Of a stretch of 64,000 nucleotides of DNA, positions 1 to 64,000 are shown piece by piece (within the stretch, counting starts at the first letter, position 1; the number at the start of each line of letters is the position of its first letter). Position numbers and translations under genes: made by a program. The notes under the pieces were generated by a model. The model was not told the origin of the DNA and searched no databases. It saw nothing but the letters and a program-made list of their open reading frames with translations. Source of the DNA: Porpolomopsis calyptriformis (lineage: Eukaryota > Basidiomycota > Agaricomycetes > Agaricales > Hygrophoraceae); the NCBI GenBank assembly GCA_951640195.1, contig OX621170.1:806001-870000 (forward strand). The letters are read 5' to 3'.

Positions 1-1
1 C

Positions 2-556
2 AGAACTGTAGCCTGTCTGAATGCAATCAAAGCGCACCCGGAATGGAGTGATTTGGATCATCCGTTCATGAGTTATAACGGTTGTAAGTTTGAGGGCGAA
101 TTACACATATTTGTGCCCAAATAGGCAACCGCCATAATATGTGCAAACAGCAATAACTACGACCATCACTGGTACACGTTCGACAAGGACAGCGACTTTG
201 ACGACAAGAAGAATCAACTTGAAGATTGGCTGGAGGCGTACTAAGTTGGGCGCCAACTTTTGATGGTTATACTGGACCAGGATGAATCCGACGTCACCAC
301 CCCCACTATCCCCGAAGACCCCATCTCGCACTGCATCCATCGCGTCACCGACCGACTCTATGCTGCCCAGAACGGGTACCGCTCGATGATGGATGCCAAG
401 TACAAAAGGATCCTTGACCTGGAGGAGAATGCTGTGATGTGTAGGGAGCTGGCTGAAACTTGGTTGCAACGTGCCCGGGAGTTGGATGGTCGTTACCACT
501 GGTTTGACCCAGATGGACACCTGCTTCAACCCCCAGTTTATGATGGCACGACCTAG
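2..556 (+). pseudogene. GypA0 post-pol ORF (3' part), function unknown
   Basis: One reading frame stays open from the left edge to a stop at 554-556 apart from two in-frame stops (near 122 and 242), giving about 180 residues. The 5' end lies outside the window. The product is acidic and aromatic-rich (for example HHWYTFDKD near 160 and RYHWFDPDGH near 495). A helical charged stretch around 400-480 could form a short coiled coil. I see no catalytic motif and do not recognise the family. It lies between where pol should be and the 3' LTR at 836, so I infer a post-pol accessory ORF similar in position to the GypA ORF at 7800-8537. Sequence similarity between the two is not obvious. A second short frame (about 540-662) may be its frameshifted continuation. 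Confidence 0.45.
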
Positions 557-835
557 GGACCGGATGCTGTTCCCAAATGAACAGTATTCCTTATGCCTCC
601 CTTCTGGATGTGTGGTTAGAGAAGGTGATATCTACTGGAGAGTTGAGGAAAAGTATACCTAGTGGATAGTCTTTGATCCGACAACTATCCACTCATCCCT
701 CCTCTTCATCGCTCACCCATCTCATCACCCCTCTACCCACCTCTACCATCCCTTTACACCTCTCCTTGACACCCTTCCTTCGCTTTGAAGGGTCTTCTCA
801 AAATTCGGGACGAATTTCCTTTTTGTGGAGGTGAA
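557..835 (+). other. GypA0 3' untranslated region with polypurine tract
   Basis: C/T-rich non-coding stretch leading to a purine run GTGGAGGTGAA (825-835) directly before the LTR, the expected position of the plus-strand primer. The phrase around 803-822 (ATTCGGGACGAATTTCC) resembles the end of the GypA ORF3 region (8540-8556), which suggests GypA0 and GypA are related. Confidence 0.55.
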
Positions 836-1194
836 TGTTAGAGATATATTTTTTCTTTTTCCTTTGCTCGTCTATCTCTATTTACATCAGACAGTTTACA
901 TCAATAACCGCTTAGCCACCCAAGCTCCGCTTAGTAATAGAAGGTGACCAAGCCATATCTATATTTAGTCTACCATCACTCTCCTTATCTACATGACTCA
1001 TCCATAGTTGTTACGACTCACACGTAGTCAGCATAACTCATACTTGGCTAGTATATAAAGCTAGCAGTAGATAGACTTAGGATAAGTCTGTTTCTTTCGT
1101 TAACACCCCAATCAGTAGTCTTCCAACCCTTTAAAACCCTACACCCAGAGCCTGAAGTAAAACCTTGCGATCAACCCTAGACTGCTGTCTAACA
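836..1194 (+). repeat. GypA0 3' LTR (359 bp)
   Basis: Begins TGTTAGAGATAT and ends CTGTCTAACA, with TATATAAA at 1052-1059. A second copy of identical length lies inverted at 44064-44422, which fixes both ends. It is preceded by a polypurine tract, so it is the 3' LTR of an element whose body is upstream. The next bases, CTTGG, are the candidate target duplication: other GypB copies (33450 region) show the uninterrupted target. Confidence 0.88.
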
Positions 1195-1551
1195 CTTGGG
1201 TACAAAAGAATATTCCGATTACCCTAGGTATCTATTATAAAGTATGCAAAGTTATCCAGCAAAAAATCGACGCTGGTGTCTACGAACCCTCCAACTCCTC
1301 CTACTGATCGCAATGGTTCACTGTTCTAGAGAAAGGAGGGAAAGAACTTAGAATCGTTCATAGTCTCGAACTACTCAATCAAGTCACAATTCAACATTTG
1401 GGAGTTATGCCAATTCCTGAACACTTGGCCAAACAGTTCAGCAGTCGATCCTGTGGCACTATGTTCAATCTTTACATTAGATATGACGAATGAGTGATCG
1501 CACCTTCATCTCACAATCTAACCCTGTTCCAAACACCCTATAGGGCCCATC
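1195..1551 (+). pseudogene. GypB copy 1, gag-pol fragment (N-terminal reverse transcriptase)
   Basis: Reads as the start of a Ty3/Gypsy reverse transcriptase. It contains the segment around FTVLKKGGKELRIVHSLKPLNQ and the conserved PIPxHLAxQFS region, matching the better preserved copies at 22839-23141 (minus) and 32900-33450 (minus). In-frame stops and transitions interrupt it. It is cut on the left by GypA0 and on the right by GypC, and resumes at 14909. The last five bases, CCATC (1547-1551), are the target duplicated on GypC insertion (TCATC at 14909-14913, one transition). Confidence 0.8.
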
Positions 1552-1806
1552 TGTTACATCCCAGTTCCAACAAACTCCAATGAATTCCGATGAACTCTGA
1601 TAACTCTAACAACTCTGAACACTCCATACTTTTCACATGTTTCCTACTTGTGATGTCCTCTATTATCACTATGTCTCAGATATAATTATCTAGCAGGTAT
1701 ATAAGTACTGCATTTTTTCCTGTATCTGTAGACAGAATATTGACTAAGTCCCGTTGTTTATCCATCTCCGATCTCTGAATTCAACTCCAAAACTTCGGAC
1801 CTAACA
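1552..1806 (+). repeat. GypC 5' LTR
   Basis: Begins TGTTACATCCCAG and ends GGACCTAACA. It has TATATAA at 1699-1705 and the predicted RNA start near 1730, where the 11-mer complementary to the primer site lies. It matches the 3' LTR at 14654-14908 base for base in length, with mostly transition differences. Confidence 0.92.
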
Positions 1807-1808
1807 GT

Positions 1809-1819
1809 ATATTCTGTCT
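1809..1819 (+). promoter_or_regulatory. GypC self-priming primer-binding site
   Basis: ATATTCTGTCT starts two bases after the 5' LTR and is the exact complement of AGACAGAATAT at 1730-1740 in the LTR, 31 bp downstream of the TATA box. This is the geometry of Tf1-type self-priming, where the first 11 nt of the transcript fold back onto the primer site. The complementarity is seen; the mechanism is inferred. Confidence 0.7.
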
Positions 1820-1841
1820 CTAGCTCAGGTTTTTATTCACA

Positions 1842-2164
1842 ATGACACAACGTACTCTTGAACGTTTCATGGGATTTTCAACTAGAGGTCGATTATCTCC
1901 AACCAACTCCAAAACAAGTCCTGTGTCTCCGACTATGCATATATCTGAAAGGCTCCCTACTGCTTTTCATGATCAAGAAAATCCATTACGACCTGTAACT
2001 CCACGGACTACTCAAGGTCAAGCATCAACTTCAGTTGAAGAAACACCTCAAGTCCAGCTAGCTCAAGAAGCTCTGTCAAGTATAAACTTTGGTTGAAGAA
2101 ACACCTCAAGTCCAGCCAGCTCAAGAAGCTCTGGAACAGGAGATAGCTGAAGAGAGATTGATCA
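1842..2164 (+). pseudogene. GypC gag, N-terminal part
   Basis: ATG at 1842 opens a Ser/Pro/Thr-rich N-terminus. The frame ends at 2094-2096 because a 58-bp imperfect tandem duplication (repeat starts at 2034 and 2092) shifts it. The second repeat unit is in the frame that reads on, across the GypA-1 insertion, into the gag body at 8987. The original N-terminus was therefore about 100 residues. The last five bases, GATCA (2160-2164), are duplicated at 8983-8987. Gag would form the virus-like particle. Confidence 0.7.
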
Positions 2165-2563
2165 TGTCGCAGTCGGAATTTTCTTTTCTTTTCTTTATCT
2201 AATCACATGTAAACCTATCTCTTATCTTGGGATTCCCCACATTTGTCGGTGGGATTCCCCATTACCTTTCTCTGGGATTCCCCACTACTTTACCTATATG
2301 TGGACACCTTTCATTTCCGTTCTTGTTTCAACCCCTTTATGATTCGTCATCAATCACAATGACTCATTCTTATCTCTACCTCATGTTATGTCGCACTGAC
2401 TCACACAGATAAGTAGTCAGTATATAAAGAGTACCTCTTGTACGTATCAGACCTTAAGTCTGATTCCTCGTTAGCCTACTCATAACAAGGACTTGGAACC
2501 ATACCTTATATCTGGGACAGAACACCTGAAGTAAAATGCATTCCAAACAACTGGTTTATAACA
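2165..2563 (+). repeat. GypA-1 5' LTR
   Basis: TGTCGCAG...TTTATAACA. It contains three copies of the palindrome GGGATTCCCC (2229-2238, 2251-2260, 2274-2283), TATATAAA at 2421-2428, and the predicted RNA start with AAGTCTGATTC at 2456-2466. Confidence 0.93.
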
Positions 2564-2564
2564 A

Positions 2565-2575
2565 GAATCAGACTT
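2565..2575 (+). promoter_or_regulatory. GypA-1 self-priming primer-binding site
   Basis: GAATCAGACTT one base after the LTR is the exact complement of AAGTCTGATTC (2456-2466), which lies 35 bp downstream of the TATA box. GypA-2 keeps the same pair (36162-36172 with 36275-36285). This fits Tf1-like self-priming rather than tRNA priming. Confidence 0.72.
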
Positions 2576-3010
2576 CCTTCTGGTTCTCTCCCACTTGCTT
2601 ATCCAACACCCTCATCGCTGTGATTATCGACATCACCCTTTTGCCCCTCACCCACCTTCATCCTGGCTTCTACTGATAACTCAGACATTGAAGAACAATA
2701 CGAAGACCCTCTCTCAAGATCGACCTTTTCAGCTACAATTCGAGATCAAGAACCATCCTTTTCTTCAGCTCTCGAAGAAACATTAGTTACTCCCACTCCT
2801 ACTCCTGCTCCTGCCCCTCTAGGACCGTGAACTCGATCAAGAACAAGAGGACTCTTCTCTTCGTCTTCAGCCCCAGCAACAAGACCAGTTCATCAATGAA
2901 CTGCTACCCCACCAGGACGATATGGTTCTCTCTACTCCCAACTTTCTTCTGCGACATCAACACCAACACCAACAACACCAACAACTCCACAACAGCCGAC
3001 ATCCACCAAC
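2576..3010 (+). other. GypA-1 leader, possibly degraded gag N-terminus
   Basis: Between the primer site and the gag ATG at 3011. It holds only short broken frames rich in Gln, His and Thr codons. The corresponding stretch in GypA-2 (36286-36635) also lacks a clear ORF but reads in part as a disordered acidic protein, so an extended gag N-terminus is possible. Confidence 0.4.
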
Positions 3011-4147
3011 ATGTCAGGAACGTCCACCAATGCCCCCACCAATCCCCCTGCTATTGACATCACAACCTTGATGGCTACTGTTCGTCAACTCGAGCAGACC
3101 ATCACCCAGCTCTAGCAACAACAACAACAACAACCTCAACCCCCTCAGCCACCCCAACAACCTCCTCTGCCTCAACAACCCGCTCCCCCCTCTATCAAGA
3201 TCGCCAAACCCGATGAATATGATGGGTCTGTAGCCAAGTGTCTCAACTTTATCCAGGCTTGTCGTCTAGTCCTTGACGACAGCCAGTGGTCCAACAGACA
3301 AAAGATTACCTATGTCTTGTTGTTCATGAAGATCGTTGTCGCCCAATCATGGGCTCGACAGCAGACTTAAGAATTCAAACGTGTGCAATGGGTTGGAGCC
3401 AACTATGAGGATTTTATGGAGGAGCTCGAGGAATGTTTTGGAGATGTTGATGCAAGAGTGACAGCGCAGGTCAAAATTCAAAAGGTAACCCAAGGACTTT
3501 CTACTGTGGACAATTATAACATACGATTCGGAGCTCTCGCGGACGAAACTGGTTTCAATGATGACGCACTCAAAGTTTTCTACCGGAATGGCCTCAATCC
3601 CAGAATTCTTGAAAAAATCTATGTCCTTGATCCCATCCCTGCCACCCTCAACACTTGGAAGCGAAAAGCTTCCATCTTTGATCGACAATGTCTCGAACTC
3701 GCACTTGAGCGTTGTGCCACTCCCCGGAGTAACTACTACGCTCCCAGGGAGACCGTGGCTCGAACGACGACCCGAACTCCCTCCTCTGCTCCTGTCAAAC
3801 AGGAGACAACTTCCTCATCATCAATATCACGCGTTCCGCGAGGCAACTGCTATTGCTGCGGGGAACCAGGTCATTGAGTGAACAAGTGTCCAAATTCCCC
3901 TCTCACCTCTTCTTCGTCAGCGCGCCCATCGAGTAGTACCCCTGCCGGACAACGACAAGGAAAACCAACCACAGGGCGAGGTCGAGGACAAAACATTCGA
4001 GGTATCGAGACGGAACGAGTCAACGAGGTGGTTTCCCTAGCTACTACGGAGGAAACTATTCGAGTGGTGGATAACTGTGGGATCGATCGCTGGCTGAAAG
4101 AGAGAAAAACTCAGCTCGTCAAGGAACTAAAAGAACAGGGTTTTTAA
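3011..4147 (+). pseudogene. GypA-1 gag (capsid plus CCHC zinc knuckle)
   Basis: About 378 codons from ATG 3011 to TAA 4145-4147. Order: coiled-coil N-terminus with a Gln/Pro tract (3110-3195), capsid domain (about 3200-3720, with the conserved YxxRFGALADETGFND segment near 3520), basic/Ser linker, then a zinc knuckle CYCCGEPGH...NKC (3848-3890, C-X2-C-X4-H-X4-C). A TGA (3875-3877) falls inside the knuckle right after the His, and TAG/TAA stops occur near 3113 and 3367. The reading frame otherwise holds throughout. Gag packages element RNA. Pol follows in the -1 frame. Confidence 0.85.
4138..4144 (+). promoter_or_regulatory. Candidate -1 ribosomal frameshift heptamer, GypA-1
   Basis: G GGT TTT immediately precedes the gag stop TAA (4145-4147) and fits X XXY YYZ. 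After slipping one base back, the frame continues as TTA AAG... directly into the protease without a stop. The same heptamer, frame relation and stop occur in GypA-2 at 37832-37841. Confidence 0.65.
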
Positions 4148-7100
4148 AGAGTCCAAATGCTTTGCCTACCGTTATGGACGTATCTACTCAAGAATGTACC
4201 ACCACTCCATGCAATCTATTTCGAATTCTTGGTACTCTTGAAGAAGGCAATCTCGGACTCATTTTGGACGTTTGGATTGAAGCTACCGACACTGGTCGAC
4301 GTGTTCTGGCCACTGCTCTGGTTGATAGTGGAGCCTCTGGAAATTTCGTGGATGAGTCCTTCGCAACTCGCCACAATTTTACTCTAACACAATTGGAAAC
4401 CCCAATCCCCATACGGAATGCTGATGGATCTGAAAACCGAGGTGGACCCATCGAGAACGATATTGATATTTGGTTAGAGGCTCCTGGAGGACACAATGAA
4501 CGGATCCAATTGGAAGTGACCGATCTCGGATCTAAGATGGATATTATCCTCAGCTTCCCATGGCTCAAAAAGCACAACCCCAACATCGATTGGAAAGAGG
4601 CAACACTGGCTCTGGATAGCAAAGATTTCCCTCTTCCACAATGGATAGTGAATGATGCAGAGTCACAGGGAATGAAATCGGTCACGCTGGCCATGAATCG
4701 ACGCGTATCAAAGTCGGATGAATCCCAAGCCAGCATGGTGGAAGAAGATATGCGAAAGTTTGTACCGGAGGTATACTGGAAAGACTACTCTAGTGTCTTT
4801 GCCAAAGAATCCTTCGACCGCCTTCCACCGCATTCGGAGTTCAACCACACCATAGAACTGGACAAAACTTTCAGACCAGTCAAAGGCACGAAATATGCAA
4901 TGTCCCCTCTTGAGATGGATCACTTACACAAGTTCATCGACGAAAACTTATCTACTGGATGAATTCGAACTTCCAAGTCAAAACAAGTCTCTCCGTTCTT
5001 CTTTGGAAAGAAAGCCGAAGAAGTGAATGCTAAAGGTAAGAATGCTGGTTTACGCCCTATCGAAGATTATTGCTACCTCAATGAACACACGATTCCTGAC
5101 CATTACCCCCTTCCCCTCCTTCATCAAATACTCCAATGACCTAAACTCCTAACAGCGTCTCTGTTCACAGTCATGGATATCCGATGGGGATTCAACAACG
5201 TCAGGATCAAGGAGGGCGACGAATGGAAAGCCGCTTTTATCACTGAAGCAGGCGCCTTCGAACCCACCATCATGTTCTTTGGTTTACGAAACTCACCAGC
5301 CACCTTTCAACGGATGATCGACACAAGATTCAAAGAAGTCCTAGACTCTGGAAACGTTTTCATTTATATCGATGACGTGCTTGTTTGTGGAGACGATTTA
5401 CAGGAATTGCAACACTGAACCTTCAAAACTCTGAATATTATGAAGAAACATGGACTCTCGTGTAAACCTGTCAAATGCCAGTTCGAGAAGGAAGAAGTCA
5501 TTTATCTCGGAGTCGTCCTATCCAAAGGACGAATCACCACCAACCCAAAGAAGGTTGACACTATCATGTCTTGGCCTATTCCAGAAACGGTGAAACAACT
5601 CCAATCCTTCTTGGGCAGTGCGAACTTCTGGTGAAGGTATATCAAAGGTTTCTCCAAAGTCGCTACCCCTCTCTACGGACTCTTGCACAATGAAACTGTG
5701 TGGGAATGGACTCCTCGGAGACAAGAAGCTTTCGACAACATCAAGTCCCTCTTAACGAACACGCCCGTCCTTCATATTCCTAATCGCGATCTTCCTTATT
5801 GCCTAGAAACTGACGCCTCTATTATTGGGATCGCAGGAATACTCTCCCAGCTTCATGATGGACACTGGAAACCTGTTGGCTATCATTCAAGATCTACTTC
5901 TCCTGCCGAGAAGAACTACCCAACCCATGATCTGGAGCTCCTGGCGATCATTGACTCTTTCAAAAAGACAGTTTGGCTTTACGATATTTCTCCAAGAATC
6001 TTCGCCTATCGAATCGCCAGACTCGTTGGTCTGAATATCTGTCCAGATTTGGGTTCAAAATCGAATACGTTCCAGGTAGGAAGAATAAAGCCAACGGTCT
6101 GTCCAGACGCCCAGATTATTTGCCCGACGTCGAAGCCGACGTGGAGAATGAAGTTCTGATAGCGCACGACCGATGGGTAAATTCAATTATCAAGTTGTCA
6201 AATTCAAACCTTCTCTCCAGATTACACTTTAAAATCCCACTCCCGCAGAAGATCCAAGATAAACTCGAGGATGCCTCACTCACTTGGACCCAAGCTGATG
6301 GGCTTGTACGCGATATTGAAGGTCGGATAGTGGTGCCGGAGGAAGTATCTCTGCGCACAGACATTATACGACTGTCCCATGCCTACCCCCATGCTGGCCA
6401 CCCTGGCATTGAGAAGACAAAGGAACTCATACTTCGTAACTTTATTTGGGATGGTGCCTCACAAGACATCACCAACTATGTTCAATCCTGCCCTGCTTGT
6501 CAACAAAACAAGAACTTCCCCTCAAAGCCGTCAGGACTACTCCAACCCATACCCCCCTCTACGGAACCATGGAAGGAAATTACCATTGATCTCATCGTCG
6601 AACTCCCTAAGTCACAAGGCTATGATGCTGTAATGGTCATTGTCGATCATTTCACTAAACGTGCTCACTTCATTCCGACAACTTCCAATCTTTCATCAGA
6701 AGGTACTGCGAAACTCTTTCGGAATCACATCTGGAAACATCATGGATGGCCCCAAAAGGTTATATCCGATCGCAGAGTGCAATTTGCGTCCAAATTCACA
6801 GAAGCTCTCAATAACTCCTTAGGAATCATCTCCGGTCTCTCTACTGCATATCACCCTCAAACAGATAGTCAAACGGAACATACCAATCAAGAACTCAAAG
6901 TCTACTTACATTTCTATACCAACTTTATGCAGGATGACTGGTCAGAATGGCTTGCTTCTGCAGAATTCGCCTACAATAATCGACAACACTCTGCCACTTC
7001 ACAGTCACCATTCTATATGGAATATGGATGCCATCCCCACCTTCCCACAGCTATTCCAGATCAAAGTAATGTGCCTGCAGCAAATACCTTTCACGAACGC

Positions 7101-7640
7101 CTCACATGCGCGCAGCAAAATACCGAACGATCTTTATCAAAGACAATGGAATCGATGAAGAAATATGCTGATCGAAAATGGAAACCCTCACCCTCCTACG
7201 AAGAAGGAGATCTAGTCTGGTTGGATACCAAAAACATCAAGACGACACGACCCTCGAAGAAACTCGACAACCAATGGACTGGACCATTCAAGGTCTTGAA
7301 GAAGATATCGGACCTTGCTTATCTGATCGACATCCCCGGAACATGGAGACTACATCCAGTCTTTCACGTTTCACTCCTGAGACCCAACATCGGAAATGAA
7401 TCGCTCCACCCTAATGTCATCGACACATCACGGCCTCCTCCTGATCTGATCGAAAATGAAGAAGAATACGAGGTCGAATCTATATTACAACATTCCGGAG
7501 CTAAACAACGACGAAAATACTTGGTCAAATGGAAAGGCTATCCGATTGAAGAAGCCACTTGGGAAGATCGATCAAACATTTTATGACACGGCAAGGAAAT
7601 TGTGAAGACATACGAAGACTCAATTCAAACGGCGACTTGA
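4145..7640 (+). pseudogene. GypA-1 pol (protease, RT, RNase H, integrase, chromodomain)
   Basis: Polyprotein of about 1,160 codons in Gypsy/chromovirus order. Retropepsin: VDSGASGNFV near 4320. RT: LRPIEDY near 5050, the [13 protein letters not shown] block near 5270 and the YIDD active site near 5370. RNase H: LETDAS near 5810. Integrase: HHCC zinc domain (AGHPGIEKT to CPACQQNK, 6395-6510), then a DDE core with catalytic regions near 6590 and 6770 (SDRRVQF, where G is usual after SDR). Chromodomain at the C-terminus (KYLVKWKGYPIEEATWE, about 7515-7565), stop at 7638-7640. Stops near 4960, 5125, 5416 and 5632, and a short deletion/frameshift around 5965 in RNase H, inactivate it. Chromodomains target integration to modified chromatin in known chromoviruses. 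Confidence 0.92.
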
Positions 7641-7799
7641 TTCTATTCATTCGTTTGTCATCATCCCGTCTGCCAAGAATTGACCTCTATTTTTAGAACC
7701 ACTCCTTATAAACTACGAAACATCTCCACTTTCCTTCACGATCCAATAATCTTGTTGCAATAACCAAAACCACTCAACCAAAACTGCAACAATTTTATC

Positions 7800-8537
7800 A
7801 TGCCCGCCACACGATCCACACGATCCCCCTCCCCTCAAGTCGCCATCTGACGTTCCGGATGAATCCCTTCATCTGCCATTCGCTCCCCTACTCCTGGCCC
7901 CTCCACCTCTGCTTCCTCCCCTCGACAATTATGTCAACAGGCTCGCGCATGCGCAGAAGATTTCTTTACTGTTCAAACCCCTCCCCCCGAAGACCCTGCC
8001 ATCACCATCTCCCGCCTTACGGTTCATAGCAACAGCGTCAGCAATTAGAATCGCGAACTTCGTCAAGAACGCGAAGTTCTACAAGCTGAACTCAAAGCGT
8101 CGGAGAAAAGTGCTTTGTTTTGGAAGAATCATTGGGACCAGAGTGAGTTGAAAGTTTGGGAGCTCCAGCATCAGAAGAGACAAACGTGGGTTGATTGCTA
8201 CAATGTCACTACCCATGCCATCATCACCAAGCTCATAGAAGAGAGTCGTCAAAGCGAACGACTCACCAGGGAAGACTTCCTTCAGGCGCAACGAGACCTC
8301 GCGACAACAGAAACGTTAATCGAATACAGAGAATCAGTCGAATACCCCATCAATGTCGACCTGGAGTACCCGATCGATGATGACGACGTCGCAACAGTCC
8401 GAGCCCCCTCCCCCGTCGAAACGACTTTGGAAGTCGAACTCATCGCTTCCCCCTCAGTGGCCATTGAGGCCCCCGCCACCGAGGAAATCCCGACTCAGGC
8501 CTCAGAAGACGAAACGACTGACACCACCCAAGTTTGA
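7800..8537 (+). pseudogene. GypA-1 ORF3, conserved post-pol protein of unknown function
   Basis: From ATG 7800 to TGA 8535-8537, 245 codons with a few stops near the start (for example at 7848 and 8046). Three parts are visible: a basic, Ser/Pro/Arg-rich N-terminus; a central helical, Trp-containing segment (FWKNHWDQSELKVWELQ near 8117) with coiled-coil character; and an acidic, Pro/Ala/Thr-rich tail (EEIPTQASEDETTD). The same protein occurs in GypA-2 (41545-42282) and, nearly intact, in GypA-3 (63266-64000, minus). It follows pol by about 160 bp on the same strand. I do not recognise it. A nucleic-acid-binding or particle role is only a guess from its charge layout. Confidence 0.8.
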
Positions 8538-8572
8538 AATTCAGGATGAATTTCCTTTAAAGCCGAGGTGTA

Positions 8573-8982
8573 TGTCACGGTCGGAATTTTCTTTTCTTTT
8601 CTTTATCTAATCACATGTAAACCTATCTCTTATCTTGGGATTCCCCACATTTGTCGGTGGGATTCCCCATTACCTTTCTCCAGGATTCCCCAGGGATTCC
8701 CCACTACTTTACCTATATGTGGACACCTTTCATTTCTGTTCTTGTTTCAACCCCTTTATGATTTGTCATCGATCATGATGACTCATTCTTATCTCTACCT
8801 CATGTTATGTCGCACTAACTCACACAGATAAGTAGTCAGTATATAAAGAGTACCTCTTGTACGTATCAGACCTTAAGTCTGATTCCTCGTTAGCCTACTC
8901 ATAACAAGGACTTGGAACCATACCTTATATCTGGGACAGAACACCCGAAGTAAAACGCGTTCCGAACAACCGGTTTATAACA
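8573..8982 (+). repeat. GypA-1 3' LTR
   Basis: Begins TGTCACGG after the purine-rich GCCGAGGTGTA and ends TTTATAACA. It has four GGGATTCCCC-type motifs (8637, 8659, 8682 with one change, and 8693), one more than the 5' LTR because of an approximately 11-bp duplication. Followed by the target duplication GATCA (8983-8987). Confidence 0.93.
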
Positions 8983-9949
8983 GATCATGGCTTTTCAAAA
9001 TATTGCCACTATTGCTCAAGCTTCTTCTGGAGCCAAACCCGCAAAATCCAAAGTCCAAGAGCCTGATCCTTTTGATGGCTCTGATCCAATGAAACTCCAA
9101 CCTTTCCTAGTTCAACTTCAAGTGAATTTCAAGGATAGGCCTTCTGCGTTTACTTCCGATGAAGCTAAGGTTAATTATGCTATGTCGTTTCTGAAGGGAA
9201 TGGCGTTATCTTTATTCAAACCTTACCTTTTGGAGACTATTCCTAACCCTCCGTTGTTCCTCTCAGACTTCTCGGAGTTCTGCTCTGAGTTACAGGACCA
9301 ATTCGGACCTTTGGATCTAGTAGGAACTACTGAAGCGGAATTAGAATCTTTGAAGATGTTCGATAATCAACGGATCGCCAAATATATTGTGCACTTCAAT
9401 AGACTAGCAGTTCAAGTCCAATGGGATGTTGGAGCACTGTGGCATATCTTTTACTGTGGTCTTCCAGATCGAATCAAGGATTAAATGTCTCAAGTCGGAA
9501 AACCAGCCACATTAGTAGCTATGAAGGAATTAGCTCAAACAATTGATGCTAGGTATTGGGAACATAAAGGAGAGCTTAAATGTGACTCTGGTCATGCTCC
9601 TGCACCTCCGATGAATGCTCCTAAACCACCTTCAACTCCAATGACACCTTCTACTTTCAAAAAGACTCCTATGAAATCTGCCTCGATGACCTCAACTCTG
9701 AAATGTCCTGACCTTTCCGATAAACTCGGAAAAGATGGAAAGCTTACTCCAGCTGAATGAAAATGTCATTTGGATAACAACTTGCATATGTTTTGTGGAT
9801 CCCCAGCTCATATGGCAAAGGAATGTCCAAAGTCTGGTTTCTCTGCTTCAAAGAAGGCTTCTGGATGTGCCACTACTGTCGCTGAACCACCCACTCAGGG
9901 ATCTCCTACTCCTATTCCAAGCGCCTCTCCAGCTGCTCTGGAAAAATAG
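8983..9949 (+). pseudogene. GypC gag, main part
   Basis: Continues gag after the GypA-1 insertion. Capsid-like region with FDGSDPMKLQPFL (9070-9110) and conserved hydrophobic helices to about 9480, a TAA at 9482-9484, a Pro/Thr-rich linker, a stop near 9758, then a decayed zinc knuckle (FCGSPAHMAKEC, 9793-9830) whose first Cys is replaced. The frame ends at TAG 9947-9949. Pol is in the -1 frame, and the overlap open in both frames runs from about 9886 to 9949. GAA AAA TAG at its end offers a possible slip site, weaker than the GypA one. Confidence 0.82.
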
Positions 9950-12900
9950 GAGGCAGTCTGCATGAGATGCAGAATGTGGACTGCGTTGAAACCGTTCCTG
10001 CATCTTCTATTGTAAAGCTCAACGCTTCCGTTCCTTGCTCTGATTCCTTTTTGATCACTTTATTTATTGATTCATTATCTATTCCAACTCTTATCGATTC
10101 AGGATCCACACATTATTTCTTGGACTTTGATTTCATTCACTAAAACAAGCTCAAAACATCTCTGCTTCCTCCAAAGCAACTCCGATTATTTGATGGATCT
10201 CAAGGGAGAACCATTGATGCAGGAGTTATCCTCCCTGTCTGATTTCCATCTGGAGAAACTCTAGATATTGAGTTTTTGGTTACTCCATTGGATGCATCAT
10301 GTTCTGCTGTTCTTGGATTCAACTAGCTTACCCACTACAATCTGTTGATTGACTGGGTTACAAGCAGTATTTCATTTGGGACACCAAAACTGATGTATTC
10401 ATCTTCATCATCAATACCTATGCCCTCCGAGGCAACTCCACTTAACCCTCCAGCTCCGACTCTGACTCCGACTTCACTTCCTCATGTGTCTGTTATTTCG
10501 GCTGCCACATTTGTACATGCTAGCAAGTAAGAAGGATCTCAGTCCTTTGTTCTTCAAGCTGCTGATATTTCAAAAGCGCGCTCTGTCGAGATCTCCAATG
10601 TTCCTCTGGACCCTACATTTTATGTGAAAGTTCCTCCGGAATATCATGACTATGCTGATGTTTTCAGTGAAGGGAAATCTAAACATCTTCCTCCTCATCG
10701 TTATAGTGATCACCATATTGATCTAGAGGAAGGTACGACACCTCCACTGGGATGCATCTATTCTCTTTCTGTTGTGGAACAAGAAGCCCTTCATATATTC
10801 TTGGATGAGCACCTTAGAAAAGGTTGGATATGTTCCTCTGGATCTCCAGGTAGTGCTCCAATCATTTTCATCCACAAGAAAGATGGCTCATTACGATTAT
10901 GCATGGACTATCGAGGCATCAATAAAATCACCAAGAAGGATCGTTACCCACTTCCGCTCATCTCCAATCTCCTAGACTGCACCAGCAAAGGTCATATCTA
11001 CACCAAAATCGATCTATGAATTGGATACTTCAATGTACGAATTGCGGAAGGGGATGAATGGAAAACCACTTTCCATACCAGGTATGGTGCTTTCGAATTC
11101 TTGGTTATGCCTTTAGGTCTATGCAATGCCCCATCAACATTTCAACATTTCATGAACAAGATTTTCTCCGACCTCTCCAATATCTCCGTTGTAGTATATC
11201 TTGATGATATCCTTGTCTACTCAGATAACGTTGCGGATCACTGGAGACATCTCCACAAGGTACTCTGAAGACTCTGACTTAACAGTCTTTTCGGAAAATT
11301 GGAGAAATGTTTCTTTCATCAAGATACGATTGAATACCTTGGATTTATCCTTTCCCCTGGTGGAATTACCATGGACCCTGCCAAAGTTTGAATTATCCTA
11401 GATTGGCCAGAACCACAGAAAATCAAGGATGTCTAATCATTCTTAGGTTTTGGAAATTTCTATAGGCATTTTATCAACAATTACTTGGGATTGGTATCTC
11501 CACTTACGCGACTGACCCAGAAAAATGTTCCATGGAATTTCGATACTCAATGCAAATTCGCATTTGAATCTCTGAAGTGGGCCTTCACTTCCACTCTGGT
11601 TCTTGTCAATTTCACTCCAGGATCACGTCTGGTGGTAGAAACAGATGCCTCCGATTACACCATAGTAGGCATCTTATCAACTTACATGGATGATGAATCA
11701 TTACATCCCATCGCATTGTACTCTCGGACTTTAACTCTGCCAGAGTTGAACTACGATATCCATGACAAGAAGCTATTAGCCATTCACGATAGTTTTCATA
11801 ACTGGCAACATTACCTTGAGGGCTCTTCTGACCTGGTTGACATTGTCACTGATCACAAGAATTTGGTATACTTTCTATGACCAAACTCCTATCACGATAT
11901 CAGGCTCATTGGTCTGAATTTTTATCAGGCTTTAATCTCATTATTTGTTTTCACCCTGGAAAACTCAGAGCAAAACCGGACTTCTTAATGCATTGATATA
12001 ACATCAATCCTAAAGAGGGAGATAGCAACTATGCCAGTATCAATCCTCAGAACCTCTAACTGGATTTTACCTTGGAGCAACTGGCTTCATCCCTATGAGC
12101 TTTATCCTTATTGGATCCAATGTTAAAGGCTGCATGCATTATGGATGTAGACTCCCTCCACTCGAAAATTCAGAATTTACTTTGTGATGATCCAGTGGTT
12201 ATGGAGCATTTGAAGGTTGCAGAGTCCAACTCTGATTCCAACTCCGATTCCAACTCCGATCTCCAATGGACTATTGACACTTCTGGTTTCCTTCATCACA
12301 ATAGTCATATCTATGTGCCCAACATAGATGACTTACAACTTCAAATTTTGCATATGAAGTATGATCATCCAATTGCTAGTCATTTTGGTCAAAACAAAAT
12401 GCTTGAATTGATCCAATGAGAATACACATGGCCTGAACTCCAGACCTTTGTAAAGGACTACTGTAACTCCTGTACTATGTGCGCTAGGTCCAAAGTCCCT
12501 TGCCATTGACCTTATGGTTTGCTCAAGCAACTCCCAATTCTGGAGAAGCCTTGGAATTCCATCTCCATGGATTTCATCAAGCAACTCCCTAACTCTGATG
12601 AATTCTCCACTATTCTTGTCATTGTTGATCGATTCTCCAAACAAGCTATTTTCATACCAACCTTTGACACCATCACTGCTCCTCAACTCGCTCAACTTTT
12701 CCTTGTCCATGTATTCTCCAAACATGGAGTTCCCTCACATGTCACCTGTGACTGAGGTTTGGAATTTGTCTCCCACTTTTTCTGGTCATTGGGTAAAGTC
12801 CTTGACATGCATCTCCATTTTACCTCTGGGTATCATCCGGAAGGTGATAGACAAACTGAACGAGTTAATCAAACCTTGGAGCAATACCTATGGATGTATT

Positions 12901-13643
12901 GTAACTATTAACAGGACAACTGGTCCCATCTCCTGGCTATTGCGGAATTTGCGTATAACAATGCTCCGAATGCTACTACTGGGATATCCCCTTTTTTCGC
13001 CAACAAGGGTTATCATCCAAATATTTCGGTACACCCTGAGCGTGATCTTACTTCCATTCGAGCCAGAGAACTAGCTGTTGATTTGGACGAACTCCACTCT
13101 GAACTCCAAAATACTATCTCCAAAGCTCAAAAGCGTTATCAGCACTATGCTGATTTAAAGCGCATTCCAGCCCCTGATTTTGAAATAGGAACTCAAGCCT
13201 TCATAAAGGCCAAGTTTTTCCGAACTACCAGACCCTCCAAGAAACTCTTGGAGAAGAACTTAGGTCCTTTCGAGGTTATTGCCTGAGTTGGAACCCATTC
13301 CTATACTCTCCATTTGCCTAGTTCCATGAAAGCTACCCATCCTGTCTTTCATGTATCACAGTTGGAACTAGCCTCACCAAATACAATTCCAAACTGAGTA
13401 CAACCTCCACCTCCTCCGGTAATCATAGATGGAGAACCGGAGTTCGAGATCTCTGAAATCCTAGACTCAAAAATTGATAATAGGCATCGCTTATGCAAAT
13501 TATTATATTTGGTTCATTGGGAAGGCTATGAAGGTACCGATGAAGAAACTTCATGGATCCTCGCTACTAAGCTAGGACATGCTTTGGAACTCATCTCGGA
13601 GTTCCACTCTGCTTATCCGAAGAAACCCAGACCTGACTATTGA
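9886..13643 (+). pseudogene. GypC pol (protease, RT, RNase H, integrase, chromodomain)
   Basis: Protease LIDSGSTHYF near 10100. RT with LCMDYRGINKIT (10900-10935), [25 protein letters not shown] and active-site [10 protein letters not shown] (11195-11225). RNase H with ETDASDYTI (11640). Integrase zinc domain near 12350-12490 (H...H...CTMC), DDE core with DFIKQLP (12572), a broken second Asp region near 12750 and YHPEGDRQTERVNQ (12830). Chromodomain (FEISEIL...YLVHWEGYEG, 13443-13560), stop at 13641-13643. At least ten in-frame stops and small shifts (for example near 11017, 11265, 12418 and 12900). An autonomous copy must have existed elsewhere. Confidence 0.9.
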
Positions 13644-13690
13644 TTTCTTTTACTCTTATTTATTTTTCTTCGATTCAAAAAAATCATTAT

Positions 13691-14483
13691 CTATTCCAAA
13701 GGGACTAATTCTACATCCCTTATGGGCATTTCCTCCTCTTCCGACATCTCCAACTCCTCCGACACCTCTGAACTTTCTCCGCTTTCTCCACTGTCTTTAT
13801 ATTCCCCATCTAACAACTCCTCAGTCCTCTCCATGGACTCCCTCATTCTCTTCATCTCCATTCTCATCTTCCTCATTTCCCCCCGAACTCCTTGCAACTC
13901 CTCCCTCAAATTCGCCATCTCTGACGACTCCGCATTTCCTCGTCACCTCTTTCCTCTGTGTTCCGGTTCCTCTGTGGTACTCTGGACGTGTTTCCTTTTT
14001 GCTGGTTCTTCCCCAACCCAGCATTTGGCCTTTACCTGTTGGCAGGTGGTACAACTCCGGGCCTTCCCCTGTCCGGTCAGCCACACACACCCCTCCACAC
14101 TCCCTTTCCTGATGCAAGGCTCGCATGGAGCCCTCCTAAATGAACTCTGGTCAACTCCAGAATAAGGTAGATAAAAGAAAAAGTACTTACAGCCTTCTAA
14201 TCAAGGCCTCTTGCCACCCTGATCTTTCCTCCACCGTCATCTCCACCATCTCCACTTGCTCCGCTGTTCAAGCCACCTCCTTCGCCCTCCTTGCTACCTC
14301 CCTTTTTGCAGCTTTGGCCACCTTTCTGGCTGCTCATCGTTCCTCTGCCAACTGGCACTCTTCCTCTGTCCTCCGGGCCTCCTCTGCTTCTTTCTCCGCT
14401 TCCTCATGTTCTCGTTGTTCTTCATTTTCAAGCTAGACTTGCAGTTGTGCAAGTTGGGCTTGGATCTCGTCGCAAGTGGGCAT
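13691..14483 (-). pseudogene. GypC antisense spliced gene: coiled coil with Zn-cluster
   Basis: Minus-strand gene between pol and the 3' LTR, convergent with pol (47 bp apart). ATG at 14481-14483; exon 1 14191-14483; intron 14136-14190 (55 bp, GTAAGT...TTTAG); exon 2 13691-14135. Splicing keeps one frame of about 246 codons. It has a Glu/Ala/Arg-rich coiled coil, then six cysteines in C-X2-C-X8-C-X11-C-X2-C-X6-C (CEPC...CTTCQQVKAKC) just after the exon junction, a second Met/Arg/Glu coiled coil, and a Ser/Glu acidic tail. Stops all look like CAG to TAG or CGA to TGA decay. The cluster resembles fungal binuclear zinc domains, so nucleic-acid binding is plausible but unproven. GypB carries an analogous gene. 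Confidence 0.75.
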
Positions 14484-14653
14484 TGTTAATGAAGAAGGGT
14501 GGTCCACCAGACCTCATTATATATGTTCCAATTTCAAACTCCGATGATTCTCCAAAATCCGCCACATTCCAAAACTCCGATTTCTTGGTCATTACCAAAT
14601 ATGGTCAAGTTCAGTATGTGGTCTTGAGGGCTTGCCCTTTAAGAGGGAGATAC

Positions 14654-14908
14654 TGTTATATCCCAGTTCCAACAAACTCCGATGAATTCTGATGAACTCC
14701 AATAACTCCAACAACTCTGAACACTCCATACTTTTCACATGTTTCCTACTTGTGACGTCCTCTGTTGTTACTATGTCTCAGATATAATTATCTAGCAGGT
14801 ATATAAGTACTGCATTTTTTCCTGTATCTGTAGACAGAATATCGACTAAGTCCTATCGTTTATCCATCTCCGATCTCCAAATTCAACTCTGAAACTTTGG
14901 TCCTAACA
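14654..14908 (+). repeat. GypC 3' LTR
   Basis: TGTTATATCCCAG...GGTCCTAACA, 255 bp like the 5' LTR, after the purine tract AAGAGGGAGATAC. It is followed by TCATC, the slightly decayed target duplication, and then by GypB RT sequence. The 170 bp between the antisense gene and this LTR hold no ORF. Confidence 0.92.
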
Positions 14909-16680
14909 TCATCGACTAGTTACCCTACCCATGGGATGGACAAATTCTGTGCCAGTTATTCACGACAACGTCACCTATATCCTCCAACTGGAGATTCCTG
15001 AGTTTACAATCCCCTATATCGATGATATCCCCATGAAAGGTCCTGCAACTTGGTATGTATTACCCAATGGATCCTACAAAACAATTCCAGAGAACAATGG
15101 AATTTGACGATTCATGTGGGAACACTTCAGGAATCTCAATCGAATAGTCCAGCAAATGAAATATTGCAGCAGAACCATGTCAGGCTATAAATTGTTCTTG
15201 TGCACAGAAGAAACCACTATTCTCAGACATCAATGTACTCACTTAGCATGACTACCTGACGAATTGTGTGTCTCAGTGATCTGAAACTGGGGTCCCTGTA
15301 AAGACCTCTCTAAAGTTCAAGCCTTCCTTGGCACTATTGGCATCATTTGGATTTTCATTCGCAACTTCACGCATTAGGTACACTACCTAGTCAAGCTTAC
15401 TAGGAAAGATATACCCTTCAAATTCAGTCCCAATCAGCTCGCTGCTCAAGAGGACCTAAAACAAGCCCTTCTAGAATCACCTACTCTATGAGTCCTCAAT
15501 TATACTTCTGATGCTCCTGTCATACTCACCATCAACACCTCCCATATTGCTATTGGATTTCACTTGTGCCAATGTGATCCTGACAACCTGAAGAATAATT
15601 GATTCAGTTTGATCACATTGAACAATCAAGAAAGAAGGTTCTCTCAGCCAAAACCCGAAATCTACAGTCTCTATTGAGCCTTGTGATCACTCCAATTCTA
15701 CCTTATCAGCATTTGAAACCTCATTATAGAAGTCGACGCTTGCTATATCAAAGGAATGCTAGTGAACCCAGACATTGCACCCCAAGCTAGTATTAACAGA
15801 TGGATTGTAGCAATCCTAACATTCCATTTTACCTTGGTACATGTCGCTGGATCGAACCATGGTCCCAATAGTCTCTCTTGATGCCCCCGACAGCCTAATG
15901 ACTAAGATGACAAACAGCTGAGCGATAAAGACTTTGATAATTGGATCAATTGCATCCATGGATTAATGCACCATATCAACGATTTGCCCACACCCTGAAT
16001 GAAAACCCTCTAATCACCCACCTCAGTTTACTTGCAGAGTAAACATTTCAGTGAGGAGGAGGAGGACCCCATCCATCCACATACCGATTCCTACAACATC
16101 ATTCTGCAATCAGAAGCAGCTCAACAAGATGATCGACAACTTATCCTTATTCAAAAATGGCTCTCAGATCTTGAACAACCAAGCAACATATCACCTTCCC
16201 ACTCCAGATTTGGTTCTTTCAATGACTGATCTAATATCGCAACATGTGATCACTCTACAAAAATGAGATGCTGACTTAGAGCAACTTCGATCGAAGGTTC
16301 TCATTACTTGCCTACGATCTGTAGTTCGATTCAAGAAGAGACACGAGAAGACCATTCGCAACTACAACTTCAAAACTGGCAATCTCATACTCATTTGGAA
16401 CACGAAAATTGAGAAGTCTCTTAATCAAAAAATGCATCCTCAATACCTAGGACCCCTAGTCATGATATCTCGACACCTAGGAAAAGCATATATCATTGCA
16501 GAGCTCTACGGATCCATCTTACACCATCCGATTGCTGCATTTAGAGTTATCCCATACTTCACCCGAAGATTGATCACAATTCCTAAATGATTCCTTGACA
16601 TATCAACTTCACAACTTAGAGAGATGGAATATTTGCTAACTAGCAAACCACTCGATAGCATTGCGATCGAGGACTTGTAA
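14909..16680 (+). pseudogene. GypB copy 1 gag-pol, remainder (RT, RNase H, partial integrase)
   Basis: Resumes the RT cut at 1551: YIDDIPMKGPAT (about 15015) carries the active site, followed by FLGTIGI (15325) and the RNase H region to about 15890. Integrase is mostly missing. Compared with copies 2 and 3, about 0.8 kb is deleted at 16180-16195, where GCAACAT microhomology joins the two sides. The C-terminal domain (PQYLGPLVMISRHLGKAY, 16440-16500) continues to TAA 16678-16680. Many stops are present, mostly readable as C-to-T or G-to-A changes. I see no chromodomain in GypB. Confidence 0.85.
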
Positions 16681-16806
16681 CTTGCTGTAATGAATCTCTA
16701 CACAATCTTTTTTATTTCAAGTCTTTCTTTCATTTTTTATAGAAACAAAAATACAATTTTAAAGAGGAGAAGACTAGAGGCTACAAAAATATACAAGATA
16801 TAAAAT

Positions 16807-18532
16807 CTACAATTGGTCTAAGACCATTTCCTCTTCCTTTTCTTCCAAACCCCTTAAAATCTCCTTGAGAATGATGATCTGTGCTTTTATGTGCACTTTC
16901 TCCTCTGCGATTGCCACTAAAACCTCTCACAACTTGTCTTCATCAGCAGCCGCCACCTTCGCCTTTCCTTTCTGACCTGTGAGTGGCTGCATCATTCCTT
17001 TTGAACTCTCGCCCACTGTCTCCTCTTCAAAGGGTGGGGTCTCATTGATATAAACCACAGGACCTGAAAAAGAATTAGTTAGAAAGAATAAAAGTCAAAA
17101 AGAAAAAGGAAAAACTTATGAGAAACGGCCCTCACTGATTTCTAAACCCCCTTCAATGATTCTCCCACCATCGCCAACTTGTTCGTACCCTTCAATTCCA
17201 CCTTAGGTTGTGGCTTAAACTTCTTGCCCAGCCACATTTCCCCCTTCCAATAGCATTTGCACTTGTCTGTTATGCACTTGACGCATAACGGATCGGTGGG
17301 GTCAATCTCACATTCCGTGCTAACCTTTTCGCAAAAGTCACACTACAAAATAAAGAAGTCCATTAGTAAAACAAAAATAAGAGAAGAGAGAGAGAAACTT
17401 ACCTTGCCCTCAACCAGGTGCAAGGTTTCCTCCATTGCCTTTCTCTTGCAGTACTCCTGTGTCATTATCACCAGAAGGGAATAACCCTTCTCTGCCATCC
17501 TCTCCCAATAGGCCACCTTCAACTATTTGACCAGTTCTTCTGCAGTTAGCAATTGCGCTGCTGCCATTAACTCTTCTTCACCATCCAGGGGCTGGTGCCC
17601 ATCCTCTGTCATCTCTGTTATCGCCCCCGTCATGTCTGGCATGTTTGCTGACACCTCCGCTACCTTCATTCCACCTTTGCCCACCACCTTTTCCATTTCT
17701 CAACAGAATTCCTCCTTGTCAATCTTTCCATCCAGAAGTAGCTGGAGGAGCCTCTCGTAGGCTTCCTCCACCCGCTTCTGGTCCTCTGCGTCTCATACCT
17801 CCCATTCTTCTTGCTCCCACTTCTCTGGCACCTCCCATTCCGCCCTCTCGACCTGCTTGCGCTCCTCTCATTTCTCCCATTCTTCATGCTCCACTCGCTC
17901 TCGTTCCTCTTGCTCCTTGCTCTCGTTCCTCTTGCTCCTCGCTCTCGTTCCTCTTGCTCCTTGCTCTCATTCCTCTTGCTCCTCACTCTCATTCCTCTTG
18001 CTCCTTGCTCTCATTCCTCTTGCTCCTCGCTCTCGTTCCTCTTGCTCCTCACTCTCATTCCTCTTGCTCCTCACACTCAACCCTCTCTCATTCCTCCTAT
18101 GCACATGCTTCCGCCCTCTCCCTCACCTTGCATTCCTCTTCCTCCCTTCACTCTCACTCTACCCTCTCTGCCTCCACTTTCTCCTCGACCTCCCGATGCA
18201 CCACCTCTGCCAGTCTTGGCATCAACATCTCCCCTGCCCAATCCAACCACCCTTGTTCTTCAAAAGCATTGAAGGTCTCATGGGCCTCCTTTTGCCACAT
18301 GATGACCTTGTTGTCCATCAATGTTTCTTTAAGGGCCTTTACAACCTGATTATATGCGATCTAAAAAGATGGATTAGCAAAAGAAAACAATTAGAAAAAC
18401 AAAACTTACCAGTAACTTGCAGAATTGTTGCCCCCAGATCTTGTAATCTTCAGGTTCAGCAACCCCATCTGGAAGCAACTTCATCTGGTTGCTATTCTTC
18501 TGTTTCGCAATAGTTATTACATTCTTCACCAT
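16807..18532 (-). pseudogene. GypB copy 1 antisense spliced gene: coiled coil with Gal4-like Cys cluster
   Basis: Minus-strand gene convergent with pol. Exon 1 18410-18532 (ATG, 41 codons to KLL); intron 18361-18409; exon 2 17403-18360; intron 17343-17402; exon 3 17120-17342; intron 17064-17119; exon 4 16807-17063 (stop TAG). The first two introns are GT-AG and frames join cleanly. Exon 2 is a Glu/Arg-rich coiled coil with a 22-bp tandem repeat. Exon 3 opens with CDFCEKVSTEC and continues with C-X2-C and C-X-C: spacing C-X2-C-X6-C-X8-C-X2-C-X6-C, as in Zn2Cys6 domains. Exon 4 is again helical and charged. Stops are mostly CGA to TGA or CAG to TAG. The third donor reads ATAAGT instead of GTAAGT. 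Role unknown; DNA or RNA binding is inferred from the cluster. Confidence 0.75.
17897..18072. repeat. 22-bp tandem repeat, eight units
   Basis: Eight consecutive 22-bp units of the type GCTCTCGTTCCTCTTGCTCC plus two bases, differing by transitions. Read on the minus strand they encode Glu/Arg/Lys/Gln-rich coiled-coil sequence. As 22 is not a multiple of three, three units (66 bp) make one 22-residue protein period and all three frames stay charged. Copies 2 and 3 lack this expansion. Confidence 0.9.
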
Positions 18533-18698
18533 TGCTGATTATCTTGATGCATTTTCTTGACATCGTGGTGTGCAATTTAAAGACAGTTGTGTCTGAAGAT
18601 GAATGTGACACACTGGTCACACTTATAAATGTGCCTTGGCAATTACCAGCAAATCACGTGATTGACTGAGAACAGTTAACATTTTAGTGAGGAGGAGA

Positions 18699-19306
18699 TG
18701 ATACAACCCCTCCATCCCCTGACCACTGTATATTCAACTATACAAATACTAGATGCCTATCAAGTCCTTCAAATATGAACATGAACCCTTCAAATGCCCC
18801 CGAATACTCCCAAATGTCCCAAACAAGTTTAAGAATCATTGAACTCTCTGAACCCAATCGAAGCTTTCCGAACGCAAATGAAAGTTTGTATATTAAAGGG
18901 AAGATACTATTCAAAGGCATCAGTTCTCTTCTATTTCTCCCTTTTCATTTGACTTCTTCATTCCCATTCACTACTTTCCCTGTAGATCATTAGAGAGGCT
19001 CCCCTTTTATCATATACACTCAAAGGGATCCTTATACTAGAAGATATATATACTGTATGTTGTAGCTTGTGATCCAACAAGTTAGATATTCGCTTCTCTC
19101 TCACTCCTGAGTCTAGATCTTCTAAGACTTCCTCTCAATTTCCTTTTTCGATCTTTGGATTCTTCTGATCCCCCGATCGATCATGTTCGCGAACAATCGA
19201 AGACCCCCTTTCCATGATTATCAATCATAGACTGTGTCGAGACTCTTTATAGTCATCCTCACACCTTGTTCTGTGTTCGGTTCTCATGCAAAAAGCAGAC
19301 ATATCA
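18699..19306 (+). repeat. GypB copy 1 3' LTR (608 bp)
   Basis: TGATACAACCCC...CATATCA, preceded by the polypurine tract GTGAGGAGGAGA. It aligns end to end with the inverted LTRs of copy 2 (24314-28460 after removing the CACTA insertion, and 43237-43824). Immediately after it comes the interior of the antisense gene of GypB copy 3, so copy 1 inserted into copy 3. The left side of that insertion is outside the window. Confidence 0.9.
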
Positions 19307-20116
19307 ATGGAGATGATGGAGGAGGGGTATAAGCTCCCAATTGATGAAGGGGAATCAGTAGCAGCAGTGCATTCACTGACTGTAGAAGATGAGGTGGAGA
19401 AGTCGAAGGCAGCCTATTGGGAGAGAATGGCAGTAAAGGGATGGTTACTCCCTGCAATCACGATGTAGGAGTTTTGGAAGAGGAAGGCAATAGAGGAGAC
19501 CTTGCACCTAGTCGAGGGCAAGGTAAGTCTTTTTCTCTTCTCTTATTTTTGTTTTTCTAATAGACTTTTTTATTTCACAGTGTGATTTTTGTGAAAGGGT
19601 TAGCACTGAATGCAAGATCAACCCTGCTGATCTGTCATGCGTCAAGTTTGTGATGGATAAATGCAGGTGCTATTAGAAGGGGGAAATACAGCTAGGCAAG
19701 AAGTTCAAGCTATAGCCCAAGGTGGTAGCGAAGGACACAGACAAGTTGGTGATAGTGGGAGGATCATTGAAGGGGGTTCAGAAATTGGTGAGGGCCTTTT
19801 CTCATAAGTTTTTCTTTTTCTATCATTTTCTTTTATTCTTTCTAACTGATTCTTTTTTAGGTCCTATGGTTTATATTGACAAGACCCTGCCCTTCGAGCG
19901 GGAGATGGCAGGTAAGAGTTCGAAGGGAATGATATAGCCAATTGCAGGTTGGAAAGGCAAGGTGAAGGCAATGGCTGCTAATGAAGAGAAGTTGTGAGAG
20001 GTGTTAGTGGAAATCGCAGAGGAGAAAGTGCATATAAAAGTGCAGATCATTGTTCTCAAGGATATATTCAGGGGTTTAGAAGAAAAGAGGAGGAAATGGT
20101 TTTAGAGGATTTGTAG
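19307..20116 (+). pseudogene. GypB copy 3 antisense gene, 3' part
   Basis: Second half of the antisense accessory gene, here on the plus strand because copy 3 lies on the minus strand. Exon 2 end to 19522; intron 19523-19580; exon 3 19581-19803 starting CDFCERVSTEC; intron 19804-19860 with donor ATAAGT; exon 4 19861-20116 (TAG). Exon boundaries match copies 1 and 2 exactly, which supports them as real introns. The fifth cluster cysteine is changed (CVKF instead of CVKC). The 5' part was cut off by insertion of GypB copy 1. Confidence 0.75.
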
Positions 20117-20248
20117 ATTTATACTTTGTATACTTCTATAGCCATAGTCTTTTCTTCTTTAAAAAAATTGTATTTCTGTCTCTAGAAAAATGAAAGAAGG
20201 ACTTGAAATGAAAAAAAAAAAAATTGCATAGAGGTGCATTATGGCAGG

Positions 20249-23200
20249 TTACAAGTCCTCAATCACAACACTATTGAGTGGTTTGCTAGTTAGCAAATAT
20301 TCCATGTCTCTAAGTCATAAAGTCAATATATCAAGGAATCATTTGGGAATTGCAATTGATCTTTGAGTAAAGTATAGGATGACTCTAAATGCAGTGATCA
20401 GACAATGTAAGACAGATCTGTCAAGCTCTGCAATGATATAAGCTTTTCCTAGGTTTTAAGATATCACAACTAGGGGTCCTAGGTATCAAGGATGCATCTT
20501 TCGATTGAGAGACTTCTCGATTTTCATATTCCAAATGAGTCTTCTTGAATTGAACAGCAGATCATAGGTGAGCAGCAAGAACCTTCAATCAAAGTTGCTC
20601 TAAGTCAGCATCTCGTTTTTGTAGAGCAATCATGCATTGCAATATTAGATCAGTCATTGAAAGAACTGAATCTCAAGCAGGAAGGAGATATGTTGCTTCA
20701 GAAATATCTAAAGGTAGCAATGGCTGAGATCCAGTGATGGTGAATTAGGGTGAGCATCCCAATTGCTTTCAGGTAGTAATGCGCTCAGCCCAGAATACAG
20801 AGTAGGCTTAGATCAACCATTGCTTCTGATTGCCATTGACAGCTTTGAATAGTGATTGTCATATATCAAAGTGAGATCATTCAACTATTCCATTCACTTG
20901 AGAGTTATATCCACTGATGTGAATGTGGTTGATTTAATAGCACTTGGCAAAGTAATCTACAGCTCCTAAGAAGGCTGTTCCATTATCTATGACAATTTCT
21001 CAAAGAGAGCCCCATTGACAGATTATATCCTTGAAGATCCATTTGCCAATTGATTTTGCTGTTTCCAATTGAAGCATTCAAAATTTGGGATAGTGGGTGA
21101 GGGAGCATTATCCTTGAACTATATATTGAAATGGACCAGATTAGGGCATGTGCATAGTGTTAATGTAGATCTTGGTGAATAGGGGGGCTGGCATGGAGAT
21201 AGTCGGAGGGATGAGGGCTTGCATAGTTTGGCAGACCTGACAGATATAACACATCTGAATGAACCAGACTATGTTGGGGGCCATATGAGGCCACCAGAAG
21301 CATTTGGAAATGATCGATCAAGTGGTGAAAGTAACCTTGTGGCCTGTTTGATTGTGATGTTCCATCATGATTGCTAATTAGTAATCTGGATCAATAACTA
21401 ATTTATGAGTACCTTGTCTATCCTTTTGCCATAATCAATTGTTGTTAATAAAGAACTCTTTGCAGTATCGTATAAAACTCACATAGTTGTTGTCAGACAT
21501 GTCACTCAGTCATTTGAGATCTGAGAGCCATTTTCGAATGAGAATGAGTCGCCAATCATCTTGTTAAGCTATATCCGATTGCAGAACAATGTTGTAGGAA
21601 TTGGTACATGGATGGATAGGGTACTCCTCCTCCTTACTGAAATGTTTACTCTGCAAGTAAACTGAGGTGGGCAATTGGAGGGTTTTCATTTGGGGCACAG
21701 GTGAATTGTTGATATAGTGCATTAATCCATAGACATGATCAATCCAATCGTTGAAGTCTTTATTGATCAGCTCTTTGTCATTTTGGTCATCGGGCTGTCG
21801 GGGGCATCAAGAGAGATCATCGGGACCATGGTTCAATCCAGCAATGTGTACCAAAGTAAAATGGAATGTTAGAATTGCTACGATCCATCTGTTAATACTA
21901 GCTTGAGGTGCGATGTCTGGGTTTGCTAGTATTCCTTTGATATATTGAGTGTCGACTTTGATAATGAGGTTTCAAATACTGATAAGGTGGAGTCAAAGTG
22001 ATTGTAAGGCTCAATAGAGACTATAGATTTCAAGTTTCAGCTGAGAGAACCTTCTTTCTTGATCATTCAATGTGATTAAACTGAATTGATTATAGTACCA
22101 TTTCTTTGGGTCATCAGGATCACATTGGCACAGGTGAAAGCTAATAGCAATATAGGAGGTGTCAATAGTGAGTATTACAGGAGCATCAGAAGTATGATCG
22201 AGAACTCATAGAGCAGGCGATTCTAGAAGGGCTTGTTTTAGGTCCTCTTGAGTGGTGAGCTGATCAGGACTGAATTTGAAGGGCATATCTTTCCTAGTGA
22301 GCTTGACTAGGTGGTGTACTTGATGTGTGAAGTTGCGAATAAATATTTGAATGATGCCAATAGTGCCAAGGAAGGCTTAAACTTTGGAGAGGTGTTTACA
22401 GGGACCCCAGTTTCAGATCACTGAGACATGTGATTTGTCAGGTAGTTATCCTAAGTGAGTACATTGATATCTGAGAACAGTGGTTTCTTCTGCACACAAG
22501 AACAATTTATAGCCTGACATGGTTCTGCCATAATATTTCATTTGCTGGACTATTCAATTGAGATTCCCAAAGTGTTCCCACATGAATCATCAAATTCTGT
22601 TGTTCTCTGGAATCATTTCATAGGATCTGTTAGGTAATACATATCGAGTCATGGGCTTTACAGGGATATCATTGATATAGGGGATCATAAACTTAGGAAT
22701 CTCTGGTTAGCAGATATAGGTGACATTGTTGTGAAAAACAGGCACAGAATTCATCTGTCCCATGGGTAGAGTAATTAGTCAATGAGCCCCATAGGGTGTT
22801 TTGAACATTGTTAGATTGCGAGACAAAGGTGTGATCACTCATTCATCATATCCAATGTAAAGATTAAACATAGTGCTGCAGGATTGTCCACTGAACTGTT
22901 CAGCCAAGTGTTTGGGAATTGGAGTTACTCCCAAGTATCGAATTATAACTTGATTGAGTGGCTTGAGACTATGAACAATTCTAAGTTCTTTCCCTCCTTT
23001 CTTTAGAACAGTAAACCATTGCAATTGATAGGAGGAGTTCAAAGGTTTATAGACACCAGTGTTGATTTTTTGCTGGATAACTTTGTAGACTTCATGATAG
23101 ATACCTGGGGGAATTAGAATATTCTTCTGCACCCAAGGCATATGTGGTACTACTGGAAGATCAATGGGAGGGAAAAAGTCAGATTTGAAACATCCTCATT

Positions 23201-24313
23201 CAGAGTCATTCCAGGTGAAGGTGAGATCTTACTTTCTCATGAAATCATGAAGGAGAGCCCTTTCCTGAGGCCAAAGGAAATCTCTGGGGTGAGCTTTATC
23301 GAAAAGCACTTTTCATTTGATTATATATTGTTTGGTTGGAGTAAATATAGGAGGGTTTAGGTTGAGTGTTAGCATATCCGCAAGTGGATTGCCAAGGATT
23401 TTTCAGATTATTTGGAACTTGTTGGGGAGTTCAGCTACTATGGAGTGAACTTTCTTTGAGATGGGTTTATATTTCTTTTTCAATGCAAGGAAGTTTGCAA
23501 TTTCCATTGATTGATCAAGACAGTCAGAATTGGAAGGTCGATCGCTAGTTGATTGAGATTTATAGATAAGGTTAGGAAGGTTACAAGCAGATAAATAGGC
23601 ATGGGAAACTGTTGAAACTTTATTTAATGCATGTAAAGGCATACAGGAATTGATAGATAGCATAGATGTAGCATGGTTATAATCTAGAATTATCGCGATC
23701 TCTCCTTAATCAGGAATCAAATCCTTAATAAGTGAAAATCTGAGCAATGTTTCAGTAGACCTCATAGAACTGTCGGAATCGTAACAGTCCTACTGCTATT
23801 TGGATCACAAATAGTAATCGTCTGATTTTTGTTAGTGAAATTCTTAACAAGACTTTGTGCTAGAACATTGAATGGTCTTCTGAGCAAGATATTGTAGGCA
23901 GGAGCGCAAATAACATGAATCTGTAGGTAGAGGGTTATATCACCAATCTGACAGGGGATATTCCTCATGAGACCTAAGGATTGGTCTATTTTGCCATTAG
24001 CCAATTGCATGTTTAGTTGGATAGTCAGGTTGTAGATTAGTCCTAGATCATGGCAAATGGCTTCAGACATGGCAATAATCTGAGATCTGGGATCAACAAT
24101 ACATTTGATTGTTTCTTTATAATTGATTAGTATTATGATTGATTGGAGAGTGTGCAATTCCTTTGCAATATTAATGGTGTGAGGAGTTTTATCAGATGAG
24201 AGGGTGTTTAGATAAGATTTATATGGGTCAGGAACAGTGATAGAACAATCGTCGTTATCACAATAGGGGAGAGTGTTATTCGGAATTGCTTCTACTTTAA
24301 TGGTTTTGACTGC
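20249..24313 (-). pseudogene. GypB copy 3 gag-pol (protease to integrase C-terminus)
   Basis: Minus-strand polyprotein, 5' part displaced to 43825-44040 by insertion of copy 2. Protease with CIVDPRSQIIAMS (about 24080; the usual DxGS reads DPRS), hydrophobic flap and LLRRPFNVL near 23880. RT starts near 23140 (PWVQKNILIPPGIYHEV), RNase H near 22200-21900, integrase about 21600-20700, C-terminal segment to TAA 20249-20251. Integrase is not deleted here, unlike copy 1. Stops are very dense. Codons and order match copy 2. No chromodomain. Confidence 0.82.
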
Positions 24314-24412
24314 TGATACATCTGCTTCATGTATGAGAACCGAACACAGAACAAGGTGTGAGGATGACTATAAAGAGTCTCGACACAGTCTATGATTGAG
24401 GATTGTAGAAAG

Positions 24413-27400
24413 CACAGCGTAAAGTCGGAAAATATGATTTCGTCAAATTCTCGTAAGTTCTGAAAGGTGACCAGAATACGACGAGGATGTGCTGGATTGA
24501 GAAGATGATAGTAGCATATCTTCGTCGTCCTTGTAGGTTACCAGAATATACTTGGAATATGATGACCTATGAGAACTTAGTAATTTTCCCGTCGCGTAGC
24601 CTCTTACAGGCTGGTAAACAAAGCGCGTACCATTTACTTCTAGGTACTACTTGCACTATCTGCAACGCCGATGCCTGCAAATGCACTCTGCTCTTGTCTC
24701 AGATGCTCTATGAAACCTCTCCTTTTCCGTCAGATTTCACCTGACCTCGTGAGGAAGCATCTCAAGACCTATGGACCCGCTCCCTTGGCTCCTCTTCCTG
24801 CTCGTAGTGCATCTGTTCGACCTGGGCTTCCATCTGGCTCGAGAAATCCTCAACGGGGCAATCCTTCCCGAACTGTTGTCGTCCCTGAACTGCCTAGGGA
24901 CACCACTGTTCCTGATTACGAACTTTTCCTGGAACCTGATAATGACCTTGGCGATCAAGAGACTTCTGGCAATGGAAATCGTTCACAAGCTACAAATCGC
25001 AAACCTGTCCTCCCATCTGATACGGTGTACAGGACAGTGCAAATGCCAGCTGGTCTTGATCTCTCCCCTGACGATGACTTAGGCGACATCGGAACTATCC
25101 TTCTCCCTGCCTTTCGTGACAAAGAGCCCTCTCATGTTCGTATTGCCTACCTTCAAGCTGTTATCAACAATGTATACTGAAACATGCCTGTGATCAATGC
25201 TACTGAAAACTTAAACATTACCTTAAATGCCTTCGACGCAGCTGGTGTTCTTCCTGATGTTCCTTGCCCAGTCCGAACGCTCATAAGCGCAAAGCGACGA
25301 CTTGGTATTGACCCTGATCAGTGGATTGTGCAATATGCGATCTGTCCCTGCTGCTGGAAGCACTACTTGGCTAGGGAACTACCCAAGCTTGATGGACCAG
25401 GCTGTTTGGCGCCAGGATGTAAAGGCATCATCTACACTGAAAAAAGGGACGCGAAAGGCTACATCAAGTGACTCGCTGTCAAGATAGTACCTCAAGTGAC
25501 TCGCTGTCAAGATAGTACCTCAAGTCTCTCTTCTGCAGAGTTTACGTCATATGCTTCATCGTAAAGGGTTTCGGAAGCTGATTCGCGACAGTCGTGGCAC
25601 TCCAATCAATCAAAATGACGATAGCGAGTTTGTCATGTGGGACATGTATGACGGCACTATTTGGCATGAACTGAAGACTGGAATCAAGCAGGAAGTTGGT
25701 AACTATGGCACCATTTGTGATACACCAATCAGGGATGGAACGGAACACCTCACGGACAAATGCTTTGGTTTGCATCTCGTTGTAAATATTGACTGGTATG
25801 TTTACCCTTCTTGAGTGATCCATATACGACATCCTTTTGACCACTCTCCAGGTTCGGCTGTCTTGAAAACCATCCACACTCCACTGGACCTGTTTATGTA
25901 TCCATCGCAGACCTCCCACGTGAGCACAGGTTTCTGCAGGTCAATGTAGTTTTGTCCTGTAATCACGCCTGGACCACAGGAACCATCATATGAGCAACTC
26001 ACGAACATACTTGAACCTGTTTCAAGAGATGTCATCCAACTCAAGACTGGTGACTGAATTTTTAACAAATAGCAACTATTTTCATACTAACATCACTATC
26101 TAGGCGTCAAGATGGAGATCTATGATGATGATGAAGTTGATACTGTTGAGGAAGTCGTCCACGCTGACATCATTTGTAACAACTGTGATACACCTGGTGC
26201 ACGTAAGATTTCGGGTACAGCAGGTCACAGCGCTGACCTCCATCCCTGCCTGTGGTGTCGATGTGTTCTTTTGGATGTAAATCGACCACAAGGATATGAT
26301 ATTAATGGTATGTGCTAGGAAAGCAATTCTGTTATTCACACCATTGATTTTTTTCATTATCCAAAGCCTTCATGTTGCAAGATGACTACGACATGCTTAA
26401 ACAGAAATTCTATTATAAAGATGCTTCGACACGACGTCAAACAAGTATTATAACCAACTATGGCGTTCGATTTTTGGCACTTGACTGGATACCTGGATGG
26501 CGGCCATCACAGCAAACGGCACTTGACTTCATGCACTGCATTTTCCTTGGCAGGTTTTCTTTCTTCTTTCTTTGCCAATTCTGATTGCTTGTCTTACAGG
26601 GATTGTTGCCTTCTTGTTTAACCATATTCTATTTGCTGCGCACATGTTTTCGGGCCTGGGAGGTGCTGACTCCCCAAAACAACGATTTGAAGATGTAATT
26701 AACTCGATCAAATGGCCTAGCCACATTACACGATTACCCAAGAATGTAAATATCTACTCTCTTGTCATTATTCATATTCATGTATCATTTTTGTAGCTTG
26801 GTGAGAATCAATTGTTGAAAAAAGCAGATGAATGGCGCCGTCTTCTGACTGTTACGCTGGTAATCCTCTGGGTCACATGGCGAGACCAATTGGACAACAT
26901 TCCTGACACTGAACCACGGGTTTCACCAAATGAGAATATCAGCACAACCCATTCTCGAAAGCGCAAAACCTTATATGATATTATTCTGCTTCTTTGTGCT
27001 GGAGTCTGGCTTCTTTCTACCAAAAATATCACCATGTCCCAAGCTCATGCTGGACAGACGTACCTGGCTAATTATTGTCATCGCTTGCTCCTGCTTGGTG
27101 TCGTGCTTACTGTCAACCACCACCTTGCCATGCACTTTGCCTCCATGATCAAGTTATTCGGACCTGTCTATGCCTGGTGGTTGTTCGCCTTTGAGAGGTT
27201 CAATGGGATGTTAGAGAAGGTAAACCACAATGGACATGATGGCGGAAGAATGGAACTCATGCTGATGCGAAATTGGGTCCAAACCCACCTCATTTACGAG
27301 TTTCTCCTTGGCCTACCTCCAGATGCTTCCCAACACGAACACCAACTGATCCACAAACTTATCAAGGCTGAGGCTGCACAAGAATGAGGGGCGATGATGA

Positions 27401-27948
27401 CACAGATAGCAATATTTCGAAGTGAGACCTCAATCGACTCCATCGAGTAGCAAATACAACAATTTGTACCATAACCATGAAATTCAAGTGGTAGCTAGCT
27501 ATAGTATCAAAGCATGAGCACTTGATGGCGTGTCTTGCAAGGCCTTTCACCTTCATTTAGAGAATGCAGCGGGTTGCAGGAATTTTATTAACATAAAATC
27601 TCTACAAGTTAGCTACAGGGCCTTGTACTACTTGACGCATAATAGAGTTGAAGTGCTAGTATCTTTCACGAGTTTCATGAAAGTGAAATTGAAGGTGGAA
27701 TGTTGCAAGACTTAACAGCAGTGGGGACTTGAGCAGGGTGCGGGTGGGCCACCTCTGGGATCCCTGGAAAATTCACGGCATATTCCTGTTGAATTCAGAG
27801 GACATTGCAGCCAGATTCAAATCATATTGAAGAAATTTACTAAAATGTGCCGAAAGCAACATTCCGGGTAGATTTTCAGCATATTTGTGTAGATTCTCAT
27901 GATTTGACTGAAATATGCTCATGTCATATTTTGAGCTGATACGCTGTG
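24413..27948 (+). mobile_element. CACTA/EnSpm-type DNA transposon (3.5 kb)
   Basis: Ends CACAGCGTA...TACGCTGTG form a perfect 9-bp terminal inverted repeat, extended imperfectly (a shared AAAATATGA block about 16 bp inside each end). AAG is duplicated on both sides (24410-24412 and 27949-27951). The undisturbed target is seen in the other GypB LTR (about 43340). CAC termini, a 3-bp duplication and a Tnp2-like gene fit CACTA. The 3' 500 bp are non-coding with several CATATT motifs, as expected of subterminal repeats. Confidence 0.85.
24671..27450 (+). pseudogene. Tnp2-like (CACTA) transposase, truncated and interrupted
   Basis: Open from about 24671: a Pro/Arg-rich N-terminus, then a zinc-like region CPCCWKHYL...C...PGC (25350-25425), a stop near 25178, and conserved blocks LHLVVNIDW (about 25770), NNCDTPGARKISGTAGHSADLHPC (26178-26250), TALDFMHCIFLG (26516-26551), MFSGLGG and SPKQRFEDVINSIKWPSH (26645-26730), then LFGPVYAWWLFAFERFNGMLEKVNHNGHDGG (27148-27245). 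Introns I can place: 26308-26366 and 26746-26796. The frame ends at 27448-27450 after a TGA at 27385-27387. Family members I recall continue for several hundred residues, so the C-terminus seems lost. The family is recognised from memory of mushroom Tnp2-like proteins; class support comes from the element ends. Confidence 0.7.
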
Positions 27949-28598
27949 AAGGAAGTCTTCAATTGTTCCCAAACGTGATCGATCGGGGGATCAGAAGAAT
28001 TGGAAGATCGAAAGAGGAAGTCGAGAGGAAGTCTTAGAAGATCTAGACTTGAGAGTGAGAGAGAAGTGAATATCTAACTTGTTTGATCACTAGCTACAAC
28101 ATACAGTATATATATCTTCTAGTACAAGGATCCCTTTGAATGTATATGATTAAAGGGGAGCCTCTCTAATGATCTAAGGGGAAAGTAGTAAATGGGAATG
28201 AAGAAGTTGAATGAAAAGGGAGAAATAGAAGAGAACTGATGCCTTTGAATAGTGTCTTCCCTTTGATATACAAACTTTCATTCACATTTGGAAAGCTTCA
28301 ATTGCGTTTGGAGAGTTCAATGTTTCTCGAACTCATTCGGGATGTTCAGGAGCTATCGAGAGCATTCAGAGAGTTCGTGTTCATATTCGAAGGACTTGAT
28401 AGGCATCTAGTATTTGTATAGTTGAATATATGGTGGTCAGGGGATGGAGGGGTCGTATCATCTCCTCCTTACTGAAATGTTAACTGTCCTCAGTTAATCA
28501 TGTGATTTGCTAGTAATTGCTGAGGCGTGTTTATAAGTGTGACAAGTGTGTCGCATTCATGACTGTCTTTAAATTGCGCACCATGATGTCAAGAAAAT

Positions 28599-30185
28599 GT
28601 GTCAAGACAATCAGCAATAGCAAAAAACGTAATAACCATTGTGAAACAGAAGATTAGCAACCAGATGAAGTCACTTCTGGATGGGGTTGCCGAACCTGAA
28701 GATTACAAGATCTGGGGGCAACAATTTTGCAAGTTGCTAGTAAGTCTCATTTTTTTAATTGTTTTTCTTTTGCTAATCCATCTTTTTAGATCGCATATAA
28801 TCAGGTCGTGTAGGCCCTGAAAGAAACATTGATGGATGACAAGGTTGTCGCATGGTAAAAGGAGGCCTGCAAGACTTTTGACATTTTCAAAGAACAAGGG
28901 TGGTTGGAGTGGGTGGGGGAGCTGCTGATGCCAAGGTTGGCAGAGGTGGTACATTGCAAGGCTGAGGAGAAAGGAGAGGTAGACAGGGTCAAGTGGGAAC
29001 AAAGGGTACAGTAGAAGAGGAATGCGAGGTGAGGGAGAGGGTGGAGGTGTCTGCATGGGAGGAATGAGAGAGGGTCAAGCGCAAGGAACGAGAGGAATGA
29101 GAGTGAGCGGAGTGCAAAGAACAAGAGAAGCAAGAGGAGTGGGAGCAGGTTGAGAGGGCGGAATGAGAGGAGCAAGAGAAACAGGAGTGAGAGGTACAGC
29201 AGGAACGAGAATGGGAGGAACAGGATGTGGAGGGCTAGAAGCAGGTGGAGGAAGCCTATAAGAGGCTCCTCCAGTTGCTTCTGGATGGAAAAATCAATAA
29301 GGAAGAGTTCCATCCAGAGACAGAAAAGGTGGCATGCAAAGGGGGAACGAAGGTAGCAGAGGTGTCGGCAGACATGCCAGATACAACAGGGGTAACAATG
29401 GAGATAACAGAGGATGGGCACCAGCCCCTGGACAGCGAAGAAGAGTTGGTGGCAGCAGTGCAATCACTAACTGCCAAGGAAATCATGGAAAGGTTGTCGG
29501 TGGCCTATCAGGAGAGAATGGCAGAGAAGGGACAGTTGCTCCCTGTGATCACAATGCAGGAGTTTCGGAAGAGGAAGGTGATAGAGGAGGCCTTGCACCT
29601 GGTTGAGGGCAAGGTAAGTCTCCTTCTTTCTCTTCTCTTATTTTTGTTTTACTAATGGACTTCTTTATTTCATAGTATGATTTTTGCGAAAAGGTTGGTG
29701 TGGAATGCAAGATTGACCCCACTGATCCATTATGTATCAAGTGTGTAATGGATAAGTGCAGATGCTAATACAAGGGAGAAACTTATTTGGGCAAGAAGTT
29801 CAAGCTGCAGCCCAAGGTGGAATCGAAGGGTACGAACAAGTCAGTGATGGTGGGAGAATCATCAAAGAGGGTTCGGAAATCAGGAAGGGCCATGTCTCAT
29901 AAGTTATTCTTTTTTCTTTTCTAATCTCTTCTTTCTATAGGTCCAGTAGTCTATATTGATGAGACCCCACCTTTCAAGGAGGAGATGGTGGGCGAGAGTT
30001 TGAAGGGAATGATGTGGCTGATCGTGGGTTGGAAAGGAAAGGCAAAGGCAGCAGCTGCCGATGAAGACAAGTTGCAAGAGGTTTTGGCAGCAATCGCAGA
30101 GGAGAAAGCGCAGATTGTCATTCTCGAGGAGATTTTAAGGGGTTTGGAAGAAAAGGAAGAGGAAATGGTCTTAGACCAATTGTAG
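28599..30185 (+). pseudogene. GypB copy 2 antisense spliced gene: coiled coil with Cys cluster
   Basis: Best view of the four-exon accessory gene. Exon 1 starts near 28599 (the position of the ATG in copy 1 is mutated) and ends 28739; intron 28740-28789; exon 2 28790-29613; intron 29614-29675; exon 3 29676-29898; intron 29899-29940 with donor ATAAGT; exon 4 29941-30185. Exon 1 matches copy 1 (VAEPEDYKIWGQQFCKLL). Exon 2 holds the Glu/Arg-rich coiled coil with six or more CGA-to-TGA stops and one 1-base shift, then a better conserved segment (EEAYKRLLQLLLDGKINKEEF to VIEEALHLVEGK). Exon 3 has the cluster, its first Cys now Tyr. It is antisense to and convergent with gag-pol, 126 bp apart. Confidence 0.78.
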
Positions 30186-33100
30186 ATTATATCTTGTATA
30201 TTTTTGTAGCCTCTAGTCTTCTCCTCTTTAAAATTGTATTTTTGTTTCTAAAAAAAAAATGAAAGAAAGACTTGAAATGAAAAAGATTGCGTAGAGATTC
30301 ATTATGGCAGGTTACAAGTCCTCGATCGCAATGCTATCAAGTGGTTCACTGGTTAGCAAACATTCCATATCTTTAAGTTGTGAAGTTAATATATCAAGGA
30401 ATTGTTTGGGAATTGTAATCGATCTTCGAGCGAAGTATGGGATGACTCTAAACACAGGGATTGGACAGTGTAAGACAGATCTGTCGAGCTCTGCAACAAT
30501 ATAAGCTTTTCCTAGGTTTCGAGATATCATGACTAGGGGTCCTAGGTATTAAGGACGCATCTTTCAATTGAGAGACTTCTTGATTTTCATGTTCTAAATG
30601 AGTATGAGATCGCCAGTTTTGAAGTCGTAGTCACGAATGGTCTTCTCATGTCTTTTCTCAAATTGAACTGCAGATTGTAGGCAAGCAGTGAGAACCTTCA
30701 ATTGAAGTTGCTCTAAGTCAGTGTCTCATTTCTGTAGAGCAATCACGCATTGCAATATTACATCAGTCATTGAGAGAACTGAATCTGGAGTGGGAAGGAG
30801 ATATGTTGCTTCAGAAATATCTAAAGGTAGCAATGGTTGAGATCCAGTGACGGCGAAGTAGGGTGAGCATCCCAATCGCTTTCAGGTAGTGACATGCTCA
30901 GCCTAAAATACAGAGTAGGCTCCAATCAACTATTGCTTCTGATCACCATCGACAGCTTTAAATAGTGATTGTCATACATCAAAGTGAGATCATTTGACTA
31001 TTCCATTCGCGCAAGAGTTATATCCACTGATGTGAATGTGGTTGATCTGATAGCGCTTGGAAAGGTGATCTACGGCTCCTAAGAAAGCTGTTCCATTGTC
31101 TGTGACAATTTCTTGAAGAGAGCCCCATTAACAGATTATATCCTCGAAGATCCATTCACCAATTGATTTCGCTGTTTCCAATTGAAGCATTTGAAATTTG
31201 GGATAGTGGGTGAGGGAGCATCGCCCTTGGACTATATATCGAAATAGACTGGATTGGGGCATATGCATTGTATTGACGTAGATTTTAGTGAATAGGGGAG
31301 CTAGTGTGGAGACAGTTGGAGGGATGAGGGCTTGCATGGTTTGATGGACCTGAGGGGTATGATATGTCTAAACAAACCAGACTATGTTAGGGGCCATATG
31401 AGGCCACTAGAAATGTTCAGAAACGATTAATCAAGTAGTGAAAATAGCCTTGTGCCCTATTCGATTGTGAAGTTCCATCATGATCACTAGTTGGTGATCT
31501 GGATTGATAACTAATTTATGAGCACCTTGTCTATCTTTTCACCATAGTTGGTCATTATCAATACAGAACTCTTTGCAGTATCGTATAAAGCTCGCGTAGT
31601 TGTTGTTGGACATGTTGCTCAGTCATTTGAGATCTGAGAGCCATTTTTGAACAAGGATAAGTTGTCGATTGTCTTGTTGAGCTGCTTCCAATCTTGGAAC
31701 GATGTTGTAGGAATTGATACATGGATGGATAGGGTCCTCCTCCTCCTTACTGAAATTTTTACTCTGCGAGTAAACTGAGGTGGGCAATTGGAGGGTTTTC
31801 ATTCGGGGTGTGGGCAAATCATTGATATGGTGTATTAATCCATGGACACAATCGATCCAATCATTGAAGTCTTTATCGATTAGTTCTTTGTCAATTTAGT
31901 CATTAGGCTGTCAGGGGCATTAAGAGAGACTGTTGGGACTGTGGTTCAAAGCAGCGACGTGTACCAAAGTAAAATGGAATATGAGGATCACTATGATCCA
32001 TCTGTTAATACTAGCTTGGGGCACAATGTCTGGGTTCGCTAGCATTCCTCTGATATAGCAAGCATCAACTTCTATAATGAGGTTCCAAACGCCGATGAGG
32101 TAGAGTTGAAGCAATCGTAAGGCTCAATAGAGACCGTAGATTTTGAGTTTTGGCTAAGAGAACCTTCTTTCTCGATTATTCAATGTGATCAAACTGAATC
32201 AATTATAGTACCATTTCTTTGGGTTGTCAGGATCGCATTGGTACAAGTGAAATCCAACAGCAATATAGGAGGTGTCAATGGTGAGTATAACAGGAGCGTC
32301 AGAAGTATAATCGAGGACTCATAGAGTGGGTGATTCTAGAAGGGCTTGTTTCAAGTCCTCTTGAGCAGCGAGCTGATTGGGACCAAATTTGAAGGGCATA
32401 TCTTTCCTAGTGAGCTTGACTAGGTGGTGTGCTTGATGCGCAAAGTTGCAAATGAATATTTGAATAATGCCAATAGTGCCAAGGAAGGCTCAAACTTTGG
32501 AGAGGTCTTTACAGGGACCCCAGTTTTGGATTGCAGATATGCGCAATTCATCCAGTAGTTATCCTAAGTGAGTACATCAGTGTCCAAGAATAGTGGTTTC
32601 TTCTGCGCACAAGAACAATTTATAGCCTGACATGGTTCTGCTGCAATATTTTATTCACTGGACTATTTGATTGAGATTCCCAAAGTGTTCCCATATGAAT
32701 CATCGAATTCTATTGTTCTGAGGAATCATTTCATAGGATCCATCAGGTAATATGTATCAAGTCACAGGACCTTTCACAGGGATATCATCGATATAGGGGA
32801 TCATAAACTCAGGAATCTCCAGTTGGAGGATATAGGTGATGTCGTCATGAAAAACTGGTACAGAGTTCGTCTATCCCATGGGTAGGGTAACTAGTTGATG
32901 AGCCCCATAGGGTGTTTGGAATGTGGTTAGATTGTGAGATGAAGGTGTGATTACTTGTTTGTCATATCCGATGTAAAGATTGAACATAGTGCTGCAGGAT
33001 CAACTGCCAAACTGTTTGGCCAAGTGTTCAGGAATTGGCATCACTCCTGAATATCGAATCATGACTTGATTGAGTGGTTCGAGACTGTGAACGATTCTAA

Positions 33101-33198
33101 GTTCTTTCCCTCCTTTCTTTAGAATGGTGAACCATCGCAATTGATAGGGGAGTTTGAAGGTTCGTAGATGCCAGTGTCGATTTTTTGCTAGATAACTT

Positions 33199-33397
33199 TA
33201 TCAAGGCTGGAAGCTACTGCCTTAAGAACCACACCTGGTGTCAAGCTTCACTGTCAATACTAAGGAACAGTGAGCTTGACACTAGAGGCTTTGGACGCAT
33301 TTTTGACCAAATAAGTACAAACAAATTGGCCACAACTTCGGACTGGTACAAACCAGTACTGCTTGCTCTATGCAGAGGAGATTATCACATTCTAACA
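33199..33397 (-). repeat. Solo CopD LTR (short form)
   Basis: On the minus strand TGTTAGAATGTG...CAGCCTTGATA, 199 bp, with perfect 5-bp duplications AACTT (33194-33198 and 33398-33402). The uninterrupted target is seen in GypB copies 1 and 3. This defines the CopD LTR ends as TG...TA rather than TG...CA. Confidence 0.9.
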
Positions 33398-35882
33398 AAC
33401 TTTGCATACTTCATGATAGATGCCTAGGGGAATCGGAATATTCTTTTGTACCCAAGGCATATGTGGTACGACCGGAAGGTCGACGGGAGGGAAAAAGTTG
33501 GATCTGAAATGTCCTCATTCGGAGTTGTTCCAGGTGAAGGCAAGATCTTGCTTTCTTATGAAATCATGAAGGAGAGCCCTTTCCTGAGGCCAAAGGAAAT
33601 CTCTGGGGTAAGCTTTATTGAAAAGCTCTTTTCATTTAGTTGGAGTAAATGTCAGGGGGTTTAGGTCAAGTGTTGGCATATCTGCGAGTGGATTGCTAAG
33701 GATTTTCCAAATTATTCAGAACTTGTCAGGGAGTTCAGCTATTACGGAGCAAACTTTCTTTGAGACAGGTTTATATTTCTTTTTTGATACAAGGAAGGTT
33801 GCAATTTCCATTGATCAATCGAGACGGTCAGAATCAGAAGGTCAATTGCTAGTTGATCGAGATTTAGAGATAAGGTCAGGGAGGTCACAAGTGGATAAAT
33901 AGGCATGGGAAACTGTTGAAACTTTATTTGTTGCGCATAGAGCTGCATAGGAATTGATAGATAGCATAGACATAGCATGGTCATAATCTAGAATTATTGC
34001 AATCTCTCCTTGATCAGGAATCAAATCCTCAATGAGCAAAAATCCAAATGGTGCTTCAGTAGTTCTCATGGAACTGTCAGAATCGTGATGGTCCTTCTGC
34101 TATTTGGATCGCAAATAGTGATCATCTAGTTTTTATTGGTGAAATTCTTGATGAGGCTTTGAGCTAACATGTCGAATGGTCTTCTGAGCAAGATATCATA
34201 GGCAGGAGTGCGAATAACATGAATCTAGAGGTAGAGGGTTATATTACCAATCTGACAGGGGACATTCCTTGTGAGACCTAAGGATTGGTCTATTTCACCA
34301 TTAGCTGATTGCATGTTGAGTTGGATAGTTGGATCGTAGATTAGTCCTAAATTGTGACAAACGGCTTTGGACATAGCAATTATCTGTGATCCGGGATTGA
34401 TAATACATTTGATCATTTCTTTATGATCGATTAACATGATGATCAATCAGAGAGTGTGCGATTCTTTTGTGACAGTAATAGTGTGAGGGGTTTCATTAGA
34501 TGAGAGAGTATTTAGATACAATTTGTAGGGGTCGGGAATGGTGATTGAACAATCATTGTCATTGCAATAGGGGAGAGCGTGGTTCGGAATTGCTTCTACT
34601 TCAATGGTTTTGACTGCGATCGGTCGACCAGTAGGCTGAGTTCATTTAGGGGTTACTGCCTCTCGAACTTTCAATCAAACTTTAGGTGAGAGGGATAGCA
34701 ACTCTTTGGGGGATAGCGTAATGCAAGGGGTTTTCATCAAACGGGTATAGATGTCGGAAGCGATTTTTGAGTCTTGAATCAGCGCTTGAGTGTGGTATGA
34801 GGGGTCTTTGTCTCTCTTTGCCATCGGAGAGCCAAAGTTTCAGACATGGGGCGGTATGTAGTTGGACTCTTTTTCTTTTAAGAATAGATGTTTCTATGTA
34901 GCTAGTTGAGTCGGGGTGGTTGCGATCAGAGCACTCAATGGTTTGTCAGCCGCTTTCTCTTTCTCCAGTTCCTGTTGTTAAGGCTGAACGATCTCTACTC
35001 CATCAAATGTCTTTTTACTCCTTAACATGAAAATCTCTTTTTCGAGAGCAGCGATCTGTTCGTTGGCGGATAGTTGGTATGTTTTAGTTGCTGGATTGCA
35101 TTTGATACTGGCTGAAATTCCATACATCATTCCAGCAGTCGGAGTCAGGTTTTGTTTATACCATTCATCCATTCATTCTTTTAAGGTTTTCCCTGGCATT
35201 TGCTGGGGGACGAACCTGTCATTCAGGAGTACGATCCTTCCTTCAAAGTTCTTCTTGCATCGACCATTTTGAATATATTCATAGCAGGTTAGGCAGCTTC
35301 TGATGAAGTGATCAGGACTTCCACAGAAGATGCAGGTTTTCAGCTCGAATAGATCAGGAGTGTTGGGTCGTTGTTTGGATGATTGTGGCAATCAAGGGGG
35401 CAGGTTTTATTTCAGGGGACCTCTATTGTCCAGGGTTTTGATGAGTATTGTCATCAGTTTTCTCCATGAAGATGCTGAGGTCTTCTTGTTTAGTGGTGGG
35501 GGTAGTAGTTATTGTCGAAGTTGTAGTTTCACACAGTAGGAAGGTGTTCGGAGATATTCCATAGAGAATGAAATGGGCTGCCTCATTGATATCATTTACC
35601 CTATAAGGGTCATCAGGGAAGTGATCAGGGAACTTGATTTCCAATCATCAAACAATTCTAGACTAAAGTTTGGGTTAGAATCCTCAGATGAAAGCGCAAC
35701 TTTGTTCCGCTTCAGAGATTCTGTTCTTTGATCACAGGAATTTGGTGATTGCGAGGAATGATTAGAAATACACTCCAAGTTCATTCATATTCATAATCCC
35801 TAGTCGAAGCTGTTCTCTGACTATTTTGTCCATATCGGCGATGGACTACTTTCGATTGTCTTCCGATCCTGGGTAGAGCTTG

Positions 35883-36273
35883 TGTCACAGATGTAAATTT
35901 TCATTTCCTCTCTATGTTAGTCATTACTGCTTAGTCGGACAGGTCTTATCTTTACTTGGGATTCCCCACAATTTCGTATCTTTTCATATATCCTAGATAA
36001 GACACATTTCATTTCCGACGATCATGTTTCATCCTTTCACATGCTCCGAGTCCTTTATCATGCTTATCTCTACTCGTCGCATGTATTCCTCATGTTTACA
36101 CTGACTCATCCACAGTAGCGTAGTCAGTATATAAACCCCTAGTTAGTCGTACTCAGACTTTAAGTCTGATTCCTCGTTAGACAACTCAATAACTAGGACT
36201 TGAGATCTTATCAATGTCTTGGGACAGAGCACTCCAAAGTAAAACCATCTCGACAATATCTAGTTTATAACAA
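35883..36273 (+). repeat. GypA-2 5' LTR
   Basis: TGTCACAGATG...TTTATAACA with one GGGATTCCCC, TATATAAA at 36128-36135 and the RNA-start 11-mer AAGTCTGATTC at 36162-36172. The upstream part diverges from GypA-1, while the core promoter and start region are conserved. Confidence 0.93.
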
Positions 36274-36274
36274 G

Positions 36275-36285
36275 AATCAGACTTC
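36275..36285 (+). promoter_or_regulatory. GypA-2 self-priming primer-binding site
   Basis: GAATCAGACTT, exact complement of 36162-36172. Same offset from the LTR as in GypA-1. The 350 bp that follow up to the gag ATG hold only broken frames. Confidence 0.7.
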
Positions 36286-36635
36286 CTTCTTGCTCTCTCC
36301 CCCCTACTTGATCCACCCTTATCTTCACACTGGACGGCGACGATGAGGACCTTTACAATCCCTCTGAGCAGAATAATCCTCTTTCTCAATCACTCTACTC
36401 ACAAACCCGAATCTTCCCAGATCCCAACGAGGAAGCTAGTCAAGCTTCTCCTTTACCAAGTATCTCACAGACTCTAGGAAGAACTCGAAGCGAAACAACT
36501 CGCTTACTCACTGCTGCCCAGTCACAACATCCCATCACTCCCCCTACTGTTAGGTATCAACCCTTTCCGTTCCAACAACCTACTTGACCTTCTTCACCCT
36601 TAACAACACCTTCACCTTCACCATCACCAGATCCA

Positions 36636-37841
36636 ATGGGTTCTCGCGTTAATCCCCCTATTCCCAACCTTAACAAAATCCTCACAGTTATGAATGATTT
36701 GCGGAGAGAAATGGCCAACCTCCAGGCTTCGAATGCAAACTAGGCAGCAGAGATTCAAGATCTTTAGCAACAACTTGCTGCCCAAGCCCAAGCTCAGCCC
36801 CCACTGGGACCTCAACCCCAACCTCCTGCTGCTCCCACCATCAAGATAAAGATGGCCAAACCAGATGAGTTCACTGGTCGACAGCAGGACGTCGACAAAT
36901 TTATCAATAGCTGCGAATTGTATTTTATGGGAAAGCCGTACCGCGATGAACACAAGATCCCCTTCGCCCTTTCTTTCATGAAGGGGACGAACGCTCAGAC
37001 CTGGTCTGAGAAGGAGACGAACGACATGAGGACTGTCAATTGGACAGGCCCAACTGCTACTTGGGCTGCATTTGTGACTCAGTTCCGGACAACATTTGAA
37101 GGAATTGACAGACAGTCTCGTGCTCGCAATGATATCAAGAATCTCCGCCAGGGAAAGAAGAAAATTGAAGACTATAACCTGCGCTTCGGCGCTTTACAGG
37201 TCGATACCGGTTTCAACGACACCACCCTCATTGATCTTTACCAAGCTAGACTCGATTCTGAGTTCATTGAATATGCCTATCGACTCCCCGCCATCCCAAC
37301 CACACTTCAAGAGTGGAAGGACGCCACGACACGCTACCAACATCAAAAGGACATTCTCGCCTCACAGAAACAGTCCTCTATGTCCTGACCCCAATACTCC
37401 AATCCCTTTCCTGCCCAAGGATCATACGTGGCTGCAATGACGACCCGTCAAACGTCAGCAGCCCCCACCGTCAAAAGAGAAGAGTCTTCCTCTTCTACCC
37501 TTATGATCCTGTATGGAAACTGCTATTCCTGCGGGCAACCAGGGCACTTTGCAAACGCCTGCCCAAACCATGCCGCCAGTGATGCGAAGAATATACCCGA
37601 TACCTCTTCCTCACGTCGAGGAGGATACTTTCGAGGTAGAGGCGGTTACTGAGGACGAGGATGAGGACGAGGTCGCGATGTATGTGTCATTACCACTGAG
37701 CCCTGCATGGAGAACGTCAACTCACCCCCTACACTGGGAATGGGTGAAACTCCGTCGGATATGGCGAAATCTGGTATACGCAATTGGTCAGATGATCGAA
37801 AGAAGAGGCTGGCAGCGGACTTGAAGTCCCAGGGTTTTTAA
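36636..37841 (+). pseudogene. GypA-2 gag
   Basis: ATG 36636 (MGSRVNPPIP), coiled-coil start with TAG stops near 36741 and 36765, a Gln/Pro tract, then a long undamaged capsid stretch 36852-37385 (KMAKPDEFTGRQQDVDKF to ASQKQSSMS). After a TGA the zinc knuckle CYSCGQPGHFANAC (37522-37563) is intact, followed by Gly/Arg repeats with stops and the conserved end SQGF-TAA (37830-37841). It matches GypA-1 gag in layout; the C-terminal QGF and heptamer are identical. Confidence 0.87.
37832..37838 (+). promoter_or_regulatory. Candidate -1 ribosomal frameshift heptamer, GypA-2
   Basis: G GGT TTT directly before TAA (37839-37841), as in GypA-1. The -1 frame runs on uninterrupted into protease. A small hairpin AGGGT/ACCCT with a 10-nt loop (37843-37862) begins five bases after the heptamer, a suitable place for a stimulator; GypA-1 does not clearly keep it. 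Confidence 0.62.
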
Positions 37842-40800
37842 AAGGGTCGGATGATATACCCTATGTTACGGACCATACCACTCGATGTACCATTACGCCA
37901 AGTAATCCATTTCGAACTCTTGGTACTATCGAAAAGGGCGATTCAGGACTTACGATGGACGTTTGGATCAAAGCTTCAGACAGTGGCCGACATGTCCCCG
38001 CCACATGTCTTATTGATAGCAGAGCTTCTGGAAACTTTATGGATGAGAATTTCACAACTCATCACGAATTTACTCTTCAGGATTTGGAAACCCCAATCCC
38101 CGTACGGAATGCCGATGGGTCAGAGAACTGAGGAGGCCCGATCATTTTTGACACAGATGTCTGGATAGAAGCTCCAGGTGGACACACCAAAAGAATCCAT
38201 TTGGAAGTGACCGACCTCAGATCCAAGTTTGATATTATCCTCAGCTACCCATAGCTCAGAGCTCAAAACCCTAGTATTGATTGGGAGAAGTCAACACTGG
38301 CTCTCGGAGGCAAAGAGACTTCTCGTTAGTATTGTAGCGGCGAAGCAGAGTCCTCTGTGGTAGAATCAGTCTCACTGGCGATAACAAGTATTTCAAAATT
38401 GGATGAATCTCGAGCCAGCATGGTGGAAGAAGATATGCGAAAGTTTGTACCAGAGGTCTATTGGAAAGACTATACTAGTGTCTTTGCCAAGGAGTCCTTC
38501 GATTGCCTTCCACCTCATTCCGAGTTCGATCACATCATTGATCTCAAAGATGACTTCGTGCCCCAAAATGACGCGACTTATCTGATGTCCCCTTAAGAGA
38601 TAGACTTCCTAGAGAAGTTTTTGGAAGAAAACGTGGCTACTGGACGAATATTCAAGGGATCCTCACCTCAAGCCGCTCCCTTCTTCCTGAGCAAGAAAGC
38701 TGAAGAAATCAATGCGAAAGGACAAGATGCTGGATACAGACCAATCGAAGATTACCATTACCTGAATCACTTTACTGTTCCTGACTGATATCCCCTACCA
38801 CTCCTCCATCAAATCGTTCAACAGCCAAAGTTACGATCTGCTGCGCTATTCACAGTCGTAGATATTCATTGGGGATTTAACAATATTCAGATTAAAGAAG
38901 GCGACGAATGGAAAGCTGCTTTCAACACAGTCAAGGGACTCTATATTCCAAGAGTGATGTTCTTTGGTCTACGAAACTCTCCAGCTACATTCCAACGAAT
39001 GATCGACACGCGATTTGCTGAAGTATTGAAATCAGGTTGTGTTTTTATCTATATCGATGATGTTCTCATCTGCGGAGATGATCTAGAAGAATTGCGTTAT
39101 TGGACGTTCAAAACCCTTGACATCATGAAGAAGAACAGACTCTCCTGTAAACCCATCAAATGTCAATTCGAGAAAGAAGAGGTGATCTATCTAGGGATGA
39201 CCTTGACGAAAGGTCATATCGGAACCAATCCCAAGAAGATCAAAGCCATAGCCGAATGGCCTGAGCCTCAGACCGTAAAACAACTTCAATCCTTTCTCGG
39301 GAGCGCGAATTTCTGGAGAAAATACATCAAGGACTTTTCAAAGATCGCCCAACCACTTAACCAATTGCTCCACAAGGATACTGTGTGGGAATGGACTCCC
39401 GAACAACAACACGCCTTTGACCAGCTAAAATACTCCCTCACAAATGCCCCCATCCTCGAAGTGCCGGATCAAGACCTGCCATACTGCTTGGAGACTGACA
39501 CCTCTGGCTTTGCCCTAGGAGGAGTACTGTCTCAACTGCACGAAAACAACTGGAAACCTGTGGGCTTTCATTCAAGATCTTTAACCCCTGCTGAAAAGAA
39601 ATATCCAACTCACGACGCCGAACTTCTAGCGATAATAGACTGTCTTAAAGCGTGGCAACACCTTTTGGAGGGTTCACAACATGACCTCCTGATTCGTACC
39701 GACAGCCTCGCCCTCAAATATTTTAGTATCACTCGCGTGTTATCTGGATGACGTGCTTGTTGGTCTGAAATTTTGTCAAGATATGAATACAAAATCGAGT
39801 ATGTCCCGGGGAGAAAGAATAAGGCTGATGGGTTATCCAGGCGCCCGGATTATTTCGATGAGGGTAAAGGTGAGGTGGAAGATGAGATTTTAATCGCAGA
39901 TGAATACTAGATCAATTCGATCGTCAAACTTTCAGAACCGAACTTTTTCGCAAGATTACGCTTCAGATTGCCGATACCGAACGAGATCTCACAGAAAATC
40001 GAGGATGCCTCATTGTTTTGGGACCAAGCCGATGGGTTGGTTCGCGATGTTGAAGGTCGAATTGTGGTGCCAGAGGAAGTATCTTTGCGCACAGACATAA
40101 TACGACTGTTCCACACCTACCCCCATGCTGGACACCCTGGCATTGAGAAGACGAAGGAGCTGGTGCTCCGAAACTTTGTTTGGGATGGCATCTCTAAAGA
40201 CATTATCAACTACGTATGATCCTGTCCTGCTTGTCAACAAAACAAGAATTACCCTTCGAAACCGACAGGACTCCTACAACTAATACCCCCCGCTACCGAA
40301 CCATGGACTGAAATAACTGTCGATCTCATTGTTCAACTACCTGACTTGCTTGGATACGATGCTGTGATGGTAGTCATCGATCACTTCATAAAACGCGCCC
40401 ACTTTATTCCGACGACCTCCAATCTTTCATCAGAAGGCGCTACCTGACTCTTCTGTGATCACGTCTGGAAACATCATGGATGGCCAAAGAAGATCATTTC
40501 TGACCGTGGAGTACAGTTCACATCAAAGTTCACAGAAGCCCTTAATAAACTCCTAGGAACCATTTCTGGACTGTCTACTGCTTATCATCCTGAAACCGAT
40601 GGTCAGACTGAGCGAATGAACCAAGAACTCGAAGTCTACTTATGGTTCTACACCAATTTCATGCAAGACGACTGGTCCGAATGGCTAGCTTCTGCCGAAT
40701 TCGCTTACAATAATTGACAACACTCTGCCACATCACAATCACCCTTCTACTTAGAATATGGCTGTCACCCTCATTTGCTGATCACAATTGAATCCCCGAG

Positions 40801-41374
40801 TAATGTCCCCACAGCAAATACCTTCCATGAACATCTCACGCGTGCTCAGAAGAACGCTAGCGAATCACTGTCACACACCGCAGAATCAATGAAAAAGTAT
40901 GCCGATCGAAAACGGAAACTACCTCCCTCCTTCAAAATAGGAGATTTGGTTTGGTTAGATACCAAAAACATCAAGACAACTCAACCTGCTAAGAAGCTGG
41001 ATAACAGAAGAACTGGACCATTCAAGATCCTAAAACAAGTATCGGATCTTGCGTATCTTATTGACATCCCTGGAACTTGGAAGCTCCACCCAGTTTTTCA
41101 CGTATCACTCCTGAGACCGAATGTCGAAGATAAGTCGCTCCACCCCGATATTACTGATACATCTCGACCTCCCCCAGATCTGATCGAGAACGAAGAAGAA
41201 TATGAAGTCAAATCTATTCTTCAACACTCTGGAGCTAAATGCCAATGAAAATATTTGGTCAAATGGAAAGGTTATCCGATCGAAGAAGCTACTTGGGAAG
41301 AGCGATCGAACATCTTGCGACATGCCAAGGAAATTGTGAAGACTTACGAAGACTCAATTCAAACGGCGACTTAA
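37839..41374 (+). pseudogene. GypA-2 pol (protease to chromodomain)
   Basis: Protease LIDSRASGNF (38010; the Gly of DSGA is Arg), RT with RPIEDYHYL (38740), [13 protein letters not shown] (38957) and YIDDVLICGDD (39052), and a long clean run from 38954 to 39748 covering RT end and RNase H (LETDTSGFALG, 39490). Then the integrase HHCC (40130-40245, with TGA in place of the residue before SCPAC), DDE core near 40320 and 40500 (SDRGVQF intact) and PETDGQTERMNQ (40590), and a chromodomain KYLVKWKGYPIEEATWEE (41250-41305) to TAA 41372-41374. About ten stops. It retains the RNase H segment deleted in GypA-1. Confidence 0.92.
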
Positions 41375-41544
41375 CTCGTTTGTCATCATTCCAGCTGTCC
41401 ATTTTCTGAATTCTATTCTTAGATCGAGTTGGCATTTATAAACCCAGAATCGTTGATACAGTTCCATCCAGTCTTTCCCCACTTTCGACAAACTTACCCA
41501 ATACTGCTGTTCCCAACACCAACGTCGTTGAACTATCATTCACA

Positions 41545-42282
41545 ATGCCCGCCACTCGATCTCCCTCTCCTCAGGTCGCCATCTGACGCGCTGGGCGAAT
41601 CCCTTCGTCCGCCGCCATCTGCTCCCCTACTCCCAGTCCCTCCACCTCTGCCTCCTCCACTCGGCAGTTACGCCGACAAGCTCGCGCACATGCGGAAGAC
41701 TTTTTCAAAGAATACCCTATGGAAACACCTCCTCCCGAAGACCCCACCGTCACTATCTCACGCCTTATGGTCCACAGCAATAGCGTCAGCAAGTGGAACC
41801 AAGAACTTCATTAGGAGCGTGACATCTTAAAAGCCAAGCTCAAAGCATCGGAGAGGAGTGCCTTGTTTTGGAAGAATCATTGGGATTAGAGTGAGTTGAA
41901 GGTTTGGGAGCTGCAATGAGAAAAGAAGCGTACATGGGTCAACTGTTACAATGTCACCACCCACGCCATCATCGTCAAGCTCATGGAAGAGAGTTGTCAA
42001 GCTGAACGACTCTCCCGAGAAGATTTTCTTCGGGCTCAATGAGATCTCGCGACGACGGAAACTCTAATCGATTACGGTGCGTCAGTCGAGTACCCAATTG
42101 ACCTCGACTTGGAATACCTGGATGAAGACGACGTCGCAACAGTCTGAGCCCCTTCCCCCATTGAAGTGGCTTCGGAAACTACCCCCACCGCTTCCCTCTC
42201 AGTGGCCATCGAGGCCTCCGCCACTGAGGAAATCCCGACTCAGGCCTCAGAGGACGAAACGACTGACACCGCCCAAGTTTGA
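41545..42282 (+). pseudogene. GypA-2 ORF3, post-pol protein of unknown function
   Basis: ATG 41545 to TGA 42280-42282, 246 codons, same layout as GypA-1 ORF3: basic Ser/Pro N-terminus, helical centre (LFWKNHWD then LKVWELQ, about 41864-41925), acidic Pro/Ala/Thr tail ending AQV. Local shifts and stops (for example TAG near 41887, TGA near 41919) break it. The ending and its 3' flank are almost identical to GypA-1, so the protein has been kept while LTR parts diverged. Confidence 0.78.
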
Positions 42283-42316
42283 AATTCAGGTCAAATTTCC
42301 CGAAAAACGAGGTGTA

Positions 42317-42706
42317 TGTCACGGACGTAAATTTTCATTTCCTCTCTATGTTAGTCATTACTGCTTAGTCGGACAGGTCTTATCTTTACTTGGGATTCCC
42401 CACAATTTCGTATCTTTTCATATATCCTAGATAAGACACATTTCATTTCCGACGATCATGTTTCATCCTTTCACATGCTCTGAGTCCTTTATCATGCTTA
42501 TCTCTACTCGTTGCATGTATTCCTCGTGTTTACACTAACTCATCCACAGTAGCGTAGTCAGTATATAAACCCCTAGTTAGTCATACCCAGACTTTAAGTC
42601 TGATTCCTCGTTAGACAACTCAATAACTAGGACTTGAGATCTTATCAATGTCTTGGGACAGAGCACTCCGAAGTAAAACCATCTCGACAATATCCAGTTT
42701 ATAACA
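42317..42706 (+). repeat. GypA-2 3' LTR
   Basis: TGTCACGGACG...TTTATAACA after purine-rich ACGAGGTGTA. Followed by target duplication GCTTG and the resumption of GypB gag. Confidence 0.93.
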
Positions 42707-43215
42707 GCTTGTAAATGGCGGCGACGAATTCATTGAATGTATGTCCAGCTTGGAACTCCATTTGGTATTCCCAGAGTTTAGAGGTATCAATGTTGACATA
42801 TTTGCATGTGTAAGTCTTCTTAGCATTATCGTCGTTGATGCTGCAGTTAGCAAATAGACCTCTGAGGTCTTAGAAATATCTTTGAAGTTCTCAAGGTTGG
42901 TCGGGGTTGAACTTCAGGGCAGTTGAGTGACTGCAAGCAGGTATAACTAGATTTGGTGGAGTTGTCATAGTCATTGTAGAAATTGAGGATAATGATAAAA
43001 GGGATATAGTAGAGGATAGTTCATCAGGTGAATCAGGTTGGGTAATCAATATTGGGTTTCAATTTATTTGAGAGTTGGGAAGTATTAGTTGGGTTGGATT
43101 AATATTCTGAGTGAATCTATCTCATAAGGTTGTGCTTCGAGTGACTCGATTGTGCATTGGGAATGGCAGTTCAAAGGACTGAGTTGAAGGAATCTTTTAA
43201 GATTTATTTAGTGGG

Positions 43216-43233
43216 CCCTCGTGGTAGGCTCCA
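43216..43233 (-). promoter_or_regulatory. GypB copy 2 candidate tRNA primer-binding site
   Basis: Three bases inside the 5' LTR the minus strand reads TGGAGCCTACCACGAGGG, beginning TGG as expected for pairing with a tRNA CCA end. I cannot assign the tRNA. Confidence 0.4.
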
Positions 43234-43236
43234 AAA

Positions 43237-43824
43237 TGATACATCTGCTTCATGTATGAGAACTGAACATAGAACAAGGTGCGAGGACAACTATAAAGAG
43301 TCTTAACACAGTCTATAATTGAGGATCATAGAAAGGAAGTCTTCAATCATTCGCAAACATGATCGATCAGGGAATCGGAAGAATTGGAAGATCGAAAGAG
43401 GAAGTCAAGAGGAAGTCTTAGAAGATCTAGACTTGAGAGCAAGAGAGAAGTGAATATCTAACTTGTTTGATTACTAGCTATAATATACAGTATATATATC
43501 TTCTAGTACAAGGATCCCTTTGAATGTATATAATTAAAGGGGAGCCTCTCTAATAATCTAAGGGGAAAGTAGTGAATGGGAATGAAGAAGTTGAATGAAA
43601 AGGGAGAAATAGAAGAGAACTGATGCCTTTGAATAGTGTCTTCCCTTTAATATACAAACTTTCATTTGCATTTGGAGAGTTTGATGTTTCTTGAACTCAT
43701 TTGGGATGTTTGGGAGCTATTGAGAGCGTTCGGAGAGTTTGTGTTCGTATTCAAAGGACTTGATAGGTGTCTAGTATTTGTATAGTTGAATATACAGTAG
43801 TCAGGGGATGGAGGGGTCATATCA
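43237..43824 (-). repeat. GypB copy 2 5' LTR
   Basis: 588 bp, TGATACATC...CATATCA on the plus strand as written. It lacks about 20 bp present in the other LTR near 28285. Outside it CTGC repeats and GypB copy 3 sequence resumes. Confidence 0.88.
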
Positions 43825-44040
43825 CTGCAATCAGTCAACTAGTAGGCTGAGTTCATTTAGGAGTTACTACCTCTCAAACCTTCAATTGAACTTTAGGTGA
43901 GAGGGATAGCAGCTCTTCAGGGGAAAGCATAATGCAAGGGGTTTTTATCGAATGGGTATAGACATTGGAGGCGATTTTCAAGTCTTGAATCAGCACTTGA
44001 GTGTAGTATAAGGGGTCTTTGTCTCTCTTTGCCATTGGAG
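43825..44040 (-). pseudogene. GypB copy 3 gag-pol, detached 5' segment
   Basis: Colinear with 34614-34833 of copy 2 (linker between gag and protease). It continues copy 3 from 24313 across the copy 2 insertion. It ends abruptly at an inverted CopD LTR, and the rest of copy 3 gag is not found in the window. Confidence 0.8.
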
Positions 44041-44662
44041 TATCAAAGCTGGAAGCTACTGCCTGTTAGATGGCAGTCTAGGGTTGATCGCAAGGTTTTA
44101 CTTCAGGCTCTGGGTGTAGGGTTTTAAAGGGTTGGAAGACTACTGATTGGGGTGTTAACGAAAGAAACAGACTTATCCTAAGTCTATCTACTGCTAGCTT
44201 TATATACTAGCTAAGTATGAGTCATACTGACTACATGTGAGTCGTAACGACTATGGATGAGTCATGTAGATAAGGAAAGTGATGGTAGACTAAATATAGA
44301 TATGGCTTGGTCACCTTCTATTACTAAGCAGAGCTTGGGTGGCTAAGTGGTTATTGATGTAAACTGTCTAATGTAAATAAGAATAGACGAGCAAAGGAAA
44401 AAGAAAAAATATATCTCTGACACTGCCTTAAGAACCACACCTGGTGTTAAGCTTCACTGTCAATACTAATAATATGGTGATATAAATACAGGGGGTGACT
44501 AACCTGGTGTCAAGCTTCACTGTCAATACTAAGGAACAGTGAGCTTGACACCAGAGACTTTGGACGCATTTTTGACCAAATAAGAACAAACAAATCAGCC
44601 ACAACTTCAGACTGGTACAAACCAGTACTGCTCTATGCAGAGGAGATTATCACATCCTAACA
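44041..44662 (-). repeat. Inverted CopD LTR, split by a solo GypA0 LTR
   Basis: Plus strand runs TATCAAAGCTGG...TCCTAACA, an inverted long-form CopD LTR. It is interrupted at 44064-44427 by the GypA0 solo LTR and its duplicated target. Left flank TGGAG and right flank CAATG do not match, so this is not a simple solo insertion; the right side joins CopD-1 in the middle of its coding region. Confidence 0.82.
44064..44422 (-). repeat. Solo GypA0 LTR
   Basis: 359 bp, inverse of the LTR at 836-1194, with perfect 5-bp duplications CTGCC (44059-44063 and 44423-44427). Its host, the CopD LTR, is uninterrupted in other copies. Confidence 0.93.
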
Positions 44663-47600
44663 CAATGAGTGCAATATTGGCTATCTTGATGGCAAGATCA
44701 TTGTTCCTCAGTCAGCTCAGTCAGCTCAGTCAACCCTTCCCTTGGATCTTACTCTGTGGCATCAGTGTTGCTCTCACCTTAACTTTGGTGATTTGAAGCA
44801 TATGCACCTCTATAAACTTGTCTCAGGCATGGTCATCCAGTCCAACTCATCTCCAGACCCTATCTGTGAGCTATGCATCTTTGGAAAGCAGCACCGTCAT
44901 AATATCCCTAAGACTGCCTCTCATCGAACCTCTCTTCTTGCACTTGTCCACACAGACTTAAAGGGCCCTCTCCCTGTTCAGACACCAGAGGGATACCATT
45001 ATTGGCAACCCTTCATTGATGACAAGTCAAGGTTCATGGTGATTGCTTTCCTGAGACATAAAACAGAAGCTCTTGTTGCATTCAAGCAATTCAAGGCTTA
45101 TACTGAGACCAAACTTGGAAGACGCCTTCAGATGTCTAGGGATGATAAAGGAGGTGAATTCATCAGTAGGAAGTTCAATCAGTTCTGTGCAGACCATGGT
45201 ATCATGCGTCAGCACACTGAGCCAAATGAACCTCATCAAAATGGAGTAGCTGAGTGCGCAAATGAAGATATTACTGCTGCTGCCACTGCACTCCTGGTTC
45301 AGGCTAAACTCCCTCCCTCCTTTTGGGCACTTGCTGTCTCTACCTATGTGCATACCAGGAACAGGACACCTACTTCTGCTTTGAATGGAGACACTCCATA
45401 TTTCCACTGGAAAGGGAAGAAACCAGACATCTCTTACTTCCGTATCTTTGGCTGCCTTGCCTATGTGCTAGTGCGCCAAGAGAAGAGGAAAGCACTCCAA
45501 CCTCATTCTAGGAAGTGCATCTTTGTTGGTTACCCTGATGGTGTGAAAGCATGGAAATTCTGGGACCCAGTGGCTAAGAAGATCATTATCAGCAGTCATG
45601 CTGTGTTTGATGAAAGGTGCTTTCCTGGCAACTCTACTGTGGCTATAAATCTGGTCTCTTCCCCTTCCATATTACCTGATTGCTCTGCACCCTCTGAACC
45701 ATCTGTAGTGGTGCTGGATCAAGGGGGAGAGGATGACCATAGTGATGATACAGCACCACATCCAGTACTACCTTTGCCACAAATTGCACCTATACCTGGT
45801 CCCAATCTACCTCCTGCTGTCCCAGTTCCTTCTGCACATAAGGCACCTGCCCCTGATCCACCTGGACCTTCAAGACGTCAAAACCTTCCTCGTGCTAGTC
45901 GTTCTCAAGGCTCCCTTAATGAGACTCTACTTAGTCGTCAATCCTCTGTGCCTCCCCAATCCACTCCCTCTCCAACTCCAAATAGTGCTTCTCCACCTGC
46001 TTCTACTCCTGACCCACTTGCAATGTCACCTCCTGCTTCTCACCAAATGCATTCACCTCCATTATCTCCAGTCAATGAGTCTAGCAGTGATGATGAACTC
46101 CTGCTCAAGGACCCTAGTGATGGTGAACTTGAGTATGCAGATGCTATCCAATCTGGATTTGAATATCTGTGCAGTGGTCAAGAGACTGATTACCTTACTC
46201 TGGACCAAGCAGTGGAGTATGCCTTCAACTCTTCTCAGCATGCATTCAAGACAGCTACTCATGATGGTGAACCTAACACATACCATGAGGCAATGCAGTG
46301 CTCCCCTGAAGAGAAGGAAGAATGGCACAAGGCTGCTTTATATGAGATCCAAAAACTTATTGAAAATGGCACCTTTGAACTTGTACAACTCCCACCTGGC
46401 CGCAAAGCTATTGGCAGCCGATGGGTGTTCAAGGTCAAAAGGAAAGCTGATAGATCCATTGAGTGCTATAGAGGCAGAGTGGTGGCCCAAGGATTTGCCC
46501 AAAGACCTGGATTTGACTATACTGAGACCTTTGCTCCTACTCCAAAGTGGGCTTCACTCCAAGCTATCCTGGCATTGGCTGCACTTGAAGACCTTGAATT
46601 AGAAAGTCTTGATATCTCTTCAGCTTACCTCAATGGTGAACTTGAAGAAGAGGTCTATATGCGCCAGCCAGAAGGCTTTGTTGAGAAGGGCAATCACTGG
46701 GTCTGGCACTTGCTCAAATCTATCTATAGCTTAAAGCAGGCTGGCAGGTGTTGGCACAAGAAACTCAATGAGGTCTTTGAGAAGATGGGCTTCAAGAGGA
46801 TCACCTGTGAACACAGTATCTGGATCTACAAGAGGGATGATGTGCGCATCATAGTGCCAGTCTTTATTGATGATATGACTATTGCTGCAAAGTCCACTGC
46901 AGAGATTGCTCATGTCAAGGATGAACTTAGGAAGTACTTCTGACTACGTGATCTTGGGACTACCTCATGGCTACTAGGTGTTGAAATCACTCGGAATCGT
47001 TCTGAACATTCCTTATCATTGTCTCAGCACCAATATATCCTTGACTTGCTTAAACGCTTTAACCTCTCTGATTGCAACCCAGTTGGCACTCCTCTTGATC
47101 CTGGCATCAAACTCAGCACATCCATGTCTCCCACTTCCTCTAAAGAGATTGAAGAAATGCGGTCCATCCCATACCTCCAAGCTGTTGGTTCATTAATGTA
47201 CTTGGCTACAGCTACTCAACCAGATATCTCTTATACTGTTGGTGTCTTAGCCTGCTTTAGCAAGAACCCTGGCATGCAGCACTGGAAAGCTGTCAAACAT
47301 CTCTTCCATTACCTCAAAGGCTCTCTTGACTTCAAATTAACCTACTCACCACTTTCCAACCCATCTGAAATATTCACCACTTATACTGATGCTGACCATG
47401 CTGGTAATCCTGATAATGGGCATTCCACTGGAGGCTATATAGTCAAGATGGGTACTGGTGCTATCAGTTGGTCTAGTCGACTCTAGGCTATAGTTGCACT
47501 ATCCACCACTGAAGTAGAGTATGTTGCAGCTACTGCAGCTAGTCAAGAAATCCTATAGTTGAGAAATCTCTTCACTGAACTTGGCTACCAATTCACATCC

Positions 47601-47837
47601 CCTTCCACTCTGTTCATTGATAACCAATCTGCCTTATCTGTTACCAAAAACCCAGAACACCATGGACGGATGAAGCATCTGGACTTGCGTTTTTACTGGT
47701 TGAGGAATGAAGTGGAGAAGGGAACCATCAAGTTGATCCACCTAAGGACAGATGCCATGCCTGCAGATATCTTGACCAAGGCCTTGAGCAAAGTGAAGGT
47801 GTTGGAGATGTTAGAAAGGTTGGGATTGAAGAAGTAG
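44663..47837 (+). pseudogene. CopD-1 pol (integrase, RT, RNase H), 5'-truncated
   Basis: Copia-order polyprotein lacking leader, gag and protease. GAG-pre-integrase zinc region (LWHQCCSHLNF to CELCIFGKQH, 44755-44895), integrase with HTDLKGP (44948), SRDDKGGEF (45135) and QNGVAEC (45238), a Pro/Ser linker, and RT from GSRWVFKVKRKAD (46410) with LDISSAYLNGELEEEVYMRQP and active-site FIDDM (46863). RNase H TYTDADHAG (47382), end LERLGLKK-TAG (47835-47837). Stops at 46941-46943 (TGA), 47484-47486 (TAG) and 47556-47558 (TAG). The first and third are shared with CopD-4. An otherwise open run of 733 codons makes it one of the best preserved frames here. Confidence 0.93.
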
Positions 47838-47861
47838 CAGAGTTGTCTCATCAAGGGGGAG

Positions 47862-48121
47862 TGTTAGGATGTGATGATCTTCTCTGCATAGAGCAGTAAC
47901 TGGTTTGTACCAGTTGGAAGTTGTGGCTGATTTGTTTGTTCTTATTTGGTCAAACATGCGTCCAAAGTCTCTGGTGTCAAGCTCACTGCTCCTTAGTATT
48001 GACAGTGAAGCTTGACACCAGGTTAGTCACTCCCTGTACTTATATCACCATATTATTAGTATTGACAGTGAAGCTTGACACCAGGTGTGGTTAATTAAGG
48101 CAGTAGCTTCCAGCCTTGATA
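47862..48121 (+). repeat. CopD-1 3' LTR (long form)
   Basis: TGTTAGGATGTGATG...CCTTGATA after the polypurine tract AAGGGGGAG. The long form contains a second, roughly 60-bp spaced copy of ATTGACAGTGAAGCTTGACA. The next bases, ATTGTTTAACACG, are inverted CopD coding sequence. Confidence 0.9.
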
Positions 48122-49324
48122 ATTGTTTAACACGAGTAAGGTGGAAGAGTGAAAGTAAATTACTGCCAAGATCAGGGACATGGAGTACATCATGAAATAC
48201 AACTGGTCACTTGGGTATACCATTGATGACTGGTTGGAACTCAACTGAACCAATACCAGCAGAGTAGATTGTTGAATGGTCAGCTAGTTGAATAGCAGTG
48301 ACGTGGGGAGAATATGAGTGGAACCAGTGTTTGTGAGGGGTCATATGTGATGTAGCACCTGTATCAGTGTTCCAGTCAGCACAGGATTGAGACTTGAGCC
48401 ATAGGGAGCAATGGGATGAAGAGAGAGCACTTGCATGACCAGCAAATTCAATGGTAGCAGTATTGGCATTGGTGGTATCTTCAGATGCTTCTTTTGCAGC
48501 AGGCTTGTTGCCTCTACCCCTAGCACCTCGACCACGTCCTTGCCATTGGGCAGTCTGCTGTTTGGCATCAGCAGAGGCCTTCTGCTTCTTGAAGCACTTG
48601 TCCTCTGTGTGGTTGGTTTTGCCACAGAAGGAGCAAAGCAAAGCAGATAATGATGATTGGTAGGCAAGGCTGGGAGATGAGGAGGAGACATTTCTGGCAA
48701 GCCGCTGGCTCTCTTCATTCTGGAAGGCAGATTGGAGTTTATTGATATCAAGGGAGTTGATGAGTAGGAGGGAGGATGCAAAGTTGTTGTATTCGGCAGG
48801 AAGGGCATAGATGAGGGTCATGCAGAGAAGTGCTTTATCTAGGTTGTCCAGTGAGAAGTTAGATGGACAGAGAGCTTTGATGTCCTGCAGAGCTTTATCA
48901 GCTCTAGCCATTAAGGCAGGCACAGTTTCAGCATCATCCTTCCTAATACTGAATGGTGCATCATAGGCATTGAAGTGGGTTCCTGGTCTCTTCTGCAGAT
49001 GGACAGCCTCCAACTTAGCCCACATTGCTGCAGGGTCAGCTTTGGCATCCTTCACATGCACCTTCTGGTTGTCCTCAATGGCAAGCCATATCTCTCCACT
49101 AGCTCTTCCAGATTTCCGGTTCCAATCCCTAAGCTCAGTGATTTCAGCAGGGGTAGGTTTGACAGGGTCAGCAGCAGTAGGCCTAGGCAGAGAGAGATCC
49201 ATCCACATACTCCCAGAGTTCTTTGGTGTGAAGGTAAGCCTCCATGTTGTCAGCCCACTGCCCCCAATTAGTGGGAGTGAGGCAGGGGAATTGTCCTCTT
49301 TGATTCACTGGTGGAGGCTGACAT
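48122..49324 (-). pseudogene. CopD-2 gag-protease
   Basis: ATG at 49322-49324 (MSASTSESK). A one-base insertion near 49290 shifts the frame early; from 49208 to 48207 it is open for 333 residues. Gag domain, then zinc knuckle CSFCGKTNHTEDKC (about 48625-48584), Gly/Arg-rich linker, protease WNTDTGATSHM (about 48370-48340, DTGA in place of the common DSGA), then TGA (48207-48209) after GIPK, also present in CopD-4. The reading continues to the start of the integrase region and is then replaced by the CopD-1 LTR. Co-oriented with CopD-3. Confidence 0.88.
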
Positions 49325-50735
49325 GATGATGATGATGGTGTGTAGGTAGGTGATAAATGGATTATGGAGTATAAAGGGGTAGTGGATGGCAGGGATAGGG
49401 TGAGGTTGGTAAATCAGTCTTCTGTGGGTCTCACACACACTACCAGCTTATTCTCAAGTTGATGAAATCAGTGCTAGCAGTGGTAGTTGATAATGGTGTT
49501 AGTGGACGAATGCACGGTAACAAGTTGGTGAGACTTTTCAGTGAATGAGTTCAGAGAATGGGGGTTTGAACTGGTGTATCTGTAGTGTATTCGACAGGGA
49601 AACCGTAACGAATACAAGTGCTACTTATACAAAGGTATAGCTGTGGTAGCTATTAATAACTACTACTAGTGTAAATACCTCAAAGTATAGCCTTACAGTT
49701 ACACGGCTGGTCCAGGTCCGATGACAAAGACAAAATTACTAATACTAACTGGATATGTGGATTACCGAAACCTGCCAAATGGAGCTATGTCCAATAAATT
49801 GGAAGGGGAGGCAACTGTAAACCCGCCAACCCAATCTCCCTACAACACTGCGTGCAGAGAGAGGTGCTGACTGGTGTGAACCAAGCCAAATAGCAACTGG
49901 GGTAACACTCTGATAAGAGAGCCCAGGGAGGTAGCACTTCACTGCACTTCACTTTGTTCTAATCTCCTTTCAATAAACCAATGTGCACAGTGACAGCCAC
50001 AGCACAGACTGATGAATGATCAAGTCCTAGAGTCCAGAGAGGTCCCAAGAGTGCAAATTTTTGCCAGAGCACAGAGGGCACATCCTAGAGTGTCTTGAAG
50101 TGATTACAACATCCTGGGAGCGATGGAAGCGATGGAACACGAATGGGAATGATTGGGAGGTAGATGGAGTAGTGGATAATGATGAAGCGCTCCTGGATGA
50201 TCCGTGAAGGCAGTAAGCGTATAAGCGAGGGAACCCGATTCGGACGTGGCCTCTAACGTCCACAAGCAATTTCGGAGCGATTCGGAGCGATTTGAGTTGG
50301 TGGGCATAGGAATGATGTGTCAGATCACAGAATGGTGGTTTGGAGTGGTGGGGCTGTTACAGATGGCCACAGTGAATGGAGTTGATAACAAGCACCCACA
50401 AGTGTCCACAAGTGCCCACTGATGAGCTGGCAGTCACTGGGATGGATTGGGATGGGTAGGCCTATCACAAATGATGAATAGTAATGTGGACAATTGATTG
50501 GGATGTCCTGGCAAGGGAAATGAAGCCAGCAACATGTAGATTGGTGGAGGCGCAGAAGGGAGCATCCGAAAATGGTCCCAAAAGCTTCGAAGTCAGGGAG
50601 TGAAAATTGGGTGAGGACCAGGGTGATTTATATCAGTGGTGCTGGTGAGAGGTCTGGAGAGTGGTTGTAATGGTCCAGGAGTATGCAGGAGCTGTTAGAC
50701 ACAATAGGGGGTGATTTTAGGTGAAATTTGCAGCA
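49325..50735 (-). other. CopD-2 leader, with a solo LTR-E inside
   Basis: Long 5' leader (about 1.13 kb without the insertion) between primer site and gag ATG, homologous to 53675-54788 in CopD-4 but inverted. Small frames differ between the two copies, so I do not call a gene. Confidence 0.7.
49497..49777 (-). repeat. Solo LTR-E (inverted)
   Basis: 281 bp, TGTTAGTGGACG...AACCTGCCA, with duplicated AATGG (49492-49496, 49778-49782). CopD-4 shows the empty site near 54610. Confidence 0.9.
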
Positions 50736-50825
50736 GGGCTCATAACCTATCAAGGCTGGAAGCTACTGCCTTAATATAATAACCACACCTGGTGTCAAGC
50801 TTCACTGTCAATACTAAGGAGCAGT
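50736..50825 (-). repeat. CopD-2 primer-binding site and truncated LTR
   Basis: 50736-50747 is the inverted GGTTATGAGCCC primer site. 50748-50825 is the last 78 bp of a CopD LTR (minus), cut at GGAGCAGT and joined directly to CopD-3 RT sequence. This is a rearrangement junction rather than an insertion boundary. Confidence 0.82.
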
Positions 50826-53400
50826 TCATCCCTCTTGTAGATCCAGATACTGTGTTCACAGGTGATTCTCTTGAAGCCCATCTTCTCAAAGACCTCATTG
50901 AGTTTCTTGTGCCAACACCTGCCAGCCTGCTTTAAGCTATAGATACATCTGAGCAAGTGCCAGACCCAGTGATTGCCCTTCTCAACAAAGCCTTCTGGCT
51001 GGCGCATATAGACCTCTTCTTCAAGTTCACCATTGAGGTAAGCTGAAGAGATATCAAGACTTTCTAATTCAAGGTCTTCAAGTGCAGCCAATGCCAGGAT
51101 AGCTTGGAGTGAAGCCCACTTTGGAGTAGGAGCAAAGGTCTCAGTATAGTCAAATCCAGGTCTCTGGGCAAATCCTTGGACCACCACTCTACCTCTATAG
51201 CACTCAATGGATCCATCAGCTTTCCTTTTGACCTTGAACACCCATTGGCTGCCAATAGCTTTGCGGCCAGGTGGGAGTTGTGTCAGGTTTCGGTAATCCA
51301 CGTATCCGGTTAGTTATTGTAATTTCTCTTTTTCATCGGACCCAGACCAGCCGCGTAGCCGTAAGGCTATACTTTGAGGTATTTACGCCAGTAGTAGTTA
51401 TTTATAGCTACCACAGCATTACCTTTGTATAAGTAGCACATGTATTCGTTATAGTTTCCCTGTTGAATATACTACAGTTACACCGGGTTAAACCACTGTT
51501 CCTTGAACTTGTTCATCAAAGAGTTTCACCACTCGTCACCATGCATTCTTCTGCTAACAAGTTGTACAAGTTCAAAGGTGCCATTTTCAATAAGTTTTTG
51601 GATCTCATATAAAGCAGCCTTGTGCCATTCTTCCTTCTCTTCTGGGGAGCGCTGCATTGCCTCATGGTATGTGTTAGGTTCACCATTATGAGTGGCTGTC
51701 TTGAATGCATGCTGAGAAGAGTTGAAGGCATACTCCACTGCTTGGTCCAGAGTAAGGTAATCGGTCGCTTGTCCACTGCACAGATATTCAAATCCAGATT
51801 GGATAGCATCTGCATACTCAAGTTCACCATCACTAGGGGCTCTAAGCAGGAGTTCATCATCACTGCTAGACTCATTGACTGGAGATAATGGAGGTGAATG
51901 CATTTGGTGAGAAGCAGGAGGTGACATTGCGAGTGGGTCAGGAGTAGAAGCAGGTGGAGAAGCACTATTTGGAGTTGGAGAGGGAGTTGATTGGGGAGGT
52001 ACAGAGGATTGACGACCAAGTAGAGTCTCATTAAGGGAGCCTTGAGGACAACTAGCATGAGGAGGGTTTTGACGTCTTGAAGGTCAAGGTGGATCAGGGG
52101 CAGGTGCCTTATGTGCAGAAGGAACTGGGACAGCAGGAGGTAGATTGGGACCAGGTATAGGAGCAATTTGTGGCAAAGGTAGTACTGGATGTGGTGCTGT
52201 ATCATCACTATGGTCATCATCTCCCCCTTGATCCAGCACCACTACAGATGGTTCAGAGGGTGCAGAGTGATCAGGTAATATGGAAGGGGAAGAGACCAGA
52301 TTTGATAGCCACTGTAAAGTTGCCTGGGAAGCATCTTTCATCAAACACAGCATGACTGCTGATAATAATCTTCTTAGCCACTGGGTCCCAGAATTTCTAT
52401 GCTTTCACACCATCAGGGTAACCAACAAAGATGCACTTCCTAGAATGAGGTTGGAGTGCTTTCCTTTTCTCTTGGCGCACTAGCACATAGGCAAGGCAGC
52501 CAAAGATGCGGAAGTAAGAGATATCTGGTTTCTTCCCTTTCTAGTGGAAATATGGAGTGTCCCCATTCAAAGCAGAAGTGGGTGTCCTGTTCCTGGTATG
52601 CACATAGGTAGAGACAGCAAGTGCCCAAAAGGAGGGAGGGAGTTTAGCCTGAACCAGGAGTGCAGTGGCAGCAGCAGCAATATCTTCATTTGTGCACTCA
52701 GCTACTCCATTTTGATGAGGTTCATTTGGCTCAGTGTGCTGACGCATGATACCATGGTCTGCACAGAACTGATTGAACTCCCTACTGATGAATTCACCTC
52801 CTTTATCATCCCTAGACATCTGAAGGCGTCTTCCAAGTTTGGTCTCAGCATAAGCCTTGAATTGCTTGAATGCAACAAGAGCTTCTGTTTTATGTCTCAG
52901 GAAAGCAATCACCATGAACCTTGACTTGTCATCAATGAAGGGTTGCCAATAATGGTATCCCTCGAGTGTCTGAACAGGGAGAGGGCCCTTTAAGTCTGTG
53001 TGGACAAGTGCAAGAAGAGAGGTTCGACGAGAGGCAGTCTTAGGAATATTATGATGGTGCTGCTTTCCAAAGATGCATGGTTTCACAGATAGGGTCTGGG
53101 GGTGAGCTGGAATGGATAACCATGCCTGAGACAAGCTTATGGAGGTGCATATACTTCAAATCACCAAAGTTAAGGTGAGAGCAATGCTGATGCCACAGAG
53201 TAAGATCCAAGGGAAGGGTTGACTGAGCTGACTGAGCTGACTGAGGAACAATGATCTTGCCATCAAGATAGCCAATATTGCACTCATTGATGGAGGCAGT
53301 GAAATAGAGTTCATTGTGATAATAGAACTCAACTTGAGATTGTTGGATTGAAATGGTATATTGTTTAACACAAGTAAGGTTATGGAGGTGCATATGCTTC
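50826..53400 (-). pseudogene. CopD-3 pol (pre-integrase to RT), truncated
   Basis: Minus-strand copy of the CopD integrase and RT. GAG-pre-integrase starts near 53390 (VKQYTISIQQSQVEF), integrase HTDLKGP near 53000 and DDKGGEFISREF near 52810. The linker and RT continue down to WIYKRDE at about 50828, where the truncated LTR begins, so the end of RT and RNase H are missing. Split by a solo LTR-E at 51281-51559. At its N-terminal end a stray 21-bp copy of an internal segment (53380-53400) precedes the CopD-4 LTR. Several stops are present. Confidence 0.88.
51281..51559 (+). repeat. Solo LTR-E
   Basis: 279 bp, TGTCAGGTTTCGG...TGCTAACA, with duplicated AGTTG (51276-51280, 51560-51564). The empty site is in CopD-1 and CopD-4 RT. 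Confidence 0.92.
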
Positions 53401-53659
53401 TGTTAGGATGTGATGATCTCCTCTGCATAGAGCAGTAACTGGTTTGTACCAGTCCGAAGTTGTGGCTGATTTGTTTGTTCTTATTTGGTCAAAAATGCGT
53501 CCAAAGTCTCTGGTGTCAAGCTCACTGCTCCTTAGTATTGACAGTGAAGCTTGACACCAGGTTAGTCACTCCCTGTATTTATATCACCATATTATTAGTA
53601 TTGACAGTGAAGCTTGACACCAGGTGTGGTTATTAAGGCAGTAGCTTCCAGCCTTGATA
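53401..53659 (+). repeat. CopD-4 5' LTR (long form)
   Basis: TGTTAGGATGTG...CCTTGATA, 259 bp, nearly identical to the CopD-1 3' LTR at 47862-48121, including the internal duplication. Confidence 0.92.
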
Positions 53660-53674
53660 GGTTATGAGCCCTGC
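53660..53674 (+). promoter_or_regulatory. CopD-4 primer-binding site (initiator tRNA-Met anticodon arm)
   Basis: GGTTATGAGCCCTGC directly follows the LTR and is complementary over 15 nt to the anticodon arm of eukaryotic initiator tRNA-Met (GCAGGGCUCAUAACC in yeast, from general knowledge). Drosophila copia and yeast Ty5 use a tRNA fragment cut in this loop, so half-tRNA priming is the likely mechanism. Confidence 0.75.
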
Positions 53675-54788
53675 TGCAAATTTCGCCTAAAATCACCCCC
53701 TATTGTGTCTAACAGCTCCTGCATACTCCTGGACCATTACAACCACTCTCCAGACCTCTTACCAGCACCAGTGATATAAATCACCCTGGTCCTCACTCGA
53801 TTTTCACTCCCTGACTTCGAAACTTTTGCAACGATTTTCGGACGCTCGCTTCTGCGCCTCCACCGATTTACACGTTGCTGGCTTCATTTCCCTTGCCAGG
53901 ACATCCCAATCAATTGTCCACATCACTATTCATCATCTGTGATAGGCCTACCCATCCCAATCCATCCCAGTGACTGCCAGCTCATCAGTGGACACTTGTG
54001 GGTGCTTGTTATCAACTCCATTCATTGTGGCCATCTGTAACAGCCCCACCACTCCAAACCACCATTCTGTGATCTGACACATCATTCCTGTGCCCACCAA
54101 CTCAAATCGCCCTGAATCGCTCCGAAATTGCTTGTGGACGTTAAAGGCCATGTTCGAATCGGGTTCCCTCGCTTATACGCTTACTGCATTCGCGGATCAT
54201 CCAGGAGCGCTCCATTATTATTCACCACTCCTATCTACCTCCCAATCATTCCCATTCGTGTTCCATCGCTTCCATCGCTCCCAGGACGTTGTAATCGCTT
54301 CAAGACACTCTAGGACGTGCCCTCTGTGCTCTGGAAAAAATTTGGACTCTTGGGACCTCTCTGGACTCTAGGACTTGATCATTCATCAGTCTGTGCTGTG
54401 GCTGTCACTGTGCACATTGGTTTATTGAAAGGAGATTAGAACAAAGTAAAGTGCAGTGAAGTGCTACCTCCCTGGGCTCTCTTATCAGAGTGTTACCCCA
54501 GTTGCTATTTGGCTTGGTTCACACCAGTCAGCACCTCTCTCTGCACGCAGTGTTGTAGGGAGATTGGGTTGGCAGGTTTACAGTTGCCTCCCCTTCCAAT
54601 TTATTGGAAGTAGCTCCATTATCAACTACCACTGCTAGCACTGATTTCATCAACTTGAGAATAAGCTGGTAGTGTATGTGAGACCCACAGAAGACTGATT
54701 TACCAACCTCACCCTATCCTTGCCATCCACTACCCCTTTATACTCCATAATCCATTTATCACCTACCTTACACACCATCATCATCATC
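53675..54788 (+). other. CopD-4 leader
   Basis: 1.1 kb without convincing coding sequence. A 93-codon frame at 54090-54371 is disrupted in the inverted CopD-2 leader and is not called. It presumably holds RNA packaging and promoter elements. Confidence 0.6.
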
Positions 54789-55906
54789 ATGTCAGCCTCC
54801 ACCAATGAATCAAAGAAAACATTCCCCTGCCTCACTCCCACTAATTGGGGGCAGTGGGCTGACAACATGGAGGCTTACCTTCACACCAAAGAACTCTGGG
54901 AGTATGTGGATGGATCTCTGCCTAGGCCTACTGCTGCTGACCCTGTCAAACCTACCCCTGCTGAAATCACTGAGCTTAGGGATTGGAAGCGGAAATCTGG
55001 AAGAGCTAGTGGAGAGATATGGCTTGCCATTGAGGACAGCCAGAAGGTGCATGTGAAGGATGCCAAAGCTGACCCTGCAGCAATGTGGGCTAAGTTAGAG
55101 TAGAGGCTGTCCATCTGCAGAAGAGACCAGGAACCCGCTTCAATGCCTATGATGCGCTGTTCAGTATTAGGAAGGATGATGCTGAAACCCTGCCTGCCTT
55201 AATGGCTAGAGCTGATAAAGCTCTGCAGGATATCAAAGCTCTCCATCCATCTAACTTCACACTGGACAACCTGGATAAAGAACTTCTCTGCATGACCCTC
55301 ATCTGTGCCCTTCCTGCCGAATACAACAACTTTGCATCCTCCCTCCTACTCATCGACTCCCTTGATATCAATAAACTCCAATCTGCCTTCCAGAATGAAG
55401 AGAGCCAGCGGCTTGCCAGAAATGTCTCCTCCTCATCCCCCAGCCTTGCCTACCAATCATCATCATCTGCTTTGCTTTGCTCCTTCTGTGGCAAAACCAA
55501 CCACACAGAGGACAAGTGCTTCAAGAAGCAGAAGGCCTCTGCTGATGCCAAACAGCAGACTGCCCAATGGCAAGGACGTGGTCGAGGTGCTAGGGGTAGA
55601 GGCAACAAGCCTGCTGCAAAAGAAGCATCTGAAGATACCACCAATGCCAACACTGCTACCATTGAATTTGCTGGTCATGCAAGTGCACTCTCTTCATCCC
55701 ATCGCTCCCTATGGCTCAAGTCTCAATCCTGTGCTGAGTGGAACACTGATACAGGTGCTACATCACATATGACCCCTCACAAACACTGGTTCCACTCATA
55801 TTCTCCCCATGTCACTGCTATTCAACTAGCTGACCATTCAACAATCTACTCTGCTGGTATTGGTTCAGTTGAGTTCCAACCAGTCATAGATGGTATACCC
55901 AAGTGA
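54789..55906 (+). pseudogene. CopD-4 gag-protease
   Basis: ATG 54789 (MSASTNESKKTFPCLTPTNW), a UBN2-like Copia gag, zinc knuckle CSFCGKTNHTEDKC (55489-55530), Gly/Arg-rich basic linker, protease DTGATSHM (55748-55771), TGA at 55904-55906. A 5-bp insertion near 55090-55100 (relative to CopD-2) breaks the frame after AMWAKLE; the second part is open from 55202. The TGA looks like a decayed CGA and occurs in CopD-2 as well. Confidence 0.9.
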
Positions 55907-58900
55907 CCAGTTGTATTTCATGATGTACTCCATGTCCCTGATCTTGGCAGTAATCTACTTTCACTCTTCCACCTTACTCGTGTTAAACAATATACCATTT
56001 CAATCCAACAATCTCGAGTTGAGTTCTATTATCACAATGAACTCTATTTCACTGCCTCCATCAATGAGCGCAATATTGGCTATCTTGATGGCAAGATCAT
56101 TGTTCCTCAGTCAGCTCAGTCAGCTCAGTCAACCCTTCCCTTGGATCTTACTCTGTGGCATCAGTGTTGCTCTCACCTTAACTTTGGTGATTTGAAGCAT
56201 ATGCACCTCCATAAACTTGTCTCAGGCATGGTCATCCAATCCAACTCATCTCCAGACCCTATCTGTGAGCCATGCATCTTTGGAAAGCAGCACCGTCATA
56301 ATATCCCTAAGACTGCCTCTCATCGAACCTCTCTTCTTGCACTTGTCCACACAGACTTAAAGGGCCCTCTCCCTGTTCAGACACCAGAGGGATACCATTA
56401 TTGGCAACCCTTCATTGATGACAAGTCAAGGTTCATGGTGATTGCTTTCCTGAGACATAAAACAGAAGCTCTTGTTGCATTCAAGCAATTCAAGGCTTAT
56501 ACTGAGACCAAACTTGGAAGACGCCTTCAGATGTCTAGGGATGATAAAGGAGATGAATGCATCAGTAGGGAGTTCAATCAGTTCTGTGCAGACCATGGTA
56601 TCATGCGTCAGCACACTGAGCCAAATGAACCTCATCAAAATGGAGTAGCTGAGTGCGCAAATGAAGATATTACTGCTGCTGCCACTGCACTCCTGGTTCA
56701 GGCTAAACTCCCTCCCTCCTTTTGGGCACTTGCTGTCTCTACCTATGTGCATACCAGGAACAGGACACCTACTTCTGCTTTGAATGGAGACACTCCATAT
56801 TTCCACTGGAAAGGGAAGAAACCAGACATCTCTTACTTCCGTATCTTTGGCTGCCTTGCCTATGTGCTAGTGCGCCAAGAGAAGAGGAAAGCACTCCAAC
56901 CTCATTCTAGGAAGTGCATCTTTGTTGGTTACCCTGATGGTGTGAAAGCATGGAAATTCTGGGACCCAGTGGCTAAGAAGATCATTATCAGCAGTCATGC
57001 TGTGTTTGATGAAAGGTGCTTTCCTGGCAACTCTACTGTGGCTATAAATCTGGTCTCTTCCCCTTCCATATTACCTGATTGCTCTGCACCCTCTGAACCA
57101 TCTGTAGTGGTGCTGGATCAAGGGGGAGAGGATGACCATAGTGATGATACAGCACCACATCCAGTACTACCTTTGCCACAAATTGCTCCTATACCTGGTC
57201 CCAATCTACCTCCTGCTGTCCCAGTTCCTTCTGCACATAAGGCACCTGCCCCTGATCCACCTGGACCTTCAAGACGTCAAAACCTTCCTCGTGCTAGTCG
57301 TTCTCAAGGCTCCCTTAATGAGACTCTACTTAGTCGTCAATCCTCTGTGCCTCCCCAATCCACTCCCTCTCCAACTCCAAATAGTGCTTCTCCACCTGCT
57401 TCTACTCCTGACCCACTTGCAATGTCACCTCCTGCTTCTCACCAAATGCATTCACCTCCATTATCTCCAGTCAATGAGTCTAGCAGTGATGATGAACTCC
57501 TGCTCAAGGACCCTAGTGATGGTGAACTTGAGTATGCAGATGCTATCCAATCTGGATTTGAATATCTGTGCAGTGGTCAAGAGACTGATTACCTTACTCT
57601 GGACCAAGCAGTGGAGTATGCCTTCAACTCTTCTCAGCATGCATTCAAGACAGCTACTCATGATGGTGAACCTAACACATACCATGAGGCAATGCAGTGC
57701 TCCCCTGAAGAGAAGGAAGAATGGCACAAGGCTGCTTTATATGAGATCCAAAAACTTATTGAAAATGGCACCTTTGAACTTGTACAACTCCCACCTGGCC
57801 GCAAAGCTATTGGCAGCCGATGGGTGTTCAAGGTCAAAAGGAAAGCTGATAGATCCATTGAGTGCTATAGAGGCAGAGTGGTGGCCCAAGGATTTGCCCA
57901 AAGACCTGGATTTGACTATACTGAGACCTTTGCTCCTACTCCAAAGTGGGCTTCACTCCAAGCTATCCTGGCATTGGCTGCACTTGAAGACCTTGAATTA
58001 GAAAGTCTTGATATCTCTTCAGCTTACCTCAATGGTGAACTTGAAGAAGAGGTCTATATGCGCCAGCCAGAAGGCTTTGTTGAGAAGGGCAATCACTGGG
58101 TCTGGCACTTGCTCAAATCTATCTATAGCTTAAAGCAGGCTGGCAGGTGTTGGCACAAGAAACTCAATGAGGTCTTTGAGAAGATGGGCTTCAAGAGGAT
58201 CACCTGTGAACACAGTATCTGGATCTACAAGAGGGATGATGTGCGCATCATAGTGCCAGTCTTTATTGATGATATGACTATTGCTGCAAAGTCCACTGCA
58301 GAGATTGCTCATGTCAAGGATGAACTTAGGAAGTACTTCTGACTACGTGATCTTGGGACTACCTCATGGCTACTAGGTGTTGAAATCACTCGGAATCGTT
58401 CTGAACATTCCTTATCATTGTCTCAGCGCCAATATATCCTTGACTTGCTTAAACGCTTTAACCTCTCTGATTGCAACCCAGTTGGCACTCCTCTTGATCC
58501 TGGCATCAAACTCAGCACATCCATGTCTCCCACTTCCTCTAAAGAGATTGAAGAAATGCGGTCCATCCCATACCTCCAAGCTGTTGGTTCATTAATGTAC
58601 TTGGCTACAGCTACTCGACCAGATATCTCTTATACTGTTGGTGTCTTAGCCCGCTTTAGCAAGAACCCTGGCATGCAGCACTGGAAAGCTGTCAAACATC
58701 TCTTCCGTTACCTCAAAGGCTCTCTTGACTTCAAATTAACCTACTCACCACTTTCCAACCCATCTGAAATATTCACCACTTATACTGATGCTGACCATGC
58801 TGGTAATCCTGATAATGGGCGTTCCACTGGAGGCTATATAGTCAAGATGGGTACTGGTGCTATCAGTTGGTCTAGTCGACTCCAGGCTATAGTTGCACTA

Positions 58901-59521
58901 TCCACCACTGAAGCAGAGTATGTTGCAGCTACTGCAGCTAGTCAAGAAATCCTATAGTTGAGAAATCTGTTCACTGAACTGTCAGGTTTCGGTAATCCAC
59001 ATATCCAGTTAGTTATTAGTAATTTCTCTTTGTCATCAGACCTAGACCAGCCGCGTAGCCGTAAGGCTATGCATTGAGGTATTTACACCAGTAGTAGTTA
59101 TTTATAGCTACCACAGCTTTACCTTTGTATAAGTAGCACTTGTATTCGTTATAGTTTCCCTGTCGAATACACTACAGTTACACCAGTTTAACCCTCCATT
59201 CTTTGAACTCGTTCATTGAAGAGTCTCATCACTCGTCACCGTGCATTCGTCCATTAACATGAACTTGGCTACCAATTCACATCCCCTTCCACTCTGTTCA
59301 TTGATAACCAATCTGCCTTATCTGTTGCCAAAAACCCAGAACACTATGGACGTATGAAGCATCTGGACTTGTGTTTTTACTGGTTGAGGAATGAAGTGGA
59401 GAAGGGAACCATCAAGTTGATCCACCTAAGGACAGATGCCATGCCTGCAGATATCTTGACCAAGGCCTTGAGCAAAGTGAAGGTATTGGAAATGTTAGAA
59501 AGGTTGGGATTGAAGAAGTAG
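55907..59521 (+). pseudogene. CopD-4 pol (integrase, RT, RNase H)
   Basis: Same frame as the second part of gag. HVPDLGSNLLSLFHLTRVKQ leads into the pre-integrase zinc region, integrase (HTDLKGP 56347; SRDDKGDEC 56534, where CopD-1 has GGEF; QNGVAEC 56637), RT with FIDDM (58262) and RNase H TYTDADHAG (58781). TGA 58340-58342 and TAG 58955-58957 are shared with CopD-1. A solo LTR-E lies at 58980-59259. The reading resumes ELGYQFTSPSTLF and ends LGLKK-TAG 59519-59521. The first 733 codons from 56141 differ from CopD-1 at only about five residues, all in the first fifth. Confidence 0.93.
58980..59259 (+). repeat. Solo LTR-E
   Basis: 280 bp, TGTCAGGTTTCGG...CCATTAACA, with duplicated TGAAC (58975-58979, 59260-59264). 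The empty site is in CopD-1 at about 47573. Confidence 0.93.
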
Positions 59522-59545
59522 CAGAGTTGTCTCATCAAGGGGGAG

Positions 59546-59741
59546 TTAGGATGTGATGATCTCCTCTGCATAGAGCAGTACTGGTTTGTACCAGTCTGAA
59601 GTTGTGGCTGATTTGTTTGTTCTTATTTGGTCAAAAAATGCGTCCAAATTCTCTGGTGTCAAGCTCACTGCTCCTTAGTATTGATAGTGAAGCTTGACAC
59701 CAGGTGTGGTTCTTAAGGCACAGTAGCTTCCAGCCTTGATA
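59546..59741 (+). repeat. CopD-4 3' LTR (short form)
   Basis: Starts TTAGGATGTG (the first TG is missing) after AAGGGGGAG and ends CCTTGATA. It lacks the internal duplication of the long form, like the solo LTR at 33199-33397. Confidence 0.85.
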
Positions 59742-59960
59742 GGATGAGTGTATGTGCATGCTTGAAGCCAAGATCAATGAGCTCAACAATAAGGTCTTCA
59801 GGCAGGAGCAGGCCCTCTGAATGAGGGCTGATGCAATTGAATACTAGATGGAAAGGGTGTTGTATTGGGAAGTATGGTATGTGATAGTATATGGACAACA
59901 GTCTTTCAATGATTACTGAGATATTGCTTAACAAGCTCAGTAGTAGCCCAGCTATGGGTA
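59742..59960 (+). pseudogene. Possible remnant of a coiled-coil coding sequence
   Basis: Directly after the CopD LTR one plus frame reads CMCMLEAKINELNNKVFRQEQAL, a stop, MRADAIEY, a stop, MERVLYWEVWYVIVYGQ. The heptad-like composition and spacing of TGA/TAG look like a decayed coding exon. I do not recognise it; it could be host or transposon. Confidence 0.25.
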
Positions 59961-61900
59961 TCAACCTTGCCTGTTTTTAATTTACTAAACTATTAATATA
60001 TCAATTTCCCTCACAATGTAGAAGGAAATGAACTATCTTTCTAGAAAGGGTTGTGGGAACTATTTGCTATATGGGACTAGGGGTGGACAGTGTTGATGTT
60101 TAATAGGCTACTCTGCCTACTGGCATAGTGGTGGATGACTCATTGATAATATACATTCTTCCCTACATTATTTCAGTTTATCACTATCTATATAAATGCC
60201 TCAAGCTCTTGCTTTTATTAATACACCATACTCCTACCACTGTTATTATCACATTACACATAAAATCAATTAAAAAATAGTATAACTATCTACCCTCACT
60301 AGCCTTGTTCCTATATCCTGATCTTATCAGTAAAGACCTGAGGGTAATAGCCACTCTAAACTTGACTCCCAATTGATAGCCAAGGATATCTATTATTATT
60401 AGGTAGGTGGATTGGGTGGATTCATCACCCCAATTAGAGGGAGGGGGTGCCATTCCTATTTTCTACAAAGGGGGGGGGGGGGTAGGGTAAGGCTTATATT
60501 GATATTAGTTTCTTAAAGAATAACTAGGGGGAGAGGAATGAAGGTAGGACCCTTAGATATTGCCTACTTTCTCATTTGACCCACCTGTACTCACAGGAAA
60601 CTCTTTAGAAGGGTAGGACTTATGAGGGTATAGGGTTCTAGTAATGTTGTATAACCTTAATACAGATACAGGAGAAACTAAGAGCCTTTAACCATGTATA
60701 TTATATATATCCCAGGCAGCCTGGATGACTCTGCAGGCATACTCCTCTGGGTACTTAAGGAAGAAAGATGTTCCATCCCCCTGGAAATAAGCAGCACTAC
60801 TAGTTATTGATACTCCACATCTGCCAGATGAGAAAGGGTACATGTGGTATACTGTAGTCAATAGTTGTGCAAGGTTTGAAGCCCTGAACTAAGATGATAC
60901 AGGAGGACCCTTGATCAAGCTCTCTTCCACTTATACATTGGGGTGGCTCTCCTTTATCAGGTTCTAGAGGTGTAGAACCCTAACAAGAAGGAACTACCAA
61001 TATCTCCACTAATAACTCTTCTATGTCTGGAGAAGGACCCATAGGATAGTCAAGGTATTTAGACATACCATCATCTGAATCATATTCATTAGTATCATTG
61101 CAGTCTATAATTTTGAGGGTGTTTGTTGGGAGGAAGCATAGGCAGATCATTGTGGGATGGCTCTAGAGCTTCAGTTGTGACCTCTTTATAATAATCTGGA
61201 ACCTGCTTTGAGTATGCCTACTTAGAATTGGTCAATAATTGCACAGAGAGGTTTTTGCCTTACACTACTTCAATAAAATAATAGTAGGGCATGGGATGAC
61301 TATATTTGTGGTGGTCTACAACTCCAGAAAGTGAGTGGTGAATATCAAAATGGAGTATACAGCCATTCTAGTGATTATAAAGCTGGTATAAGGTTGTATC
61401 CTTGAAATTGAAGCCTCTGTTTATTATAACTAGTAGACTATCCAGATTTTCATCTTCAGATTTCAAACAATCTTCTTGAAAATGCATCCATTATTTCCCC
61501 CACAGTGGCTAAATAGGAGGAGGTTTGTACCAAGGCTGGCAGTTATAGTTGAGGGCTAAATAATTAATCCTAGTGCAAACTCCCAAGCAAACCAGTAGTC
61601 AGATGTAAGTTATTTGTAGCCATGTTGGTGGGATACAGAGTGGGCTAAATCTTTAGGTTTACTAGAAATGTTAGAACCACACAACCCTGTTAGATAGCTG
61701 TCCAACCAAGTGGTCCCACCTTGCAATGTAATGTATTTATAAGGATTTTAATTGATATAAAAGATATGTAGAGGTCTAAAGGATTGAGAATAATGGTGGT
61801 TCCAACTTTTAGCAATACCACTTGTCATGATCCCAAACTGATTTGGTATCAAACTTAACCAAAGATTATGCATTCAGCAAGTAGCATCCATAGTTCAAAT
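59961..61900. other. AT-rich stretch, no gene recognised
   Basis: No ORF or domain I can support on either strand. It includes a run of 13 G at 60470-60482 and scattered short A/T tracts. Base composition differs from the retrotransposon bodies, so it may be older decayed repeat or true intergenic DNA. Confidence 0.5.
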
Positions 61901-62818
61901 ATCCTTTATCTTGTCGTATCTTATCTTAGATAAGATATCACTGTCCCTCACATATTATCTTATCTCAGATAAGATACACTACTATCTTTACCTAGGCTAT
62001 CTTATTATGGATAATAGCATTCTTCCCTATTGTTCTCTGAGTCAGAATGACTCATATCCCATTTCTCTATTATTCTGTCATCACTCCATTGTTCTTGGAG
62101 TCACTATGACTTATATTAATCTCCTCCATTGTTCTCCTCATTGTCTAACTTATAGTGAGTCACAATTCAAACTCCTTATTGTTCTTTTATCCATTATTCT
62201 TATTTCCCATTGTTCTTATTTCCCATTGTTCTCATTGCCCATTGTTCTCAAACATATATAAAGGGCCCCCTGTTGACTAGTGAGGAGTTCAGTTCACATT
62301 TAGTTCACTTTTCCCCCACTTTATCCCCCCCTCCCCCTCTTCCCTTGAACTCACCCCTAGTACTCAGTACCCAGTGCTACCCCTTATTGATACTACTTGT
62401 CTGTAGTCAATACATCCAATCTAGTCTAGTCTATTAAGCTTATGCCCTGTGTGATTTCACCTATGCCCTCTTATGTGAAGAATCAACTTAGAAATCACCC
62501 CTTGACATTTTCTGTAAGTTGAAGATAGCCATTGTGGACTATCTTATCTTACTTCAGCCCCTGCTTATTCATCACATTCTCTAAGTCTCAGTCCTTATTG
62601 GAGAGACCTCACTGTGATACGTATTCTTCTAAGTCAGCTGTTGACTTCATTCTTGCTCTTCCAGTCAATACTATCCATTGAGTTTGGATAGCCTGTTCAT
62701 CTGCATATCCTAGCTAAGGATTACTCAACCCCCATCAAGGAGGAAGTGATTATTACTCAATCAATTCACATCTCCCCCAAACAATTAGAACTTACTTGAT
62801 TGACATATAACTCCAGTA
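61901..62818 (+). promoter_or_regulatory. LTR- or promoter-like region with paired GATA palindromes
   Basis: Two 21-bp palindromes (61917-61937, 61956-61976; core TTATCT-N-AGATAA) start 39 bp apart. Several CCATTGTTCT motifs follow (about 62090-62250), then TATATAAA at 62255-62262 and a C/T-rich stretch. The arrangement resembles an LTR promoter, but I could not find matching LTR ends or a target duplication, and no ORF follows before GypA-3. Confidence 0.4.
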
Positions 62819-63230
62819 TGTTATAAACCGGTTGTTCGGAACGCGTTTTACTTTGGTTGTTCTGTCCCAAGAGATATAGAGGATGGTTCCAAGTCCTTGT
62901 TATGAGTAGGCTAACGAGGAATCAGACTTAAGGTCTGATACGTACAGAAGTACTCTTTATATACTGACTACTTATCTGTGTGAGTCAGTGCGACATAACA
63001 TGAGGTAGAGATAAGGATGAGTCATTGTGATCGATGACGAATCATAAAGGGGTTGAAACATAACGGAAATGAAGTGTGTCCGCATATGGGTAAAGTAGTG
63101 GGGAATCCCTAGGGAATCCCGGAGAAAGGTAATGGGGAATCCCGATAACAAATAGGGGGGAATCCCAAGATAAGAGATAGGTTTGCATACGATAAGATAA
63201 AGAAAATGAAGGAAAATTACGACCGTGACA
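62819..63230 (-). repeat. GypA-3 3' LTR (minus-strand element)
   Basis: 412 bp; as written TGTTATAAACCGG...CGTGACA. It carries several GGGATTCCCC-type motifs in inverse (about 63100-63175) and TATA at about 62956. Left flank CAGTA is the candidate target duplication. The rest of the element lies beyond the right edge. Confidence 0.92.
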
Positions 63231-63265
63231 TACACCTTGGCTTTTAAAGAAATTCGTCCCGAATT

Positions 63266-64000
63266 TCAAACTTGGGCGGTGTCGGTCGTTTCGTCTTCTG
63301 AGGCCTGAGTCGGGATTTCCTCGGTGGCGGGGGCCTCGATGGCCACCGAGGGGGAAGCAGCGGATCTGGCTTCCGAAGTCGCTTCAATGGGGGAGGGGGC
63401 TCGGACTGTCGCGACATCGTCGTCGTCGATCGGGTATTCTAGGTCAACGTTGATGGGGTATTCGACCGTTCTCCTGTACTCGATTAGAGTCTCCATCGTC
63501 GCGAGGTCTTGTTGGGCTCGGAGGAAATCCTCCCTGGTGAGTTGTTCAGACCGACAACTTTCTTCCACGAGCTTGACGATGATGGCGCGGGTGGTGACGT
63601 CGTAGCAATCGACCCACGTTCGTTTCTTCTGACGTTGGAGCTCCCAAACTTTCAACTCACTTTCATCCTAGCGATTCTTCCAAAACAATGTGCTTTTCTC
63701 CAACGCCTTGAGTTCAGCTTGCAGAACTTCGCATTCTTGACGAAGTTCACGGTTCCAATTGCTGACGCTGTTACTGTGAACCGTGAGGCGGGAGATGGTG
63801 ACGGCGGGGTCTTCGGGGGGAGGGGTTTGAATGGTGTGGAAGTCTTCCGCGCGTGCGCGAGCTTGTCGACGTAGTTGTCGAGCAGAGGAAGCAGAGGTGG
63901 AGGGGCCAGGAGTGGGGGAGCGAATGGCAGATGAGGGGATCCGTCCAGAACGTCGGATGGCGACTTGAGGAGAGGGGGATCGTGTAGACCGTGTAGCGGG
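63266..64000 (-). pseudogene. GypA-3 ORF3, nearly intact, start just outside window
   Basis: Reading from 64000 down, the frame is open for 245 codons to TGA 63266-63268 with a single TAG near 63668 (in place of the Trp codon seen in GypA-1, WKNHWD). The first codon in view corresponds to residue 2; the ATG should lie at 64001-64003. Basic Ser/Pro/Arg N-terminus, helical centre (NWNRELRQECEVLQAELKALEKS; LKVWELQRQKKRTW), acidic tail (EEIPTQASEDETTDTAQV). It is the best template for the ORF3 family. It also shows the N-terminal half is rich in Arg (RRQARARAED), consistent with nucleic-acid binding by inference only. Confidence 0.85.

Follow-up and report, generated by a model that had tools for sequence, protein, structure and literature searches.

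Spliced antisense genes with a six-cysteine module in two Ty3/gypsy families of Porpolomopsis calyptriformis

Introns are usually lost by retrotransposons and, to our knowledge, no function has been established for the antisense accessory genes of LTR retrotransposons. A 64,000-nucleotide stretch of the Porpolomopsis calyptriformis genome (contig OX621170.1, positions 806,001 to 870,000; hereafter, the window) raises the question whether two Ty3/gypsy families, GypC and GypB, carry genuine intron-containing genes opposite to gag-pol and, if so, what their products do. The original prediction placed such a gene between pol and the 3' LTR in both families, an arrangement confirmed at 13691-14483 for GypC and, for GypB, at 16807-18532 and in two further copies. 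The GypC gene (minus strand) consisted of an exon 1 encoding an N-terminal coiled coil (14483-14191), a 55-nt intron with GTAAGT..TTAG ends (14190-14136) and an exon 2 (14135-13691) encoding a C-x2-C-x8-C-x11-C-x2-C-x6-C motif, a basic stretch, a second coil and an acidic tail. The window copy contained four in-frame stops, including stops in exon 1.

GypB copy 1, also on the minus strand, had four exons. Exon 1 (18410-18532) and a 49-nt intron 1 (18409-18361) were followed by an exon 2 (17403-18360) for a long charged coil, in which stops, a frame change and an expanded 22-bp tandem repeat (17874-18086) were found. After a 60-nt intron 2 (17402-17343), exon 3 (17120-17342) encoded C-x2-C-x6-C-x8-C-x2-C-x6-C and a basic stretch; intron 3 (56 nt, 17064-17119) and exon 4, for a C-terminal coil (16807-17063), completed the gene. 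Both cysteine spacings were those originally predicted. Copy 2 (19307-20116, plus strand) was a remnant without the 5' part, and the decayed copy 3 (28599-30185, plus strand) read ATA at the expected start codon. The exon borders, predicted to be identical in the three copies, matched those of copy 1 in copies 2 and 3 wherever present. The true donor of intron 3 is most likely C^GTAAGT (17119 in copy 1), 16 nt beyond the GTGAGG at 17135 that had also been considered. This donor had decayed to ATAAGT in copy 1 and was intact in a minority of the 30 GypB copies analysed (GTAAGT in 10, ATAAGT in 19, GAAAGT in 1).

Although the window copies were broken, related copies from the same genome showed that both families contain a genuine gene. 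For GypC, 29 further copies were collected, of which 27 could be aligned from the ATG. All 27 preserved the reading frame: exon lengths varied by multiples of three alone, with exon 1 at 2 mod 3 and exon 2 at 1 mod 3, while the intron occurred in five different lengths (53-57 nt). The intron acceptor AG was present in 29/29 copies and the donor read GTAAGT in 23 and ATAAGT in 6.

Purifying selection on the cysteines and reading frame of both genes was supported by several measures. A dN/dS near 1 with unconserved cysteines would have argued against a functional protein; instead, dN/dS was 0.24 for the GypC gene (28 rows, 378 pairs; L010 and L012, with a replaced 5' part, left out) and 0.17 for GypB exons 3 and 4 (24 rows, 276 pairs; frameshifted L041, L060 and L061 left out, and for exon 4 also L049, L054 and L062), compared with 0.30 and 0.23 for two pol blocks of GypC copies. 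With trinucleotide context allowed for, the nonsynonymous excess was 0.53 of neutral in GypC and 0.42 in GypB. NG86 estimates of dN/dS were lowest in the gene's own frame, at 0.25 versus 0.41-1.05 in the five other frames for GypC exon 2 (20 rows) and 0.17 versus 0.28-1.48 for GypB exon 3 (25 rows). In both families, the closest rival was the opposite-strand frame with common third positions. The six cysteines were kept in 25-27 of 27 GypB rows and in 27-28 of 28 GypC rows, whereas cysteines at other positions were mostly R in other copies.

Association of the genes with the elements was nearly complete. An antisense gene adjoined 62 of 65 GypC pol ends, recognised by their chromodomains (E <= 8.7e-21, of 150 scored; this set excludes at least four short fragments resembling GypC), at a gap of 53-82 bp. 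In GypB, the gene was present beside 74 of 77 pol ends (E <= 5e-13, of 94). In the window, the GypC pol end with its chromodomain lies at 13398-13643 on the plus strand. Orientation was always convergent with pol, and no same-strand gene was found within 1.5 kb in either family. For the three exceptions in GypC, a gene match lay at a distance of 3-7 kb from the chromodomain, as would be expected after an insertion. GypC copy L070 encoded Retrotrans_gag, RVT_1, RNase H, rve and chromo domains, as expected of a Ty3/gypsy element. The GypB pieces searched matched protease and integrase-H2C2 only, and their reverse transcriptase was recognised by 27-28% identity over 115 aa to that of GypC. These results supported the interpretation of GypC and GypB as two distantly related Ty3/gypsy families, each with a spliced antisense gene. 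Eight other chromodomains, of 44-53% identity, had no antisense six-cysteine frame in the 2.2 kb downstream of each, in a search that an intron-split motif would escape. Of four stretches with promoter-like matches, considered as a third family, three proved to be GypC remnants (two rearranged, one truncated), and the fourth lacked an evident GypC leader.

The prediction of a Gal4-like Zn2Cys6 domain (PF00172) was borne out only in part: simple membership of the family found no support. No Pfam match exceeded threshold: the best E values were 0.23 in GypB (5 of 18 rows; 12 bits versus a cut-off of 21) and 0.86 in GypC (13 of 17 rows), and a search with the pieces from the window did not list PF00172 at E 10. 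In the two displayed alignments, the first GypB triplet fell on profile positions 20-34 and the second GypC triplet on positions 1-14. Each triplet thus aligned with the opposite half of the profile, and these weak matches suggest a swapped triplet order. In both proteins the second triplet was C-x2-C-x3-K-x2-C, and neither basic residues inside the first triplet nor a smaller second triplet, as in Zn2Cys6 proteins, were found, judging from the letters and the two weak Pfam matches. The PROSITE Zn2Cys6 pattern, C-x2-C-x6-C-x5..12-C-x2-C-x6..8-C, fitted GypB, while the first GypC triplet has x8. Both proteins share with Zn2Cys6 regulators, which bind CGG-containing sites, two C-x2-C-xn-C triplets, a basic stretch and a coiled coil; they differ in scoring below threshold, in their seemingly opposite triplet order and, for GypC, in spacing. 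Neither protein significantly matched any DNA-binding family, and a search of solved structures gave a best E of 0.57. Homology between the two proteins was not supported: hhalign assigned it a probability of 2%, in an alignment that set the second triplet of GypC against the first of GypB, and shuffling gave p 0.14 with the cysteines held fixed and p 0.42 to 0.59 for the C-terminal coils. No relatives elsewhere were found in a protein database at E 0.001 or in viral contigs, both of unstated fungal coverage; at E 1, the database yielded none among the 7987 candidates sharing most words and none among 51 in another search.

Conserved promoter elements preceded both genes. A TATATAA box lies at 14518-14524 (minus strand) in the window copy of GypC, and TATATA occurred at -40 from the ATG in 27/27 other copies. 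Among the 30 GypB copies, a start was found in 24, of which 23 had TTTATAA at -97 to -99; TGTGAC-N6-GTCACA lay by this TATA box (exact in 19/24). The GypC 3' LTR (14654-14908, plus strand; sense TATATAA at 14800) contained a new feature: six CGG-bearing repeats, 9-10 bp apart. In the window this array is a decayed run of TCCGA (TCGGA on the other strand) at 14668-14720, with starts at 14668, 14678, 14688, 14698, 14707 and 14716. Of the 23 full GypC LTRs (6 of 29 copies had a partial LTR), 22 had six repeats and one had five, CpG-decayed forms counted. TCGGA was the commonest 5-mer in the LTRs of copy L069 (8 and 7 versus 0.7 expected; p 0.001, likewise when tested as best of all 5-mers). The array was weaker in L070, where 4 TCGGA versus 0.57 expected gave a p of 0.004 that lost significance when all 5-mers were considered. 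Genome-wide, TCGGA-N3..6-TCGGA-N3..6-TCGGA gave 83 matches and the reversed pattern 13. Judged by sequence, 72 of the 83 were GypC LTR arrays, 6 acidic-tail coding sequence and 5 elsewhere. One GypB LTR had no significant excess (6 versus 1.84; p 0.01, 0.38 over all 5-mers) and the other had four TCGGA (p 0.10). The maximum per 95 bp was 6 in L069, 3 in L070, 4 and 2 in GypB L071 and L072, and at most 2 in eight CpG-richer stretches of other families. Window repeats taken as LTRs (five copies, three families) had 0-1 TCGGA, a weak control given that they are CpG-poor and of unchecked antisense-gene status; one had two TCCGA (p 0.02).

Antisense genes at this position have precedents. In plant Ty3/gypsy elements, aORF-3R genes (Grande gene23, RIRE2, Retand with a TRP28 domain, PvRetro13) are described for which a nuclear or DNA-binding role is suggested and, in Grande, an own promoter is demonstrated upstream of the antisense ORF (PMC7264820; PMC11963269). 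The GypC and GypB genes share their place between pol and the 3' LTR, their antisense orientation, their retention in most family copies and a constraint like that on gag-pol. What sets them apart is that the genes of both families, which are only distantly related, have between one and three introns and encode a six-cysteine module; the passages on plant aORF-3R in these two sources mention no introns, zinc or cysteine module, and the terms intron and zinc are absent from both main texts. The only fungal Ty3/gypsy antisense gene found in the literature searched was brtn of Boty/BcGypsy1 from Botrytis cinerea, cited in PMC7264820 and PMC8365987. The GypC and GypB genes are a new form of these known antisense accessory ORFs. 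The prediction that antisense orientation lets introns survive retrotransposition fits the findings, and orientation provides a simple principle by which retroelements can accommodate genes with introns.

The best explanation, to which we assign about an even chance, is that this own-promoter accessory gene encodes a DNA-binding regulator of the element's own LTR. Transcription would start from the TATA box between the 3' LTR and the ATG and proceed toward the pol end, and the transcript would be spliced. The predicted product is a coiled-coil protein in which a compact module of six cysteines, probably binding two zinc ions, lies beside a basic stretch; the protein may dimerise through its coil and bind CGG-containing sites. 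In GypC, its target would be the U3 array, which is upstream of the antisense promoter as well as of the sense promoter in the LTR, so that the protein could tune transcription of its own element. With the array 60-130 bp ahead of the TATA box in the LTR, the geometry favours activation as the putative sign of regulation. It is the CGG array that takes own-LTR control beyond a guess, to something we infer. A precedent for this way of working, with no sequence relation claimed, is HBZ of HTLV-1, an antisense-coded, spliced regulator of the element's own LTR; HBZ is a bZIP rather than a zinc protein, and its promoter lies inside the 3' LTR. Several observations count against a regulator: the lack of significant DNA-binding family matches, the weaker array in L070 and the non-significant TCGGA counts in the GypB LTRs, the decayed intron 3 donor in 19/30 GypB copies, a GypC gene dS (0.29) twice that of pol (0.14-0.16), and the frequency of TCGGA elsewhere on the same GypC strand, including Ser-Glu runs in the tail of the gene; in addition, host factors could bind the array. 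With a spliced, constrained antisense gene, a zinc-like module, a promoter and a candidate array at hand, the role of such genes becomes directly testable. A wider reading, which we regard as somewhat doubtful, is that two lineages carry a self-recognising factor with a permuted six-cysteine zinc cluster, a new fold order, encoded antisense; its introns would persist since the genomic RNA contains their reverse complement. The CGG array would drive both the LTR and the factor's promoter, and the gene family, present outside elements too as a single-copy gene, would have passed between genome and element together with its introns.

Alternatively, the protein could serve in structure or trafficking and have no part in regulating transcription. 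It would then be a coiled-coil protein with a zinc module that associates with RNA or the capsid (nucleocapsid-like, a chaperone, or acting in nuclear import of the preintegration complex), or one that steers integration. In favour of this, charged coil makes up most of both proteins, beside a small cysteine module, and both are constrained about as strictly as pol. Nuclear proteins with SMC-like coils are among the products of plant antisense ORFs, according to PMC7264820. This role seems rather unlikely, as it leaves unexplained the separate TATA promoter and the predicted antisense expression, which would decouple the protein from gag-pol, and the CGG array. The main function could instead lie in the antisense transcript, which would pair as dsRNA with gag-pol mRNA at its 3' end and limit copy number, with the protein secondary. 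The gene is convergent with pol and, in GypC, 53-82 bp away, hence read-through would overlap, and the idea is discussed for plant elements in PMC7264820. Amino-acid purifying selection, frame-keeping indels and conserved cysteines nevertheless require a selected protein, which makes this option highly improbable.

It also appears very unlikely that the gene was captured from the host, or that a host gene was domesticated from the element, and that its present role is chiefly to serve the host or to act on genes of the host. Its near-universal presence beside GypB pol ends and its constraint during amplification point to a function for the element, and no relative like the one described next was found for GypC. 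The argument in its favour is a new observation: a single-copy, four-exon relative of the GypB gene (C3:1063949-1062792, minus strand; 327 aa, no stop) in non-repetitive DNA outside any recognised element. Its introns 2 and 3 are identical in position and phase to those of the GypB gene, which makes the direction of gene flow testable.

The search covered the 33.5-Mb genome (17 contigs, with the window at C8:806001-870000). Within the window, the LTR retrotransposons GypC and GypB are nested. GypC copies fetched from outside the window measured 6.4 kb, with LTRs of 256-258 bp (identity inside single copies, 96.5% and 95.0%), and encoded gag, pol, and a chromodomain; the GypB copy L071 had LTRs of 535-555 bp that were 92.8% identical. 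The two had been described as unrelated Gypsy families. Separate families they are, but because their reverse transcriptases showed 27-28% identity over 115 aa, "distantly related" is the safer wording. Observed-to-expected CpG ratios were 0.47 in the window, 0.88 in the GypC copy L069, and 1.23 at L071.

The antisense gene belongs to these elements. Among the listed GypC-like chromodomains, it lay 53-82 bp downstream in 62 of 65, and among the listed GypB pol ends, exon 3 was found within 53-563 bp (median 469) in 74 of 77. In no case did the gene occur on the same strand within 1.5 kb of these 65 chromodomains and 77 pol ends, which are lower bounds (families of at least 65 and at least 77). 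At eight loci examined from other chromodomain families, no antisense frame of this kind was found. Relevant literature comprised parts of PMC7264820 (including section 5), PMC11963269, PMC5408684, and PMC8365987. The literature search, confined to open-licence papers, yielded no description of a fungal element whose antisense gene is spliced and encodes a cysteine module, which is weak evidence of absence.

Comparison of copies indicated that the antisense gene is real. Its copies in the window contain stops. Among 29 further GypC copies, 27 were alignable from the ATG and all 27 kept the reading frame intact, with ten length variants in exon 1, five in exon 2, and introns of 53 to 57 nt. Six GypC copies lacked internal stops; in two of these six, the donor was ATAAGT. 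The commonest class of the 43 stop codons in the GypC alignment (19) fell at positions that are mostly CGA in other copies, as CpG decay would give. An identical donor change, C^GTAAGT to ATAAGT, was observed in 6 of 29 GypC copies and, at intron 3, in 19 of 30 GypB copies; this pattern, too, would be expected from CpG decay.

Motifs upstream of the ATG identify a predicted promoter of the gene's own. TATATA was located at -40 in all 27 GypC copies. For GypB, the start could be placed in 24 of 30 copies, and 23 of these 24 carry TTTATAA at -97 to -99. The GypB leader segment that separates TATA from ATG contains TGTGAC-N6-GTCACA (exact in 19 of 24; part of the spacer is variable). GypB promoters (e.g., L071:580-650) also have a conserved CACGTG palindrome that precedes the antisense TATA box by approximately 30 bp.

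A dN/dS near 1 across copies had been named as refuting the proposal; the values obtained were lower. For the GypC gene (NG86, all pairs), the ratio was 0.24 over 28 rows and 0.21 over the six open ones. When observed changes were placed onto sites sharing their trinucleotide, the GypC values were 0.53 and 0.49, respectively, of the ratio expected under neutrality. GypB exons 3 and 4 yielded a dN/dS of 0.17 at a dS of 0.71 (context control, 0.42). In the GypC copies used for the gene, two blocks of pol gave 0.30 and 0.23. Since such averages blend change during transposition with later neutral decay, constraint is underestimated. In the GypC copies L010-L038, dS of the antisense gene was 0.29 vs. 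0.14-0.16 in adjacent pol blocks, an approximately twofold difference.

The GypC protein consists, in order, of a coil, six cysteines, a basic stretch, a coil, and an acidic tail. The GypB protein has an N-terminal part, a long charged coil, six cysteines, a basic stretch, and a coil; its long charged coil includes an expanding 22-bp repeat (9.6 tandem copies at 17874-18086 of the window, exon 2). The cysteines are conserved: the six were near-invariant in alignments of copies, and remaining cysteine columns were mainly arginine in other copies. The proposed Gal4-like Zn2Cys6 assignment was not upheld, as Pfam returned only sub-threshold matches to this domain for both proteins. In the two such alignments shown, the first GypB triplet falls on PF00172 profile positions 20-34; for GypC, it is the second triplet that aligns, on positions 1-14. 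By eye, both proteins read C-x2-C..G..C first and C-x2-C-x3-K-x2-C second. This reading and the two matches offer a lead that the triplet order may be reversed relative to that usual in Zn2Cys6 domains. Shuffles with cysteines held fixed did not support homology between the GypB and GypC proteins.

A TCGGA array in the GypC LTR is a likely target of the antisense-encoded protein; CGG triplets are recognition sites of Zn2Cys6 proteins. The L069 LTRs contain 8 and 7 TCGGA (0.7 expected), with starts spaced 9-10 bp within U3. The interval from the LTR to the antisense TATA box adds a further four. Six sites are kept in 22 of 23 full GypC LTRs, CpG-decayed forms counted. Genome-wide, the triple-site pattern gave 83 matches vs. 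13 for the reversed pattern: 72 were assigned by their letters to the GypC LTR array, 6 to the sequence that encodes the acidic tail of the gene itself, and 5 to other places. The decayed array of the GypC copy in the window, with its start at 14668, is situated between the antisense TATA box (near 14520) and the sense TATA box (14800), and is therefore upstream of both promoters. The TCGGA motif in the GypB LTR is only suggestive.

A relative of the GypB antisense gene, L085, resides outside the elements as a single-copy, open four-exon gene of 327 codons (C3:1063949-1062792, minus strand) in non-repetitive DNA. Its cysteine exon was 43% identical to that of GypB (E 1e-9), and its C-terminal coil was alignable with the GypB coil (shuffle p 0.0002). 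Introns 2 and 3 equal those of GypB in position and phase; intron 1 differs in phase. No match to element sequence was found around L085, and its flanks (1.5 and 1.8 kb) are genome-unique save for a 37-bp word at two places. TATATAA lies approximately 35 bp ahead of its ATG.
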